Below are positions 1 to 64,000 of a stretch of 64,000 bases of DNA, in pieces; positions within the stretch are counted from its first letter, which is position 1, and each line of letters starts with the position of its first letter. The notes under the pieces were generated by a model. That model made no database searches. It was given only the letters and a program-made list of their open reading frames with translations, and was not told the DNA's origin. The stretch is from Halobaculum magnesiiphilum (GTDB lineage: Archaea > Halobacteriota > Halobacteria > Halobacteriales > Haloferacaceae). Location of the stretch: positions 1,302,001 through 1,366,000 of the forward strand of contig NZ_CP081958.1 in NCBI RefSeq assembly GCF_019823105.1. The letters are read 5' to 3'. The translations under genes and the position numbers were made by a program.

Positions 1-1
1 G

Positions 2-868
2 CTCGTCAGGTCCGAGTGGGTCACGCTCCGGATCGAGGCGAACGGGACGGGGGTGCGCTCCCGGACGGTCCGTGTTCCGCGGGCGGGCCGGACCACCCTC
101 GCGGACGTGTTCGGGGCCGCGCGTCCGTACACCGTGTCCGTTCGGACCGCCGACAACCGCCGGCGGACGGTCAAGTGGGCGCCCGGTCCGGGCGGCGACG
201 ACCTGGGGATCGACCTCGACGGGGGCGTGAGCGTCCGGGACGTGTACCCGCCGTCGGCCGCCCCGGCGTTCGTCGAGGGCTCGACCGGCGGACTCCTCGC
301 GTCGACGACGGCGGACGGGACGACCCTCGCCGTCGACGCCCCCGGCGCGGGCGGCCGCGTCAGGATCGCCGCCTCGGGCGGCGGGGGATCTGCGGCGGTC
401 GACCTCCGGGTCCCGGCGGGCTCGCGCGTGCCCGTGCCGCTGTCGGTGTCACGGGGACGGATCTCCGTCCGTGTCGAAACCGACGAGGGGGAAGACCGCC
501 ACGGGTGGCGGCCGTTCGAGGACGGCACACTGTACTGCTTGTTGGGTCCGACGCCGCGGCTCGTCTGCGACCTCCTCGTTCGGGACCTCCTCGTGGAGAA
601 CGCGACCGACGACGAGGGGCCCGTCGACGTGCGCGTCCGGGCCGACGGGGAGCGGGTGCTCGACCGGACCGTCTACCCGGCCGCGGGCGCGACGGTTCGG
701 CTGCCGACGGCCGTTCCCCCCGCGGGTTCGTTCTCCGTCTCGGCGACACGCGACGGCGAGGGGACGCGGCGGTCGTTCACACGGTGTCCGGCCCGCGGGC
801 CGCTCGTGGTTCGGCTGACGGACGGAACGGTCGAGATCGAGTCGAGAGCCGTCGATAGCGGTCGCTGA
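2..868 (+). CDS. Unknown protein, 5' end outside the window
   Basis: The frame is open to the left edge of the window, so the start lies upstream; an internal GTG at 53 is not preferred because the peptide before it (SEWVTLRIEANG) looks like coding sequence. About 288 codons are visible. The sequence is rich in Val, Thr, Arg and Asp with alternating hydrophobic residues, suggesting a beta-rich fold, with no obvious membrane segment or catalytic motif. It converges with pstB, with about 95 bases between the two stops. I do not recognise the family. Confidence 0.75.
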   Translation, partial: LVRSEWVTLRIEANGTGVRSRTVRVPRAGRTTLADVFGAARPYTVSVRTADNRRRTVKWAPGPGGDDLGIDLDGGVSVRDVYPPSAAPAFVEGSTGGLLASTTADGTTLAVDAPGAGGRVRIAASGGGGSAAVDLRVPAGSRVPVPLSVSRGRISVRVETDEGEDRHGWRPFEDGTLYCLLGPTPRLVCDLLVRDLLVENATDDEGPVDVRVRADGERVLDRTVYPAAGATVRLPTAVPPAGSFSVSATRDGEGTRRSFTRCPARGPLVVRLTDGTVEIESRAVDSGR

Positions 869-962
869 AGGGGGAAAGGAACCGGGAGGGTGAGGAACCG
901 GACAGCGCGAGGACCGAGACTGACGACGGCGCGCGGCGGGCGGGGCTGCAGAACGCGGGGCG

Positions 963-1853
963 TTACCCGAACTTGCCGGTGATGTAGTCCTCGACGCGCT
1001 GGGAGTCGGGGTTCTCGAACACCTTGTCGGTGTCGTCGAACTCGACGAGCTCGCCGCCGGTGAGGAACACCGCCGTCTTGTCGGAGATACGCGCGGCCTG
1101 CTGCATGTTGTGGGTGACGATGACGACCGTGTACTCCTCGGCGAGGTCGTCGATGAGGTCCTCGATCTTCGAGGTCGCCACGGGGTCCAGCGCCGAGGCG
1201 GGCTCGTCCATCAGGATGACCTCGGGGTCCGGCGCGATGGCCCGCGCGATGCAGAGGCGCTGCTGTTGGCCGCCCGAGAGGTCCAGCCCCGAGGTGTGGA
1301 GCTGGTCTTTGACCTCGTCCCACAGCGCCGCGCGCTTGAGCGACTCCTCGACGATCTGATCGTAGTCGCCCTCCTTCCCCTGGATCTCCAGGCCGTAGGC
1401 GACGTTGTCGTAGATCGACTTGGGGAACGGGTTCGGCTTCTGGAAGACCATCCCGACGCGCCGTCGAAGCGCGACCGGGTCCACGTCGGCGTCGTACACG
1501 TTCTTCCCGCGGAGGAACAGGTCGCCCTCGACGCGGGCGGCGTCGATCATGTCGTTCATCCGGTTGATACACCGGAGGAACGTCGACTTGCCGCAGCCCG
1601 AGGGGCCGATCATCGCGGTGACGCGTTTCTCGGGGATCTCCATCGAGATGTCGTTGAGCGCACGGTCGTCGTTGTAGTAGACGCTCACGTCGCGCGCCTC
1701 GACGAGCGTCTCCGCCTCGCCGTCGGTGTCGCTGGCGGTCACGCTCTCGCTGACGTCCGTCGTGATCGACATCTCGGTCGCCGGGTCGCTCGTGGTCGTT
1801 TCGCCGCCGTCGGGCTCGATTCCGTCGTCCGTCGGTCCGTGTCCGTCAGTCAT
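963..1853 (-). CDS. pstB: Phosphate ABC transporter ATP-binding protein PstB
   Basis: This is the ATPase that powers high-affinity phosphate import on the cytoplasmic side of PstC/PstA. The 296-residue product has Walker [10 protein letters not shown] (about 83-91), the ABC signature LSGGQ (about 192-196) and Walker B VILMDEP (about 212-218), with the PstB-typical CINRMND run just after Walker A. The first 50 residues are an acidic Ser/Thr/Asp extension that bacterial PstB lacks. It is last of four genes in the order pstS-pstC-pstA-pstB, nine bases after pstA, so it is very likely co-transcribed. Confidence 0.96.
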
Positions 1854-1862
1854 GGTTGGTGA

Positions 1863-3518
1863 TTACTGGTCGCTTTGATACCTGTTTCGCAGGACGATCG
1901 CGATCGAGTTCATCGCCAGCAGGACGCTCACGAGCACCACGACGCCCGCGGGGACTGCCTTCGTGTAGAAGTCCTCGCTGGCGAACAGGCTCGACCACGC
2001 GAACACCTGCAGCGGCATCGCGCTCACCTTCGAGGTGAAGCCGGTCGGCAGCGAGAACAGGACGCTCGGCGCCCCGATCATGATGAGCGGGGCGGTCTCG
2101 CCGATCGCCCTGCCGAGCGCGAGGATCGTCCCCGTGAGGATCCCCGGGAACGCCCGCGGGAGCACGACCCGCCGGACGGTCTGCCACTTCGTCGCGCCCA
2201 TCCCGTAGGACGCCTGTCGCATCTCGTTGGGGACGCTTCGGATCGCCTCCCGCGAGGAGATGATCACGATCGGGAGGATGAGCAGCGCCAGCGTCGCGCC
2301 GCCGATGAGAACCGTCCCGGTCGGCCGTCCCAGATACGTGACGAACACGCCCAGCCCGAGCAGCCCGTAGACGACGGATGGGACGCCCGCGAGGTTGGAG
2401 ATGTTCACGTCGATGAAGCGCGTGAAGCGGTTGTCCGGGGCGTACTCCTCGAGGTACACCGCGGCGCCGACGCCGAGCGGGAACGACAGGATCGCGACCG
2501 TGACCATCAGTAGGATGGAGCCGCCGATCGCGGGGTACAGCCCGGCGTTGACGGCGGTCCGGCTGTGTGCGTTCGTGAGGAACTGCCAGTCGACCCACGA
2601 CTGCGGGCCCGCGAAGCCGAGGGCGCCGACGACGACCTCGCCGGCGAGCGCCCCGCCGATGACGACCGCCGGGACCAGCAGGCCGATCCGGCGCTCGGGC
2701 AGCGAGACCGCGGTGCCGGCCGCGTACGCCGCCGTCGGAACGACGGCCACCGACGCGAGCACCACCGCGGGCACCGAGGTGACGCCGAACGCGGGGCCGA
2801 GCGCGCCGCTCGCCCCGATCGCCGCCAGCGCGCCGGCTCCGGCGATCAGGCCGGCGCGTCGGTCGCGGATGCGGGCGGCGTACACGCCGACGAATGCCGC
2901 AACGCCGAGGCCGAGCGTCGCGGTGAGCGACATCCAGGGCAGCGGGATCGTCGGGACCGACTGTATCATCGCGGGGAGCCCCGGGACGATGGCGGGAATG
3001 CCGGCGACCGCGCCGACGGGTCCGGGGAGGCCGAACAGCGAGAGGTAAAACCCCAGCGTCGTCGCGCCCGCCCGCGTGAAGAACGGGATCCGTCGCGCCC
3101 GGCGTTGGAACGCGAGCACGACCACGAAGGGAACCGCCAGCGCGAGCACGTACGAGAGGAAGACGAACGGCGAGAGGATGTCGACGAAGACCATCCCGAC
3201 GCCGCCGGAGAACATGAGCGTCACGACGGTCATGCCGACCGTCGTCGCGCCGAATCGGAGGGCGTCCTCGTCACGTCGGTAGAGGAACGCGCCGACGCCG
3301 AGCGTCGGGAGCACGAGCGTGAGGAGGAACGTGAGGTGCCAGCCGGGGTCGGCGGTGAGCGGCCGGATGGCGTCGTTGGCGACGTACACCAGCAGCGCGC
3401 CGAGCACGACGAGCCCGAACAGCGTCGCCGCCAGCAGGACGTACCGGAAGACGGTGCCGACGGTCTTGTTGACCGTTCCGAAGCTCTCGATGTCGCCGGT
3501 GGAGGTGTCGGTCGCCAT
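1863..3518 (-). CDS. pstA: Phosphate ABC transporter permease PstA, with long N-terminal membrane extension
   Basis: One of two membrane permeases of the phosphate importer. The product is 551 residues, about twice the usual PstA length near 290. The recognisable permease domain is the C-terminal half, starting around residue 320 (YPAIGGSILLMV) and containing the EAA-type loop near SYGMGATKWQTVRRVVLPRA that contacts PstB. The first 300 residues hold about eight hydrophobic segments rich in Ala, Val and Gly, with no recognised domain. It starts one base after the pstC stop. Long PstA proteins are, to my knowledge, common in haloarchaea; the role of the extension is unknown. Confidence 0.95.
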   Translation of the reverse strand: MATDTSTGDIESFGTVNKTVGTVFRYVLLAATLFGLVVLGALLVYVANDAIRPLTADPGWHLTFLLTLVLPTLGVGAFLYRRDEDALRFGATTVGMTVVTLMFSGGVGMVFVDILSPFVFLSYVLALAVPFVVVLAFQRRARRIPFFTRAGATTLGFYLSLFGLPGPVGAVAGIPAIVPGLPAMIQSVPTIPLPWMSLTATLGLGVAAFVGVYAARIRDRRAGLIAGAGALAAIGASGALGPAFGVTSVPAVVLASVAVVPTAAYAAGTAVSLPERRIGLLVPAVVIGGALAGEVVVGALGFAGPQSWVDWQFLTNAHSRTAVNAGLYPAIGGSILLMVTVAILSFPLGVGAAVYLEEYAPDNRFTRFIDVNISNLAGVPSVVYGLLGLGVFVTYLGRPTGTVLIGGATLALLILPIVIISSREAIRSVPNEMRQASYGMGATKWQTVRRVVLPRAFPGILTGTILALGRAIGETAPLIMIGAPSVLFSLPTGFTSKVSAMPLQVFAWSSLFASEDFYTKAVPAGVVVLVSVLLAMNSIAIVLRNRYQSDQ

Positions 3519-3519
3519 C

Positions 3520-4479
3520 TCAGTACTCCTCGCGGTACCGCTGTGCGATCAGGTCGCTGATGACGTTCATGACGAGGGTGATGACGAAGAGGGTCAGCCC
3601 GATGGCGAAGAGGCTCCGGTAGGCGAGCCCCCCGCCGGTGATGTCCCCCAACAGGAGTTGGACCATCGCCGCGGTCATCGGAAGCGCGCCCTCCTGGTAC
3701 GCCGTCGGGTCGATCGGGTTGAGGAACTGCGCCTGCGAGCCCGCGGCGACGGTGACGGCCATCGTCTCGCCGATGGCCCGCGAGAGCGCGAGAATGAACG
3801 ACGAGAGGATCCCCGACAGCGCCGCCGGGACGACGATGCCGGTCGACACGTCGAACTTGGTCGCGCCCATCCCGTAGCCCGCCTGCCGGAGTTCGTCGGG
3901 CACCGCCGACATCGCGTCCTCGCTGATCGACGCGACCATCGGGATGATCATGATGCCGACGACGATGCTCGCCGACAGGAGGTTGAACGTCCCCGTCTCC
4001 GGGAGGACCGTCTGGATGGCCGGCGTGATGTAGATGAGCGCGAAGAAGCCGTAGACGACCGTCGGGATACCCGCGAGCACCTCGAGCGCCGGCTTCAGGA
4101 ACGCGCGGTGGCGCGGGGCGGCGTACTCGCTGAGGTAGATGGCCGTCGCGACCCCGAGCGGGAGCGCGATGACCGCCGAGCCGATGGTGATCATCAGCGT
4201 GGCGGACACGAGCGTGAGCACGCCGAACTCCCCGTTGTTGATCTCCCAGGTGGTCCCGGTGAGGAAATCCACGAGGGAGGCGGTCGGTCCCTCCACGCCC
4301 ATCAGGGGCGCCGTGAGCGTGAAGAACTTCGCCGCCTCGGTCACGAGGAGGACGACGATACTGATCGTCGTGACGATCGAGAGCACCGCGCACAGGAAGA
4401 AGAACGACCGCGTGAGCAGCTCCGCGGGCGAGTTCTGTGTGTCCCGGGTAAGGTCCTCCGTGATGTCGTCGGTGCTCAT
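3520..4479 (-). CDS. pstC: Phosphate ABC transporter permease PstC
   Basis: The second membrane permease of the phosphate importer, 319 residues, the normal family length. It has about six hydrophobic segments and the coupling loop near AGYGMGATKFDVSTGIVVPAA, matching the equivalent loop of PstA. The N-terminal 20 residues are acidic and cytosolic, followed by the first helix (SFFFLCAVLSIVTTISIVVLL). It lies 68 bases after pstS and directly before pstA. Confidence 0.96.
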   Translation of the reverse strand: MSTDDITEDLTRDTQNSPAELLTRSFFFLCAVLSIVTTISIVVLLVTEAAKFFTLTAPLMGVEGPTASLVDFLTGTTWEINNGEFGVLTLVSATLMITIGSAVIALPLGVATAIYLSEYAAPRHRAFLKPALEVLAGIPTVVYGFFALIYITPAIQTVLPETGTFNLLSASIVVGIMIIPMVASISEDAMSAVPDELRQAGYGMGATKFDVSTGIVVPAALSGILSSFILALSRAIGETMAVTVAAGSQAQFLNPIDPTAYQEGALPMTAAMVQLLLGDITGGGLAYRSLFAIGLTLFVITLVMNVISDLIAQRYREEY

Positions 4480-4547
4480 TCAGTTGGTGGTTGTGTGGGG
4501 TAGTGAAAAATTTCTCCGTTCGCCCGTTCGTGGCCTCGGTGACAGGT

Positions 4548-5570
4548 CTAGGCGTTCGCTTCCTCGATCGCGGCCTCCAGCGTCTCCACCTGCTCGGCCC
4601 GCTGCTCGTCGGTCAGCGGAACGTAGCCGACGTCCTCTGCGACGAGCTCCTCGTTGGTCGTGTTCTCGACGAAGTACCGGGCGAACTCGGCGATGTGGTC
4701 CTCCGCCAGCGCCGACCGCTTCGGGTAGGTGAACAGCGGACGCGACAGCGGGGTGTACTCGCCCGTCCGCGCGGTTTCGAGCGACGGCTCGACCGGGCCG
4801 TCGCCGTCGTCGATGGCGACCGCCTTCACCGCGTCGGTGTTCGCGCTGTAGTAGGCGAACCCGAGGTAGCCGACGGCGTACTGCGAGCCCTGCACGCCCT
4901 GAATGATCGTTCGGTCCTGCTCGGTCGCGGAGTAGTCCTGACGGTGGCCCGGCCCCTCTTCGCCGAGGACCGCCTCGATGAAGTAATCGTACGTCCCCGA
5001 GGCGTCGGAGGGGCCGAACAGCTCGATCTCCTCGTCGGGCCAGTCGGAGTTGACCTCGCTCCACGTCTCTGGCTGTGCCTCGGCGGACCACAGCGTCCGG
5101 AGCTCCTCGACGGTCATCGAGTCGATGAAGTCGGCCTCGTTGTTCACGATGACCGTCAGCGCGTCCGTCGCGACTGTCAGCTCGACGGGGACGATGTCGT
5201 TGTCGGCACACGCCTCCTCCTCCGCGGGCTGGATCGGCCGGGAGGCGTTGTTGAAGTCCGTCTCGCCGGCACAGAAGAAGTTCGCGAACCCGCCGCCCGA
5301 ACCCGTCGACTGGACGTTGATGTCGACCTCGGAGTGGTCCTCCTGGAACGTCTCGGCGATCGCCGTCGCCAGGGGGAACACCGTCGAGGACCCCGCGATG
5401 TCGATGTCGCCCGAGAGCTGCCCGGACCCGCCGTCCGAACCGCCGGAGCCGCCGCCCGAACCGCCCGAGTTGGGGTTGCTCGTACAGCCAGCCAGCCCGA
5501 GGACGCCCGCCGTTCCCGCAGCAGTCATGAAGGCACGCCGCGTCGCGGAGTCGGGTTGATCCGTCATCAC
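4548..5570 (-). CDS. pstS: Phosphate-binding lipoprotein PstS
   Basis: Extracytoplasmic phosphate receptor of the Pst importer. The 340-residue product starts with a twin-arginine signal (RRAFMTAAG) ending in a lipobox LAGC, with Cys29 as the probable lipid-anchored first residue, then a Gly/Ser-rich linker of about 25 residues. The mature domain shows the PBP fold signature of this family, including IAGSSTVFPLA near the start and STGSGGG after it, the usual phosphate-loop region. It is the first gene of the pst operon, with an AT-rich promoter upstream. Confidence 0.96.
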   Translation of the reverse strand: MMTDQPDSATRRAFMTAAGTAGVLGLAGCTSNPNSGGSGGGSGGSDGGSGQLSGDIDIAGSSTVFPLATAIAETFQEDHSEVDINVQSTGSGGGFANFFCAGETDFNNASRPIQPAEEEACADNDIVPVELTVATDALTVIVNNEADFIDSMTVEELRTLWSAEAQPETWSEVNSDWPDEEIELFGPSDASGTYDYFIEAVLGEEGPGHRQDYSATEQDRTIIQGVQGSQYAVGYLGFAYYSANTDAVKAVAIDDGDGPVEPSLETARTGEYTPLSRPLFTYPKRSALAEDHIAEFARYFVENTTNEELVAEDVGYVPLTDEQRAEQVETLEAAIEEANA

Positions 5571-5849
5571 CCGATCGGAACCGAGTGAGACGTAAGTACC
5601 CTACTATGAGAAATATATAGATATACTGTGAGAACGTGTGATCCGGAGCGACTGTTCGGAAGTAGCTCGATACACGCCACGAAACCGACCGTATCACCGT
5701 ACCCGAGGAGATAGACGAGAGAACTGGTCTATCGAGATCGGCGAAGTAGTATCAGTTGAGGAAGATAACTGTGGCATATCCGACGGACACAAAGTGGAAT
5801 ATATAGAACACCGGTGGATTTAATTCGCGGACGGCCGCACCCTACCACG
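5571..5849. promoter_or_regulatory. Divergent promoter region between pstS and the phoU-like gene
   Basis: These 279 bases are much more AT-rich than their surroundings. On the minus strand a TATA-like run (TATATATTTC, about 5611-5620) lies about 45 bases before the pstS start. On the plus strand ATATATAG (5799-5806) lies about 44 bases before the phoU-like ATG at 5850. The arrangement fits two back-to-back promoters under phosphate control. No further operator is recognised. A 61-codon ORF inside (5638-5823) lacks haloarchaeal codon bias and is not called. Confidence 0.6.
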
Positions 5850-6911
5850 ATGGTCGAGACACGGAAGGTGCAGGTGACGGGCGGGTCGACGTACACCGTC
5901 TCCATTCCGAAGGAGTGGGCGACGGACAACGGCGTCAGCGCGGGCACCGAAGTCGAGTTCTACCCCGAGGGGGACTCCCTGTTTCTCACGCCGGTGAGCG
6001 ACGAGGAGCGCACCGAGGGGACGCTCGACATCGGCGATCTGGCGGGCGACCAGCTCACACGCGCGGTAATGACGATGTACGTCTCCGGGTTCGACATCAT
6101 CGCGCTGGAGGCCGCCCGGATCACCAACGACCAGCGGCGCACCATCCGCGACTCGGTGCAGAGCCTCGTCGGCCTGGAGGTGCTCGAGGAGACGCGCGAC
6201 CGCGTCGTGATCCGCGATCTGCTCGACTCCTCGGAGCTGTCGATCCACAACGCCGTCACCCGGATGCGCCTCATCGCCGTCTCGATGCTGGAGGACGCGG
6301 TGGACGCGCTCACCACCGGCGACGAGGACATGGCGCTGGACGTGATCCAGCGCGACGACGACGTTGACCGGCTGTACATGGTCGTCTCGCGCATCTTCCG
6401 GGCGACGCTGCGCACGCCGAAGGCCGCCGAGGACATCGGCCTCTCGCGGGAGGTGTGCTTCGACTACCACTCCAGCGCGCGCCAGCTGGAGCGGGTCGCC
6501 GACCACGCGACGAAGATCGCCCATCTCACCCTGGAGCTACTGGGAAGCGAGGCGGCCGACGCCGTCGGCGGCGAGGTCCCGAGCCCGGAGGACGGCGTCG
6601 GCGAGGTGCTCCCGGCGGAGTTCAACGAGGCGCTCCAGGCGCTCGACGAGGACGCGCGCGAGGTCGTCGACCGCGCGATGGAGGCGCTGTTCGCCGACGA
6701 CAGCACCGAGGCGACCGAGCTGGCGAACGAGGCCCGCGGCGCCGTGCTCGGCGTCGACCAGCGCGCCCGCGAGATCGACGAGCTCCTGCGCGAGTTGGAC
6801 CCTGCACGCGCACAGCTGCTCGGGCTCATCGTCGACTCGGTTTCGCGGTCGGCCGACTACGGCGGCAACATCGCCGAGACCGCCCTCCAGAAGGCCGCGC
6901 CGACGCCGTAA
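5850..6911 (+). CDS. AbrB-PhoU fusion, phosphate uptake regulator
   Basis: A 353-residue protein combining an N-terminal AbrB/SpoVT-like swapped-hairpin DNA-binding domain (about 1-45, METRKVQVTGGSTYTVSIPK-like pattern) with two PhoU helical-bundle repeats (about 85-200 and 230-345). PhoU proteins damp Pst transport and signal phosphate status; the DNA-binding domain suggests direct transcriptional control. The ATG at 5850 is chosen because the AbrB motif begins there. A 12-codon longer frame from 5814 would start at a non-conserved leader close to the TATA box. It is divergent from pstSCAB, its probable target. Confidence 0.93.
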   Translation: MVETRKVQVTGGSTYTVSIPKEWATDNGVSAGTEVEFYPEGDSLFLTPVSDEERTEGTLDIGDLAGDQLTRAVMTMYVSGFDIIALEAARITNDQRRTIRDSVQSLVGLEVLEETRDRVVIRDLLDSSELSIHNAVTRMRLIAVSMLEDAVDALTTGDEDMALDVIQRDDDVDRLYMVVSRIFRATLRTPKAAEDIGLSREVCFDYHSSARQLERVADHATKIAHLTLELLGSEAADAVGGEVPSPEDGVGEVLPAEFNEALQALDEDAREVVDRAMEALFADDSTEATELANEARGAVLGVDQRAREIDELLRELDPARAQLLGLIVDSVSRSADYGGNIAETALQKAAPTP

Positions 6912-6953
6912 CGGGTCAACGGTCCCCGGTTCCCTCCGTCGACCGTGTCGGTT

Positions 6954-7634
6954 CTACCGCCGACGCGAGAGCGACACGCCGACGACGTGTTCGACCAGGA
7001 GCGACGCCCCGAGGACCGCGATCCCGACGATCGCCGGGTCGACGCCGCCGGCGCCGAGGTCCCGCAGGAGCGGGGCGGCCTCGTCGCCGTGGAGGACGAA
7101 CGCGAGCCAGACGGTCGCGCCCGCCGACTCGATGACGCTGAACCCGATCGTCCGGGGGTCGAGCACCGAGGAGAACAGCCCCCGCCCTCGGAGCACGTTG
7201 TCCTCGACGGTGTGTTGCGGAACGAGCAGGACGGCGAGCACGACCGCGGCGACGAGGAGCCCTCGCGCCCCGGCGACGCGCTCGGCGATCCCGAGCCACA
7301 GGGCCCACAGGACGGCCTCGGAGGCGCTGAACAGCGCCGCCCGACCGAGCGGGAACGACGCACCCGCCCCGTTGACGGCCCGGTTGGTGAGGTAGTGTTC
7401 GAGGAGGAGGCCGACGCCGAGCACGCCGAGCCCGGCGGCCGCGGTCGTCGACATCGCGGGGACGTCCCGGACGAGCGCGAGCCAGACCACGAGCGCGACC
7501 GTCTCCACGCCGGTGAACGAGACGACGAGCGCCGACAGCCGGACCGCTCCCGACAGGCGCGAGATCGAACCCCCGACGCCGGACGTACGTGTTGCCACGG
7601 TCGCGATCCGGCCCGTCGAGGCATTGTTAGTCAC
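6954..7634 (-). CDS. Six-helix membrane protein with three two-helix repeats
   Basis: A 226-residue integral membrane protein, start GTG at 7634; longer readings run through a tandem repeat and are unlikely. About six hydrophobic segments are visible, falling into three similar pairs. Each pair ends in a hydrophobic run followed by an acid or amide and His: GVGLLLEHYLTN, AVLLVPQHTVEDN and GASLLVEHVVGV. WLA-type motifs precede the first and third. Family not recognised. It lies 101 bases after moeA2 on the same strand, across a 19-base tandem repeat. Confidence 0.75.
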   Translation of the reverse strand: MTNNASTGRIATVATRTSGVGGSISRLSGAVRLSALVVSFTGVETVALVVWLALVRDVPAMSTTAAAGLGVLGVGLLLEHYLTNRAVNGAGASFPLGRAALFSASEAVLWALWLGIAERVAGARGLLVAAVVLAVLLVPQHTVEDNVLRGRGLFSSVLDPRTIGFSVIESAGATVWLAFVLHGDEAAPLLRDLGAGGVDPAIVGIAVLGASLLVEHVVGVSLSRRR

Positions 7635-7660
7635 CCCCCAACGGCGGCGTGGCGACCGAC

Positions 7661-7737
7661 CGGTCGATGACCGGCGGTACCGCTGGATGACCGGTAGTCC
7701 GCTGGATGACCGGCAGTCCGCTGGACGACCGGCAGTC
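7661..7737. repeat. Tandem array of 19-base units at the moeA2 stop
   Basis: Three 19-base units (CGCTGGATGACCGGTAGTC type) at 7681-7699, 7700-7718 and 7719-7737 differ by one or two bases each, preceded by a degenerate 20-base unit at 7661-7680. The moeA2 stop codon lies inside the last unit, so the array begins at the very end of the coding sequence. Confidence 0.85.
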
Positions 7738-9691
7738 AGTGATCGTACCCCGCCAGCGACTCGAACACGTCGTCGCCGTCGGCGACCGCCTCGCGTAACT
7801 GCCGCACGCCCGCCTTGTCGACGCGGGCGGGGTTCGCGTGGACGCGAACCGGCTCGGTTCCAAGCGGAACGAACCCGGTGTCGAGCCGCTCGGCCGTCGC
7901 CCGTAGCCCGAGTCCCGCGTCCGCGTCGCCCGCGAGCACGCGCCGCGCGGGCGACTCGTGGGCCCTGACGGCGCGGTCGAAGCCGTCGACCGCCTCGGTC
8001 GCCTCCCGGCGGGTCGTTCCCCGGTCCGCCGCCAGGTCCGCGAGCGCGTTCGCCAGGGTGATCCGCAGCCCCGAGTTCGAGTCGCGGTTGACGAACCGGA
8101 GGTCGCGGTCGACCAGGTCCGCCAGTCCGGTCACGTCGTCGGGGTTGCCGGCGGGGACGATCAGCCCCCACTCGCGGGTCCACTCCCCGACGACCTCCGT
8201 CGGGACCGGCTCGTCGTCGGCGGTCGGATCCGGCGCGGCGACCGGATCGCGTCCGGGCTCGCCGGCGACGACGGCGGCGTCGGGGACGCCGTCGCGGAGG
8301 CGGCGCAGTCCCTCACGGGAACCGACCGCGAGGTGCCGCGGGCGGTCGACCCGGTCGAGCAGCCGGGAGAGGGCGGGGTCGTCCTCGCCGACGACGAACA
8401 GTGTCGGCGCGCGCACGTCCGGCGAGAACAGCTGCACCTCGACGTCCTCGCCCGCGGCGAGGTACTCGGTGTCCGGGTCGACGACGACCACGCCGTCGGC
8501 CTCGACCAGGCTCGTCGTCGCGCCCGACCCTTTGTCGACGGGGTAGACGAGGGTGTCGCCGGCGGCGTCGTGGACGAGCCCCGCGGGCATGAGCCGCATC
8601 CGGCCCTCCGAGTAGCGCTCCTGCCGGGCCATCCGACCGGTCACGGTGGCGGTCCGCGGCTCCGGTTTCCCGGCGGCCTCGCGCACCGCCCGCGCGACGA
8701 ACGTGCGGAAGATCGTCAGCGCCGAGACGGGGTAGCCCGGGAGGCCGACATACGCGGAGTCGCCGACGCGCCCGATCAGCATCGGCTTGCCCGGCTTGAC
8801 CGCGACGCCGTGCAGGAGGAGGTCGCCGCGATCCTCGATGACGCGGTAGATCACGTCGACGGCCGACGCCGAGGTGGACCCCGACGAGAGCACCAGGTCG
8901 CACTCCTCGCTGGCCTCCACGAGCAGGCGCTCCATCTCGTCGTAGTCGTCGCCGGCGTGGGGGTAGAGGACGGCCTCGCCGCCGGCCTCCTCGACGCCCG
9001 CGGCGATGGTGTAGCTGTTCACGTCGTAGATCTGCCCGCGCTCGCTGTGGAGTTCTTCCCCGGGTCGGACGAGTTCGTCGCCGGTGGAGACGATCCCGAC
9101 CGTCGGACGGCCGCGAACGGGTACCTCGTCGAGGCCCAGCGCCGACAGCAACCCGATCTCGCGGGGGGTGATCTCGGTTCCGGGACCGAGCGCGCGGCCG
9201 CCGGCGGCGATGTCGGCGCCCGCGAACATCACGTGGTCGCCGGGGGCGACGGAGGTCCGGATCTCGACGGACACCACGTCCGCGTCGGCGCCGCTCTCGT
9301 CCTCGCCCGTGACCTCGGTGGTCCGCTCGACCATCACCACCGCGTCGGCGCCGTCGGGCAGCACCGCGCCCGTGGAGATCTCCGCGCAGGTTCCCGGCTC
9401 GACGGTCACGTCGGGTTCGGCGCCGGCGTGGACCGCGCCGACCAGGTCGAGCGTGGCCGGGTCCATCTCGTCGGCGCCGAACGTGTCGCGCGCGCGGACC
9501 GCGTAGCCGTCCATCGAGGCGCGGTCGAAGCCGGGCACGTCCAGCTCGGCGTCGATCCGCTCGGCGAGCACCCGCCCCCGCGCCTCGTCCAGCGGCACCG
9601 TCTCCGGTTCGGGCGCCAGATCGAGCGACGCGATCGCCTCGTGGGCCTTCTCCGGGTTCGCCAGGTCGCGGAACTCCCGGCGGTCGCTCAT
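7736..9691 (-). CDS. moeA2: Molybdopterin molybdotransferase MoeA fused to a periplasmic-binding-like domain
   Basis: MoeA inserts molybdate (or tungstate) into adenylylated molybdopterin. This 651-residue paralog has a complete MoeA core (about 1-405; PGFDRASMDGYAVR near residue 50, SSGSTSASAVDVI for MPT binding, and KPGKPMLIGR) followed by about 230 residues resembling the PBP-like domain found after MoeA and ModE proteins, perhaps an oxyanion-sensing module. The start ATG at 9691 overlaps the moeA1 stop (ATGA) and has a GGAGGTG site five bases before it. Translational coupling with moeA1 is likely. Confidence 0.94.
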   Translation of the reverse strand: MSDRREFRDLANPEKAHEAIASLDLAPEPETVPLDEARGRVLAERIDAELDVPGFDRASMDGYAVRARDTFGADEMDPATLDLVGAVHAGAEPDVTVEPGTCAEISTGAVLPDGADAVVMVERTTEVTGEDESGADADVVSVEIRTSVAPGDHVMFAGADIAAGGRALGPGTEITPREIGLLSALGLDEVPVRGRPTVGIVSTGDELVRPGEELHSERGQIYDVNSYTIAAGVEEAGGEAVLYPHAGDDYDEMERLLVEASEECDLVLSSGSTSASAVDVIYRVIEDRGDLLLHGVAVKPGKPMLIGRVGDSAYVGLPGYPVSALTIFRTFVARAVREAAGKPEPRTATVTGRMARQERYSEGRMRLMPAGLVHDAAGDTLVYPVDKGSGATTSLVEADGVVVVDPDTEYLAAGEDVEVQLFSPDVRAPTLFVVGEDDPALSRLLDRVDRPRHLAVGSREGLRRLRDGVPDAAVVAGEPGRDPVAAPDPTADDEPVPTEVVGEWTREWGLIVPAGNPDDVTGLADLVDRDLRFVNRDSNSGLRITLANALADLAADRGTTRREATEAVDGFDRAVRAHESPARRVLAGDADAGLGLRATAERLDTGFVPLGTEPVRVHANPARVDKAGVRQLREAVADGDDVFESLAGYDH

Positions 9692-11016
9692 TCGCTCACC
9701 TCCCACAGCTCCACGTCGACGGCCTCGCCGGCGTCGAGTCCCTCCCGGGACTCGGGGACGACGACCCAGCCGTCCGCCAGCGCGACCGACGAGAGCATCC
9801 CCGACCCGGATGCGCGCGTCGGCGTCGCCTCGAACGCGGGGCCGTCGCCGTCGCGGGCGGCGTCGCCCGCCCCGTCGGTGTCGGCGCCGCGCCCGTCGAT
9901 CGGGTCCAGCGTCACCCGCGCGAACGTGCGCACCCCGGGCTCGGAGGACACCTTCCGGGAGAGGGTCGCCCGCTGCGTCGGGTGCGAGTCGTGGGGGAGC
10001 GAGCCGATCTCGCGGATCACGGGGCGGAGGAACTGCACGGCGTTGACGATGCACGCGACCGGGTAGCCGGGCAGCATGATCACCGGCGTCCCCTCGACCA
10101 CGCCCAGCGCGACGGGGTGGCCCGGCTTGAGCGCGACGCCGTGGACCAGCACCTCGCCGATCTCGTCGACCACCTCGGGGATCAGGTCGCGCTCGCCCAC
10201 GGAGGATCCGCCGGTTGTGACGACCACGTCGTGGTCGAGGTCGCGCTCGACCGCCCCGCGAAGGGCGTCCTCGTCGTCGGTGACGATGTCGCGGTAGGTG
10301 GCGTCGCCGCCCCAGCGCTCGGCGAGTCGCGAGACGGTCAGGCCGTTCGTCTCGATGACCTCGCCGGGGTCCGGATCGGCCTGCACGAGCTCCTCGCCGG
10401 TCGGGATCACCGACACCCGAGGACGTTCAGCGACCTCGACCTCGTCGATCCCGACGGACTTCAGGAGCCCCAGATCGGACGGTCGCAGCCGGTGGGGCGG
10501 CTCGTACAGCGTCTGTCCCTCGGCAACGTCCTCGCCGGTCGGGCCGACGTTCTCGCCCTCGGCGACGGCGTCGAACACCTCGACCTCCTCGCCGATCTCG
10601 TCTCGCGGGTCGGTTCCCTCCCCGCTCGACCCGGCCGTGCCGCTGCGCGGCACGCGCTCGGCCTCCTCGATCTTGACCACCGCGTCCGCGCCGGGCGGCA
10701 GCTCGCTCCCGGTGTGGACGCGGACGGCTCCCTCGGGGGCGACCTCGTCGTCCTCTGTGAACAGGACGGCCGGCGATCTGGCGGAGGCGCCGAAGGTGTC
10801 CTCGGCGCGGACGGCCCACCCGTCCATCGCGGCGCGGTCGTACCCCGGCACCGGCGTCGGTGCGGTCGTCGCGTCGGCGACGGCGCGGCCGTCGGCCGCC
10901 GTCAGCGGGACCGTCTCGGTGCGGCCGTGCGGGGCGGCGGCCGCGAGGAGGCGCTCGCGCGCGTCTGCGACCCGGGTTCGGTCTTTGAACCCGGAGTGTG
11001 TGCGGTCGTGACTCAT
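9688..11016 (-). CDS. moeA1: Molybdopterin molybdotransferase MoeA
   Basis: The 442-residue product carries the MoeA pattern PGYDRAAMDGWAVR near residue 55, TTGGSSVGERDLIPEV in the middle (MPT-binding domain) and KPGHPVALG, with the C-terminal domain IV. Two acidic low-complexity stretches interrupt the usual sequence. One, at about residues 121-145, contains VPRSGT and is encoded by a 19-base perfect hairpin. The other lies in the C-terminal third (about residues 372-392, Asp/Gly-rich). It is the upstream member of the moeA pair; both genes are needed for pterin cofactor maturation, perhaps one for Mo and one for W. Confidence 0.93.
   Translation of the reverse strand: MSHDRTHSGFKDRTRVADARERLLAAAAPHGRTETVPLTAADGRAVADATTAPTPVPGYDRAAMDGWAVRAEDTFGASARSPAVLFTEDDEVAPEGAVRVHTGSELPPGADAVVKIEEAERVPRSGTAGSSGEGTDPRDEIGEEVEVFDAVAEGENVGPTGEDVAEGQTLYEPPHRLRPSDLGLLKSVGIDEVEVAERPRVSVIPTGEELVQADPDPGEVIETNGLTVSRLAERWGGDATYRDIVTDDEDALRGAVERDLDHDVVVTTGGSSVGERDLIPEVVDEIGEVLVHGVALKPGHPVALGVVEGTPVIMLPGYPVACIVNAVQFLRPVIREIGSLPHDSHPTQRATLSRKVSSEPGVRTFARVTLDPIDGRGADTDGAGDAARDGDGPAFEATPTRASGSGMLSSVALADGWVVVPESREGLDAGEAVDVELWEVSE
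10636..10654. repeat. 19-base triloop palindrome inside moeA1
   Basis: CGTGCCGC-TGC-GCGGCACG: eight-base arms and a three-base loop. It is read in frame in moeA1 as part of ERVPRSGTAG. The trpE palindrome at 51486-51504 has the same arms and the same reading frame. Confidence 0.85.
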
Positions 11017-11131
11017 ACCGTGTCGTTACGGTCCCGGAGTAAAAAGGCCGCCAGTCGGCGAGGGCGACGCGTGGCCGGCCGACGAGCCGCGGCGACGCCC
11101 CGCGTCCGCGACGACCGGGCGATCGCCGGCG

Positions 11132-11371
11132 TCAGCGGTCGCCCGACGAGCGCGCCCCTCCCCGTCCGGTCACCAGCCGCCGGATCCGACCGCCGACGGC
11201 CCGCGCCGTCGCCACCGGTCGGAACGCGACGGGCGTCTCGTCGGACGCCGGCGGCACCTGCGCGTGCATCGACACCACCGCTGCGTCCGGTTCGACGCGC
11301 ACCTGCACGTCCCTGTCCCCCTCACGATCGGTCGGTCGTCCCTGACCGGATTTGTCCGCTCCCTCGACCAT
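11132..11371 (-). CDS. Small hypothetical protein
   Basis: A 79-residue frame starting at ATG 11371 (MVEGADKSGQG). Its middle part shows strong third-position GC bias and a regular pattern (VQVRVEPDAAVVSMHAQVP), which suggests real coding; the C-terminus is basic (GGRIRRLVTGRGG). No family recognised. It lies alone between moeA1 and the divergent hsp20 gene. Antisense frames here are poorer, but I cannot exclude that the region is non-coding. Confidence 0.45.
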   Translation of the reverse strand: MVEGADKSGQGRPTDREGDRDVQVRVEPDAAVVSMHAQVPPASDETPVAFRPVATARAVGGRIRRLVTGRGGARSSGDR

Positions 11372-11481
11372 ACGCGACCGGATCGTCCTCGTGGGTAAAA
11401 ATCCACGGGAGTCACTCACACGCACGACGCGCCGCCGCCGCCACCGCGGCATTTTTCGACGCGCCGCCCCTTAGCCCGTCC

Positions 11482-11838
11482 ATGTCGAAGCTACGCGAGG
11501 CGCTCCGGGACCTTCCCGAGCCGGTGTTCGCCGATCTGTTGGAGAGCGACGACGCGTACCTCCTCGTGATCGACCTGCCCGGCGCCAGCGCCGAGACGAC
11601 CGACGTGACCCTCGAACGCGGTCGCCTCCACGTCGAGGCCCGCCGCGAGAAGTCGCCCGACCGCGAGTTCAGCTACGTCGAGGAGGACCGCCCGCTGTTC
11701 CTCGACGCCGAGATCCCGCTGCCGCCGGACGCGACCCACGAGGGGAGCGAGGCGGAGATGGAGCGGGGCGTGCTGTCGGTTCGGCTCCCCAAGCGGGCCG
11801 CCGCCCCCGAACACGATATCGCCGTCACGGACGCGTAA
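11482..11838 (+). CDS. Hsp20-family small heat-shock protein
   Basis: The 118-residue product has the alpha-crystallin domain: a beta-rich core (YLLVIDLPGASAETTDVTLERGRLHVEARR) and the typical end of the domain (MERGVLSVRLPK). The long N-terminal arm and the C-terminal I-X-I motif of classical Hsp20 are reduced. It would act as an ATP-independent holdase or assembly factor. ATG 11482 sits just after TTAG-rich sequence that may serve as the promoter. The next gene starts five bases after its stop. Confidence 0.88.
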   Translation: MSKLREALRDLPEPVFADLLESDDAYLLVIDLPGASAETTDVTLERGRLHVEARREKSPDREFSYVEEDRPLFLDAEIPLPPDATHEGSEAEMERGVLSVRLPKRAAAPEHDIAVTDA

Positions 11839-11843
11839 TCCGG

Positions 11844-13730
11844 GTGGTGACGCTGGTCTCACTGCGCGCGTACCGACGGTTCCCCATCGTCGTCTATCGG
11901 TTCCTGCCGCTCATCTGGGCGTACCTCCGCGACCGGAAGCGGTTCGTCGTCGTCGGCGGGTCCCGGGAGGTGACCCGCGAGATGCGGCTCCGGCGCGCGG
12001 AGGTGCTGCTCGACACGCTGCTCACCCTCGGGCCGACGTTCATCAAGCTCGGACAGATCCTCTCGACGCGGCCGGACGTCCTCCCGGCGTCGTACATCGA
12101 GGTGCTGTCGTCGCTACAGGACGACGTACCGCCGGCGCCGTGGTCCGAGTCGAAGAACGTGATCGAGGACGAGCTCGGCCCCGTCGAGGAGGTGTTCGAC
12201 GAGTTCGACACCGATCCCATCTCGGGCGCCAGCCTCGGGCAGGTGTACGTCGCCACCTACGAGGGACAGGAGGTCGCGGTGAAGATCCGCCGCCCCGGGA
12301 TCGAGGAGCTCGTCGAGGCCGACCTCCGGATCATCAAGTGGTCGGTGCCGTTCCTCTCGCGGTTCGTCGGGCAGGGGCAGGCGTTCTCGCTGGACAACCT
12401 CGCCGAGGAGTTCGACAAGACGATCCACCAGGAGATGGACTACTCCCGCGAGCAGCGCGTGCTTCGCGAGATCCGCGCGAACTTCGAGGAGAACGACCGG
12501 GTCGTGATCCCCGAGCCCGTCGCGGCCGCCTCCGGCCCGCGCGTGCTCACGATGGAATACATCCCGGGCACCAAGATCTCCGACACCGCCGCGCTCGACG
12601 CGAGGGGGATCGACCGCACCGAGCTGGCGACGACGCTCCAGCGCGCGTACCTCCAGATGATCGCCGAGGACGGCGTCTTCCACGCCGACCCGCACCCGGG
12701 CAACCTCTCGGTGACGGAGGACGGGCGGATCATCTTCTACGACTTCGGGATGTCCGGCCGCGTCGACCCGTTCATCCAGGAGAAGATCATCGACTTCTAC
12801 ATCGCCGTCGCGAACCAGGACATCGACGCGATCCTCGATTCGCTCGTCGAGATGGGGACGCTGTCGCCGGAGGCCGACCGGAAGGTGATGTCCGACGTGA
12901 TGGAACTGGCCATCGCCGACGTGCGCGGCGAGGACATCGAACAGTACCGCGTCCAGCAGGTGATCGAGCAGGTCGAGTCGACGATCTACGACTTCCCGCT
13001 TCGGCTCCCGCAGAACATGGCGCTCGTGCTCCGGGTGGCGACGGTCGTCGAGGGCGTGTGCGTCACGCTCGACCCGAACTTCGACTTCATCGAGGTCGCC
13101 ACCGAGTACCTCTCGGAGGAGGGGTATCTGGAGGACACGGCCCGCCGGCTCGCGAGCGAGGCTGCCGACCAGACCCGCGACACCGCGCAGGCGCTGTTCA
13201 CGGTGCCGCCGAAGTTCGACGACGTGCTCGACACCGTCCAGCGCGAGGACCTCGCGGTCAACGTCACCCTGGAGGACGACAACCACGTCCTCGACCGGCT
13301 CGCCCGGCGGATCGCCTACTCCGTGCTCACCGCGGTCGGCGGGCTCTCGGCGGCGATCATTTACTCGTTCGGGTCGAACACGCTCGACGTGTACCTCTCG
13401 ATCGGGATCGTCGTGGCGACGCTTCCGATGGTGTTCTTCCTGTACCGCTCGTTCACGAAGGACAAGCGCGGCATCCGCGCGCAGCCGCAGTTCACCCGCC
13501 AGAGCATGCGGGAGCGGCAGTCGACGGAGGCGGGCGAGGACGGATCCGGCGCCGCCGGCTCGATGATGCCCGGCGCGGTGAACCAGGCCGGCGGCGACGA
13601 CGGCGGCGCGGACGCCGCCTCCGGCGCGGGCGACGCGGGCGGCGGCGGTCGGCGACGCGACCGCGACCGCCGCGATTGGGACGACGACGGCGGGGTCGCG
13701 ATCGGCGTCGACGACGAAGGGAAGCAGTAG
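11844..13730 (+). CDS. ABC1/UbiB-family atypical kinase
   Basis: A 628-residue ADCK/UbiB-like protein. The family signature K-x-G-Q (KLGQ, about 68-71) that blocks classical kinase activity is present, as are the Ala-rich nucleotide loop GASLGQV (about 128-134), HADPHPGN and the metal-binding YDFGM. Two hydrophobic helices lie near residues 495-540, anchoring it in the membrane. The last 80 residues are a Gly/Asp/Arg-rich tail. In other organisms these proteins support isoprenoid-quinone metabolism. The start is GTG 11844 or 11847, five bases after hsp20, suggesting co-transcription. Confidence 0.9.
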   Translation: MVTLVSLRAYRRFPIVVYRFLPLIWAYLRDRKRFVVVGGSREVTREMRLRRAEVLLDTLLTLGPTFIKLGQILSTRPDVLPASYIEVLSSLQDDVPPAPWSESKNVIEDELGPVEEVFDEFDTDPISGASLGQVYVATYEGQEVAVKIRRPGIEELVEADLRIIKWSVPFLSRFVGQGQAFSLDNLAEEFDKTIHQEMDYSREQRVLREIRANFEENDRVVIPEPVAAASGPRVLTMEYIPGTKISDTAALDARGIDRTELATTLQRAYLQMIAEDGVFHADPHPGNLSVTEDGRIIFYDFGMSGRVDPFIQEKIIDFYIAVANQDIDAILDSLVEMGTLSPEADRKVMSDVMELAIADVRGEDIEQYRVQQVIEQVESTIYDFPLRLPQNMALVLRVATVVEGVCVTLDPNFDFIEVATEYLSEEGYLEDTARRLASEAADQTRDTAQALFTVPPKFDDVLDTVQREDLAVNVTLEDDNHVLDRLARRIAYSVLTAVGGLSAAIIYSFGSNTLDVYLSIGIVVATLPMVFFLYRSFTKDKRGIRAQPQFTRQSMRERQSTEAGEDGSGAAGSMMPGAVNQAGGDDGGADAASGAGDAGGGGRRRDRDRRDWDDDGGVAIGVDDEGKQ

Positions 13731-13795
13731 CCGCCCCGTCGAACCGGTCGACGGCTTGTCGAACGCCTGTCGACCGCCGGACGATCACCGGACGA

Positions 13796-13861
13796 TCGCT
13801 GGACGACAGCCAGAAGACCGCCGGACGACAGCCTGACGACCGCCGGACGACAGCCAGACAA
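13796..13861. repeat. Tandem array of 22-base units
   Basis: Three units (CCGCCGGACGACAGCCAGAC type) at 13796-13817, 13818-13839 and 13840-13861, with degenerate half units on both sides. It fills the 158-base gap between two convergent genes. The core GCTGGACGACAGCC resembles the CGCTGGACGACCGG core of the array at 7661-7737. Confidence 0.8.
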
Positions 13862-13888
13862 CCGCCAGGCTACCACCGGGCACCCCGC

Positions 13889-14791
13889 TTAGGAGAGCTC
13901 CTCGCGGATCGCGTCGGCGACCTTCACCGGCTGTTCGTGTTGGACCCAGTGGGTCGCCTCGTGGACGGTCGTGATCCGGCCGTCGGCGCAGTAGTCGAGG
14001 GAGTCGTACGCCATGCGATGCTTGAGGAACTGATCGTGGACGCCCCAGATCAGCCGCGTCGGCACCGCGACCTCGTCGGTCTCGGGCGTCGGCCGTCGCC
14101 GGGCGGCCGCGCGATACCAGTTCAACATCGCGGTGAACGCGCCCTCGCGGCCCCACGCCGCGCGGTAGCGGTCGAAGTCCGCCGTCGAGAACGTGCCCGG
14201 CATCGACGACGCGCGCATCATCCGCACCGGGAGGCGCCAGTTCGCCGCCCGCGTCAGCGCCTCGGGCACCTTCGGCAGCTGGAAGAACAGCGCGTAGCTC
14301 GACCGGAGGAGCTGGGCGGGGTCTCCCGAGAGCGTCCGCCGGATCACGGTCGGGTGGGGCGCGTTGACGGCGACGAACGACGACAGCCGGTCGGGGGAGT
14401 GAAGCGCGGTCCACCAGCCGACGATGCCGCCCCAGTCGTGGCCGACGACGGCGGCCGTCTCGCGGTCGTACGCGTCGATCAGGCCCGTCACGTCCGCCGA
14501 CAGGGCCTCGATCCGGTAGTCGCGGACGCGGCCGGGCCGCTCGCTGCGGTTGTACCCGCGCTGGTCCGGGACGACGACGCGATACCCCTCGTTGACGAGC
14601 GGGCGGATCTGGTCGCGCCAGCCGTACCAGAACTCCGGGAACCCGTGGAGCAGGAGGACCAACTCGCCGCCCTCGGGGCCGGCTTCGACGACGTGGAACG
14701 TCCGCCCGTTCGCCTCGACGAACGTCGACTCGCCCGGAACGTCCGACGGGAGCGACTCCGGATCGGCGGCCGCGCTGAGCGAGGATGGCAT
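13889..14791 (-). CDS. Epoxide-hydrolase-like alpha/beta hydrolase
   Basis: A 300-residue soluble alpha/beta hydrolase. The oxyanion-hole motif HGFP (about 49-52) is followed by WYGW, and the nucleophile elbow is GHDWGG (about 117-122), where Asp rather than Ser is the nucleophile, as in epoxide hydrolases and haloalkane dehalogenases. A Tyr-rich cap region, an acidic GVHDQF segment and a His near THWVQHE fit the rest of the catalytic set. The start ATG 14791 gives the usual length; a 15-codon upstream extension is possible. Substrate not predictable. Confidence 0.9.
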   Translation of the reverse strand: MPSSLSAAADPESLPSDVPGESTFVEANGRTFHVVEAGPEGGELVLLLHGFPEFWYGWRDQIRPLVNEGYRVVVPDQRGYNRSERPGRVRDYRIEALSADVTGLIDAYDRETAAVVGHDWGGIVGWWTALHSPDRLSSFVAVNAPHPTVIRRTLSGDPAQLLRSSYALFFQLPKVPEALTRAANWRLPVRMMRASSMPGTFSTADFDRYRAAWGREGAFTAMLNWYRAAARRRPTPETDEVAVPTRLIWGVHDQFLKHRMAYDSLDYCADGRITTVHEATHWVQHEQPVKVADAIREELS

Positions 14792-14890
14792 CTCGCACGG
14801 CCGTACGCGCTCGGCGGGCCAAAACGTACCGGCCACGTCGCCGAGGCGGACCGGCCGGATCAGCGGCGTCCCACCGGGCGCCGTCGACGG

Positions 14891-15253
14891 CTACCCGTCG
14901 CCGGCGACGAGGCTCCAAACCGCCGTCACGCCGAGCAACAGCGCCGGGAGGAACGGCAGGACGAGCATCGCCGCGTAGAAGCGGAGCCCGAGCTCGCCCG
15001 GCGCCGTCGGGCGGAGGTAGATGATCCCGGGGACGACCAGGAACGCGATCACGACGACGGCCACGAGCACCCAGCCGGCACGCCCGAAGTCGTCCTCTGC
15101 GTCCCCGGAGGGGTCGGGGTCCGAGTCGGCGTCGGCCACCTCCGCGGCGGCGGCGGCCGCATCCGAGCCGGCGTCCGCGTCGTCGACGCGCTCGAACCCG
15201 TCGCCGGTGTTGACGACGCGGCCGGAGCGGGCGGTGGAGTCCTCAGAGCTCAC
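14891..15253 (-). CDS. Small two-helix membrane protein
   Basis: A 120-residue protein with a 55-residue acidic N-terminus (Asp/Ala-rich) and two hydrophobic segments (VLVAVVVIAFLVVPGIIYL and FYAAMLVLPFLPALLLGVTAVWSLV). It resembles a family of small haloarchaeal membrane proteins of unknown role. Its start overlaps the end of the dehydrogenase gene by 11 bases on the same strand, so the two are likely co-transcribed. Confidence 0.8.
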   Translation of the reverse strand: MSSEDSTARSGRVVNTGDGFERVDDADAGSDAAAAAAEVADADSDPDPSGDAEDDFGRAGWVLVAVVVIAFLVVPGIIYLRPTAPGELGLRFYAAMLVLPFLPALLLGVTAVWSLVAGDG

Positions 15254-16283
15254 TGTCGGGCCTTACCACCACCTTGCCAAAGCCCTCTCGGTCCTCGATC
15301 AACTCGTGCGCCCGGGCGGCCTCGCTCATCGGCAGCGTCTCGCGGATCCGCGGCTCGAAGGTGCCGTCCCACACGAGTTCGAGCACGTCGTCGACCTCGC
15401 CCGGCGTCGCCATCGTCGAGCCGATCACCTTCAGCTGGTTCCAGAAGATCCGGTTGATGTCGGTCTCGGGGCGCCCGCCGGTGGTCGCCCCGCAGGTGAC
15501 GACGCGCCCGCCCTTCGCGAGGCTCTTCAGGGAGTCGTGCCACGTCGCCGCGCCGATGTGGTCGACGACCATGTCGACGCCGCGGCGACCCGTCAGCTCG
15601 CGGATCTCGGCCGCGAAGTCGTCCTCCTCGTAGTTGATGACGTGCTCCGCGCCCAGCTCCTCGGCGTATCCGAGCTTCTCCTCGGTCGAGGCGGTCGCGT
15701 ACACCTCCGCGCCGACGTAGTCGGCGATCTGCACCGCCGCGTGGCCGACGCCGCCGGAGGCGCCGAGCACGAGGATCTTCTCGCCGGGCGCGAGCTCGCC
15801 CTGCGTCAGCAGCATCCGCCAGGCCGTCTGGAACACGAGCGAGGCGGAGCCCGCGACCTCCCAGTCGACGTGGTCCGGGACGTGGACGAGGTTGTCCTGC
15901 GGGACGGCCGCCAGCTCCGAGTGAACGCCGCGCTGGTGCTCGCCGATGATCGAGAAGCGGACGCACTGGGACTCCTCGCCGTCGCGGCAGAACTCACACT
16001 CCCCGCAGGAGACGCCCGCGGAGACGGCCACGTGGTCGCCCTCCTCGAAGCGGGTGACGCCCTCGCCGACCTCCGTCACGACGCCCGCCGCGTCGGAGCC
16101 GGGGATGTGCGGCATCTCCAGGTCGATCCCCGGGAGCCCCTTTCGGGTCCAGATGTCGAGGTGGTTGAGCGCGCCGGCCTTCACGTCGACGAGCACCTCC
16201 CCCCGGCCCGGCTCGGGGTCCGGGAAGTCGCCGTACTCGATCACGTCGCGGTCGCCGTGCTCCGAGAACTGGACTGCCTTCAT
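15243..16283 (-). CDS. Zinc-containing medium-chain alcohol dehydrogenase / quinone oxidoreductase
   Basis: A 346-residue MDR-family NAD(P)H-dependent oxidoreductase. The structural-zinc lobe is intact (CGECEFCRDGEESQC, about 95-109). The catalytic-zinc Cys of classical alcohol dehydrogenases is replaced (ALNHLDIW), pointing to the quinone-reductase branch. The Rossmann motif is GASGGVGHAA (about 172-181). Start ATG 16283 is clear. Substrate unknown. Confidence 0.92.
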   Translation of the reverse strand: MKAVQFSEHGDRDVIEYGDFPDPEPGRGEVLVDVKAGALNHLDIWTRKGLPGIDLEMPHIPGSDAAGVVTEVGEGVTRFEEGDHVAVSAGVSCGECEFCRDGEESQCVRFSIIGEHQRGVHSELAAVPQDNLVHVPDHVDWEVAGSASLVFQTAWRMLLTQGELAPGEKILVLGASGGVGHAAVQIADYVGAEVYATASTEEKLGYAEELGAEHVINYEEDDFAAEIRELTGRRGVDMVVDHIGAATWHDSLKSLAKGGRVVTCGATTGGRPETDINRIFWNQLKVIGSTMATPGEVDDVLELVWDGTFEPRIRETLPMSEAARAHELIEDREGFGKVVVRPDSEL

Positions 16284-16360
16284 GCGTGTCTACCTCTGTC
16301 ACGTCGGGGGACTAAACCCTACTCCCCGCGGCGAACCGGAACCGATCGATGCGGCGACAG

Positions 16361-16368
16361 CTATAAGT
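16361..16368 (+). promoter_or_regulatory. TATA-like element for the membrane-protein/HTH operon
   Basis: CTATAAGT, about 57 bases before the ATG at 16425. A start site 25-27 bases downstream would fall inside the paired palindromes at 16375-16409. Confidence 0.55.
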
Positions 16369-16374
16369 CGGTGT

Positions 16375-16409
16375 GTAAAGTGTCCTTTACTGTAAAGCGA
16401 GCTTTACAG
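16375..16409. promoter_or_regulatory. Two adjacent palindromic operator candidates
   Basis: Palindrome 1 is GTAAAG-TGTC-CTTTAC (16375-16390). Palindrome 2 is CTGTAAAG-CGAG-CTTTACAG (16390-16409). Both share the half site GTAAAG with a four-base spacer, and they abut each other at the expected transcription start. The likely binder is the HTH protein at 17254-17460, encoded in the same operon. Confidence 0.75.
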
Positions 16410-16424
16410 CTCGCGTCCCCATCC

Positions 16425-16826
16425 ATGACGACGACACACGCCATCCACGACGGACCGACACGGAACCGCCTCGCGTACGTCGCCGTGTGGGCGACCGCGA
16501 CGCTCGCGTACGTTGCACTGCTCACCCTCGGCCGCGAGATCGCCGCGGCCGGCGCGTTCGTCCTCCTCGCGGCCGTCGCCGTCGGCTACCGACGATTCGC
16601 CGGCGTGCGGTTCGACGAGCGCGACACGGACGTGCTCGAAACCGCCTCGGGGTACACGATACGGGTGCTCGGGCTGACATCGGCGGTCGTGTTCCCGGCG
16701 CTCGTGCTCGCCTCGGGGCTGGGATACTTCACGTGGACCGCCTTCGCCGCCGGCGTCGCGACCACCGTCGCGGCGGTGTTCCTGCTGTGGGTCGCGGCGG
16801 TCGCGGTCGTGAGGGCCGGACGATGA
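16425..16826 (+). CDS. Four-helix membrane protein, DUF2178-like
   Basis: A 133-residue membrane protein: two hydrophobic segments, a polar connector containing FDERDTDVLETASGYT, then two more. The F-D-E-R-D motif is typical of DUF2178-type proteins that are usually encoded beside a small HTH regulator. Start ATG 16425 follows the operator palindromes. The stop overlaps the next start (ATGA), so it is the first gene of a three-gene operon. Confidence 0.8.
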   Translation: MTTTHAIHDGPTRNRLAYVAVWATATLAYVALLTLGREIAAAGAFVLLAAVAVGYRRFAGVRFDERDTDVLETASGYTIRVLGLTSAVVFPALVLASGLGYFTWTAFAAGVATTVAAVFLLWVAAVAVVRAGR

Positions 16827-17257
16827 CCGGGACCGAGGTCGGCTCCCAGAGCGGCTCGGGAGGGACCCCGACCGTCTCCACCCGGCGGCGCTACCGTCGG
16901 CTGCTGTTCGGTTCGGTCGGCGTCGGGGTGATCGCGAACGTCGCGCTCAGGCTCCTCTCGTACCCCGTCGCGGCCGAGGCGGCCTACTGGGTCGGGATCC
17001 TCGGCTTCCTCGCGGTGTGGCAGTTCAGCCCCGTGACGCTGTTCGACGAACGCGACGCCGAACTGGAGCGCCGAGCGAGCACGGTCACGCTGGTCGTGGC
17101 CGCGGTCGTCCTCGTCCTCGGCGCCTCCGGCGCGCGAACGTTGAGCGCGCTGAACCTCTACGACGCGCCGCCGTTCCTCAGCGGCGTGCTGTACGGCTAC
17201 GTCGGGTTGTTCGTCGTGTTCGCGGTCGCCTACGGGTGGATGAGCAGGACACGATGA
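16823..17257 (+). CDS. Second four-helix membrane protein, DUF2178-like
   Basis: A 144-residue membrane protein with the same plan as its upstream neighbour: about four hydrophobic segments and a central FDERDAELERRAS motif. The two probably arose by duplication and may form a complex. ATGA overlaps on both sides couple it to the first membrane protein and to the HTH gene. Confidence 0.82.
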   Translation: MTGTEVGSQSGSGGTPTVSTRRRYRRLLFGSVGVGVIANVALRLLSYPVAAEAAYWVGILGFLAVWQFSPVTLFDERDAELERRASTVTLVVAAVVLVLGASGARTLSALNLYDAPPFLSGVLYGYVGLFVVFAVAYGWMSRTR

Positions 17258-17460
17258 ACAACGACGTACGCGCCCGGCGCGAGGAGCACGGGCTGAGCCA
17301 GGCGGGCCTGGCCGAGGCGGTCGGCGTCACCCGCCAGACGATCAACAGCATCGAACGCGGGCGCTACGACCCGTCGCTGGAGCTCGCGTTCGCGCTCGCG
17401 GACTTCTTCGAGTGCCGGATCGAGGACCTGTTCCACCCGGACGGCGCCGACGCGACGTGA
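17254..17460 (+). CDS. XRE/Cro-type helix-turn-helix regulator
   Basis: A 68-residue DNA-binding protein that is almost entirely one HTH domain (LSQAGLAEAVGVTRQTINSIE, about 14-34) plus a short helix ending in ECRIEDLFHP. This YozG/MTH-like class usually controls its own operon. ATGA overlap with the membrane protein gene shows translational coupling. It is the obvious candidate to bind the palindromes at 16375-16409. Confidence 0.92.
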   Translation: MNNDVRARREEHGLSQAGLAEAVGVTRQTINSIERGRYDPSLELAFALADFFECRIEDLFHPDGADAT

Positions 17461-17506
17461 GGCGGTCGCCACAAAGCCCATCGTCGACCGCCGACGACCG
17501 CCACCC

Positions 17507-17968
17507 GTGAATCGGTCCACCGCCCTCGCCGCCCTCCGCCTCGGAACCGTCGCCGTCGGTCTCGCCGGCTTCGTGGCCGTCGCGGTGTTCGTCTTCGACC
17601 TCCCGCCGCCGCCCGAGACCGGCGACGGGCTCCCCGCGGCGTTCGGCTTCGCGATCGCGTTGCTCGGGACCGCCGTCGCCGGCGTCGTCACCGTCGTCGG
17701 CTACGGGCTCCCCGCCGGCGAGGGGCGCCTCCGTGTCGGCCCCCTCGCCGACCGCCCGAGCACAGACCGGCTCGTCGCCGGCGGCGCCGCCGCCTCGGTG
17801 CTTGGTGTCGCACTCACGGTCGGCCTCGCGTTTCTCGCCTCGGGGATGGTCGCCGTCGCGGTGTGGGTCGTCGGCGCCGGGCTCCTCGTCGGCGGGCTCG
17901 TCTCGCTCGCGCTCGGCGGCCTCGCCGTCGGGGGTCGGCTCGTCGCCGACGCCGTCACGGGCGAGTGA
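17507..17968 (+). CDS. Four-helix membrane protein of unknown function
   Basis: A 153-residue protein beginning at GTG 17507 with a first helix (TVAVGLAGFVAVAVFVFDL), a second around residues 45-70, and two further helices in the C-terminal half (LGVALTVGLAFLASGMVAVAVW and AGLLVGGLVSLALGGLAV). No charged catalytic motif is visible. It stands 46 bases after the HTH gene, but does not share its coupling. Confidence 0.72.
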   Translation: MNRSTALAALRLGTVAVGLAGFVAVAVFVFDLPPPPETGDGLPAAFGFAIALLGTAVAGVVTVVGYGLPAGEGRLRVGPLADRPSTDRLVAGGAAASVLGVALTVGLAFLASGMVAVAVWVVGAGLLVGGLVSLALGGLAVGGRLVADAVTGE

Positions 17969-18019
17969 CCCAGCAGCCCGGGCCCGGGGTTGAAGCGATC
18001 GCGGGCGGTAGTCGGGGCC

Positions 18020-18640
18020 ATGAGCGACGGTCACGATCACGGAGACGACGACCACGGACACGAGGACGGTCACCATCACGACCACGGCGGCCACGATCAC
18101 GACGACGGTCACGACCACGACGCCCACAGCCACGATCACGACCACGACCATCACGCCCACGACGTCGAACAGCTCGGATACGCGGTCGTCACGGTCTCCT
18201 CGTCGCGGGGACACGAGGACGACGCCGCGGGCGACGCCATCGAGTCGGCCGTCGAGGGCGCCGGCGACGAGGTCGTCGTCCGCGAGGTCATCGCCGACGA
18301 CTTCGACGGTGTGCAGGGGACCGTCGACCGCCTCGTCGACCGCGACGACGTGGACTGCGTGGTGACGACAGGCGGGACGGGCGTCACCCCGGACGACGTG
18401 ACCGTCGAGGCGGTGGTTCCGCTGTTCGACAAGGAGCTTCCGGGCTTCGGCGAACTGTTCCGCGCGATGAGCCGCGAGGAGATCGGCACGATGGTCGTGG
18501 GCACGCGCGCGACCGCCGGCGTCGCCGGCGGCGTCCCCGTGTTCTGTCTCCCCGGGAGCGAGAACGCCGCGCGGCTCGGGAGCGAGGAGATCATCGTCGA
18601 GGAGGCGGGGCATCTCGCGGGGTTAGCGAGACGCGAGTGA
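18020..18640 (+). CDS. moaB: MoaB/MogA-type molybdopterin adenylyltransferase with a His-rich N-terminal arm
   Basis: MoaB-type proteins bind molybdopterin and in archaea can adenylylate it before MoeA acts. The 206-residue product has the core motif TTGGTGVTPDD (about 116-126) and CLPGSENA near the end. Residues 1-48 form an extension with 19 His and 16 Asp, in HDH/HDHD runs, a likely metal-binding or storage arm. ATG 18020 begins this arm; a ten-codon longer frame starts at 17990. It is 8 kb from the moeA pair. Confidence 0.9.
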   Translation: MSDGHDHGDDDHGHEDGHHHDHGGHDHDDGHDHDAHSHDHDHDHHAHDVEQLGYAVVTVSSSRGHEDDAAGDAIESAVEGAGDEVVVREVIADDFDGVQGTVDRLVDRDDVDCVVTTGGTGVTPDDVTVEAVVPLFDKELPGFGELFRAMSREEIGTMVVGTRATAGVAGGVPVFCLPGSENAARLGSEEIIVEEAGHLAGLARRE

Positions 18641-19051
18641 GGGCGAAGCCCGAACGACCGTCTCGGCCACCGGCGGAGCGGTCTCGTGCCGCTCCGCCCA
18701 GAACATAGCGAGACGGGAGTAGCGAGGTCGAGCGAAGCGAGACCTCGTTGCGAACGGCGAACGGAGTGAGCCGTGAGCGGAGCAACGCAAGACCTCGTTG
18801 CGAACAGCGAGAAGACGAACCGGCGAAAGCGTCGGTGGCAGCGGATCGGGCGGTGGCAGCGGATCGGGCGGTGGCACGGCGTTCCGTTGGTTCGGCATGG
18901 AGGGCCGATCAGTCGGGAACCGATTTGTTCGGGGGCATTCAACCCTACTGGGGAGGCACGTATTACTTCACCGTCCGGTGATCTTCCCACTGTTCGGTCG
19001 GCAGTCCGGTAAGCGGAACAAACATGGGTCGGCCGTTCGTTCTTCCGGTGA
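18641..19051. repeat. Repeat-rich 411-base gap after moaB
   Basis: No convincing gene. It holds a 10+7+10 hairpin (18672-18698), a repeat copy (18723-18785, see separate entry), a second GACCTCGTTGCGAAC copy (18791-18805), two perfect 18-base tandem units (18834-18851, 18852-18869) plus seven bases of a third, and near the next gene a TATA-like TATTAC (18961) with a palindrome TCACCG-TC-CGGTGA (18968-18981). The half site TCCGGTGA recurs just before the ATG at 19052. Confidence 0.75.
18723..18785 (+). repeat. Dispersed 63-base repeat, copy 1
   Basis: Begins with a 7-11-7 hairpin (CGAGGTC ... GACCTCG, 18723-18747) and continues GTTGCGAACGGCGAACGGAG and TGAGCCGTGAGC. Closely matched by 61111-61172 and, on the minus strand, by part of 58551-58593. 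Short junk ORFs reading SLRSPFA-type peptides come from this repeat. Confidence 0.75.
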
Positions 19052-19885
19052 ATGACGACCGGCGACGCGACGGAGATCGCGGGGGTGCTCGCGAAGCGGC
19101 GCGAGGTCCTCGCGGCGCTGTGCGACGGGCCCGTGCGAAAGCGGACCCTCGTCGAACGGCTCGACGTGCCGCGGACGACGCTCGATCGCGGCGTCCGGGA
19201 GCTGGTCGACGCCGGGCTCGCCGAGGACGCCGACGGCGGCGTCCGCGCGACCGCCGTGGGGACGAACGCGCTCGACGCCCACGACCGGTACCGCGCGCGC
19301 CTCGACGGGCTCGCGCGCGGCGAACCGCTGTTCGATTCGCTGCCCGATGACACGCCGCTGGACGGGCGCTTCCTCGCCGGTGCTGCGGTCAGCCAGCCGG
19401 ACCCGTGCGTCCCCGACGGCGTCGTCGAACGGCTCTTCGAGTCGGTCCGGGGCGCGGACGCGGTGTACGGCGTCGCCCCCGCGGCGCTGACGGGGCACCT
19501 CGACACCTTCGACGACGAGGCGACCGCCGGCGGCGCGGTGCCGCGGATGGTCGTCACGCCCGCCGTGTTGGATCACCTGATCGAGATCCGCGGGGAGCGG
19601 TTCGCGGCGAACCTGCGCGACGGCACGTTCGAGTTCTTCTGCGATTCGGTGGAGATCACCTTCGGGCTCTGGATCGCCGCGCACGACGACGGCGACGACG
19701 AGGCCGGCGTCGTCGTCTACACCGATACCGGCGTCGGCGGCGTCGCGGTCAACGACGATCCGGCGGCCGTTGACTGGGCCCGCGAGCGATTCGAGCGCGC
19801 TCGGGACGGCGCCGAGCGGGTGACGCCCGAGACGGTTCGAAACGGCCGAGACGGCGTGGCGGCCAACGTCGAAGGCGCCGAGTGA
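19052..19885 (+). CDS. Winged-helix transcriptional regulator, FilR1/DUF1724-type
   Basis: A 277-residue regulator. Residues 10-65 form an ArsR-like winged helix (VLAALCDGPVRKRTLVERLD, recognition helix around PRTTLDRGVRELV). The rest is the FilR1-like ligand-sensing region common in haloarchaeal regulators, with TTGVGG-like TDTGVGGVAVNDDP near the end. Targets are unknown; half-site repeats just upstream suggest autoregulation. It is followed 97 bases later by cmk on the same strand. Confidence 0.88.
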   Translation: MTTGDATEIAGVLAKRREVLAALCDGPVRKRTLVERLDVPRTTLDRGVRELVDAGLAEDADGGVRATAVGTNALDAHDRYRARLDGLARGEPLFDSLPDDTPLDGRFLAGAAVSQPDPCVPDGVVERLFESVRGADAVYGVAPAALTGHLDTFDDEATAGGAVPRMVVTPAVLDHLIEIRGERFAANLRDGTFEFFCDSVEITFGLWIAAHDDGDDEAGVVVYTDTGVGGVAVNDDPAAVDWARERFERARDGAERVTPETVRNGRDGVAANVEGAE

Positions 19886-19982
19886 GTCGCGGACCGCGAG
19901 CGGCGACGGCGACCCACGCGAGCGCGCCACACACCGCGGGAGACATGGACGCCTTTTTGACCGCGACGGGCCGAGTGTCGTT

Positions 19983-20561
19983 ATGTTGCTAACGGTCTCC
20001 GGCCCGCCGGGAAGCGGGAAGAGCACCACCGCCGCCGCGCTCGCGGAGGCGTTCGACCTCGAACACGTCTCCGGGGGCGACATCTTCCGCGAACTCGCCG
20101 CCGAGCGCGACATGACGCCCGTCGAGTTCAACGAGCTCGCCGAGGACGACGACCAGATCGACCGCGACCTCGACCGCCGACTGCGCACCATCGCCGTCGA
20201 GCGCGAGGACGTGCTGTTGGAGTCGCGCCTCGCCGGCTGGCTCGCCGGCGATCACGCGGATCTGCGCATCTGGCTCGACGCGCCGTTGGACGTCCGCTGT
20301 GAGCGGATCGTCGACCGCGAGGACAAGCCGCTGGAACAGGTGATCGAGGAGACGCGCCGCCGCGAGAGCAGCGAGGCGAAACGCTACCGCGAGTACTACA
20401 ACATCGACATCGACGACCTGAGCATCTACGACCTCGTGTACAACACGGCCCGCTGGTCGCCCGAGGGCATGCTCGGGATGCTCACCACGGCGATCGACTC
20501 CTACGACCCCGACACCGACGAGGGGAAGATCTCCGTCGAGGGCGTCGACTACGACTTCTGA
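19983..20561 (+). CDS. cmk: Archaeal cytidylate kinase
   Basis: Phosphorylates CMP/dCMP with ATP in pyrimidine salvage and synthesis. The 192-residue product has the P-loop GPPGSGKST (about 7-15), EHVSGGDIFRE for nucleotide-monophosphate binding, and the lid RRRESSEAKRY, matching the short archaeal type. The cbf5 gene starts two bases after the stop; this cmk-cbf5 pair is conserved in archaea. Confidence 0.95.
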   Translation: MLLTVSGPPGSGKSTTAAALAEAFDLEHVSGGDIFRELAAERDMTPVEFNELAEDDDQIDRDLDRRLRTIAVEREDVLLESRLAGWLAGDHADLRIWLDAPLDVRCERIVDREDKPLEQVIEETRRRESSEAKRYREYYNIDIDDLSIYDLVYNTARWSPEGMLGMLTTAIDSYDPDTDEGKISVEGVDYDF

Positions 20562-20563
20562 GT

Positions 20564-21463
20564 ATGCGCCCGGCGCCCGAGACGCGAACGGTCGACGATC
20601 TCGCCGACTTCGGCGTCGTCAACCTCGACAAGCCCGCGGGCCCGTCGGCCCACCAGGTCGCCGGCTGGGTCCGCGACGTGCTCGGCGTCGACCGCGCGGC
20701 CCACTCGGGCACGCTCGACCCGAAGGTGACGGGCTGCCTGCCGACGCTGACCGGTGACGCGACGCGGATGGCGCAGGTGTTCCTCGAGGGGGCCAAGGAG
20801 TACGTCGCCGTGTTGGAACTCCACGGCACGGCCCCGACCGACCTCGACCGCGTCGTCGACGAGTTCGAGGGCGAGGTGTATCAGAAACCGCCGCGTAAGT
20901 CCGCCGTCAAGCGAAAACTCCGGACCCGCGAGGTGTACGATCTCGACGTGCTCGACCGGACGGAACGGCAGGTGCTCCTCCGAGTTCGCTGTGAGTCGGG
21001 GACCTACATCCGGAAGCTGTGTCACGACATCGGCCTCGCGCTCGGCACCGGCGGCCACATGGGCCACCTCCGACGCACCGCGACCGACCCCTTCGACGAC
21101 CGCGACCTCCACACCCTGCACGACCTCGTCGACGGCGTCGCGTTCGCGGACGGCCGGGACACCCCGGACGGGGAGCCGGACGAATCGCTGCTTCGGGACG
21201 TGCTCCGACCTGGCGAGGAGGCGCTGACGGGGCTTCCGTCGCTGACGATCGCCGATTCCGCGGCCCGCGAGGTCGCCAACGGCGCCCCAGTCTACGCACC
21301 GGGGGTCCTCGCGAGCGGCGAGGTCGGCGACGGCGCACCCGCGGCGGGCGACCTGCTCGCGTGCTACACGCCGAACGGCTCTGCCGTCTGTCTCGGGACG
21401 CTCGTCGGCGACCCGGACGCCGACGCCGGCGAGGTCGTCGAGTTGGAGCGCGTGCTGGTCTGA
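20564..21463 (+). CDS. cbf5: tRNA/rRNA pseudouridine synthase Cbf5 (TruB family)
   Basis: Catalytic subunit of the archaeal H/ACA ribonucleoprotein, which isomerises uridine guided by RNA, and can also act on tRNA U55. The 299-residue product shows the catalytic motif HSGTLDPKVTG with Asp52, the YVAVLELHG strand, KRKLRTREVYDLD, and a C-terminal PUA domain (about 215-295). Start ATG 20564 is two bases after cmk. Confidence 0.96.
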   Translation: MRPAPETRTVDDLADFGVVNLDKPAGPSAHQVAGWVRDVLGVDRAAHSGTLDPKVTGCLPTLTGDATRMAQVFLEGAKEYVAVLELHGTAPTDLDRVVDEFEGEVYQKPPRKSAVKRKLRTREVYDLDVLDRTERQVLLRVRCESGTYIRKLCHDIGLALGTGGHMGHLRRTATDPFDDRDLHTLHDLVDGVAFADGRDTPDGEPDESLLRDVLRPGEEALTGLPSLTIADSAAREVANGAPVYAPGVLASGEVGDGAPAAGDLLACYTPNGSAVCLGTLVGDPDADAGEVVELERVLV

Positions 21464-21570
21464 GTACGATCGCCGGCGGGTCACGGTCACCTGCCGGCGG
21501 CCGGACGGCGGGCGATCGCACCGACTGCCGATGCTCGGGCCTTTTTCGACCCCCGAGCCCAGCGTCCGTC

Positions 21571-22725
21571 ATGGACGAGCCACTCACCGTCGGCACTGCG
21601 ACGGCGGCACCCGGCGAGCGCGCGGACGGCTGGATCCACGCGACCGGACTCCCGACCGGCGGGAGCGAACGACTTCCAGTCACCGTGATCAACGGCGCCG
21701 ACGCGGGACCGGTGCTGTGGGTCACGGGCGGCGTCCACGGCGACGAGGCCACCGGCGTCGCCGTCGCACAGGACGTCGCCGCGGCGTTCTCTGAGACGGT
21801 CGGAGACGGAACCGGGGACGGAAACGGAGTCGGGCCCCGGGACGAGGACGCGACTCTCGCAGGCGCCGTCGTTGTCGTCCCCGTCGTCAACCCCGCGGGC
21901 CTCCGACGCAACGAGCGCACCTCCTACTACGGCGGCGACGACCCGAACCGCTACTTCCCCGACACCGAGCGCGAGGACTCGCGCCCGCCCGAGACACAGG
22001 AGCGCATCGACAGCCGGCTGTTCGACGCCCTCGCCGAGTCGGCGGACCTGCTCGTCGATTGCCACACCGCACAGGTCGGGTCGATGCCGTTCACGATCAG
22101 GGACCGGGTGCTGTACGGCGAGGAGCGCACCGAGGCGGAGGCCGAGGACCTCGCCGAGGACCTGGATCGCCTCGCGACGGCGCTCGGGCTCCCGATCCTC
22201 ACCGAGTACCCCGCCGAGGAGTACGTCGAGCAGTCGCTCCAGCGCTCGACGGCCGGCGCGGCGCTCAACACGGCCGGAGTTCCGGCCGTGACGGCGGAAC
22301 TGGGCGGCCACAGCGTCGTCGAGGAGGACGCCAGGCGGGCCGGTGTCGCCGGAATCGTCGCCGCGGCGGTCGAGTTCGGACTGCTCGACTCCGTACCCGC
22401 GGGCGTTGCCGAGGCGGGTGCGGGCGTGCCGAACTCGCCGATCGAGTACCCGGTGCGGCGGTTCGTCGGCCCGCGCGTCGAGGAGGCGGGACTGGTCCGA
22501 CACCGCGTCGCCGTCGGCGAGGCGGTCGAAGCGGGCGACGCCGTCGCCGAGGTGGTGACCCCCCACGGCGAGGTGGTCGAGAGCGTCGAGAGCGAGCACG
22601 ACGGCTACGTGATCGGTCGTGCCGAGGGGGTCGCGGTCTACGAGGGGAACCCGGTCGCGAGCATGGCCGTCCGCGACGACGGGGACCTGGTGGTTCCGAG
22701 GGATCGGGACGATGCGGAGGAGTGA
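21571..22725 (+). CDS. Succinylglutamate desuccinylase/aspartoacylase-family protein
   Basis: A 384-residue M14-like zinc hydrolase. Zinc ligands are visible in GGVHGDEATG (His and Glu, about 52-61) and DLLVDCHTAQVG (His), with the substrate-binding region NPAGLRRNERTS and DDPNRYFPD. The C-terminal 90 residues form a biotinyl/lipoyl-like beta domain (VAVGEAVEAGDAVAEV). An acidic Gly/Asp insert follows residue 70. Start ATG 21571 matches the first conserved strand. A second member of this family lies at 54488. Substrate unknown. Confidence 0.88.
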   Translation: MDEPLTVGTATAAPGERADGWIHATGLPTGGSERLPVTVINGADAGPVLWVTGGVHGDEATGVAVAQDVAAAFSETVGDGTGDGNGVGPRDEDATLAGAVVVVPVVNPAGLRRNERTSYYGGDDPNRYFPDTEREDSRPPETQERIDSRLFDALAESADLLVDCHTAQVGSMPFTIRDRVLYGEERTEAEAEDLAEDLDRLATALGLPILTEYPAEEYVEQSLQRSTAGAALNTAGVPAVTAELGGHSVVEEDARRAGVAGIVAAAVEFGLLDSVPAGVAEAGAGVPNSPIEYPVRRFVGPRVEEAGLVRHRVAVGEAVEAGDAVAEVVTPHGEVVESVESEHDGYVIGRAEGVAVYEGNPVASMAVRDDGDLVVPRDRDDAEE

Positions 22726-22816
22726 GCATCACCGAATCCGTGCCGTGGGATCGCACGACGACGCGGCTTCGATGAAACGAAGCGCTTAACCCCGGCGCTC
22801 GTTTCTACCCGAGTGC

Positions 22817-22887
22817 GGGACCGTAGGGTAGTGGTATCCTCTGCGGATGGGGTCCGTAGGACCTGAGTTCGAATCTCGGCGGTCCCA
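22817..22887 (+). tRNA. tRNA-Pro, anticodon GGG
   Basis: A full cloverleaf can be folded: acceptor GGGACCG with CGGTCCC, anticodon stem TGCGG/CCGTA with loop ATGGGGT (anticodon GGG at 22849-22851), and T arm CTGAG-TTCGAAT-CTCGG. Discriminator A is at 22887; CCA is not encoded. No intron. An AT-rich CTTAACC about 30 bases upstream is a possible TATA element. Confidence 0.95.
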
Positions 22888-23014
22888 TCACCTTTCTGAC
22901 AACAACCATCCGGCACAGTGTAACTGCCACCAGACGGCGTCGGGGTGGGGGCTGTGACGGCCCGACTCGACTCCGACCTGGCCGATACCGGACCGACGAG
23001 TCCACGGCCGAACG

Positions 23015-23449
23015 ATGACGGGGTTCACCGCCATCGGGGAAAACACCATACCGTCCGCGGACGACCGATCCACCGTGAATTCCACCGACAGGGTCACCGT
23101 CACGGACGTGATGTCGACACCGCTGGAGACCGTCTCGAAGGACGCGACCGTCCGGGAGGCGGCCCGGCGGATGCGCGAGGACGGGATCAACGCGCTCGTC
23201 GTGTTTACCACGCCCCGCGCGATCGTCTCCAGCACGGACGTGCTCGACGCCGTCGCCGAGGGTCGGGACGTCTCCGAACTCACGGTCGCCGACGTGATGA
23301 CGACCGACGTCGAGACGGTCACCCCGGACCTCTACATGGAGGAGGTCGCACAGATGATGACCACCTACGGGATCAAACACCTCCCCGTCGTCGACGACGA
23401 CTACGTCGGGATGATCTCCTCCACTGACGTGACCGCGTACCTCTCGTGA
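23015..23449 (+). CDS. CBS-domain pair protein
   Basis: A 144-residue protein consisting of two CBS motifs (about 27-80 and 88-144) with typical elements DVMSTPLETVSKDATVREAA and VADVMTTDVETV, ending GIKHLPVVDDDYVGMISSTD. CBS pairs bind adenine nucleotides or SAM and regulate partner proteins. No partner domain is fused. The first 25 residues are not conserved-looking, so the start could lie further downstream. Confidence 0.9.
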   Translation: MTGFTAIGENTIPSADDRSTVNSTDRVTVTDVMSTPLETVSKDATVREAARRMREDGINALVVFTTPRAIVSSTDVLDAVAEGRDVSELTVADVMTTDVETVTPDLYMEEVAQMMTTYGIKHLPVVDDDYVGMISSTDVTAYLS

Positions 23450-23520
23450 CCGGGGCGGGTGCGCACCCGGCGCGTCGTGCCGGCGCGCGGTTTTAACCGG
23501 ATCCGCGCCGACGTGTCACC

Positions 23521-24795
23521 ATGGCGATCGCTCGCCACGGCGCCGGTCCCGCGGCCGCCGCCCGCGCGTACGCCTCGCAGGTCCACCCGGTGTTCATGCT
23601 CCCGCCGGTGGCGACGGCGCTGTTCGGGGCGGCCCTCGCGGGCGAGTTCGACCCCGGCGTCGCGCTCGTGTACGCCGGCGCCGCGTTCTTCGCCGTCTAC
23701 ACCGCCCACGTGAAGGACGGCTACGTCGACTTCCACCGCCGCGGCGAGGACGACGACCACCCGATGACCGAGCGTGGCTGTCGTCTCGGCCTCGCGGGCG
23801 CGACCGTCGGCTTTCTCGCGTGTCTCGCCGCCCTGGCGGCGGCGGCGACGCCCCTTGCGGTCGCGATCGCGGCGCCGATGTGGCTCATCGGCTACCTCCA
23901 CGCCCCGCAACTCGACACCAACCCCGCGACGACGACCCTCGGCTATCCGGTCGGCATCGGCCTGTGTCTCCTCGGCGGCTACGCCGCACAGACGGGGACG
24001 CTCGCGGTCGCGCCGCTGGCGCTGTCGGCCGTGTTCGTCGTCATCCTCGCGGGCGTGAAGGTGATCGACGACGCCCAGGACTACGACTACGATCGGTCGA
24101 TCGACAAGCGGACCGTCGCCGTCGCGCTCGGCCCCGACCGCGCCCGCCGGGTCGCAACCGCGGCCCTCGGGGTCGGGCTGTTCGCGGTCGTCCCGCTGAC
24201 CGTCGTCGAGGTGTTGCCCCCAAGCGCGCCCGCCGCCAGCCTCGCGTTCGGCGCCGTGGCGGCCGTCGCGGTGCGGAAGGACGCGACGACGGCGACGATG
24301 CTGCTCGTTCGCGGGGCGTACCTCTTTCTCGCGGGCCTGCTCGTCGCGACCTTCTTCCGGCCGCTCGCGGCCGCGGGCGTCGCGCTCCCGGACGTGACCC
24401 TCCTCGGACCGTACACCTACCTCGCGACCGAGGCGCTGTTCGGCACGGCGGCGGCCGTGCTGCTCGTTCGTGCCGGGAGGGCGGCGCTGTGGCGGGCCAC
24501 CCGCACCGTCGCCGCCGTCTACCCCGTGGCGTACGTCTGGGACTGGTACACCCTGGAGGTGGGCGTGTTCTCGATCCCGATGCGAACGAGGATCGAGCTG
24601 CTCGGGATCCCGCTGGAGGAACACCTGTTCATGCTCGTCGTGCCGGCGCTCGTGCTCGGGGTCCACGAGACGGTGAACCCGCGTCCGCGTCGGCGCTCGG
24701 CGGAGGCGACCGCCGACCGCGACGGGGACAGGGACGGGGACGCGGCCGTCGGCGACGAGGACGCGGGCCCGGACCCCGACACGGGCGGGCAGTAA
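23521..24795 (+). CDS. UbiA-type prenyltransferase fused to a lycopene-cyclase domain
   Basis: A 424-residue multi-spanning protein. The N-terminal 290 residues are UbiA-like, with both Asp-rich metal/diphosphate motifs (DGYVD about 66-70; DDAQDYDYDRSIDKRT about 183-198). The C-terminal 90 residues match the lycopene-cyclase repeat of the CrtYc/d and CarR type: WDWYTLEVGVF (about 340-350) and GIPLEEHLF (about 362-370). It most likely acts on C40/C50 carotenoids, as a lycopene elongase joined to half of a heterodimeric cyclase. The acidic tail is low-complexity. It stands alone, with no other crt gene in the window. Confidence 0.85.
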   Translation: MAIARHGAGPAAAARAYASQVHPVFMLPPVATALFGAALAGEFDPGVALVYAGAAFFAVYTAHVKDGYVDFHRRGEDDDHPMTERGCRLGLAGATVGFLACLAALAAAATPLAVAIAAPMWLIGYLHAPQLDTNPATTTLGYPVGIGLCLLGGYAAQTGTLAVAPLALSAVFVVILAGVKVIDDAQDYDYDRSIDKRTVAVALGPDRARRVATAALGVGLFAVVPLTVVEVLPPSAPAASLAFGAVAAVAVRKDATTATMLLVRGAYLFLAGLLVATFFRPLAAAGVALPDVTLLGPYTYLATEALFGTAAAVLLVRAGRAALWRATRTVAAVYPVAYVWDWYTLEVGVFSIPMRTRIELLGIPLEEHLFMLVVPALVLGVHETVNPRPRRRSAEATADRDGDRDGDAAVGDEDAGPDPDTGGQ

Positions 24796-24843
24796 GCGAC
24801 CCGTCGAGGGCGCCACTCCCCGATAGCGGGCGGCGTCGGCCGC

Positions 24844-25776
24844 TCACTCGCCGGTACCCGGTTCCCGCCGCGTCCCCTTCACGGTCACGAGCAGCGGGAG
24901 GTCGTGACCCCGGAAGCGCCAGCGGCCCTCGTCGTCCTGGACCATCGCCTCGGAACGCTGCACCGGCGAGAACGGGTGCTCGTGGACGAACCGAACGTCG
25001 ATCCCGGCGTCGACGAGCGCCGTCAGGATCTCCCCGAGCCCGTGGGTCCACTTGTGGGTGTCGCCGTCGGCCACCGGCTCGTCGGTCGAGAAGTACGGAT
25101 GTTCGATCGAGATGCCGCCACGGTCGGCGGCGTCTCCGGAGCCGCCGCGGTCGTCATCGGTGTTTCCGGTGCCGTCGTCGGCGTCGTCGCCGGAATCGAC
25201 GCCGGCACCGCCGCTCAGGTCGTCCGAGAGGGCGGTCGCGATCGGGTGGTGTTCCGCGAGGTGGAGGGTTCCGCCCGGCGCCAGCGACTCGGCGACGACC
25301 TCTGCCCAGCGATCCAGATCCGGCAGCCAACACAACACGCCGAAGTTGCTGACGACGGTGTCGTACCCGCCCTCCGGCGGGTCGGGGAGCGCCTCGGGAA
25401 GGTCGTACACGTTCGCGCGGACGAACGTCGCGTCGTCCGCGAGGCCCGCCGCCGCCGCGAGGTCGCGGGCCACCCGGACGCTCTCGCCGGAGATGTCCAC
25501 GCCGGTGACCGTCGCTCCGGCCCGCGCCCACGACAGCGTCCGGGTGCCGATCGAACACTGCAAGTCCAGCAGCCGGTCCCCGGCCACGTCGCCCACCTCC
25601 TTGCGCTGGACCGGGAGCAGCGCCGACTCGCCGTCGAGGAACGCCTCGATCTCGGCGGTGCCGTCGGCGACCGACACCGGCTCGACCATGCGCTCCCAGT
25701 GCTCGCGGTTCGCCTCGAAGCGCGCAGACAAGTCGCGGTCGGAAGCGCCGTCGGACTCGTCGTCGCCACCGTTCAT
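24844..25776 (-). CDS. SAM-dependent methyltransferase
   Basis: A 310-residue class I methyltransferase. Motif I is partly altered (LLDLQCSIGTRTLSWA), followed by VTGVDISGESVRVAR (acidic end of strand 2) and YDTVVSNFGVLCWLPDLDRW. A 30-residue Asp/Gly-rich insert sits at about 200-230 in this copy. Start ATG 25776 is preferred over the 48-codon longer frame, which overlaps the end of ilvD antisense-free spacer and is not conserved-looking. Substrate unknown. Confidence 0.88.
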   Translation of the reverse strand: MNGGDDESDGASDRDLSARFEANREHWERMVEPVSVADGTAEIEAFLDGESALLPVQRKEVGDVAGDRLLDLQCSIGTRTLSWARAGATVTGVDISGESVRVARDLAAAAGLADDATFVRANVYDLPEALPDPPEGGYDTVVSNFGVLCWLPDLDRWAEVVAESLAPGGTLHLAEHHPIATALSDDLSGGAGVDSGDDADDGTGNTDDDRGGSGDAADRGGISIEHPYFSTDEPVADGDTHKWTHGLGEILTALVDAGIDVRFVHEHPFSPVQRSEAMVQDDEGRWRFRGHDLPLLVTVKGTRREPGTGE

Positions 25777-25885
25777 ACGCCGTGGCGTCGCCGGCGCCGT
25801 ACTTGGACGTTCCGCGAACGTCGTTTCTGTCCGAAGGTCGATACGACGGCCGGAACCGGGCGACGCGTCGGGACGGAGCGCCGGG

Positions 25886-27679
25886 TCAGTCCCGCTTCGC
25901 CTTGGGGTTCGTGACGGCACCGTTGGCCGCGCTGCCGAAGTCGCGGGCGAACTTCGCGAACACGCCGCCCGCGTACTGCGGCTCCGGCGCCTCGTACGCG
26001 TCGGCGCGGCGGTCCAGCTCCTCGTCGCTCACGTCGACCGAGAGGTTACGGTTCGGGATGTCCACCGTCACGGTGTCGCCGTCCTCGACGAGGCCGATCG
26101 GCCCGCCCTCGACGGCCTCGGGGGCGACGTGGCCGACCATCGGTCCGCGTGTCGCGCCCGAGAAGCGGCCGTCGGTGAGGAGGGCCACGTCGTCCTCGTG
26201 GCCCGCGCCGACGACGGCGGCGGTGACGCCGAGCATCTCGCGCATCCCGGGGCCGCCGCGGGGGCCCTCGTTGCGGATGACGATCACGTCGCCGGACTCG
26301 ATCTCGCCCGACTGCACGTACTCCATGGCGTCCTCCTCGGCCTCGAACACGCGGGCCGGTCCCTCGTGGTGGAACGCGTCGTCGCCGGTGACCTTCAGCA
26401 CCGCGCCGTCGGGCGCGAGGTTGCCCGTCAGGATCTTGATCGCCCCCTCCTCGCTGTAGGGCTCGTCGACGGTGTAGAGGAAGTCCGCCTCGATGTCGTC
26501 GTCCGCGGGGAGCTGCCCCGTCTCCTCCAGGTGTGCGATCTCCTCGGCCATCGTCCGTCCGGTCACCGTCATCGCGTCGCCGTGCATGTAGCCGCCCTCG
26601 ATGAGCCGGCGGATCACGACCGGCACGCCGCCGACGGCGTCGAGGTCCTGCATGACGCGCGTGCCGCCGGGCTGGAGGTTCGCGATCTTCGGCGTGCGCC
26701 GGGAGATCTCGTCGAACTCGGTGATGTCCAGCTCGAGGTCGGCCTCGGCCGCCAGCGCGAGCAGGTGGAGCACGGCGTTGGTCGACCCGCCCATCGCCAC
26801 CTGCACCGCGATGGCGTTCTCGAACGACTCCGTGCTGATGATGTCCGAGGGTCGCCGGTCCTGCTCGACGCACTCCAAGGCGAGTTCGCCCGCGTGCCGG
26901 GCCACGTCGTAGCGGCCCTCCGACTCGGCCATCGGCGACGCCGAACCCAGCGGCGCCATCCCCAGCGCCTCCGAGATGCTCGCCATCGTGTTCGCGGTGA
27001 ACATCCCGCCACACGAGCCCGCGCCGGGGCAGGCGTGGCGCTCCATCTCGTCGAGCTCCTCCGCGCTCATGTCGCCCTCGGCGTAGGTGCCGACGCCCTC
27101 GAAGACGTTCTGGACGGTGATGTCGCGGCCGGCGTGCTCGCCCGGCTTGATCGACCCGCCGTACAGGAACACCGACGGGAGGTCGGTCCTGATGGAGGCC
27201 ATTAGCATCCCGGGGAGATTCTTGTCGCAGCCGGCGACCGTGACGAGCGCGTCCATGCGCTCGCCGAAGGAGACGAGTTCGACGGAGTCGGCGATCACCT
27301 CGCGGCTGATGAGGCTCGCTTTCATCCCTTCGGTCCCCATCGAGATGGCGTCGGAGATGGTGACGGTGCCGAACTCGATGGGCATCCCCTCGGCGGACTC
27401 GATCCCCTCGCGGGCGGCGTCCGCCACGTCGTCGAGGTGGACGTTGCACGGCGTGATGTCGGCCGCCGGGTTCGGGATGCCGACCATCGGGGAGGAGAGG
27501 TCTTGGTCGTCGTATCCCATCGCGCGGAACATCGCGCGGTGGGGCGCGCGCTCGGCGCCCGCCGTGACCTCGCGGCTGCGGAGGGACTCGTCCTTCTCGC
27601 CGGCGAACGCGTCGGCGTCCGCGGCGTCGTCTGCCGCGTCGCCGGCGCGGTCGCGCTCGGGCGGCTCCTGCTTGCTCAT
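25886..27679 (-). CDS. ilvD: Dihydroxy-acid dehydratase IlvD
   Basis: Dehydrates 2,3-dihydroxy-isovalerate and -methylvalerate in valine, isoleucine and leucine synthesis. The 597-residue product has the iron-sulfur Cys set: TPCNVHL (Cys78), AGCDKNLPG (Cys151) and [16 protein letters not shown] (Cys223). The [12 protein letters not shown] and GRFSGATRG motifs are also present. The first 40 residues are an acidic extension. No other ilv/leu genes are nearby, so it is transcribed on its own or with its unknown minus-strand neighbours. Confidence 0.96.
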
Positions 27680-27803
27680 ACTTCGGGGTCGGCGTCCGCC
27701 CCCATAAACTGCCGTACACGAACAGATGTTGCTGTCGGGGGTGTCGTCGCTGTCGACGGTACCCCGTCCGTCGCGGGCGGCGGGGGAGACGGACGGCCGC
27801 GAC

Positions 27804-28688
27804 TCAGCCGTCCGTTTCCGCCGGCGGCGCGGGCGCCGGTCCCGGCCCCGCCTCGTGGCGCGGCGAGTGGTGGGGCCACACGCGTCGGAGGTGCCCGCGG
27901 ATCGCGCCGTCGACGAACGCCTCGTTGTCGAGGTTCGACGCGTGACCCGCGTTCGGGACGACGAGCAGGCGCGCGTGTCCCACCAGCGACGCGAGACTGC
28001 GCATCTGTCGCCGGATGAACCCGGCGTCGTGCTCGCCGTACAGCGCCAGCGTCGGCACGTCGATGGCGTCCAGGTCCACCGTCGTCCGGTGGAACGACGC
28101 CAAGGCTCGGATCACCTTCGCGAACTCCGCGGTCGACATCGTCGGCCGGCGCTCGCGGATCGCCTCGATCCGGTCGTAGTCGCCGACGACGCCCTCGCCG
28201 GAGACGCGCCGCTGGAGCCACACCATCGCCCGCTCGACGCGTTCGTAGCCGACCAGCCGCGCGGGCGGGATCGTCGCTCGGAGTAACTGCCGCTGGAGGC
28301 GCTCGCCGAGGGTGAGCGGCACCGGGCCGAACGTGTCCGCGAGGACGAGTCCCGCCAGCCCGTCGGGGTGGCGCGCGGCGTACGTCATCGCGATGCAGCC
28401 GCCCATCGACAGGCCGCAGACCACCGGCCGGTCGAGATCGAGCGCGTCGATGAGCGCCGCGAGGTCGTCGGCGAAGCGATCGATACTGTAGGTCCCGCGG
28501 TCGGAGCCGCCCGTTCGGCCGTGCCCGCGAACGTCGTACGCGACGACGGTGTACTCGTCGGCGAGCGCGTCGACCTGCGGGGCCCACTGGGTGTGATCGA
28601 CGGCCGCACCGTGGACGAACACGACCGGCGGGCCGTCGCCGCGGCGCTCGTAGTACGTCTCGATGTCGTTCGTCTCCACGGTGGGCAT
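27804..28688 (-). CDS. Alpha/beta hydrolase (Ser-type)
   Basis: A 294-residue hydrolase with oxyanion motif [11 protein letters not shown], nucleophile elbow GLSMGG (Ser near residue 95), acid in YGEHD and catalytic His in PNAGHASN. It belongs to the 3-oxoadipate enol-lactonase/BioH-like group, which covers esterases, lactonases and other activities; the substrate is not predictable. A Pro/Ala-rich tail of about 20 residues ends the protein. Confidence 0.9.
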
Positions 28689-28796
28689 ACCCCGTCGGTA
28701 CGCGCCGGGCGAGGATAGCGGTTGTTCGGCTTCCGGGAGCGCGCGAAAACGGAAGATCGCGGACGAATAGTCGGCGACTGCGCCGTCAGTCCCGGC

Positions 28797-31700
28797 TCAG
28801 CACTCGCTCCAGCCGCAACTCTCGCAGGTTTTGCAGCCCTCCGAGTAGTACAGCGTCATGCTGCCGCAGTCGGGACACTCGGGCGACTCGCCGTTGGCGA
28901 TGAGTTCGTCGACCGCGTCCGACTGTCGCTCGGCCGCGCCGGCGTCCTCCGGTCCGGGCGCGCCCGCGTCGGCGGGTCCGGCGTCGGAGACCCCGCTCTC
29001 GGTGTCAGAGACCCCGCCCTCGACGGCGGTGCCGCCGTCGGACTCGGGGGCGGGCGCGTCGGCGTCGGCGCCGGCGCCGACCTCGTCGAGGCTCGTCTGC
29101 TCGGGGTAGCCCTTCTCCACCTCGTCGTCGAGGTAGCGGCGCATCGCCGTGCCGATCGCGTCCGGGATGGACTGGATCTGCTCGCCCTTGTCCCAGGCGA
29201 TCTTCGGGCTGCGGGTACCCTGGAGCTCGTCGACGATCTCGCGCGGGTCGACGCCCGACCGCAGCGCCGTCGAGATGACCTTCGCCAGCGACTCCGTGAA
29301 GGAGTTCGTGAAGCCGCCGGAGTGGCCGATGTTGGCGAACAGCTCGAACGGCTCGCCGGTCTCGGGGTCCTCGTTGATGGTGATGTACATCTTCCCGTAG
29401 CCGGTCTCGATGAGCTGGGTGACCCCGCGCAGCGAGTCCGGCCGGGCGCGCTTCTCGGTGTAGTCGATGTGGACCGTCTTCTCGTCGGCGGCCTCCAGCA
29501 GGTCCGACACCTCCTCGTCGAGCGCGGCCTGCACGTCCTCGTTCTCGAGGAAGCCCTCGATGCCGCCGAAGACCTCGGAGATCTGCTCGACGAGCGCCTC
29601 GGCGGCCTCGCTCTCGTCGGCGAAGTCGGCGTTGTCGGCGCGCGTGGTGAGCACCTGCTTCGAGCGGGTGCCGTCGCGGTAGTAGGTGACGCCCTTGCCG
29701 CCGTGCTCGTAGATGTACTCGAAGACCTCCTGAGCGTCCTCCAGCGTGGAGTCGTTGGGCGCGTTCACCGTCTTCGAGATGGCCGAGTCGACGCCCGTCT
29801 GGCAGGCGACCTGCACGCCGGCGTGGTCCTTCGCGGTGAGGTCGCCGGTGACGACGAACAGCTCGCCGATGGCGTCCGGCACCGTCTCCAGGCCGTCGAC
29901 GCCGTCGAACTCGTTGTTCGCCATCTGCTCCTGTGCCTCCTCCTTCACGGCGTCGACGTCGATGTCGTTCGCCTCCAGCGTGCGCAGGAAGTAGTCGTCG
30001 AACTCGACGAGCATCTCGTCGCCCTGCACGTCGTCGGAGACGTTCTTGTAGTAGGCGACGTTGTAGATGGGCTCGCAGCCGCCGGTGGTGTTGCCCACCA
30101 TCGACGTGGTGCCCGTCGGCGCGATGGTCGTCGTGTTGTGGTTGCGGATCGGGTAGCCGTCCGCCCAGTCGTGAGGGTCCTCGCCGACGTACTGCTCGAA
30201 CCAGTCGGCGTAGCGGACGGGGTCGGCGTACTTCGAGTCCGCCCAGTCGTTGAACACGCCCCGCTCCTCGGCGAGATCGTGGCTGGCGGCCTTCGACCCG
30301 TGGTTGATGTGGGTCATCAGCTCCTCGGCGATCAGGTTGCCCGTCTCGGAGCCGTAGCGGACGCCGAGCTGGATGTACAGCTGCGCGAGGCCCATGACGC
30401 CGAGGCCGATCTTGCGCATGTCGCGGACCTTCTCCTCGATCTTCGGCACCGGGAAGTCCGACATGGTGACGACGTTCTCGAGGAAGCGCGTCCCCATCTC
30501 GACGCGGTAGTCGAACTCCTCCCAGTCGATGGCGTCCTCGAGGAACGCCTCGACGGCGGCCTCCTCGCTCTCGTACTCGTCGCCGTGCTCCTCGACCCAG
30601 ACGCGCCAGTCGGGCGCGTCCAGATCCGCGAGCGTCGAGAGGTTGATGTGGCCGAGGTTGCACGCCTCGTACTCCTCGAGGGGCTGCTCGCCGCAGGGGT
30701 TCGTCGCGAGGATGCGGTGGTCGGGGTGCTCCTCCACGTCGAAGCTGTGGAGCTTGTTCACCCGTTCGAGGTAGATGACGCCGGGCTCGCCGTTCTCGTG
30801 GGCGCCCTCGACGATGTGATCCCACAGGTCCGCGGCCGGCACCGACAGCTCCTCGCCGACCTCGACGTGCTCGCCGAGGCCGAACATCTCGTACAGCTCC
30901 TTCGTCTCGGGCGTCGCGACGTGGGGCTCCTCCGTGCGCGGGTTGGTGAACGTGAACTCCTCGCCGTTCTCCAGCGCCTCCATGAAGTCGTCGGTGACGC
31001 CGACGGAGATGTTGAAGTTCGAGAGGTGGCCCTCGACGGCGTTTCGGAGGTGCTTGGGCACCTTCCCGTCGTCGTCGATCAGCTCGCGCGCCTCGTCGAG
31101 CGCGTCCGCGAACGACGTGTGCGTGAAGTCGTCGGGGTCGTTCAGGCGGAGCGTGTTCGCGAGGCTGACGTCCTTGTTCTTCGCGTGGATGAACTGGATC
31201 ACGTCCGGGTGCGAGACGCGCATGACGCCCATCTGGGCGCCGCGGCGGGCGCCGCCCTGCGCGATGGTCTCGCACATCTGGTCGAACGTGCGCATGAACG
31301 TGATCGGCCCGGAGGCGATGCCGCCGGTGGAGCCGACCGCGTCGCCGTACGGGCGAAGCTTCCAGAACGCGTACCCCATCCCGCCGCCGGACTGGAACAC
31401 CTGCGCGGCCTCCTTGGCCGTCTGGTGGATGTCGTCGATGTCGTCGGCGGGGGAGTCGACGAAGCAGGCGGAGAGCTGCTGGAGCTCGTCGCCGGCGTTC
31501 ATCAGCGTCGGCGAGTTCGGCATGAACGAGAGCCGCTCCATCAGCTCCTGGAACTCGTCGGCCGTCTCCTCGACGTGCGTGCGTACGTCGTCGGGAAGCT
31601 CGGGGACGACCGTCTCGTAGGCGAACTTGTTGACGTTGTAGACGGTCAGCTCGGTCTCGGCGTCCTCGTCGTCGGCGGTGACGCCCTTGCCGAAGACCTC

Positions 31701-31988
31701 CTCGGCGAGTTCGTCGCGTCGGGGGTGGCCGGGCTTGAGCTGATCGGGCGTGACGGTGACGGGCTCGTCGGCCTCGTACACGGCCTCCGCGAGCGCGACG
31801 TTGCGGCCGACGCGCTCGAACAGTTCCTCCTGCGTCTCGGTGGGCTCGCCGTCCGCGTTCTTGCGGAGGTAGCGGGCCGGGAGGATGTTGTCGTAGGCGT
31901 TGGACGTGAGCCGCTCCTCAAGCGTCTCTCCTTCCGTTCGTTTGATCGGCAGTTCGAGCTCGTCGGCGTCGAGGTCGGCGCGACTCAT
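28797..31988 (-). CDS. nrdJ: Class II (adenosylcobalamin-dependent) ribonucleotide reductase
   Basis: Reduces ribonucleotides to deoxyribonucleotides using a cobalamin-derived thiyl radical. The 1063-residue product has the first redox Cys in QLSACFVDSP, the active-site finger NPCGEQPLEEYEACNLG, and PTGTTSMVGNT of the barrel. An acidic, Ser/Gly/Ala-rich linker of about 85 residues leads to a C-terminal zinc-ribbon-like tail (CPDCGS ... CKTCESCGW) bearing the re-reducing cysteines. Start ATG 31988 overlaps the stop of a 23-codon upstream ORF. It supplies DNA precursors with tmk nearby on the other strand. Confidence 0.96.
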   Translation of the reverse strand: MSRADLDADELELPIKRTEGETLEERLTSNAYDNILPARYLRKNADGEPTETQEELFERVGRNVALAEAVYEADEPVTVTPDQLKPGHPRRDELAEEVFGKGVTADDEDAETELTVYNVNKFAYETVVPELPDDVRTHVEETADEFQELMERLSFMPNSPTLMNAGDELQQLSACFVDSPADDIDDIHQTAKEAAQVFQSGGGMGYAFWKLRPYGDAVGSTGGIASGPITFMRTFDQMCETIAQGGARRGAQMGVMRVSHPDVIQFIHAKNKDVSLANTLRLNDPDDFTHTSFADALDEARELIDDDGKVPKHLRNAVEGHLSNFNISVGVTDDFMEALENGEEFTFTNPRTEEPHVATPETKELYEMFGLGEHVEVGEELSVPAADLWDHIVEGAHENGEPGVIYLERVNKLHSFDVEEHPDHRILATNPCGEQPLEEYEACNLGHINLSTLADLDAPDWRVWVEEHGDEYESEEAAVEAFLEDAIDWEEFDYRVEMGTRFLENVVTMSDFPVPKIEEKVRDMRKIGLGVMGLAQLYIQLGVRYGSETGNLIAEELMTHINHGSKAASHDLAEERGVFNDWADSKYADPVRYADWFEQYVGEDPHDWADGYPIRNHNTTTIAPTGTTSMVGNTTGGCEPIYNVAYYKNVSDDVQGDEMLVEFDDYFLRTLEANDIDVDAVKEEAQEQMANNEFDGVDGLETVPDAIGELFVVTGDLTAKDHAGVQVACQTGVDSAISKTVNAPNDSTLEDAQEVFEYIYEHGGKGVTYYRDGTRSKQVLTTRADNADFADESEAAEALVEQISEVFGGIEGFLENEDVQAALDEEVSDLLEAADEKTVHIDYTEKRARPDSLRGVTQLIETGYGKMYITINEDPETGEPFELFANIGHSGGFTNSFTESLAKVISTALRSGVDPREIVDELQGTRSPKIAWDKGEQIQSIPDAIGTAMRRYLDDEVEKGYPEQTSLDEVGAGADADAPAPESDGGTAVEGGVSDTESGVSDAGPADAGAPGPEDAGAAERQSDAVDELIANGESPECPDCGSMTLYYSEGCKTCESCGWSEC

Positions 31989-32056
31989 GCGTCGCGTCCC
32001 TCCCCGTCGGCGCCGGCGGATCGACAGACTTCGGTGTGAATATCGTGGCGTTCCAT
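31985..32056 (-). CDS. Short upstream ORF coupled to nrdJ
   Basis: A 23-codon ORF from ATG 32056, MERHDIHTEVCRSAGADGEG and three more residues, whose TGA overlaps the nrdJ ATG as ATGA. It begins about 40 bases after a TATA-like TTTATC, so a transcript from that promoter would have this ORF first with almost no leader. It could be a leader peptide that controls nrdJ translation by reinitiation, or a small protein in its own right. Not seen in any database by me; short length limits confidence. Confidence 0.45.
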   Translation of the reverse strand: MERHDIHTEVCRSAGADGEGRDA

Positions 32057-32085
32057 TGTGTTCTCGGACGGACGTTCGGTACCGG

Positions 32086-32110
32086 ACCCACGCTGATAAA
32101 CGGCGTGGGT
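32086..32110. promoter_or_regulatory. Inverted repeat enclosing the nrdJ TATA-like element
   Basis: ACCCACGC-N9-GCGTGGGT with perfect eight-base arms. The nine-base centre reads CGTTTATCA on the minus strand, the best TATA candidate for nrdJ. A factor bound here would occlude the TATA box. It does not match the bacterial NrdR box. Confidence 0.6.
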
Positions 32111-32425
32111 TCCGGTAGGCTTGTGTTAATTCAATCCTACTTGACGTAGGCGTGCCTTACCGGTGTGAGCCTGAACGCGTCTGATCGGGTCCGTATCAGC
32201 GTTGTACGAGCAGCAGTATAAGGATGTTCAGAGCGGAGTGAAAGTGGTCAACGATCGGAGCGGACCGCGGAATCAACGGACGGAACCGGGTCGCACGATC
32301 GTGTCGGTGCACGGACGTGCGCATCGAGGGGGACTCGTGACGCGTCGGCGCTGCCGGCACGGTTCGTTCCGCTCCGCCGACATGCGGGGGAAAGGGATAC
32401 CACGGTCGGGTGAGAAGGGCGGGCC
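32111..32425. other. Gene-free stretch upstream of nrdJ and the small membrane protein
   Basis: About 315 bases with lower GC in the first half. It contains a small palindrome CCTAC-TTGAC-GTAGG (about 32136-32150) and a TATA-like AGTATAAGG (about 32213-32221). I see no RNA gene, and no cobalamin-riboswitch core could be recognised by eye. Confidence 0.4.
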
Positions 32426-32644
32426 ATGCTCGCCGCCGAGACCCTCGCGCTCGCCGCCGCGACCGCGCTCTTTCAGCTCCCCGGACCGCTCGACTCGACG
32501 CTCGGAACCGCCTTCCTCGCGCTGGTCGGCTTCCTCGTCGTGCTGTTCGTCGGCCGGATCGTTCTCAGCATCGCCTGGCGGCTGGCGCTGATCGCGGCCT
32601 TCGCCGTCGGCGTGTTCCTCGTCGTGACGACGTACCTGGTGTGA
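32426..32644 (+). CDS. Small membrane protein
   Basis: A 72-residue protein that is nearly all membrane: one hydrophobic N-terminal segment and two strong helices (LGTAFLALVGFLVVLFVGRIVL and LALIAAFAVGVFLVVTTYLV). Good third-position GC and a clean ATG at 32426 support it. It lies 128 bases before tmk on the same strand. Function unknown. Confidence 0.72.
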   Translation: MLAAETLALAAATALFQLPGPLDSTLGTAFLALVGFLVVLFVGRIVLSIAWRLALIAAFAVGVFLVVTTYLV

Positions 32645-32772
32645 GCGGTCGGTCGCCCCCGACCCGCCGTCGCCGACGGCGTTCGCGTCGGTCGCCTCGA
32701 CCACCCCGGCCACGACCGCTGCCGACGACACGCAAGCGGTAAGCCCCCGGCGCGACCAGTCACGACCGACAG

Positions 32773-33372
32773 ATGCTCCTCACGCTCGAAGGCCTCGACG
32801 GGAGCGGGAAGACCACCGCCTGGGAGGCCCTCCGGCCGGCGTACCCCGACGCGACGTTCACCCGCGAGCCGACCGACTCGTGGTACGGCGACGCCGTCCG
32901 GCGGTCGCTCGGCGACGACGACACCGACCCCCTGGCGGACCTGTTCTGCTTCGTCGCCGACCACGCCGACCACCTCTCGCGGGTCGTTCGGCCGGCGCTC
33001 GCCGACGGCGACCTGGTGATCTCCGACCGCTACACCGACTCGCGGTACGCCTACCAGGCCGCCACCCTGGCCGACACCGACCTCGAGCGGCCGCTCGAAT
33101 ACATCCGCGGCGTCCACGGCGCGTTCACCCGCGAGCCGGACGCCACCATCTACCTCGACGTGGACCCGGAGACCGCGGCCGCGCGCGCCGGCGCGACCGA
33201 CAAGTACGAGCGCGTCTCGTTCCTCACGGAGGTACAGTCGAACTACGAGCGCCTGATCGACGCCGAGCCCGAGCGGTTCGTTCGCGTCGACGCCGGCCGC
33301 TCCCCGGAGGAGGTACTCGACGCCGTCGAGGACAGCGTCGAACGGCTCGTCGAGGCGCACCGCGACCGCTGA
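32773..33372 (+). CDS. tmk: Thymidylate kinase
   Basis: Phosphorylates dTMP to dTDP. The 199-residue product has the P-loop [11 protein letters not shown] (about 4-14), the DR-x motif [12 protein letters not shown] for dTMP binding, and TREPTDSW, which replaces the usual TREP-G segment. The lid region carries basic residues around TDKYERVSF. It forms part of dNTP supply together with nrdJ. Confidence 0.93.
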
Positions 33373-33484
33373 TCGGACGCCACCCTCCCGGCCGTCGCCG
33401 ACGCGGCCGTTGACGGCGTCGCAGCCGACCGATCCGATCGCCGGCACCGTCCGCACTTATTCGCCGCGAGCCCATTGAGAGCGT

Positions 33485-34384
33485 ATGCGCCGCGTCGTCC
33501 TCGCGTTCGTCGTCGCCGTCGCGGTCCTCCTCGCCGGCTGCGGCGCCGGACCCGGCGACGGCGGCGCCAGAACGGTGAACCCCGCGCTCGCGAACACGCC
33601 GACCGCGTCGCCGACGCCGACGCCCGCGCCGGAGTACCCGCCCGGCGTCAACGACGACGGCGTCGACGCCCGGGTCCTCGCGGGCAACCACGACAGCGCG
33701 CTCGACCGGGTGAACTCGACGGTTCTGATCGACCGAACCGTCGTCGGGGCGAACGGGACGACGGTCTCGGCGACGGATATCCGCATCGAGTCGGCCGGTT
33801 CCCGGGTCCACTACCGCGTGAATCAAACGGGCGGCCTGCCCGCGCAGTTCGTCTCGCCGTTCCCCACCTTCGAGTTCTGGACCGACGGGAACGTGACGGT
33901 GACCCGGGCGGTCGACGCGTCCGGGAACGTCACGCTGCGGCGGATCAGCGGGCAGCCGCCGACGATCGCCGACGCGGACGACACCGGCGAGGACTCCGTG
34001 TTCGGCCGGTTCGTCGGGACGAACGCGCGCCTCGTCGGCACGACGACCGTCGACGGCGAGGAGGCGTACGTCGTCCGGGCCGACCACGACGCCCTCGACC
34101 GCCGCGGCGGGCCGCCGATGCGGGACTACCGGCTGAACGCGACCGTCACCGAGGCGGGGGTGGTGTTGGCGTACGACCTCACGTTCACCGCGACCTACGA
34201 GACCGAGGACGGCGGAACGCTCGTCGCGACGACGACCGAACGGTTCCGGACGACGGTCGGCGGGTCGGCGGCGTCGCCGCCGCCGTGGGTCCGCGACTCG
34301 AACGCGTCGACGGCCGGCGGGGCCGACACCGCCGACGGGGAGAGCGAGCCGACGGACGCCGCGTGGACGGCGTCGGGCGGCTGA
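33485..34384 (+). CDS. Haloarchaeal lipoprotein, DUF7537-like
   Basis: A 299-residue exported lipoprotein. The signal (MRRVVLAFVVAVAVLLAGCG) is of the Sec type with lipobox LAGC at Cys20, followed by a Thr/Pro-rich stalk (TPTASPTPTPAPEY) and the family-typical YPPGVNDDGV. The mature part is beta-rich with many N-x-S/T sequons, consistent with a glycosylated cell-surface protein, and resembles LolA/LppX-like carriers only loosely. Function unknown. Confidence 0.85.
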   Translation: MRRVVLAFVVAVAVLLAGCGAGPGDGGARTVNPALANTPTASPTPTPAPEYPPGVNDDGVDARVLAGNHDSALDRVNSTVLIDRTVVGANGTTVSATDIRIESAGSRVHYRVNQTGGLPAQFVSPFPTFEFWTDGNVTVTRAVDASGNVTLRRISGQPPTIADADDTGEDSVFGRFVGTNARLVGTTTVDGEEAYVVRADHDALDRRGGPPMRDYRLNATVTEAGVVLAYDLTFTATYETEDGGTLVATTTERFRTTVGGSAASPPPWVRDSNASTAGGADTADGESEPTDAAWTASGG

Positions 34385-34387
34385 GCC

Positions 34388-34705
34388 CTACTCCGTCGCC
34401 GGGAGGTCGTACTCGTCGGGCGGGGGAACGTACAGCAGGTCGATCGTGAACCCGAGCGTCAGCGGGACGCCCACGAACACCGCGAGGAACAGCCCCGCGG
34501 CGCCCTCGAACAGCGGCGCGGCGATGACCGTTCCCTGGATCAACCCGAGGACCAACAGCACCACCGGGGAGACGAGCATCGTGTACGTCACCCAGCCCCA
34601 CTGCGTCTTCAGCCGGATGCGGAAGAAGCGCGAGAGCACCGCGACGACGAGCGTGTTCACCGCGAGCGCGACGACGGTGAGCACGAGCGCGAGCGCAGAG
34701 ACCAT
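34388..34705 (-). CDS. Three-helix membrane protein
   Basis: A 105-residue membrane protein with hydrophobic segments at about 2-24, 38-62 and 68-92, and a short basic loop FFRIRLKTQWGW. It ends in an acidic tail. It resembles a small haloarchaeal family of unknown role. It converges with the lipoprotein gene, three bases apart. Confidence 0.8.
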   Translation of the reverse strand: MVSALALVLTVVALAVNTLVVAVLSRFFRIRLKTQWGWVTYTMLVSPVVLLVLGLIQGTVIAAPLFEGAAGLFLAVFVGVPLTLGFTIDLLYVPPPDEYDLPATE

Positions 34706-34773
34706 ACCCCGCCTTGGAGTCGGGCGGTCTTTGGCCTGTCGGGCGCTCCTGTCCGCTCAGGTCCGAACCCAGA

Positions 34774-35430
34774 TCAGGGGAGACCGACGGACGTGTACCG
34801 CTTGTAGAGATAGTAGCCGAGGTACGGCACCGACAGGATCGGGAGGAGCAGCGAGACGAACGCGACCGTGAACTGCATCGCGGGGTTCGGGTTCCAACCG
34901 GCGTCGCCGCCGCGGACGTACACCGCGTCCTTGTAGACGCCGACCGGAAGCAGGAACGCCAGCGCGAGTCCCGCGAAGACCGACGACGGGACGAGCCCTC
35001 CGAACGAGAGCGCCGACAGTATCGCCGGCAGGACCACGGCGCCGACGGCCACAAGCCACCAACGGTCGCTTCCACCGCCGGTCGAACGGACCTCCTCGTG
35101 GCGGCGGTACAGGTAGTGGATCAGAACGAGCCCGGAGAACAGGAACCCGAGCACCGCGTACAGCACGGGGCTCGGCGACCAGTCGAGGTCATGGTCGCCG
35201 AGTTCGGTCGCGTCGAGATACAGGAGGACGGGGATCGCCAGCGCGACGAGCAGGCCGAAGACCCACATCGCGCCCATTCCGGCGACGAGTCCCGTCGCGG
35301 ACCCGACGCCGGCCGCCTGCGCGACGAGCATCGCCAGCCCCGCGACGGCGCCCAGCACCGGGAACCCGAGGAGGATCCCCTCGAGTCCGGTATACGAACG
35401 GGAGGAAACGTCGCTCGTGCTCACAGCCAT
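34774..35430 (-). CDS. Six-helix membrane protein
   Basis: A 218-residue protein with about six hydrophobic segments, in two halves separated by a polar loop (YRRHEEVRSTGGGSDRWW). Each half ends with a polar loop containing a W-x-P motif after an acidic residue (DLDWSPSPVLYAVLGFLF and DAGWNPNPAMQFTVAFVS), suggesting internal duplication. No family recognised. Confidence 0.82.
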   Translation of the reverse strand: MAVSTSDVSSRSYTGLEGILLGFPVLGAVAGLAMLVAQAAGVGSATGLVAGMGAMWVFGLLVALAIPVLLYLDATELGDHDLDWSPSPVLYAVLGFLFSGLVLIHYLYRRHEEVRSTGGGSDRWWLVAVGAVVLPAILSALSFGGLVPSSVFAGLALAFLLPVGVYKDAVYVRGGDAGWNPNPAMQFTVAFVSLLLPILSVPYLGYYLYKRYTSVGLP

Positions 35431-35650
35431 GCGTGGATACCTCCGGTCGAAGTCGAATGAACCGACATCGGGTTTCGGTCACCGACTTCATTGAAAAATA
35501 CACTCCACGAGATATCGGATTAGATATTCGGTGTCGGCAACGATCCATGCGACGCGGTCACGTCTCCGACCCGTCGTCAGCCGCCGATCCGAGGTGACCG
35601 ACGCCGCCGTCCCGCCGCAATTTATGCCGGATGCCGCGGCAGGTGCGGCC

Positions 35651-36712
35651 ATGAGCGACGACGTGACGCGGATCGTCGGCGAGCGCGACCTCGACGACAC
35701 CCGCTTCGACGCCGAGGACGCCCGCGCGGCCCTGCGCGACATCGTCCGGACCCGCCGGTTCGACGAGCGCGCGCTCGCCCTCCAGCGGCGCGGGTGGATG
35801 AGCGGCTACCCCCCGTTCGAGGGGCAGGAGGCCGCGCAGGTCGGCGCCGCCCACGCGATGGCGGCCGAGGACCACCTGTTCCCCACCTACCGCTCGAACG
35901 CCCTCCAGATCGCCCGCGGCGTCCCCATGAGCGACATCCTCCTGTTCAGGCGGGGCTTCCCGGAGTACCACTCCGACCACGAGATTCCAGTCTTCCCGCA
36001 GGCGGTCCCCATCGCCAGCCAGATCCCGCACGCCGCCGGCGCGGGGATGGCCGCGAGCTACGCCGACGAGGACTGGGCCGCGCTCGTGTGCTTCGGCGAC
36101 GGCGCCACCAGCGAGGGCGACTTCCACGAGGGGCTGAACTTCGCGGGCGTGTTCGACGCCCCGACGGTCTTCTTCTGTGAGAACAACGGCTGGGCAATCT
36201 CGCTGCCGGAGGCGCGCCAGACCGCCAGCGAGTCGATCGCGATCAAGGCCGATGCCTACGGCATCGAGGGGGTACGGGTCGACGGCAACGACCCCCTCGC
36301 CACGCGCGCGGTCGTCGAGGACGCGCTGGCGAGCGCCCGCGACGGCGACCCGGTGCTCGTGGAGGCGCTGACGTACCGCCGGGGCGCCCACACCACCGCC
36401 GACGACCCGAGCCAGTACCGCGACGGCGACCCGGACCTGCCGGCGTGGCGCCTGCGCGACCCGCTCGACCGGTTCGCCGAGTGGTGCCGCGAGCAGGGGA
36501 TCGTCGACGACGGCTTCGTCGACGAGGCCACCGAGGAGGCGAACGAGGAACTCGCCGAGGCCGTCGAGACCGCCGAATCCGTGCCCCGACCGGAGCCGGA
36601 GGAGCTGTTCGACTCGCTGTACGAGGAGTTGCCCGCGGACGTGCGACGACAGCGCGAGGCCGCACGCGCCGTCGCCGACGAACACCCTGAGACGTACGAG
36701 TTGGACCGGTAG
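35651..36712 (+). CDS. 2-oxoacid dehydrogenase E1 alpha subunit
   Basis: The thiamine-diphosphate subunit of a pyruvate or branched-chain 2-oxoacid dehydrogenase (353 residues). The TPP/Mg motif is GDGATSEGDFHEG ... FCENNGWAIS, starting near residue 150. The phosphorylation-loop region (YRRGAHTTADDPSQYR) resembles branched-chain E1. Start ATG 35651 is the first codon of the conserved part. No E1-beta, E2 or E3 gene is adjacent, so its partner is elsewhere or it is a stand-alone paralog. Confidence 0.92.
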   Translation: MSDDVTRIVGERDLDDTRFDAEDARAALRDIVRTRRFDERALALQRRGWMSGYPPFEGQEAAQVGAAHAMAAEDHLFPTYRSNALQIARGVPMSDILLFRRGFPEYHSDHEIPVFPQAVPIASQIPHAAGAGMAASYADEDWAALVCFGDGATSEGDFHEGLNFAGVFDAPTVFFCENNGWAISLPEARQTASESIAIKADAYGIEGVRVDGNDPLATRAVVEDALASARDGDPVLVEALTYRRGAHTTADDPSQYRDGDPDLPAWRLRDPLDRFAEWCREQGIVDDGFVDEATEEANEELAEAVETAESVPRPEPEELFDSLYEELPADVRRQREAARAVADEHPETYELDR

Positions 36713-36752
36713 CTCCGCGCGGTTCGGCCGCTTCGTCCGCCGGAGTTCGTCG

Positions 36753-36989
36753 CTACTCCGTCATCGACACGTACGTCCGCGTGTCGGTGACGCCGTCGAC
36801 GCCGCGGACCGCGTCGGCGACGGTGTCGAGCACGGTGTACATGTCGGGCGCGTCGACCTCCGCGACCACGTCGAAGTCGCCGGCGACGACGTGCGCCTCC
36901 GTCACGGTCTCGATCCCCGAGACCGTGTCGGCGACGCCCCCGGTGTCCGCGTCCCCGCTCACCTTCACCATCACGAACGCGTGAACCAT
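36753..36989 (-). CDS. Stand-alone RAM (Lrp/AsnC ligand-binding) domain protein
   Basis: A 78-residue protein that is only the amino-acid-binding RAM domain, without the Lrp DNA-binding domain. Typical elements are VTEAHVVAGDFDVVAEVDAPD and the C-terminal VDGVTDTRTYVSM. Such proteins form decamer-like rings and sense amino acids. It is divergent from trkA with 82 bases between; a second RAM protein directly follows trkA. Confidence 0.92.
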   Translation of the reverse strand: MVHAFVMVKVSGDADTGGVADTVSGIETVTEAHVVAGDFDVVAEVDAPDMYTVLDTVADAVRGVDGVTDTRTYVSMTE

Positions 36990-37071
36990 AGTGTGTCAAC
37001 ATCTACCACAGTCAAAAACCTTCCTGCACGCCGGAGGTAGCGTTATAGTCTCCCATGACAATCAGTGGCAC

Positions 37072-37776
37072 ATGCGTTTCATCGTCATCGGATCGGGTCG
37101 CGTCGGACTGCGCACCGCGCGGGTGCTCCGCGAGGAGGGCCACGACGTGACCATCGTCGAGCGCGACGCGGATCGGGCGGACCGAGCCCGGGCCGACGGC
37201 TTCAGCGTCGTCGAGGGCGACGGCGCCCGCGAGGAGGTGTTGGCGAAGGCGGCCGTCGAGCGCGCGGACGCCGTCGGCGCGCTGACCGGCGATCTGAACG
37301 TCAACTTCGCGGCGTGCATGATCGCCAAGCACCACGGCTGCCGGACCGTGATGCGCATCGACGAGGACTACCGCGAGGAGATCTACCAGAAGTACGCCGA
37401 CGAGGTCGACGAGATCATCTACCCCGAGCGGCTGGGCGCCATCGGGGCGAAGAACGCGCTGCTGGGCGGGAACATCCGCGCGATCGCCGACATCGCCGAG
37501 CACCTCCAGGTGCTGTTGGTCACGATCACCGAGGAGTCGCCGATGCGCGGGTACACGCTCTCGGAGGTCGAGCTCCCCGCCAACGCGCGGCTGTTGGCGT
37601 TCGGCAAGCGCGGCGAGCCGATGGGGATCCCGCTGCCCGACGACTCGCTGGAGGAGGGCGACCGGGTCGCCGTCCTCGCGGACTTCGGCGTGCTCGACGA
37701 CGTGCGCCAGCTGCTCGTCGGCGACGACGCAGGAGAGACGCTCGCGTCGGCCGCGAGAACGGGGGGAGGTGCCTGA
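37072..37776 (+). CDS. trkA: TrkA-type potassium-transport regulatory protein
   Basis: A 234-residue cytosolic regulator of a Trk/Ktr potassium channel. The RCK/TrkA-N domain (about 1-130) has the NAD-binding motif GSGRVG (about 6-11) and acidic VERD; TrkA-C follows (about 145-220, SPMRGYTLSEVELPANARLL). Start ATG 37072 is at the beginning of the Rossmann strand; the 27-codon longer frame covers the promoter. No TrkH membrane subunit lies nearby. A RAM-domain gene begins directly after the stop. Confidence 0.93.
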   Translation: MRFIVIGSGRVGLRTARVLREEGHDVTIVERDADRADRARADGFSVVEGDGAREEVLAKAAVERADAVGALTGDLNVNFAACMIAKHHGCRTVMRIDEDYREEIYQKYADEVDEIIYPERLGAIGAKNALLGGNIRAIADIAEHLQVLLVTITEESPMRGYTLSEVELPANARLLAFGKRGEPMGIPLPDDSLEEGDRVAVLADFGVLDDVRQLLVGDDAGETLASAARTGGGA

Positions 37777-38007
37777 ATGGTCGTCGCGTACGTGATGGTG
37801 AAGGCCGCCTCCGGCGACGCCGACCGCATCCGCGAGTCGATCCGCGAGCTCGACGGCGTCACCGAGGCGCACATCGTCGCCGGCGACATGGACTTCGTCG
37901 TCAAGGTCGACGTGGCGGACCCGACCGAGGTGAAGCGCGTCGCCGCCGACGGGATCCAGGGGATCTCGGGCGTCGAGGACACGCGGACGTACATCGCGAT
38001 GAGCTGA
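37777..38007 (+). CDS. Second stand-alone RAM domain protein
   Basis: A 76-residue RAM-domain protein, a clear paralog of the one at 36753 (VTEAHIVAGDMDFVVKVDVAD; VEDTRTYIAM). Its ATG is the next base after the trkA stop and has a GGAGGTG ribosome site (37765-37771) inside trkA, so the two are translated from one message. The tight link suggests a heteromeric amino-acid sensor acting with TrkA. Confidence 0.93.
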   Translation: MVVAYVMVKAASGDADRIRESIRELDGVTEAHIVAGDMDFVVKVDVADPTEVKRVAADGIQGISGVEDTRTYIAMS

Positions 38008-38085
38008 ACGCCGAACCGGGACCCGAACCGAGACTGAGACCCGGACACGGGGCGACCTCGGTTCGCCGCCCTCCTCGGTTCCGTC

Positions 38086-38670
38086 TCAGAACGCGCCGCT
38101 TCCCTCGTCGCCGCCGGCTGCGCGCGCGCGTCCGATGAGCCCCGTCACCGGTTCGCCGTACTCGTAGCCCGGGATCACGCCCTGGACGTACGTCCCCTCG
38201 ACGAAGTCGACGATCGCGACCGCGTCGTTCAGTCCGCGGCGCTCGTTCACGTCCCGGATCGACTCGGCGACGGCCACCTCGTCGCCGCGGCGCTCGACCG
38301 TCGGGTCCAGATCGTGGCCGGCGGCGGTCACGTCGCCGACGGCCGCGATCCGGCGCTCGAAGGTGTCGAGCCAGCCGTCCTCGACGACGGCCGCCACGTC
38401 GTCCTCGGCGACGGCCGAGAGGGTCGGCACGGACACCGTCACGTCGAACTCGACGCGGCCGTCCTCGGCCTCCGCGACGGCGAGCGCGGCGTCGAACGGC
38501 GTTGACGTGATCGCGAGCGTTCCGTCGGGGGCGTCCGCGTCGACGGCGTCGTGGTCTCGGGCGGCGCGGCGGACGCGTCCGGGGAGGGCGTTGTCGTCGA
38601 CGCCGTCGGCGTCGGTGTCGGCGTCCGCGCTGTCGGCGTCGGCGCGGGCGGTATCGTCGGTATCGCTCAT
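38086..38670 (-). CDS. DUF5813-like haloarchaeal protein
   Basis: A 194-residue protein with an Asp/Ala-rich first 30 residues and a conserved-looking core ending in VDFVEGTYVQGVIPGYEYGEPV, which I recall as the hallmark of DUF5813. Cytosolic, no membrane segment. Role unknown. Convergent with the RAM gene. Confidence 0.82.
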   Translation of the reverse strand: MSDTDDTARADADSADADTDADGVDDNALPGRVRRAARDHDAVDADAPDGTLAITSTPFDAALAVAEAEDGRVEFDVTVSVPTLSAVAEDDVAAVVEDGWLDTFERRIAAVGDVTAAGHDLDPTVERRGDEVAVAESIRDVNERRGLNDAVAIVDFVEGTYVQGVIPGYEYGEPVTGLIGRARAAGGDEGSGAF

Positions 38671-38862
38671 GCCCGTCGAGAGGGTCGGCGGTCGGATAAA
38701 CGGCGCGCTCGCGGGACGCAGACGCGCTCCCGCGAGCGCGTCGACGCCGGCCGATCATCGCCTCGGCCGTAGCGCGCGCCGGCTGCACCACGGCCGTCGC
38801 CATCGGCGGCAGTCGACGCCGGCGAACCGGGGGCTTTAGCCCGCCGAACCGAACGCCGATGC

Positions 38863-40116
38863 ATGGCCGACACCTTCCACGACACCGACGGGCTCGTCGC
38901 GGCGCTGTCGGACGCCGACTTCGACCGCCCGCCCGCGCTCGTCGCCAACGCGCACATCACCGGCGTGAGCGTCGCCCGCGCGCTCTCGGCCCACGGCGTG
39001 CCCGTGATCGCGCTGGATCGCACCGACTCGGGGCTCGCGCCGCCCTCCGACGCCGTCGACTACGCCGGGCAGGTCACCTACCCGCTGGACGACGCCGACG
39101 GCTTCCGAGCGGACGTGGAGCGCGTCGCCGACGCCCTCGAGTTCGAGCCGGTCGCGTTCGCCTGTATGGACGAGTGGGTCCGCGGGTTCGCCGAGACCGA
39201 GCCCGCGGGCGTCCGCCTGCCGTTCTCGGATCTCGCCGGCGTCGAGCGCGTGCTCGACAAGGCGAACCTCTACGCGCTGTGTGAGGACCTCGGGGTCCCG
39301 TACCCCGAGACGTACGAGGTCGGCGAACACGGGATCGACGAGATCGTCGAGACGCTGGCGTTCCCGTTCGTCGTCAAGCCCGCGCACAAGCGGAAGTTCG
39401 AGGAGGCGTTCGGGACGAACGTCATCGAGGTCGCCGACCGCGGGGAGTTCGAGGAGGTCGTCGCGGGGGCCCGCGAGCACGACGCGACCGTGCTCGCCCA
39501 GGAGAAGGTGAACACCGAGGCGGGCCGGGACACCTCGCTCGCGAGCTACATGCCGCCCGAGTCGGCCGACCGCGACCCCCTCGCGGTCGTCGGCAACGCC
39601 GCGGTGCGGTACCCCGAGTTCGGCACCTCCTGTCTAGTCGAGCGCGTGGAGGAGCCGTCCGTCCGCGAGCACGCCCTCGCGGTGCTGGAGGAGACCGGGT
39701 ATCACGGCATCAGCGAATCGGAGTTCGTCTACGACGCCGACCGCGCACAGTACGTCCTGCTCGACGTGAACACGCGGCCGTGGAAGTGGATCTCGATGCC
39801 CGTCGCCGCCGGCGCGAACCTCCCGATGGCCGCCTACGCCGACGCCGTCGACGGCGTCGAGTACGAGGCCGACGCGGCCGGCGGCGGGCCCCGCGACGCG
39901 CGGTGGGTGTACCTCCCGGACTACGTCCAGCGGTGTCTCACCGACGCGGCGTTCTGGGACGTGCTCTCCGAGGACGACTGGGCGAGCCTCGTCTCCGGCG
40001 ACTTCGAGCGCGAGGGCGACCTGACGACCGGGATCTACCGCCCGAGCGACCCCGCCCCCGCGGTGAAGTACCTGACCGGGGAGTTCACCGACCGGGAGTA
40101 CTACTGCTCCTGTTGA
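38863..40116 (+). CDS. ATP-grasp ligase
   Basis: A 417-residue enzyme of the carboxylate-amine/thiol ligase type. After a Rossmann-like N-terminal domain (LVANAHITGVSVARALSAHG), the ATP-grasp part shows FPFVVKPAHKRKFEEAFGT (nucleotide lysine), AQEKVN and the metal-binding VLLDVNTRPWKW near residue 300. It ends in YYCSC. Related haloarchaeal ligases join amino acids or polyamines to carboxylates; the product here is unknown. Confidence 0.88.
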   Translation: MADTFHDTDGLVAALSDADFDRPPALVANAHITGVSVARALSAHGVPVIALDRTDSGLAPPSDAVDYAGQVTYPLDDADGFRADVERVADALEFEPVAFACMDEWVRGFAETEPAGVRLPFSDLAGVERVLDKANLYALCEDLGVPYPETYEVGEHGIDEIVETLAFPFVVKPAHKRKFEEAFGTNVIEVADRGEFEEVVAGAREHDATVLAQEKVNTEAGRDTSLASYMPPESADRDPLAVVGNAAVRYPEFGTSCLVERVEEPSVREHALAVLEETGYHGISESEFVYDADRAQYVLLDVNTRPWKWISMPVAAGANLPMAAYADAVDGVEYEADAAGGGPRDARWVYLPDYVQRCLTDAAFWDVLSEDDWASLVSGDFEREGDLTTGIYRPSDPAPAVKYLTGEFTDREYYCSC

Positions 40117-40135
40117 GGCCGCGAAGACGGTGACT

Positions 40136-40187
40136 CCGCGGTGGCGCGTGCCGGCGGACCTCAGTGTCCGCCGGATGCGCGCGAGGG
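40136..40187 (+). repeat. Dispersed hairpin repeat, copy at 40 kb
   Basis: 52 bases matching 61042-61093 at 47 positions. The core is CCGGCGGAC-CTCAGT-GTCCGCCGG (40151-40174, 9+6+9), enlarged by an outer GCGCGT/GCGCGC stem. One stem pair (40156/40169) is G-C here and C-G in the other copy. Confidence 0.82.
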
Positions 40188-40194
40188 ATAAGCG

Positions 40195-40223
40195 ACCCGG
40201 GCGCGGCGTCGCCGCGCCCGGGT
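40195..40223. repeat. 29-base triloop palindrome
   Basis: ACCCGGGCGCGGC-GTC-GCCGCGCCCGGGT: perfect 13-base arms and a three-base loop, directly after the 52-base repeat. The 61 kb copy has an unrelated 63-base repeat (starting with its own hairpin) in this position. Confidence 0.85.
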
Positions 40224-40324
40224 GAGCGAATCGGCTGGGGAGGTCGTGGCTGCGGTGCGGTTACGGCGGGCGAGATCCGAAACGGGACCGCGGATCGATT
40301 CCGCCGATCGGTCGGTGACGCGGG

Positions 40325-40597
40325 TCAGTCCGTCTTCAGGAACGTCGCCTCGCCGTCCTGATGGACGGTGATCCGGTACGACTCGTAGGTGAACTCGACC
40401 TGCATCTGTGCTCGCGGCGACGGCGGCGTGGAGAAGACGTGATCGAGCACGCCGTCGACGCACTCGTAGATGGTCGACAGGTCGGTCGCCTCCTTCCCCT
40501 CGATCTCCTGGACGATCCCGGCGATCTCCGCCCCCGGGTTCTCCACGTCCGTGTCGAGTTCGCGATGGATGATCTGAGACTCGGAGTCGTCGGTCAT
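40325..40597 (-). CDS. HalOD1 output-domain protein
   Basis: A 90-residue protein made of the haloarchaeal output domain HalOD1 (IVQEIEGKEATDLSTIYECVDG ... FTYESYRITVHQDGEATF). The domain is often fused to receiver or sensor domains; here it stands alone and is of unknown function. ATG 40597 is used, since the longer 138-codon frame enters a non-coding-like region. Confidence 0.9.
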   Translation of the reverse strand: MTDDSESQIIHRELDTDVENPGAEIAGIVQEIEGKEATDLSTIYECVDGVLDHVFSTPPSPRAQMQVEFTYESYRITVHQDGEATFLKTD

Positions 40598-40791
40598 GCG
40601 AGGGAGTTCAGTACCCGGAGTAATAGGCATGGCTGCGGTAGAGTCGACCGATCGCCGGACTGCATCGGATCGATCGCCACATTCAGCCACGCGACGGCCA
40701 GTTCCCCCCGAAGCGATAGGCAATCGACGTTTCCTGAACACCGGGCGATCCGACGGATCCGGTCGACGGTCGGAACCGTGGACGACGCGCG

Positions 40792-41703
40792 TCAGATCAG
40801 CCGCAGCCGCGCCGTCCAGAACTCCGAGAACGCCTCCTCCAACGCCGCCTCCGGCTTCCCGGTCGCGTCGCTACCCGCGGTGTGATCCGCGTGCTCCGCC
40901 AGCCGCTTCACGATCCCCGACTCGCCGACCAGCACCACGCGGTCCAGATCCGCCGGCAACGCCGACAGCGCCGCCTCACACTCCTCCAGATGCTCGTCGA
41001 TCTGCTCCTCGCGGAGGCGCTCGTAGCGCGCCTGCGAGAAGCCGCCCTTGTCGTGCTCGTCCATCACGTCCGTCCGGACCGTCTCCAGGTCGACGCGCTC
41101 GTCGCCCTCGTACACGCCGACCGCGAAGGTGTCCGAACGCGCCAGCCCGAACGCGAACCGCCCCGTCGGCCGGAACCACTCCTCCTCGACCCGAAAGCCC
41201 GCCGACCACTCGCAGAAGGGCTCCGGGTCCAGCGCCGGCGCGAGCGCGCACGACACCAGCCCGGCGTCGTCGGCGTACACGAGCGTCGGGGCCGCCCGGT
41301 GCGCCAGCGACGCGCGTTCGCCGAGCGCCGCCGACACCGCGTCGGGCACGTCGCCGTCGTCGGCGACGAACGCCGACAGCGCCCCCTCCGGGCCGGTCTC
41401 CACGCTCCGCAGGCGCGAGAGCACCTCGTCGCGGCGGTCGGGCCGCAGCGTCTCGATGTCGCGGAAGTCGACGCTCGCGTCGGCGTCGGCCTCCCGCTGC
41501 TGGGCGCGCTCCAGGCGGTCCTCAAGCTCCGTGATCCGCGTTTCCAGCTCGTTGACCCGCTTTTCGGCCTCCTGACGCTTCCGGGCGGCCTCGGCGCGCC
41601 GCTCCTCCTCGGCCTCCATGTGCGCGACGGCGTCGTCGCGTTCCCCCTCCAGCTCGGCGATGCGCTCCTTCAGGCGCCTCCTGCCGAGGAGTCGATCGAT
41701 CAT
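40792..41703 (-). CDS. Vms1/ANKZF1-like release factor (VLRF1-type) with N-terminal coiled coil
   Basis: A 303-residue protein. Residues 10-75 form a long charged coiled coil. The C-terminal 220 residues resemble the eRF1-related VLRF1 domain of Vms1/ANKZF1-type peptidyl-tRNA hydrolases, with the loop KGGFSQARYERLR (about 219-231) at the place where release factors carry their catalytic Gln. Such proteins free stalled nascent chains from the large ribosomal subunit. Start ATG 41703; the much longer frame upstream overlaps another gene. Confidence 0.8.
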   Translation of the reverse strand: MIDRLLGRRRLKERIAELEGERDDAVAHMEAEEERRAEAARKRQEAEKRVNELETRITELEDRLERAQQREADADASVDFRDIETLRPDRRDEVLSRLRSVETGPEGALSAFVADDGDVPDAVSAALGERASLAHRAAPTLVYADDAGLVSCALAPALDPEPFCEWSAGFRVEEEWFRPTGRFAFGLARSDTFAVGVYEGDERVDLETVRTDVMDEHDKGGFSQARYERLREEQIDEHLEECEAALSALPADLDRVVLVGESGIVKRLAEHADHTAGSDATGKPEAALEEAFSEFWTARLRLI

Positions 41704-41840
41704 ACGCCAGTCGGCGAGCCCCCGGGGCAAAAACGGTACGGGGATCGGCCGGCGACGCGGGTGCCGGTTGCCGTCGCTGGTGCCGGTTCGCGTCGCTACT
41801 CGTCGGTGCCCGTCGGCGGACGCGTCGCCCGCGACCCCGC

Positions 41841-42224
41841 TCAGGCGTACTCCGCGGGGTCTCCGGTGTCTCCCTCCCACCCGGTGAAGCGGAGCAGGTC
41901 GCCGGCGCGCTCGGCGTTCGCGAGGAACACCTCGCTGCGGCCCGGCAGGCGGAACTTGAGGTCCTCCGGCACCGCGGCTTCCGGGAGCGCGAGCGTCCCA
42001 GAGGGGACGTCCTCGTCGCCGACGACGGGGAAGTGCTTCGTCCCGACCTTCATCACGAGCGGGTTGTCGAGTCGGGTGATCCCCTCCTCGTCCGCATACA
42101 GCTGTTCGTTCACGCGCTCGTGATCCGCCCGCTTGATCGCCGCCGCGCTGTCGCTGTCGCTGGGCTGCACGTACAGTTCGCCCAGGTAGTAGCCGTGTGA
42201 GAACCGTTCGAACATGCGGTACAT
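41841..42224 (-). CDS. Haloarchaeal conserved protein, DUF5802-like
   Basis: A 127-residue cytosolic protein starting MYRMFERFSHGYYLGELYVQP, acidic, with a C-terminal half rich in Gly, Asp and Pro (VGTKHFPVVGDEDVPSGTL). A start three codons later (MFERF) is equally possible. Family assignment is from memory of similar N-termini. Function unknown. It lies 137 bases upstream of the Vms1-like gene on the same strand. Confidence 0.78.
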   Translation of the reverse strand: MYRMFERFSHGYYLGELYVQPSDSDSAAAIKRADHERVNEQLYADEEGITRLDNPLVMKVGTKHFPVVGDEDVPSGTLALPEAAVPEDLKFRLPGRSEVFLANAERAGDLLRFTGWEGDTGDPAEYA

Positions 42225-42411
42225 CCGATACGCGGTCGTTCAGAGTGATAAACGTTAGCACGAACCATTAAGTCGGACCGCATTCCGAGGACCCCGATTC
42301 TCGTCGGGCGAAAATCGGACGGCTCCGAGGACGGCGACGGCGGCCCGCTCACGCCCCGGCGGCGCCCGCCGACACCGACGCCTTGAGGGGCGCCGCCCCG
42401 AAGCGTCGGGT

Positions 42412-43218
42412 ATGTCCGACTTCCAGCGGTTCGGTCTCGGCACGTACCAGCTCACCGGCCCGCAGTGCGTCGAGAGCGTCCGGACGGCCGTCGAGGCCGG
42501 CTACGACGCGATCGACACGGCGCAGGGCTACCAGAACGAGGCGCTCGTCCGCGAGGGGATCGAGGCCGCCGGCGCCGACCCCGAGGACCTCTTCGTCGCG
42601 ACGAAGCTCCGGACGGAGAACCTGAGCTACGACGACGCCTACGACACCGCCCACGAGTCCGCCGCGCGCCTCGGCGTCGACGCCATCGACCTGCTGTACG
42701 TCCACTGGCCGATCAACAGCTACGACGCCGAGGAGACGGCCCGCGCGCTGAACGACCTCGTCGCCGAGGGCACCGTCGACCGCGTCGGCCTCTCGAACTT
42801 CCGACCGGATCAACTCGACGTGGCGCGTGAACACCTCGACGTGGATCTCTTCGCCCACCAGGTCGAGTGTCACCCGATGCTCCAACAGGAGGAGCTTCGC
42901 GAGTACGCCCGCGAGGACGGCCACTGGCTGGTCGCCTACTGTCCGATCGCGCGCAATCAGGTCGCCGACATCGACGAGATCGTCGAGATCGCGGAGGCCC
43001 ACGACGCCACGCCCGCGCAGGTGTCGATCGCGTGGCTGCTCGCCCACGACGAGCTCGCCGCGATCCCGAAGGCGACGAGCGAGGCGCACATCCGCGACAA
43101 CCTCGCGGCGACGGAGCTGGAGCTGACCGACGAGGAGGTCGCGACTATCGACGGCCTCTCCGAGGAACACCGCATCGTCGACTTCGAGGAGGCGCCCTGG
43201 AACCGGGTCGACGCCTGA
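42412..43218 (+). CDS. Aldo/keto reductase
   Basis: A 268-residue NAD(P)H-dependent TIM-barrel reductase. The catalytic tetrad is visible: Asp35 and Tyr40 in DTAQGYQNE, Lys65 in FVATKL and His98 in LLYVHWP. The SNF motif (VGLSNFRPDQ) and the nucleotide-binding PKATSEAHIRDN near the end are typical. Physiological substrate unknown. Confidence 0.94.
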   Translation: MSDFQRFGLGTYQLTGPQCVESVRTAVEAGYDAIDTAQGYQNEALVREGIEAAGADPEDLFVATKLRTENLSYDDAYDTAHESAARLGVDAIDLLYVHWPINSYDAEETARALNDLVAEGTVDRVGLSNFRPDQLDVAREHLDVDLFAHQVECHPMLQQEELREYAREDGHWLVAYCPIARNQVADIDEIVEIAEAHDATPAQVSIAWLLAHDELAAIPKATSEAHIRDNLAATELELTDEEVATIDGLSEEHRIVDFEEAPWNRVDA

Positions 43219-43353
43219 GCCGCCGCCCCGACCGCTCTACATCCGTCATCGACCCCTGTCGTCGACGCAGCACGGTCCGTCCGTTCGCGCGTTTTACTTT
43301 CACTCCGGACAAGGCCGATAGTTAACCCCGAGCGGGGGCATCGGTCGGATACG

Positions 43354-51849: not shown

Positions 51850-52439
51850 ACGTCACCGTCGTCGACAACTACGACTCGTTCACGTACAACCTCGTGGAGT
51901 ACGTCTCCGACCTCCGGATCGACGGCGAGACGCCCGAGATCACGGTGCTGAAGAACGCCGCGACGCTGGCGGAGGTGCGCGACACCGACCCCGACGCGCT
52001 CCTCATCTCGCCGGGACCGGGCCACCCGAAGAACGACCGGGACGTGGGCGTCTCCGCGCCCGTCCTCCGCGAGCTGTCGCCCGAGGTGCCGACGCTGGGC
52101 GTCTGTCTCGGCCTGGAGGCCGCGGTGTACGAGTACGGGGGCAGCGTCGGCCACGCGCCCGAGCCGGTCCACGGGAAAGCGTTCCCCGTCGACCACGACG
52201 GCGCGGGCGTGTTCGCCGGGCTGGCGCAGGGCTTCCGGGCGGGTCGCTACCACTCGCTGATCGCCACCGAGGTGCCCGACTGCTTCGCCGTCACGGCGAC
52301 GACAGACCACGACGGGGAGGAGCTGGTGATGGGCGTGCGCCACCGCGAGCACCCCATCGAGGCGGTGCAGTTCCACCCCGAGTCGGTGCTGACGGCCGTC
52401 GGCCACGACGTGATCGAGAACTTCCTGCGCGGCGTCTGA
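51846..52439 (+). CDS. trpG: Anthranilate synthase component II (glutamine amidotransferase)
   Basis: Supplies ammonia from glutamine to TrpE. The 197-residue class I amidotransferase has nucleophile Cys87 and the His177/Glu179 pair in QFHPES. The segment after the Cys reads GVCLGLEAAV rather than the common GVCLGHQ, an altered but probably functional elbow. GTG start overlaps the trpE stop, with GGAGGTG upstream inside trpE. Last gene of the operon. Confidence 0.94.
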   Translation: MNVTVVDNYDSFTYNLVEYVSDLRIDGETPEITVLKNAATLAEVRDTDPDALLISPGPGHPKNDRDVGVSAPVLRELSPEVPTLGVCLGLEAAVYEYGGSVGHAPEPVHGKAFPVDHDGAGVFAGLAQGFRAGRYHSLIATEVPDCFAVTATTDHDGEELVMGVRHREHPIEAVQFHPESVLTAVGHDVIENFLRGV

Positions 52440-52496
52440 GCCGGGCGACCCGACGCACGACAAGACATTTCAGCCGGGGACGAGCACCGAACGCGT

Positions 52497-53789
52497 ATGG
52501 TCCCCGACCTCCCCTCCCCGAGCAGGCGCGGCCTCCTCGCCGGCGCCGGGCTCGCGCTCGCGGGCGCCACCGTCGGCGTCGGCGCGACCGAACCGACCGC
52601 TCTCCCCGATCCCGTTACCGATCGGGCCTCGAAGTGGCTCCCGGACCCGACCGACCACCGCTGGCACCCGCCCGTGAGCGAGGCGCACGCGCGCGACGCC
52701 GTCGATCGACTCGCGGCGGAGGTCGAGCGCGGCCGCGACCTGTGGGACGAACTCGACACCGACGAACGGTTCACCGGCGACGGCGGCTGGCTGGAGGACG
52801 CCCGGGAGTACCTCGAGGAGGGGCGCTACCGGGAGGCGACGTTCTACGCCACCGGCGGGATGGGGTTCGCCGCCGAGGACGTGGGGTTCGCGCTCGCGCG
52901 ACTCGACCGCCCCGAGGCCGACCCCGAACAGCTCGCCGAGCGAGGCACGGCGATCCGGGAGCGAGCGGACCGGATCCTCGACGGGATCGACGACTATCCG
53001 GTCGCAGAACCCGGCCGCGACCTCGGCTGGTACCACGAGATCGAGCGACGGATCCGGCTCGTTCGGCTCGACGCCCACGAGCCCGACCCGGACCGCGACC
53101 GTGGATACGACGCCGACGAGATCGCGTCGATCCACGCCGGCAACCGCCTGGCTGTCCTGCGCGTCCGCGACGCCGAGCACTACCGCGAACAGATCGAGGA
53201 ACTCCTCGGCGACGACGGCGAGCCGTGGGCCGACCGGATCGAGCGGCTCGACACGCGGTTCCGTGAAGCGATCGACGAGTTCCCGGACCGGGGCGAACTC
53301 CGCGAGGAGATCGAGTCGATCGAGGACGACCACGGCCCCGGGCCCTACCACACGGCCCGCTGGAAGCTCTCGATGTGGTGTTACGACACGGACTACCTCG
53401 TCGCCGACTGGGACGAGGATCTGGGGCTCGTGAACGCCGTCGAGGCCGGGCAGGCGCTCGCACAACGGCGCGCGCACGACCGCGCGGTCGACGCGCTCGT
53501 GATGGAGCCGGACGGCCCGCGGTCGTTCGACTCGGGCCACGTCATCCGCGAGAAGCGCGCGGCGATGCGGCGCTTCCGGCGGGTCGTCGGCGACTCGCCG
53601 CCGCCGCTGTTGTCGATCCTGACGGCGCGCGCCGGCGAGGACATCGACGTGGCCGAGGTCGGGTTCGCCGGGAGCTACCAACGGCCCCTGTGGCGCGACC
53701 GCGTCGACGCCTACTGCTACGCGTTGATCGCGCGGATGAAGTTGAAGGAGTATCCGCAGATATTCGAGCGGTTCCTCGCGCGGGAGTGA
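52497..53789 (+). CDS. Tat-exported protein of unknown function
   Basis: A 430-residue protein with a twin-arginine signal (SRRGLLAGAGLALAGATVGVGA), no lipobox Cys. The mature part is highly charged and helical, with repeated Arg/Glu/Asp-rich helices and a few aromatic clusters (KLSMWCYDTDYLVADWDEDLG). It resembles all-alpha repeat folds, but I do not recognise it. It lies 57 bases after trpG on the same strand, probably an independent unit. Confidence 0.8.
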   Translation: MVPDLPSPSRRGLLAGAGLALAGATVGVGATEPTALPDPVTDRASKWLPDPTDHRWHPPVSEAHARDAVDRLAAEVERGRDLWDELDTDERFTGDGGWLEDAREYLEEGRYREATFYATGGMGFAAEDVGFALARLDRPEADPEQLAERGTAIRERADRILDGIDDYPVAEPGRDLGWYHEIERRIRLVRLDAHEPDPDRDRGYDADEIASIHAGNRLAVLRVRDAEHYREQIEELLGDDGEPWADRIERLDTRFREAIDEFPDRGELREEIESIEDDHGPGPYHTARWKLSMWCYDTDYLVADWDEDLGLVNAVEAGQALAQRRAHDRAVDALVMEPDGPRSFDSGHVIREKRAAMRRFRRVVGDSPPPLLSILTARAGEDIDVAEVGFAGSYQRPLWRDRVDAYCYALIARMKLKEYPQIFERFLARE

Positions 53790-53807
53790 GTCGGGCGGGC
53801 GGCCGTC

Positions 53808-54359
53808 TTATCGGTCGACGGTGACGCGCTCGATCTTCACGTCATCGCGGGGCTCGTCGTTGCGGCCGGTCGGCACCGAGCCGATCTCCTCGACCACGTC
53901 CATCCCGTCGACGACCTCGCCGAAGACGGCGTGGCGGCCGTCGAGATGGGGCTGGGCGTCGAGCGTGATGAAGAACTGCGAGCCGTTGGTGTTCGGGCCG
54001 GAGTTCGCCATCGAGAGGATCCCGGCGCCGCTGTGGGTGAGGTCGTCGTGGAACTCGTCGTCGAACTCGTAGCCGGGGCCCTCGCGGCCGGTGCCGGTGG
54101 GGTCGCCGCCCTGGATCATGAAGTCGGAGATGATCCGGTGGAAGACGACGCCCTCGTACAGCGAGTCGCCGCGGATCTCGCCGGACTCGGGGTCCTCCCA
54201 GGTCGTCGTCTCGACGCCGGGCTCGTCGCTGGCGGCGGGGTCGTGCTCCGCGAGGTTGAGGAAGTTCTCGACCGTCCGGGGCGCGCGGTCGGCGTACAGC
54301 TCGATCTCGATGTCGCCGTGGGTCGTGTGCAGCGTGACGTGCGGCAGGTCGTCGCTCAT
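53808..54359 (-). CDS. Cyclophilin-type peptidyl-prolyl isomerase
   Basis: A 183-residue cytosolic cyclophilin that speeds proline isomerisation. It shows FHRIISDFMIQGGDPTGTG (active-site Arg and Gln), GILSMANSGPNTNGSQFFIT and HAVFGEVVDGMDVV, all standard motifs. An acidic insert (DEPGVETTTWEDPESGEIRG) precedes the active site, as in other haloarchaeal cyclophilins. ATG 54359 is the natural start. Confidence 0.95.
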   Translation of the reverse strand: MSDDLPHVTLHTTHGDIEIELYADRAPRTVENFLNLAEHDPAASDEPGVETTTWEDPESGEIRGDSLYEGVVFHRIISDFMIQGGDPTGTGREGPGYEFDDEFHDDLTHSGAGILSMANSGPNTNGSQFFITLDAQPHLDGRHAVFGEVVDGMDVVEEIGSVPTGRNDEPRDDVKIERVTVDR

Positions 54360-54487
54360 ACAACCCTCCAGACCGCGGAGGGGGGAAAGTCGTTCGGCTT
54401 CGCCGTCGGCCGGGTCGCCCGCCGTCCGCCCGTCGTCAACCGGGCACCGGGCCACAGCTACAAGCCGCCGGCCGCGGAAGGGCCGCC

Positions 54488-55558
54488 ATGGCCGACCACG
54501 AAGCCGAGCGCCTCACGCTCGCACGCCTCCCCTCGGGCGTCGCCATCGAGACAACCGTCCACACGTACACGCCCGTGTCGGGCGGTGACGGCGCGGACAA
54601 CGGCGCGGGCGACGCCGACAGCAACGACTCGAACGGCGGCACGGGCGACGACGATTCGAACGATACCCCGACCGTCTACGTGCAGGCGGCCCAGCACGGC
54701 CGCGAGATCAACGGCGCCGCGGTGTGCCGGCAGCTTCACGACGACCTCGTCGCCGCCGACATCGCCGGGACGGTCCACGTCGTTCCCGTCGCGGACCCGC
54801 TTACCTTCGACACGGTCTCGTACACGACGCCGGAGGCGTACGACTCGGTGAACCCGAACATGAACCGCTGTTGGCCCGGCGACGCCGACGGCACCCTCCA
54901 CGAGCGCATGGCGGCGACGCTGTGGGGGTACGCCGGCGAGGCGGACTACATCGTCGACCTCCACACCGGGAGCCGCGACATGCTCACGCACACAGTGTAC
55001 CTCCGGGGCGACGACGACTGTCGCCGGCTCGCGGAGGCGTTCGGGACGGACCTCCTGCTGGCGGAGTCGGCCGGCGAGGACGCCGACGAGGAGTGGGACA
55101 GCCGAAACTTCGGCGGGAAGCTCCGCGTCGCGGCGACCCGGGAGGGGATCCCCTCGATCACGCCCGAACTCGCGCACAACAAGGAACTCGTCGACGACGC
55201 GATCGAGGCCGGCGTCGAGGGGACCGAGCGCGCGCTCCGCCACGCGGGCGTGCTGGATGACGACGGGGGCGTCCCGGAGTGGGACGGCACCCGCGCGCGC
55301 AACCACCTCGGACGGGTCACCGCCGGCGAGTCGGGGCTGTTCCGCGCGGCCGCCGACGTCGCCGTCGGCGACGAGGTCGTCGAGGGGAAGTACGTCGGCG
55401 AGGTGTACGACCCGACGACCTACGAGGTGCGCCAGGAGGCGACCGCCGACCGCTCGGGCGTCGTCTACTCGGTCGCCCGCGAGGCGACCGTCACCGCGGG
55501 CCAGACGCTCGTCGGCATCGCGATCCGGCTCGACGACGAGGAACGCGAGATCGAGTGA
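54488..55558 (+). CDS. Succinylglutamate desuccinylase/aspartoacylase-family protein (second)
   Basis: A 356-residue M14-like zinc hydrolase. Zinc ligands lie in AAQHGREINGAA and DYIVDLHTGSRD, and the substrate motif is NPNMNRCWPGD. A low-complexity Asp/Asn/Gly insert occupies about residues 32-58. The C-terminal beta domain (AADVAVGDEVVEGKYVGEV) resembles that of the paralog at 21571. Substrate unknown; an amide-linked carboxylic acid is likely. Confidence 0.9.
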   Translation: MADHEAERLTLARLPSGVAIETTVHTYTPVSGGDGADNGAGDADSNDSNGGTGDDDSNDTPTVYVQAAQHGREINGAAVCRQLHDDLVAADIAGTVHVVPVADPLTFDTVSYTTPEAYDSVNPNMNRCWPGDADGTLHERMAATLWGYAGEADYIVDLHTGSRDMLTHTVYLRGDDDCRRLAEAFGTDLLLAESAGEDADEEWDSRNFGGKLRVAATREGIPSITPELAHNKELVDDAIEAGVEGTERALRHAGVLDDDGGVPEWDGTRARNHLGRVTAGESGLFRAAADVAVGDEVVEGKYVGEVYDPTTYEVRQEATADRSGVVYSVAREATVTAGQTLVGIAIRLDDEEREIE

Positions 55559-55612
55559 GGCGATCGTCGCGCCGGCGACGGGAGCGGCTCGCTCGCCCCC
55601 GACGGGGGCGAC

Positions 55613-56137
55613 TCACCCGCCGGCGGCGACGGGCGCCGCCTCGCCGTCCCCCCGCCTCAACAGGACGAGCGTGAAGCCCCCGGCGACGACGCCGAGCAAC
55701 GCCATGTACCCGAGGAACCCGACGTACCACTCGACCCCGAGCAGTCCGGGCGTCCAGCCGATGAGCGCCGGCAGCGACGCGCCGGCGGCCTGCGTGACGA
55801 GCGCGACGACGAGCGCGGCCATCCAGCCGCCGATGAGGAGGCGACACACCTCGCGCCACGGCGCCACCGAGACGGCCTTCGCGAGCAGGCCGCCGACGCC
55901 GACCGGGACGTAGAGGAACGCGAACCCGAGCGCGAGCGGGAGCGTGGCGGCGTCGGCGGGCAGCCCGAACCCCGCGCCGGTACCGGTGAAGACGGCGACG
56001 AGGGCGAGCATCGCGCCCAACGCGCGGTCGTGGCCGATCAGTCTGCCGAGTACGTACGTCGAGAGCGCGAGCAGGACGACCACGGCGCTGGCCGCGAGGA
56101 AGAACAGCTGGTACAGGCTCGCCGGTCCCACGGCCAT
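55613..56137 (-). CDS. Five-helix membrane protein
   Basis: A 174-residue protein with about five hydrophobic segments and few charged residues except GRLIGHDR and APWREVCR. The start is well placed at ATG 56137 (MAVGPASLYQLFFLAASAVVVL). No family recognised. It converges with the M14-like gene. Confidence 0.8.
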   Translation of the reverse strand: MAVGPASLYQLFFLAASAVVVLLALSTYVLGRLIGHDRALGAMLALVAVFTGTGAGFGLPADAATLPLALGFAFLYVPVGVGGLLAKAVSVAPWREVCRLLIGGWMAALVVALVTQAAGASLPALIGWTPGLLGVEWYVGFLGYMALLGVVAGGFTLVLLRRGDGEAAPVAAGG

Positions 56138-56229
56138 GCTGCGTGGACGGCGCGCGCGACCGGTAATAAACCTCGTGCGCCGGGTCTCAGCGGTGAGAAC
56201 CGCGGACGCGGCTCGTTCGTGGGCGCCTC

Positions 56230-57339
56230 TCAGAAGTCGCGCAGGTCCACCAACACCGCCGCCGCGGCGCCGTCGTCGATCGCCTCGTGGGCGAGATCGA
56301 GCCCTTCCTCGATGCTATCGGCGTCGCCGCCGGCGTAGATCCGGAAGGCGGCGTTGAGCGCGACGGCGTCGCGCCAGTGGTCGTCGCGCTCGCCGGCGAC
56401 GACCGCCTCGGTGAGCGTCGCGGAGTCGACGGCCACGTCGTCGACCTCCAGGTCGGCCTCCTCGAAGTCCATGCCGTACTCGGCCGTCTCGATCTCGAAG
56501 TCGGTGAAGGAATCGCTCTCGCTGCCGCCCTCGCCGTCCGCGTCGCCTCCCGCGTTCCATTCAGCTACTTTCGTGTACCCGGGCCGGATGTCGTCGTACC
56601 CCTCCATGCCCTGGAACATGATGACGCGGCCGAGGTCGTGGAACTCGCTCTCGACGAACGTGTCGACCACCTTCTTCGCGAACGCGAGGTGGTAGAACGA
56701 GCCGAGGTGGGTGGAGGCGCCCGCGGGGTTCGCGAGCGTCTCGATCGTGTTGACGAACGAGCGCACCCCCATCATGTCACGGCGCTCGAACAGGTCGTCG
56801 ACCGCGGGGTTGAACGCCGGCTGGTAGTAGAAGCCGAAGCCGGTCTCGTCGACCATCTCGGCGGAGTCACGCGGCGTCAGCTCGGTCGCGATCCCGAGTT
56901 CGTCGAGGACGTGCTTGTACGCGTCCTGCTTCTGGGTCGGCACGCGGTCGCCCGAGTGGACGACGACGGGTGTACCGGCGCCGGCGGCGACGATGCCCGC
57001 GGCAGCCCCGAGGATCGCGGTGTCACCCTTGCCGTCGTAGTTGGCGCCGCAGTCGACGGGGTCGACCTCGGGCTCGGCGTACTCGACGCGCGCGCACATC
57101 TCGTCGACGTACGCCGCCAGCTCCTCGGGGTTGTTGCGCTTCCAGCGGTTCGCCAGCCAGAACGCGCCCAGCGTGGTGTGGTCCGGTTCGCCCGCGAAGA
57201 TCCGGCGCATCGCCTCGCTCGCCTGCGCGCGGGTCATGTCGTCGGCCGACTTCGGGCCGGAGCCGCACACCTCGGTCATCAGCCGCTTGAGCGGCCACTC
57301 GCCGAATTCCTCGTCCGCCTCGGTGGTCGCCTTCGCCAT
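56230..57339 (-). CDS. TrpD-like phosphoribosyltransferase paralog (TrpD2)
   Basis: A 369-residue member of the anthranilate phosphoribosyltransferase/thymidine phosphorylase fold. The helical N-domain (TRAQASEAMRRIFAGEPDHTTLGAFW) and IETLANPAGASTHLGSFY match TrpD, but the PRPP loop GTGGD is replaced by YDGKGD (about 101-106), so it is unlikely to be a tryptophan enzyme. An acidic insert lies near 270-280. The true trpD is in the operon at 48 kb. Divergent from the siroheme decarboxylase gene. Confidence 0.88.
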   Translation of the reverse strand: MAKATTEADEEFGEWPLKRLMTEVCGSGPKSADDMTRAQASEAMRRIFAGEPDHTTLGAFWLANRWKRNNPEELAAYVDEMCARVEYAEPEVDPVDCGANYDGKGDTAILGAAAGIVAAGAGTPVVVHSGDRVPTQKQDAYKHVLDELGIATELTPRDSAEMVDETGFGFYYQPAFNPAVDDLFERRDMMGVRSFVNTIETLANPAGASTHLGSFYHLAFAKKVVDTFVESEFHDLGRVIMFQGMEGYDDIRPGYTKVAEWNAGGDADGEGGSESDSFTDFEIETAEYGMDFEEADLEVDDVAVDSATLTEAVVAGERDDHWRDAVALNAAFRIYAGGDADSIEEGLDLAHEAIDDGAAAAVLVDLRDF

Positions 57340-57443
57340 GTCCGATCGAACGGGCGTTCGCCGCAAAAACCACCCGGTTACCCGAGGGGGCGGGCTCGGC
57401 GACGAGCGAAACCGGTAGGTGCCGCCGGTCCCTACGACGGCCA

Positions 57444-58508
57444 ATGAGTAGCGCCGAGGGCGATGGCGCGGACGCGGACGCGACCGACGACTGGCGCGCC
57501 GGCCTCGACGACGTGGACGCGCGGCTGATCGACGACTACCAGAGCGGCTTCCCCGTCGCCGAGCGCCCGTTCGGGGTCGTCGCCGACGACCTCGGTATCG
57601 ACGAGGGGGAGGCGCTCGACCGGGTGAAACGGCTCCGCGATCGGGGCGTCTTCCGCCGCTTCGGCGCGGTGCTCAACCCGCCGGTGATCGGCTCGTCGAC
57701 GCTGGCGGCCGTCTCGGCCCCCGAGGACCGCTTCGAGGAGGTCGCGGAGGTGATCAACGGCTACCGGCAGGTGAACCACAACTACCGCCGCGACCACGAG
57801 TGGAACCAGTGGTTCGTCGTCACCGCCGCCAGCCGCGAGACCCGCGACCGGATCCTCGCGGAGATCGAGGAGCGCACCGGCTGTTCGGTGCTGAACCTCC
57901 CGATGCTGACGGACTACTACATCGACCTGGAGTTCCCGGTGTGGAACGACGACGCGTTCGCCAGGGAGTCGCTCGACTCGACGGACGCCGCGGCGACCCG
58001 GATCTCCGAGAGCGCGACCGGCGACCTCTCCGCGCTGGACCGGGCGCTCCTGGTCGAGATCCAGGACGGCTTTCCACTCAGCGCGACGCCGTATCGCGAC
58101 GTCGCCGACGCCGTCGGCGCCGACGTGGAGAACGTGCTCGCGGCGATCGAGCGCCTGCTGGCGGACGGCTGCATCAAACGGATCGGCTGCGTCGTGAACC
58201 ACATCGTCACCGGCTTCCGGAACAACTGCATGGTCGTGTGGGACGTGCCCGACGACCGGCTGGACGAGCTCGGGGAGCGGGTGGGGGAGCTCCCGTACGT
58301 CACCCTCTGTTACCACCGACCGCGCCGGCCCGACCAGGACTGGCCGTACAACCTCTTCACGATGGTCCACGGCCGGGAGGCGGAGGCCGTCGACGCGAAG
58401 ATCGACGAGTTGGCCGACGACTACCTCCCGTTCGACCACGAGCGCCTCTACTCGACGGCGACGCTGAAGCAGACCGGCGCGCAGTACGAGGAGTTGGTCG
58501 GGGAGTAG
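57444..58508 (+). CDS. Siroheme decarboxylase, fused AhbA-AhbB
   Basis: Converts siroheme to didecarboxysiroheme in the archaeal heme pathway. The enzyme normally has two subunits, each an Lrp-type HTH plus a RAM-like catalytic domain of about 160 residues. Here both are in one 354-residue chain: half 1 (about 20-175; VNHNYRRDHEWNQWFVV) and half 2 (about 190-354; LCYHRPRRPDQDWPYNLF). The conserved His/Arg of the active site are in these segments. ATG 57444. Confidence 0.9.
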   Translation: MSSAEGDGADADATDDWRAGLDDVDARLIDDYQSGFPVAERPFGVVADDLGIDEGEALDRVKRLRDRGVFRRFGAVLNPPVIGSSTLAAVSAPEDRFEEVAEVINGYRQVNHNYRRDHEWNQWFVVTAASRETRDRILAEIEERTGCSVLNLPMLTDYYIDLEFPVWNDDAFARESLDSTDAAATRISESATGDLSALDRALLVEIQDGFPLSATPYRDVADAVGADVENVLAAIERLLADGCIKRIGCVVNHIVTGFRNNCMVVWDVPDDRLDELGERVGELPYVTLCYHRPRRPDQDWPYNLFTMVHGREAEAVDAKIDELADDYLPFDHERLYSTATLKQTGAQYEELVGE

Positions 58509-58550
58509 TCGCGGCCGGCGGACGACCCGGTCGCCGTCGCGCTCTCGCTC

Positions 58551-58593
58551 GCTCGCGGCTCACACCGTTCGCCGATCGCAACGAAGGCTCGCT
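58551..58593 (-). repeat. Dispersed repeat, copy 3, at the dgcA stop
   Basis: On the minus strand it reads GCGAGCCTTCGTTGCGATCG followed by GCGAACGGTGTGAGCC, similar to the copies at 18739-18785 and 61129-61172. It starts at the dgcA stop codon and fills the 83-base gap between two convergent genes. Confidence 0.65.
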
Positions 58594-59668
58594 ATCGCCC
58601 GCCCTCGCCCCCCTCAACCGCCCCGGTCCCCGCGCGGTCGAACCCCTCCAGATCGATCCTCCCCTCCGGCATCGGAACGCCCTCGAACGGGTCCGCCCCG
58701 TCCGCGAGCAGCAGGCTGCCGTCCAGATCCGCGTAGTCGAGCAGCGGTCCGAGGTGACAGCCGGCGGCGATGGCGGCATTCGACTCGACCATGCAGCCGA
58801 GCATGACGTCGAGGCCGTGCGCGCGGGCGGCGTGGACCATCCGTTTCGCCTCCAGCAGGCCGCCGCACTTCATCAGCTTCAGGTTCGCGATGTCGCAGCG
58901 GTCGGCGATCCGTGGGATGTCCGCGAGCGTGACGCACGACTCGTCGGCGGCGATCGGGAGCACGGAGCGTTCGGAGGCGTCCTTCAGGCCCGCCGGGTTC
59001 TCCGCGGGGATGGGCTGTTCGATGAACTCGACGCCCAGATCGGCGAGCCACTCGCTCTTTCGGGCGGTCTCGCGCGGGGTCCACGCCTCGTTGGCGTCGA
59101 CGCGTAGCGTCGCCTCGGGCGCCTCCTCGCGCACCGCCTCGACGACCTCGCGGTCGCGGTCGGTGCCCAGTTTCAGCTTGAGGGTGGAGTACCCCGACTC
59201 GACGGCGGCGGCGGTCTTCTCGCGCATCACGTCGGTGTCGTCGATGCCGATCGTGTACGACGACGTAGGGGCGTCCGCGGGGTTCAGCCCCCACAGGCGA
59301 TACAGCGGGACGCCGAGGCGTTTCGCGGCCAGATCGTGCAGCGCGATGGAGACGCCACAGCGGGCGGCAGGGTTGTCGGCGACCACGGCCTCCATGCGCT
59401 CCTCGATCTCCGCGAGCGCGTGGGGGTCGCCGACGGTCTCGACCTCGGCGAGCAGATCCGGGAGCACGGCCACGACGGTGTCGGCCGTCTCGCCGTAGTG
59501 GCTCGACGGCGCGGCGGCGCCGACGCCGACCATCCCGCCCTCGTCCTCGATCCAGACGATCACGTTCTCGGCGGCGGTGGTGGTGCCCCGCGAGATGGTG
59601 AAGTCGTGTTCCAGCGGCAGGGAGACGCGCTCGAAGGACGCGGTAAGCGTCGACGAGGTGGCCGACAT
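58592..59668 (-). CDS. dgcA: Enolase-superfamily racemase/epimerase, DgcA-type
   Basis: A 358-residue muconate-lactonizing subgroup enzyme. Catalytic Lys lies in LKLKLG (K164/K166) and LKLMKCGG (K264/K267), with metal ligands Asp191 (RVDANEAW), Glu217 (FIEQP) and Asp242 (AADES). It would have been called dipeptide epimerase, but the neighbour DUF1611 gene matches the DgcN-DgcA pair in which DgcA racemises N-acetyl-D-glutamate. Start overlaps the dgcN stop by one base. Confidence 0.88.
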   Translation of the reverse strand: MSATSSTLTASFERVSLPLEHDFTISRGTTTAAENVIVWIEDEGGMVGVGAAAPSSHYGETADTVVAVLPDLLAEVETVGDPHALAEIEERMEAVVADNPAARCGVSIALHDLAAKRLGVPLYRLWGLNPADAPTSSYTIGIDDTDVMREKTAAAVESGYSTLKLKLGTDRDREVVEAVREEAPEATLRVDANEAWTPRETARKSEWLADLGVEFIEQPIPAENPAGLKDASERSVLPIAADESCVTLADIPRIADRCDIANLKLMKCGGLLEAKRMVHAARAHGLDVMLGCMVESNAAIAAGCHLGPLLDYADLDGSLLLADGADPFEGVPMPEGRIDLEGFDRAGTGAVEGGEGGR

Positions 59669-60690
59669 CAGCGGATCGCCTCCACGACCTCCTCGGCGCC
59701 GAAGCGGATCAGGTCCGTCGCGGGCGCGTCGATCCCGGCGGCGAACTCCTCGACGGCGGCCTCGGCGGCCGCGTCGTCGTCGAGGTCGGCGGTGTTGAGC
59801 GCGCCGGCGACGACCTCGGTCCCGTGGACGGGCGCCGCGAGCGACTCGTAGAGGTCGACGTACTCCGGCAGCGGCGGGAGGTCGAACGACTCGTAGCCGT
59901 GGATCGCCTCCCGGCCGGCGGCGTGGCACATGACGAGTTCGTCCGCCATCGCGCCGTGGAGGATGCCGCAGGTGACCGCCGAGTAGGCGGGGTGGACGAT
60001 GCTCCCCTGCCCCTCGACGACGAGCAGGTCGTGGTCGTCGCCCTTCTCCAGGATCATCTCCTCGACGGCGCCGGCGGTGAAGTCCGAGACGACGCGGTCG
60101 ACGGGGTTGCCCCAGCCCTCGATCATGATCCCCGTCTGGCCCGTCGGGATCACGCAGGCGTCGATGCCGACCTCCCTCGCGGCGTCGACGATCTCCATCG
60201 TCGCGGTCATCTTGCCGACCGAGCAGTCGGTGCCGACGGTGAGCACCACGTCGGCGTCGACCTCGTCCGATCGCCCCTCGGCGACGCCGATGTCGCGGTC
60301 CGGGCGCCGCACGTCCCACAGCTCGACGCCGTGTTCGGCCGCCAGCGCGGCGAGGTCGTCGTCGTCGTTCAGGAAGTAGTGGAGCCCCGAGACCACGTCG
60401 CAGCCGGCCTCGATGGCCGCCTCCACGTCCGGCCGCCACGACTCGTCGAAGCCGCCGCCGATCGGCGCGATCCCGATGACGAGCGCGTCCACGTCGTCGG
60501 GCACGTCCGCGAAGGACGCGACGACGGGCGCGTCGGCCACGCCGGGGAGGTGGTCGGCGACGCGCTCGCCGGGTCGGTCGCGGTCGAGGACGGCGGCGAC
60601 CTCGTAGTCGGCGTAGCGGATGATGCCGTTGGCGGTCTTCGAGCGGTCGGGGAACTTCCCGTGCGCGAGGACGGCGACGCGATCGTACAT
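59668..60690 (-). CDS. dgcN: DUF1611-family P-loop protein, DgcN-type N-acetyltransferase
   Basis: A 340-residue protein with an N-terminal Rossmann-like part (YDRVAVLAHGKFPDRSKTANG) and a P-loop GTDCSVGK (about 153-160) in the C-terminal DUF1611 domain. In marine bacteria and halophilic archaea this family works with DgcA in D-glutamate use, with DgcN adding the acetyl group. It is the first gene of the two-gene unit. The upstream 832 bases are repeat-rich. Confidence 0.87.
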   Translation of the reverse strand: MYDRVAVLAHGKFPDRSKTANGIIRYADYEVAAVLDRDRPGERVADHLPGVADAPVVASFADVPDDVDALVIGIAPIGGGFDESWRPDVEAAIEAGCDVVSGLHYFLNDDDDLAALAAEHGVELWDVRRPDRDIGVAEGRSDEVDADVVLTVGTDCSVGKMTATMEIVDAAREVGIDACVIPTGQTGIMIEGWGNPVDRVVSDFTAGAVEEMILEKGDDHDLLVVEGQGSIVHPAYSAVTCGILHGAMADELVMCHAAGREAIHGYESFDLPPLPEYVDLYESLAAPVHGTEVVAGALNTADLDDDAAAEAAVEEFAAGIDAPATDLIRFGAEEVVEAIR

Positions 60691-60814
60691 GTGCGGAGGT
60701 GCGTGAGCGTGGGTGATAAATCGGACTCACGCGGTCGGATCGGCCGGATACTTCGACTGTGAGATCGGTGTGTACAGGTGATCGACAGTTTCGACAGCGA
60801 CGACCGTGGTGTCC

Positions 60815-60861
60815 ACCGCGAAAGCCCCCGCGGCTTTCGACTCCCGCGACTCGCTGCGCGC
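60815..60861 (+). repeat. Left terminal inverted repeat
   Basis: ACCGCGAAAGCCCCC (60815-60829), 16 variable bases, then GCGACTCGCTGCGCGC (60846-60861). Inverted partner at 61346-61392 with 14/15 and 16/16 matches in the two blocks and the same 16-base spacer length. Confidence 0.85.
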
Positions 60862-60898
60862 GCTCGGTCGCTCCGCTCTCTCGCGTGCTTGCGTCGTC

Positions 60899-60948
60899 AT
60901 CAGAACGCGTAGCGTTCTGATTGGCTCACGAGAGCTCCGCTCTCGTGA
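60899..60948. repeat. Twin 23-base triloop palindromes
   Basis: ATCAGAACGC-GTA-GCGTTCTGAT (60899-60921) and TCACGAGAGC-TCC-GCTCTCGTGA (60926-60948), each with ten-base perfect arms and a three-base loop, four bases apart. Same architecture as the twin palindromes in trpE. Confidence 0.9.
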
Positions 60949-60972
60949 ACGTCGAGGTTCGTCGATAGCCGC

Positions 60973-60992
60973 GGCCCCTTTCAGTCCCGCCC
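60973..60992 (+). repeat. Inner inverted repeat, left arm
   Basis: GGCCCCTTTCAGTCCCGCCC, matched 19 of 20 in inverted orientation by 61264-61283. Confidence 0.85.
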
Positions 60993-61041
60993 GGCGGTCG
61001 GACGGGCCGAGCGATGGATCCCCTCGCTCGGTGTGCACGAA

Positions 61042-61093
61042 CCGCGGTGGCGCGCGCCGGCCGACCTCCGTGTCGGCCGGGTGCGCGCGAGGG
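61042..61093 (+). repeat. Dispersed hairpin repeat, copy at 61 kb
   Basis: 52 bases matching 40136-40187 at 47 positions. Core stem CCGGCCGAC-CTCCGT-GTCGGCCGG (61057-61080). The pair 61062/61075 is C-G; the same pair is G-C in the 40 kb copy. Confidence 0.82.
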
Positions 61094-61110
61094 GCGAGTG
61101 AGGAGCGGGA

Positions 61111-61172
61111 CGAGGTCGAACGGAGTGAGGCCTCGGTGCGAACGGCGAACATAGTGAGCCGTGAGCCGAGCG
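61111..61172 (+). repeat. Dispersed 63-base repeat, copy 2
   Basis: CGAGGTC-N11-GGCCTCG hairpin (61111-61135) followed by GTGCGAACGGCGAACATAGT and GAGCCGTGAGC. Same layout as 18723-18785, including an 11-base loop. Confidence 0.75.
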
Positions 61173-61221
61173 ACGAACGAGTCGGTTGGGGAGGCTCACG
61201 TGAACGGAGTGAACGTGAGTT

Positions 61222-61241
61222 CGTCGGAGCTTGCTCCGACG
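61222..61241. repeat. 20-base palindrome
   Basis: CGTCGGAGC-TT-GCTCCGACG with perfect nine-base arms, next to an imperfect palindrome CTCACGT-N11-ACGTGAG (about 61195-61219). The 40 kb copy of the surrounding element lacks both. Confidence 0.8.
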
Positions 61242-61263
61242 TAAGTGAGGCTGCGGTGCCGTC

Positions 61264-61283
61264 GGGTGGGACTGAAAGGGGCC
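61264..61283 (-). repeat. Inner inverted repeat, right arm
   Basis: GGGTGGGACTGAAAGGGGCC, the inverted partner of 60973-60992. Confidence 0.85.
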
Positions 61284-61345
61284 GGCGTGCTCGCGGAGCG
61301 AGACGACGCTAGCACTGCAAGGAGCGAACGGAGTGAGCGAGTGAA

Positions 61346-61392
61346 GCGCGCAGCGAGTCGCAGCCCGCGAGCACGCCGGGGGCTTTCGTGGT
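61346..61392 (-). repeat. Right terminal inverted repeat
   Basis: GCGCGCAGCGAGTCGC (61346-61361), 16 bases, then GGGGGCTTTCGTGGT (61378-61392). Partner of 60815-60861. Confidence 0.85.
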
Positions 61393-61522
61393 CGTGTTCT
61401 CCGTCGAAGCGACGACGACACCGCAACCAACGCCAGCGGAAACCCCTCCGAACGATCCGAATACAGGCACAGCCGGCCGATTTCACCGCCCCTTACCCGG
61501 CTCGCGAACCAGAGACCACGTA

Positions 61523-62884
61523 ATGAGCGACGGCATCCACCTCAACCTCTTCACGATGAACTCCGTGGAGCACGTCTCCCCCGGCTCCTGGCAACACCCG
61601 GCGGATCGCTCTGCCGAGTACACCGACAGGGAGTACTGGACCGACGTTGCTCGGACCGCCGAGCGCGGCGGCTTCGCCGCGGTGTTCTTCGCCGACGTGC
61701 GCGGCATCTACGACGTGTACGGCGGCGACCGCGAGACGGCCATCGAGCGCGCCGTCCAGACGCCCTCGAACGACCCCGGGTACCTCGTGCCCGCGATGGC
61801 GGAGGTGACCGACTCGCTCGGCTTCGCGGTCACGAAGTCGACGACCTACACGCACCCGTACCAGTTGGCGCGGGAGCTCTCCACGCTCGATCACCTCACC
61901 GACGGCCGGGTCGCGTTCAACGTCGTTACCTCCTACCTCGAATCGGCGGCGGCGAACCTCGGGCTCGACGAGCGCATGGACAAGGGGACCAGATACGACC
62001 GCGCCGACGAGTTCATGGACGTGTGCTACGCGCTGTGGGAAGAGTCGTGGGACGACGAAGCCGTCGTCCGCGACCGCGAGTCGGGCGTCTTCACCGACCC
62101 CGCGGGGGTTCACGAGATCGACCACGAGGGCGAGTTCTTCGACGTGCCCGGCCCCCACGGCTGCGAGCCGTCGCCCCAGCGCACGCCCGTGATCTTCCAG
62201 GCGGGCTCCTCCGACCGAGGACGCGACTTCGCCGCCGCCAACTCGGAGGCGGTGTTCTGCTCGCAGCCGACCGAGCGCGGCGTCCGCGAGTACATGGACG
62301 ACCTGCGCGAGCGGGCCGCCGCGCTCGGACGCGACCCCGACGAGCTGGCGTTCTTCCCGGGCGTCGTCCCCGTCGTCGCCGAGGCCGAGGAGGCGGCAGA
62401 GGCGAAGTACGAGCGCCTGCTGGAGACGGTCGACGTGGAGGCGACGCTCGCGCTGCTGTCGGGGTTCCTCGACATGGACCTCTCCGAGCTCGACCCGGAT
62501 CAGAAGATCGAACACATCGAGACCGACGCGATCCAGGGGACGATGAACGCGTTCACGAAGTCCGACCCCGACCGCGAGTGGACGGTCCGCGAGGTGGCGC
62601 AGTTCTCCGGGCTCGGGACCACCTCGCCGGTCGTCGTCGGCACCCCCGAGCAGGTGGCCGACGAACTGCAGTACTGGCACGAGGAGGTCGGCGTCGACGG
62701 CTTCAACGTGAAGGAGGTGCTGCGCACCGGGAGCCTCGACGACGTTGTCGACCTCCTCGTGCCCGAGTTGCGCGCACGCGACCTGCTCGCGGAGCCGACC
62801 CCCGGCGAGACCCTCCGGGAGCGACTGCTGGGCGACGGTCCCCGGCTGTCGGCGACCCACCCCGCGCGGCAGGAGCTAAAATGA
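61523..62884 (+). CDS. LLM-class flavin-dependent monooxygenase, NtaA/SnaA/DszA-type
   Basis: A 453-residue TIM-barrel flavoprotein that would oxidise a substrate using reduced FMN from a separate reductase. Family features are WTDVARTAERGGFAAVFFAD, NVVTSYLESAAANLG (FMN contacts) and VIFQAGSSDRGRDFAA. Start ATG 61523; the longer frame enters repeat DNA. The usual partner flavin reductase is not adjacent and the substrate is unknown. Confidence 0.9.
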   Translation: MSDGIHLNLFTMNSVEHVSPGSWQHPADRSAEYTDREYWTDVARTAERGGFAAVFFADVRGIYDVYGGDRETAIERAVQTPSNDPGYLVPAMAEVTDSLGFAVTKSTTYTHPYQLARELSTLDHLTDGRVAFNVVTSYLESAAANLGLDERMDKGTRYDRADEFMDVCYALWEESWDDEAVVRDRESGVFTDPAGVHEIDHEGEFFDVPGPHGCEPSPQRTPVIFQAGSSDRGRDFAAANSEAVFCSQPTERGVREYMDDLRERAAALGRDPDELAFFPGVVPVVAEAEEAAEAKYERLLETVDVEATLALLSGFLDMDLSELDPDQKIEHIETDAIQGTMNAFTKSDPDREWTVREVAQFSGLGTTSPVVVGTPEQVADELQYWHEEVGVDGFNVKEVLRTGSLDDVVDLLVPELRARDLLAEPTPGETLRERLLGDGPRLSATHPARQELK

Positions 62885-63189
62885 ACGGCGCGGAAGTCGC
62901 AACGATCGCGGATCGCCTCGCTGGGGCGCGAGGCTCGCACGACCGTCGGTTTCGGTCGGGGACGGTACGGCCGACGCCAACATCATTAAGTAGTCGCACC
63001 CGTTTGTGACAGGTGACGCTTCGTCTGGAGGGCCGAAGCGTCAGCGGGGACCAATTCAGGGCGGAACGCGCGCCGCTCTTTTCACCGGCGCGCGTTCGGC
63101 CCACGTTTCACACTCGCGAGCCGCCGGTTCGTTCGTCGTTGTGTGTCCGTGAGCGTGTCACATCCGTGAGCCGTCGAGCCGCCGGCTCC
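62885..63189. other. Gene-free stretch with two strong hairpins
   Basis: 305 bases between convergent genes. A TATA-like CATTAAGTAG (about 62982-62991) lies about 30 bases before two hairpins at 63014-63043 and 63064-63097. No ORF is convincing. It may encode a small RNA or act as a terminator region. Confidence 0.55.
63014..63097. ncRNA. Candidate small RNA: two hairpins with ten-base loops
   Basis: Hairpin 1 (63014-63043): TGACGCTTCG, ten-base loop, CGAAGCGTCA, perfect ten-base arms. Hairpin 2 (63064-63097): GAACGCGCGCCG, ten-base loop CTCTTTTCAC, CGGCGCGCGTTC, perfect 12-base arms. They could be one structured transcript or a two-sided terminator for the convergent neighbours; strand not determinable. 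Confidence 0.4.
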
Positions 63190-63378
63190 TTACCCGTCAG
63201 TGGGCGGGTTGCGGAACACGCCGTCGGCGATGGCGAGGCCGCCGACGGCCGAGCCGGCGGGCGCCGTCAGCCGGAACGGCACGCCGAGGCCGACCGTCGC
63301 GACGACGGCCGCGAGCAGGCTCACGCCGATGAGCGCGAGGAGCACGTCCGCACGCGACGGACCGTCGACCGGGAGCAC
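63190..63378 (-). CDS. Small membrane protein
   Basis: A 62-residue protein from GTG 63378, with two hydrophobic segments (VLLALIGVSLLAAVVATVGLGVPF and a weaker APAGSAVGGLAIADGVF). Similar small proteins are common in haloarchaea; function unknown. An AT-rich TAATTACATCTCATTAGAG lies just upstream (63380-63399) and could be its promoter. Confidence 0.65.
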   Translation of the reverse strand: MLPVDGPSRADVLLALIGVSLLAAVVATVGLGVPFRLTAPAGSAVGGLAIADGVFRNPPTDG

Positions 63379-63468
63379 GGTAATTACATCTCATTAGAGA
63401 CGGAAACCCCTTGGGGTCGTTTTCCGACCCGTCGGAACAGGTAGGTCGGTCGGGGGCCACCTCCGAAC

Positions 63469-63840
63469 GTGCCACACCTCCAGTTCGACACGGACGCCGA
63501 CCCGACGGCCGCCGAGAAGGAGGCGCTCGCCGCCGTCGTCACGGACCTGTACACCGATCACATGGAGACGACTGCCGGCCACGTCGCCGTGACGATCCGC
63601 GACCGCGGGCCGGCGGACCTCCAGCTCGGTCGCGCGGTCGACGGTCCGCTCGTGTTCCTCGACGCGGACGTCCGCGAGGGGCGCCCGTTCGAGTTGAAGC
63701 GGGCGTTCGCGCTCGCGACGATGGAGTACCTGATGGACGAGTGGGGCGTCCCCGAGGAGAACCTCAAGGTGACCTTCACCGAGCACGCCGGCGAGGCGAT
63801 GATGGGCTACGACCGCGTCGGCGGCGACTGGGAGGGGTAG
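63469..63840 (+). CDS. Tautomerase-family protein with N-terminal Pro
   Basis: A 123-residue protein of the 4-oxalocrotonate tautomerase/MIF group. It begins GTG-CCA, so after Met removal Pro1 is exposed as the catalytic base, the hallmark of the superfamily. Further support is the pattern HLQFDTDADPTAAEKEALAAVV and VFLDADVREGRPFELKRAF. Substrate unknown. Confidence 0.85.
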   Translation: MPHLQFDTDADPTAAEKEALAAVVTDLYTDHMETTAGHVAVTIRDRGPADLQLGRAVDGPLVFLDADVREGRPFELKRAFALATMEYLMDEWGVPEENLKVTFTEHAGEAMMGYDRVGGDWEG

Positions 63841-63905
63841 CTCGCGGCGGCGGGAACTGCGAGCGACCGTAACCGATACCGGGAGCGCGAACGAACGGGG
63901 CGACG

Positions 63906-64000
63906 ATGCCCTCCAACGTCTCACGCGACGGTACAGTCGTCGCACTCGAAACGGCGCTGCTCGCGGTCGTCGCCGCGGCGGTGGCGACCGACCTCGTCCT
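63906..64000 (+). CDS. Start of a probable membrane protein, 3' end outside the window
   Basis: ATG 63906 opens a frame reading MPSNVSRDGTVVALETALLA and continuing as VVAAAVATDLVL to the edge. The hydrophobic run suggests a membrane helix beginning near residue 10. Too little is visible to assign a family. Confidence 0.5.
   Translation, partial: MPSNVSRDGTVVALETALLAVVAAAVATDLV

Follow-up and report, generated by a model that had tools for sequence, protein, structure and literature searches.

A family of structured intergenic repeats in Halobacteriales, described from two hairpin copies in Halobaculum magnesiiphilum

Two hairpin copies in one genomic window

The window considered here is a stretch of 64,000 nucleotides of Halobaculum magnesiiphilum (contig NZ_CP081958.1, positions 1,302,001 to 1,366,000; 71% GC), in which a 52-base hairpin occurs twice on the plus strand, at 40136..40187 (copy 1) and 61042..61093 (copy 2). 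As defined by the match between the copies and by covariation in the family, this module has a 6-bp outer stem, a 9-bp inner stem, and the hexaloop CTCNGT. The identity of 47 out of 52 bases reported by the first-pass annotation was reconfirmed, and both copies adopt the same predicted fold (-33.5 and -35.5 kcal/mol). Their differences (copy 1/copy 2) are 40149 T/C, 40156 G/C, 40163 A/C, 40169 C/G, and 40175 A/G; compensated stem pairs account for four of these five, and the remaining one, 40163, falls in the loop. The annotation had correctly stated that 40156/40169, being G-C in copy 1 and C-G in copy 2, keeps its pairing, but it counted this as the one compensated pair and overlooked a second, 40149/40175 (U-A vs C-G). 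Stem exchange by inversion, which it had also suggested, is not needed for the single pair; inversion does occur at the level of modules, as in the sister genome (G007), where the central part of copy 2 runs in the opposite orientation relative to the outward 3' domains at either end. The match between the two copies is not due to chance, since the same genome (G000) carries many further members of the family: a DNA search with 40100-40300 retrieved the hairpin region at 15 additional places (E<=1.2e-6), and a covariance model of the 5' part of the element (R1) found at least 25 copies.

In both cases, the element is larger than first described. Copy 1, flanked by convergent genes, extends to about 40287 (40139..40287, plus strand; R1 match G000:C1:1342139-1342287, 95.7 bits, model positions 1-142), and comprises the 5' hairpin, a mid domain, and the decayed start of a 3' domain. 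The mid-domain hairpin (40187..40232, plus strand) is closed by GAU/AUC and consists here of a 13-bp GC-rich stem-loop. It is followed by the block GGYTGGGGAGG (40233..40243, plus strand), near-invariant in a 13-copy alignment, and by a decayed remnant of GGGYGGGACTGAAAGGGGC (40268..40286, plus strand), with the remaining 3' domain absent from this copy on comparison of the sequence in G000 and G007. Searching the window with the model of the 3' domain (R2) gave no match near 40 kb.

Copy 2 (60808-61399) is flanked by divergent genes and carries a 3' domain at both ends, each pointing outwards to one of these genes. The left one, inverted (60808..60992, minus strand; R2 match, 55.9 bits), faces the gene starting at 60690 (minus strand) and includes, with one mismatch, the 19-mer of the database searches described below (60974-60992). 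Next comes a second type of 5' module, GGTCGGACGGGCCGAGCG...GTGTGCACGAACCGCGG (60993..61041, plus strand), a block also present beside other copies, and then the 52-base hairpin itself (R1 match 61045-61282). The mid domain (61094..61183, plus strand) is lengthened by hairpins that contain tandem G.A pairs and GNA loops, including a GA-GNA-GA motif at 61116, and precedes the conserved block GGTTGGGGAGG (61184..61194, plus strand), recognised in the 13-copy alignment. The downstream resumption of similarity that had been noticed between the copies (TCGG-TTGGGGAGG and GCTGCGGTG) was borne out, and the "different internal inserts" around which it was said to occur correspond to inserted hairpins at 61195..61242 (plus strand) in copy 2, with a GA-GNA-GA motif at 61200. 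The right 3' domain (61264..61399, plus strand; R2 match, 87.7 bits) faces the gene starting at 61523 (plus strand).

Two other features of the window deserve a mention. Copy 2 contains, inside its left 3' domain (60905-60953), a small double palindrome, ATCAGAACGCGTAGCGTTCTGATTGGCTCACGAGAGC...GCTCTCGTGAAC. At a different site this unit occurs in G000 (L345), with GTC repeats on its flanks, and is lacking from the corresponding place in G006 (L408), so that it has the appearance of a very small insertion in its own right. At 18700-18800, intergenic hairpins are built from the same tandem G.A and GNA steps (GAGGTC-GA-GC-GAA-GC-GA-GACCTC and ACGGC-GA-AC-GGA-GT-GA-GCCGT), without the conserved modules of the family.

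Architecture of the family

The reported hairpin forms the 5' module of an element, about 250-350 nt long, that lies between genes in many copies and whose modules follow a fixed order: the 52-base hairpin with its CTCNGT loop, the mid domain, GGYTGGGGAGG, a GC-rich variable linker, GGGYGGGACT, and the 3' domain. The 5' module comes in alternative forms, either the 52-base hairpin plus the mid hairpin or a shorter type. Throughout the family, the mid domain consists of a GAU/AUC closure around a variable hairpin, and these closing pairs (helix 3) covary among copies. The 3' module is a 127-nt rod with a hairpin spanning about 105 nt, formed successively by GGGTGGGACT, GAAAG-GGG, a 13-bp stem of free sequence, GA-rich internal loops, a GNA triloop, the complementary stem arm (stem'), and GGG-CTTTC. 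Most of its internal loops consist of tandem G.A steps or variants close to them, and GNA is frequent as the apical loop. Head-to-head paired units with outward inverted 3' domains also occur.

In the 3' domain, GGGYGGGACTGAAAGGGG...GGGGG places four runs of at least three G around the hairpin base, which, judging from the sequence, might give rise to a quadruplex-duplex hybrid at potassium concentrations in the molar range. The block GGGTGGGACTGAAAG is present in all copies; GGGTGGGACTGAAAG / GTGGGACTGAAAG shows a possible resemblance to the 3' portion of the type I-B CRISPR repeats of haloarchaea (GTGGGATTGAAGC), which may be coincidental.

Conservation of the fold on one strand

Covariance modelling, the check that had been proposed for the two initial copies, revealed many covarying pairs in both the 5' and the 3' domains, and the suggested selection on a folded form is supported: the 5' hairpin and the base of the mid domain keep 93.2% of their pairs in 77 further copies. 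These 5' modules (77 R1 matches) contain 210 double-change cells, against 60±10 after shuffling (0/500) and no more than 26 when the structure is slid, and every pair of the inner stem of the 5' hairpin covaries. For the 3' domain, twelve gap-free sequences define a 35-pair structure in which 95.7% of the cells are paired and 24 pairs show two-sided changes, with a covariation score of 0.594 vs 0.197 for shuffled alignments and at most 0.117 for slid structures. R2 was built from these twelve domains, and some of their copies recur in both of the larger sets retrieved with it, which comprise 107 copies (733 double-change cells vs 196±13 shuffled) and 106 other copies (733 vs 213±13), with at most 120 such cells for slid structures. 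Alignments derived from a model are biased toward the structure of that model, whereas the gap-free set (A3) is free of that bias.

In the 13-bp stem, 107 copies show 101 distinct 5' arms and yet 98.3% pairing; its length stays at 13-14 bp even though the arms are unrelated between copies. Furthermore, the conservation is strand-specific. G.U outnumbers A.C by 124:29 over all pairs and by 50:6 within the stem, and the forward strand is predicted to be more stable than its complement in 80 out of 81 3' domains and in all 70 R1 regions. Both observations indicate that the fold of one strand is kept, either as RNA or as single-stranded DNA. The paired pattern NN-GA-NN-GNA-NN-GA-NN was observed 57 times, where shuffles predict 0.2, and does not occur at all on the complementary strand.

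Such covariation might also arise with no selection on the fold, through template switching between arms plus gene conversion of whole hairpins among copies. Between G000 and G007, the identity of orthologous copies is either about 98% or just 62-78%, as conversion of whole arms predicts, and near-identical copies exist within genomes. However, template switching would be blind to the strand, contrary to the excess of G.U over A.C, and would erase mismatches, while the tandem G.A steps and GNA loops keep constant positions and are confined to one strand (57 vs 0); nor does it fit a stem held at constant length with unrelated arms. Simple arm-to-arm templating is thus disfavoured by the G.U excess and by the conserved mismatched internal loops, and we consider this explanation as a whole improbable.

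Distribution among haloarchaea

R2 matches are found in 41 of 53 Halobacteriales genomes and in none of 241 other genomes of the phylum. Among 60 relatives, R1 is present in 33/60 and R2 in 41/60. Copy number ranges from 0 to about 100 per genome, the counts of the multi-genome searches being lower bounds: R1 has no match in one congener (G001) and 100 in G025, and the minimum for R2 in a congener is 2 copies. The exact 19-mer GGGTGGGACTGAAAGGGGC occurs in at least 120 stretches; among the matches listed, 80/80 records are haloarchaeal by title, from genera that include Haloarcula, Natrinema, Halorussus, Haladaptatus, Natronococcus, and Halobaculum. Dozens of haloarchaeal plasmids carry it, nearly always without annotation. 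A viral origin was also considered and was rejected, since no sequence of IMG/VR contains the exact 19-mer.

No family of Rfam 15 matches the elements, even at permissive E-values; there were no Rfam matches in the window, and those elsewhere in the loci were only tRNA genes. Searches of open-access papers yielded no description of the element either, and the repeat family is apparently undescribed so far.

Placement relative to genes and a possible RNA role

Only 3 of 210 placed R2 copies overlap a predicted gene, compared with 81% if copies are placed at random in part of these loci; genes were called by our own codon-usage method, which recovers the expected long genes of the window. In the four annotated plasmid regions examined, the element lies between genes as well. 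No recurrent gene or transposase accompanies the copies in the loci examined, where the neighbours are varied and mostly housekeeping, and the idea of a companion gene was dropped for this reason.

With regard to orientation, copies 1 and 2 had suggested a rule by which the 3' domain marks gene starts and the 5' hairpin gene ends, which the full set does not uphold: single copies between tandem genes lie 49 with vs 26 against transcription (p=0.011), and 40 vs 24 when each gene family is counted once (p=0.06). An earlier count of 30 vs 6 came from partial, hand-picked loci and is not relied on. The preference is therefore a weak bias, and this lean toward the direction of transcription gives a hint of a role at the transcript level.

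This leads to the main rival of the DNA-level reading developed below, namely a cis-acting RNA, transcribed in 3' UTRs or long leaders, that would serve termination, processing, mRNA stability, or gene insulation, with selection acting on the RNA fold. A strand-specific fold that tolerates G.U and not A.C and is more stable on the forward strand would suit such a role, as would the orientation bias and the spacing from genes: copies begin tens of nt past stop codons, and where the downstream gene is co-directed, its start codon lies a median of 106 nt beyond the 3' end (quartiles 87-164). Nevertheless, 26 of the 75 single copies between tandem genes face against transcription, close relatives lack a copy at the same site, and by inspection there is neither a T-tract after the hairpin nor a promoter-like AT-rich stretch inside. 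On balance, a cis-acting RNA seems rather unlikely.

Turnover between relatives

The site of copy 1 is occupied in G000, G007, and G002, the element being absent from the other congeners, and the site of copy 2 is occupied in 6 out of 11 genomes, with different arms in each. Comparison of orthologous regions of G000 and G007 disclosed two sites with the hairpin in one genome and GGGTGGGACT|TTCGCGG in the other. At one of the two, G006 is also filled and G007 is empty, so the allele of G007 reads as a loss. The joint GGGACT|TTCG is shared by about nine element-associated sites, and these hairpin-less alleles at one shared joint support turnover at the DNA level. Further copies have collapsed to short stems, from which it follows that the hairpin-less alleles may partly or wholly represent ordinary hairpin deletion. 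An insertion into a pre-existing target, GGGTGGGACTTTCG, was tried as an explanation and rejected, given that no more than 10 empty sites occur in 60 genomes, not all of them associated with the element, and that a congener is filled at one of them.

The hairpin-less alleles join exactly at CT/CT, which is the dinucleotide cut by bacterial TnpA-REP beside its REPs (PMC8266576). A REP/IS200-type element moved by a Y1 (HUH) transposase, cutting after the CT that flanks the hairpin at each end, would account for this joint, as well as for the strand-specific imperfect hairpin, the head-to-head pairs, and the fact that no target duplication was seen; the shared joint could also be ordinary slippage across a CT-flanked hairpin, which would yield the same junction. 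Mobilisation by a Y1/IS200 (RAYT) enzyme, which the joint would predict, was rejected because the cognate Pfam domain Y1_Tnp (PF01797) is absent from six element-rich genomes (G015, G022, G025, and G059, each carrying 50 or more copies, and also G010 and G032). Y1_Tnp shows no positive correlation with copy number (rho -0.22, p 0.13), and the REP tag GTAG or CGTC was not found at the hairpin foot in the aligned copies, where the foot is GGGACT-GAAAG ... CTTTCG. We regard this mechanism as very improbable.

Sequence is also copied between sites. The nearest neighbour of 42/83 copies lies within the same genome, compared with 3.7 expected, and one pair of G024 copies, located at different sites, has only 155 bp in common, the flanks being unrelated; this shows ectopic copying, by transposition or gene conversion. 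With one genome per species, no clean pre-insertion site of a new insertion was seen, so that the data fit dispersal as well as ectopic gene conversion. Some sites are apparently common to several genera, such as those beside cupin and RidA genes, which would be slow for an active mobile element.

Two regions stand out in these comparisons. A low-GC (57%) island of G024 (C2:2676000-2735999, L295-L297), rich in small regulator-like and nucleotidyltransferase-like genes, holds six of the few 3' domains of that genome, some of them 96-97% identical at different sites. In G007, within C1:333000-337000 (L354), a 1.7-kb insert carries an element together with a membrane-protein-like frame where G000 (L352) has 46 bp.

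A model for the repeat family

Since the letters of the stem vary freely while pairing is kept, some component of the cell presumably reads the fold. The explanation we favour, with about even confidence, is that these elements are dispersed non-coding intergenic repeats found across Halobacteriales, an archaeal counterpart of REP/BIME repeats that spreads at the DNA level and whose folded strand is read by a factor. Being presumably non-autonomous, they would spread or be homogenised by copying at the DNA level, and the fold would be exposed while single-stranded, during replication, in a transcription bubble, or in repair. A host or transposon factor may then recognise the single-strand fold, reading its shape (the 13-bp stem, the tandem G.A steps, the GNA loop, and the GGG/GGG loop) rather than the sequence of the stem. 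A more specific proposal, which we put forward tentatively as a possibility, is an undescribed, Halobacteriales-specific class of mobile or domesticated structured nucleic acid, recognised solely through the shape of one folded strand by a non-Y1 enzyme, excised at CT/CT, and spread to intergenic sites beside genes.

Comparison with known systems

The nearest parallel in function is found in the REP/BIME/REPIN repeats associated with TnpA-REP (RAYT). Like these, the haloarchaeal repeats have many intergenic copies per genome, an imperfect strand-specific hairpin, head-to-head pairs, a patchy occurrence among close relatives, and CT dinucleotides at the hairpin base. However, the haloarchaeal 3' hairpin measures about 105-127 nt and the 5' hairpin 52 nt, whereas REPs have 20-40 nt, and the stem sequence of the haloarchaeal repeat is free, with strong compensatory change. 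With MITEs, the comparison rests on the paired units with outward inverted 3' domains, there being no clean site at which a target duplication could be scored.

Among haloarchaeal repeats, the PATEs and SMRs of Haloquadratum walsbyi are transposase-free elements with palindromes, no target duplication, and nested insertions; PATEs share their ends with IS605-type transposons, and homogeneous PATE copies are alike in sequence (PMC3119063). Our elements resemble them as transposase-free haloarchaeal repeats with palindromes. Contrary to PATEs, no recurrent transposase gene lies beside the elements in the loci examined, and it is mainly the structure that is conserved, not the sequence; as for an IS605 link, Y1_Tnp genes are missing from many carrier genomes.

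BOX and ERIC are modular, intergenic, foldable, and non-autonomous bacterial repeats. They would share these four features with the haloarchaeal family, which differs in its archaeal host, its modules and sequence, and its tandem G.A rod.

Finally, the degree of covariation is typical of a curated RNA family of Rfam. An order of model archaea harbours an element of Rfam-grade covariation with up to about 100 copies per genome, with no Rfam match and unannotated in nearly all plasmid records. The family shows that dispersed DNA repeats can undergo extensive compensatory change in archaea, a domain in which little is known of REP-like systems, and it offers a natural set of variants with which to look for the factor reading the fold.

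Follow-up and report, generated by a model that had tools for sequence, protein, structure and literature searches.

An inverted pair of structured non-coding elements upstream of dgcN in Halobaculum magnesiiphilum, and their relationship to haloarchaeal IS6-like MITEs

The window analysed here (64,000 nucleotides of the Halobaculum magnesiiphilum genome, contig NZ_CP081958.1) contains, between dgcN and an LLM-type oxidoreductase gene, a gap occupied by inverted repeats. An earlier note on this DNA described outer and inner pairs of arms, and regarded them as MITE-like palindromes inserted successively, or as one large structured element. What does this island consist of, where else is it found, and how might it have come to lie upstream of a gene?

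Architecture of the dgcN-LLM gap

Sequence and alignment reveal that the gap holds two head-to-head (inverted) copies of a single non-coding element of ~124-173 nt (Table 1). The outer arms (60815-60861 and 61346-61392) are as described, matching at 77% over 47 nt, with two conserved blocks and a variable middle; the inner arms are also present, and extend to 60972-60997 and 61259-61284 at 92%. The two pairs are, however, not nested. Each outer arm together with its inner arm bounds one element, 60992-60820 (-) and 61264-61387 (+), and each element is one covarying hairpin rather than part of a large palindrome. Each copy thus begins (5′) at an inner arm and ends (3′) at an outer arm. The 16 variable bases of the outer arms belong for the most part to one side of a 13-bp hairpin stem, the sequence of which changes from copy to copy while pairing is kept. 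The idea of inserted palindromes survives to the extent that extra hairpins have been added inside the left core, an insert shared with copy L012 and the congener G063, but the arms themselves do not represent nested insertions.

The leader type of the left copy recurs on other copies in the same genome (e.g. L020, L021, L039 and L040). The long leader of the right copy is made up of modules B, C and D; module C is also dispersed alone in this genome (L031, L034, L041, L042, L044, L046 and L047), and the GGYTGGGGAGG of module D recurs 5′ of cores in other genera. Elsewhere in the window, islands at 18723-18787 and 40136-40187 match lone leader modules C and B, respectively, and no core was found with either.

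Table 1. Features of the dgcN-LLM gap and its flanks (positions in the window)
Feature	Position	Strand	Description and basis
dgcN	59668-60690	-	one flank of gap
Left core copy, inverted	60992-60820	-	sequence; CM match 58.5 bits; motifs common to other copies
Left core, GGG tracts	60992-60990, 60988-60986		
Left core, P0	60982-60978 / 60824-60820		
Left core, P1 arms	60974-60962, 60840-60828		
Two-hairpin insert	60898-60953	-	TTCACGAGAGC..GAACGCTACGCGTTCTGATGACG; interrupts left core
Left-copy leader	60993-61047	-	GCGGTTCGTGCACACC...CGTCCGACCGCCGGGC; one of several leader types 5′ of core
Right-copy leader, hairpin module B	61044-61107	+	GGCGCGCGCC..TCCGTG..GCGCGCGAGGGRYGAG; aligned to other loci
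Right-copy leader, hairpin module C	61108-61179	+	within leader
Right-copy leader, module D	61180-61263	+	AGTCGGTTGGGGAGG conserved at 61180-61194, two added hairpins, then GGCTGCGGTGCCGTC
Right core copy	61264-61387	+	sequence; alignment and covariation with other copies; CM match 81.7 bits
Right core, 5′ end	GAAAG 61274-61278, GGG 61279-61281		GGGtGGGACT, then GAAAG, then GGG
Right core, P1	61282-61294, 61367-61379		5′ arm CCGGCGTGCTCGC; interior; 3′ arm GCGAGCACGCCGG
Right core, 3′ end	GGG 61380-61382, CTTTC 61383-61387		GGG, then CTTTC
LLM-type oxidoreductase gene	61523-62884	+	other flank of gap

Fold and distribution of the core

Read 5′ to 3′, the core consists of GGG-Y-GGG-ACU, a 5-bp helix P0 (GAAAG/CUUUC), a GGG facing a second GGG, and P1, a 13-bp stem. 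Past P1 come a short GA-rich loop and P2, a helix containing a C.C mismatch, followed by internal loops that include GACGcAAGCAC and GCGCAGCGAG; the apical hairpin is variable. In an alignment of 25 sequences, two-sided changes are found in 22 of 32 pairs, RNAalifold and pair counting being in agreement. Pairing is retained in 97.6% of cells, many of which stem from related copies, versus 72% in shuffled and 33-45% in slid alignments, and none of 500 shuffles reached the observed value. Compensatory base changes of the kind that characterize structured non-coding RNA are, in other words, present. Among 224 elements P1 takes 189 different 12-nt sequences, its length being mostly fixed at 12-13 bp, and swapped controls are mismatched. 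P0 was invariant in the first alignment and covaries once other lineages are added (GGAAG/CTTCC, CAAAG/CTTTG and CGAAG/CTTCG; paired in 36 of 42). The mispairs in P1 favour G.U over A.C by 66:16 (p 2e-8), an excess which marks one strand (GGGACTG..CTTTC) as the working strand. Compensatory changes and this strand-specific tolerance of G.U establish, at the level of sequence, a long rod as the predicted fold of that strand. A guide function of P1, directed at a target close by, was rejected: the apparent excess of 12-mer matches was due mostly to imperfectly masked cores that matched themselves.

The motif GGG-N-GGG precedes ACT in 206 of 240 cores that were fetched without using that feature. 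The core has two GGG tracts at its 5′ end and another two opposite one another between P0 and P1, which points to a candidate quadruplex. Tracts 2-4 served in part as search features; tract 1 did not, yet is GGG in most cores. The haloarchaeal cytoplasm, with its molar KCl, is a natural setting for a conserved G-quadruplex.

A DNA search of the H. magnesiiphilum genome (3.73 Mb) gave 97 matches. The same genome has 32 exact occurrences of the inner-arm 14-mer GGGACTGAAAGGGG, versus 0 for the reversed control. The dispersed copies lie between genes, and the description of the repeats as non-coding, palindromic, present elsewhere and lacking a transposase gene holds in full. No autonomous version was seen among five further copies in this genome, whose half-stems lie ~100-160 nt apart, one copy being without its 3′ half. 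A covariance model (CM) built from 25 cores detects at least 37 cores in this genome, at least 37 in the sister genome (G294) and one or two in three congeners. Across the haloarchaeal class the same model, which has rough E-values and was trained on loci fetched from public genomes with a pattern fixing parts of the frame, finds the core in 82 of 97 genomes and 37 of 44 genera; up to 37 candidates were scored per genome, which makes the high counts lower bounds. One genus (g2) appeared to lack the element when searched with the exact 14-mer. This was false, since most g2 genomes have 35 or more copies by the CM; the cores that the 14-mer missed have CAAAG/CTTTG as P0. All titled matches in a pattern scan of public genomes were from haloarchaea, and the same-element pattern gave no matches in viral contigs. 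A CM search of Rfam 15 at permissive thresholds yielded no family match, three miRNA matches falling far below the cut-off, and among the full texts searched no relevant paper contained the core sequence.

Several variants were encountered among the copies. A second interior (CTAT..GTGCGGAGAG..ATAT..GCGACCGCGA) occupies the same GGGACTGAAAGGGG/P1/GGGGCTTTC frame in L054-L057, L059, L062, L118, L150 and L181. L055, L219 and L321 have tandem repeats of the core's 3′ tail, which comprises the 3′ arm of P1, GGGGCTTTC or GGGGCTTTG and ~45 nt. Head-to-head core pairs ~32 nt apart with a common semi-palindromic spacer (ACCYGTAGCYGGTTG..CAACCGGCTACGGGT) are found in L048, L049, L052 and L065, the source of which is presumably Haloarcula.

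IS6-like ends, promoter position and change at orthologous sites

In two metagenome-assembled lineages (G296/G297) the core lies within units of ~175-340 bp (~215 bp) that have GGTAGTGTTCAGATA at one end and its complement at the other. The two MAGs contain 162 and 128 occurrences of this TIR (control, 0), and 24 of 29 TIR-bounded units hold a core. An 8-bp TSD matching at 6 or more positions accompanies nine of the 29 units (three each at 8/8, 7/8 and 6/8) versus ~1% of swapped controls. An IS of the H. magnesiiphilum genome, present in three copies (L259-L261), has GGTAGTGTTCAGATA as its TIR, with 697 bp between the TIRs in two copies, a frame of ~211-219 aa encoding a transposase of family PF13610, and 8-bp TSDs (CCGGCAGC and TCCGACGG) at two copies. 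Since their ends match those of this archaeal IS6-like IS, the G296/G297 units are considered MITEs: they have a TIR in common with an autonomous IS and an 8-bp TSD, lack a transposase gene, measure under ~500 bp and occur in many dispersed copies. No PF13610 transposase was found in the two MITE-holding MAGs, which are fragmentary and incomplete.

The label MITE-like thus fits the same core within true MITEs (TIR and 8-bp TSD) of other haloarchaeal lineages, but not the window copies. The cores of the window genome carry no IS6-like TIR or TSD, the best TIR matches differing at 5-8 of 15 positions, and we therefore file the window copies not as MITEs but only as carriers of the MITE core. In other lineages both TIRs are present at only 14 of 151 cores.

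With gene starts taken from a simple codon model rather than annotation, a start codon follows 80-140 nt beyond the core 3′ end in 71 of 104 cases, and beyond the 5′ end in 14 of 71; for divergent gaps alone the counts are 25/39 versus 8/39. The two window cores lie 129 and 135 nt from their start codons. Because long leaders shift the 5′ measure, the TIR ends provide a cleaner test: the end facing a start codon is 43-57 nt away in 26 of 44, mostly 45-50, a peak that is missing where the ends face stop codons. About 18-22 nt outside the TIR the AT content reaches a maximum of 0.58 (versus ~0.33), and TATA-like strings begin 15-20 nt outside it in 11 of 65, with hardly any elsewhere. In tandem gene pairs the sense orientation predominates (65:32, p 0.001). 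Such placement fits targeting or selection against disrupted promoters alike, its sharp upper bound speaking for targeting; a literature search found no paper on archaeal IS targeting promoters. Among the autonomous IS6-like copies of this genome (G000; L252, L255 and L257-L261), which have two different TIRs, several seem by eye to follow a similar spacing, with an apparent TATA-like box ~18-20 nt beyond one of their ends.

The earlier note had tied mobility to recurrence of the arms at other loci and to variation of the gap in relatives, and both are found: dozens of further loci carry the element, and the dgcN-LLM gap varies. Six genomes of the genus, this one among them, have an occupied gap of ~590-830 bp; in three congeners it is ~140-275 bp and core-free, and in two more it holds larger, different inserts. 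Occupied and core-free gaps speak for mobility, but the surrounding intergenic DNA differs too; there is no clean insertion, and the gap shows no readable target duplication. A candidate empty site in the sister pair G000/G294 was rejected, the whole intergenic region being different.

Between G000 and G294 the interior of the dgcN gap is inverted, and in L068 the interior is flipped relative to the core arms. At orthologous sites of these two genomes, with flanks ~90-99% identical, about half of 23 core pairs have wholly different P1 stems, each of them paired. Cores reduced to little beyond the frame are seen in L292 and G063. Replacement of the whole core was observed at conserved sister-species sites (L015/L273, L010/L280 and L032/L287), with no donor among the fetched copies.

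Possible origins and comparison with known systems

We consider it probable, without being assured of it, that this is a class-wide structured cis element or RNA, and that IS6-like transposases have at least partly carried it to positions immediately 5′ of promoters. That nearly the whole class has it (82 of 97 genomes) would fit an old host element too, namely a cis-regulatory or insulator RNA family that is vertically inherited and only occasionally captured by MITEs. A core far better conserved than the ends, the sense bias in tandem pairs and the fixed distance to the next start codon are all congruent with such a family. Against it stand the copy number, which ranges from one or two to at least 37 within one genus, the empty orthologous sites and the units with TIR and TSD; we regard it as doubtful.

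A site acting as DNA, in which a single-strand hairpin or cruciform recombines by a logic like that of attC or IS200/IS605 ends, would account for interiors inverted relative to the arms (L068; the G294 versus G000 gap) and for cores replaced at about half of the orthologous sites between nearly identical flanks, and G.T is likewise tolerated in folded DNA. It is nevertheless improbable, as no recombinase is linked to the element, the conserved internal loops resemble those of an RNA, as do the alternating G-C/C-G changes, and an 8-bp TSD is not known as a feature of IS200/IS605. A PATE or REPIN of the IS200/IS605 type, which would have a conserved subterminal palindrome and no target duplication, does not match either: TIR-bounded copies have an 8-bp TSD, and the stem sequence is not conserved. 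Short CGAACGGAGTGAG-type repeats are frequent here, but an origin by chance or low complexity, as for palindromes common in the GC-rich intergenic DNA of haloarchaea, deserves almost no credence: the reversed-pattern control gave 0 or near 0, and the covariation controls already refute that reading.

Under the favoured reading of spread by IS6-like transposases, the window copies would have descended from IS6-like MITE insertions and then lost their ends; since these copies carry no such ends, this route is one that we infer. They may now change by inter-copy recombination, through interior inversion, internal deletion and core replacement. With less support, the core might have a cis effect immediately before the promoter, either at the transcript or at the DNA level. 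If the hairpin is capped by a four-tract G-quadruplex (GGG-Y-GGG plus GGG/GGG), transcription reading through from the gene upstream could be blocked. Such a block, if real, would make insertion there tolerable and favour the sense orientation. An insulator of this type would fit the sense bias and the promoter-upstream position, and is in our opinion rather unlikely. Also rather unlikely is the full scheme of a new class-wide element, RNA or DNA, whose hairpin carries a G-quadruplex cap and whose stem is fixed in length but free in sequence, and in which the IS6-like transposase targets the upstream edge of the core promoter (unit end ~48 nt before the start codon and 15-22 nt before the TATA box) and cores are swapped like cassettes at fixed sites.

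If the favoured reading is true, haloarchaea carry an abundant structured element outside Rfam that could be tested in strains kept in the laboratory. The positions also suggest that transposition in archaea may be directed at promoters; the targeting of the transposase would then be linked to the TBP/TFB complex, by a logic like that of the yeast Ty elements found upstream of Pol III genes.

Integron attC sites keep structure while sequence varies. The present element likewise keeps structure over sequence, but has long conserved sequence blocks, no cassette array and no linked integrase. Covarying helices and conserved internal loops are shared with the structured RNA families of Rfam; unlike these, it matches no Rfam 15 entry, and its copy number and MITE linkage are unusual. 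The MITEs, SMRs and PATEs of Haloquadratum walsbyi are also short, transposase-free, non-coding and present in tens of copies in a haloarchaeon (PMC3119063). In the part of that source drawn on here, no covarying fold or class-wide spread is described, and those repeats tend to insert into other mobile elements, whereas the present element lies upstream of genes (PMC3119063). The closest parallels are the archaeal IS6-like IS of the ISH14/ISH15/ISH29 group, the membership of which in the IS6 family is disputed (PMC6807381, PMC7986276), and their MITEs; MITEHarch3 of ISfinder is listed as an IS6-family MITE (PMC6807381). Elements of this group have the same length, ends beginning with GG, a G at position 7 and an 8-bp TSD (PMC6807381 Table 5; PMC7986276), as does the 697-bp IS of this genome. 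The MITE-sized units bearing its TIR in two MAGs resemble archaeal IS6-like MITEs; the window copies differ from the latter in having no TIR or TSD, and the cargo differs in being a strongly conserved, folded core.
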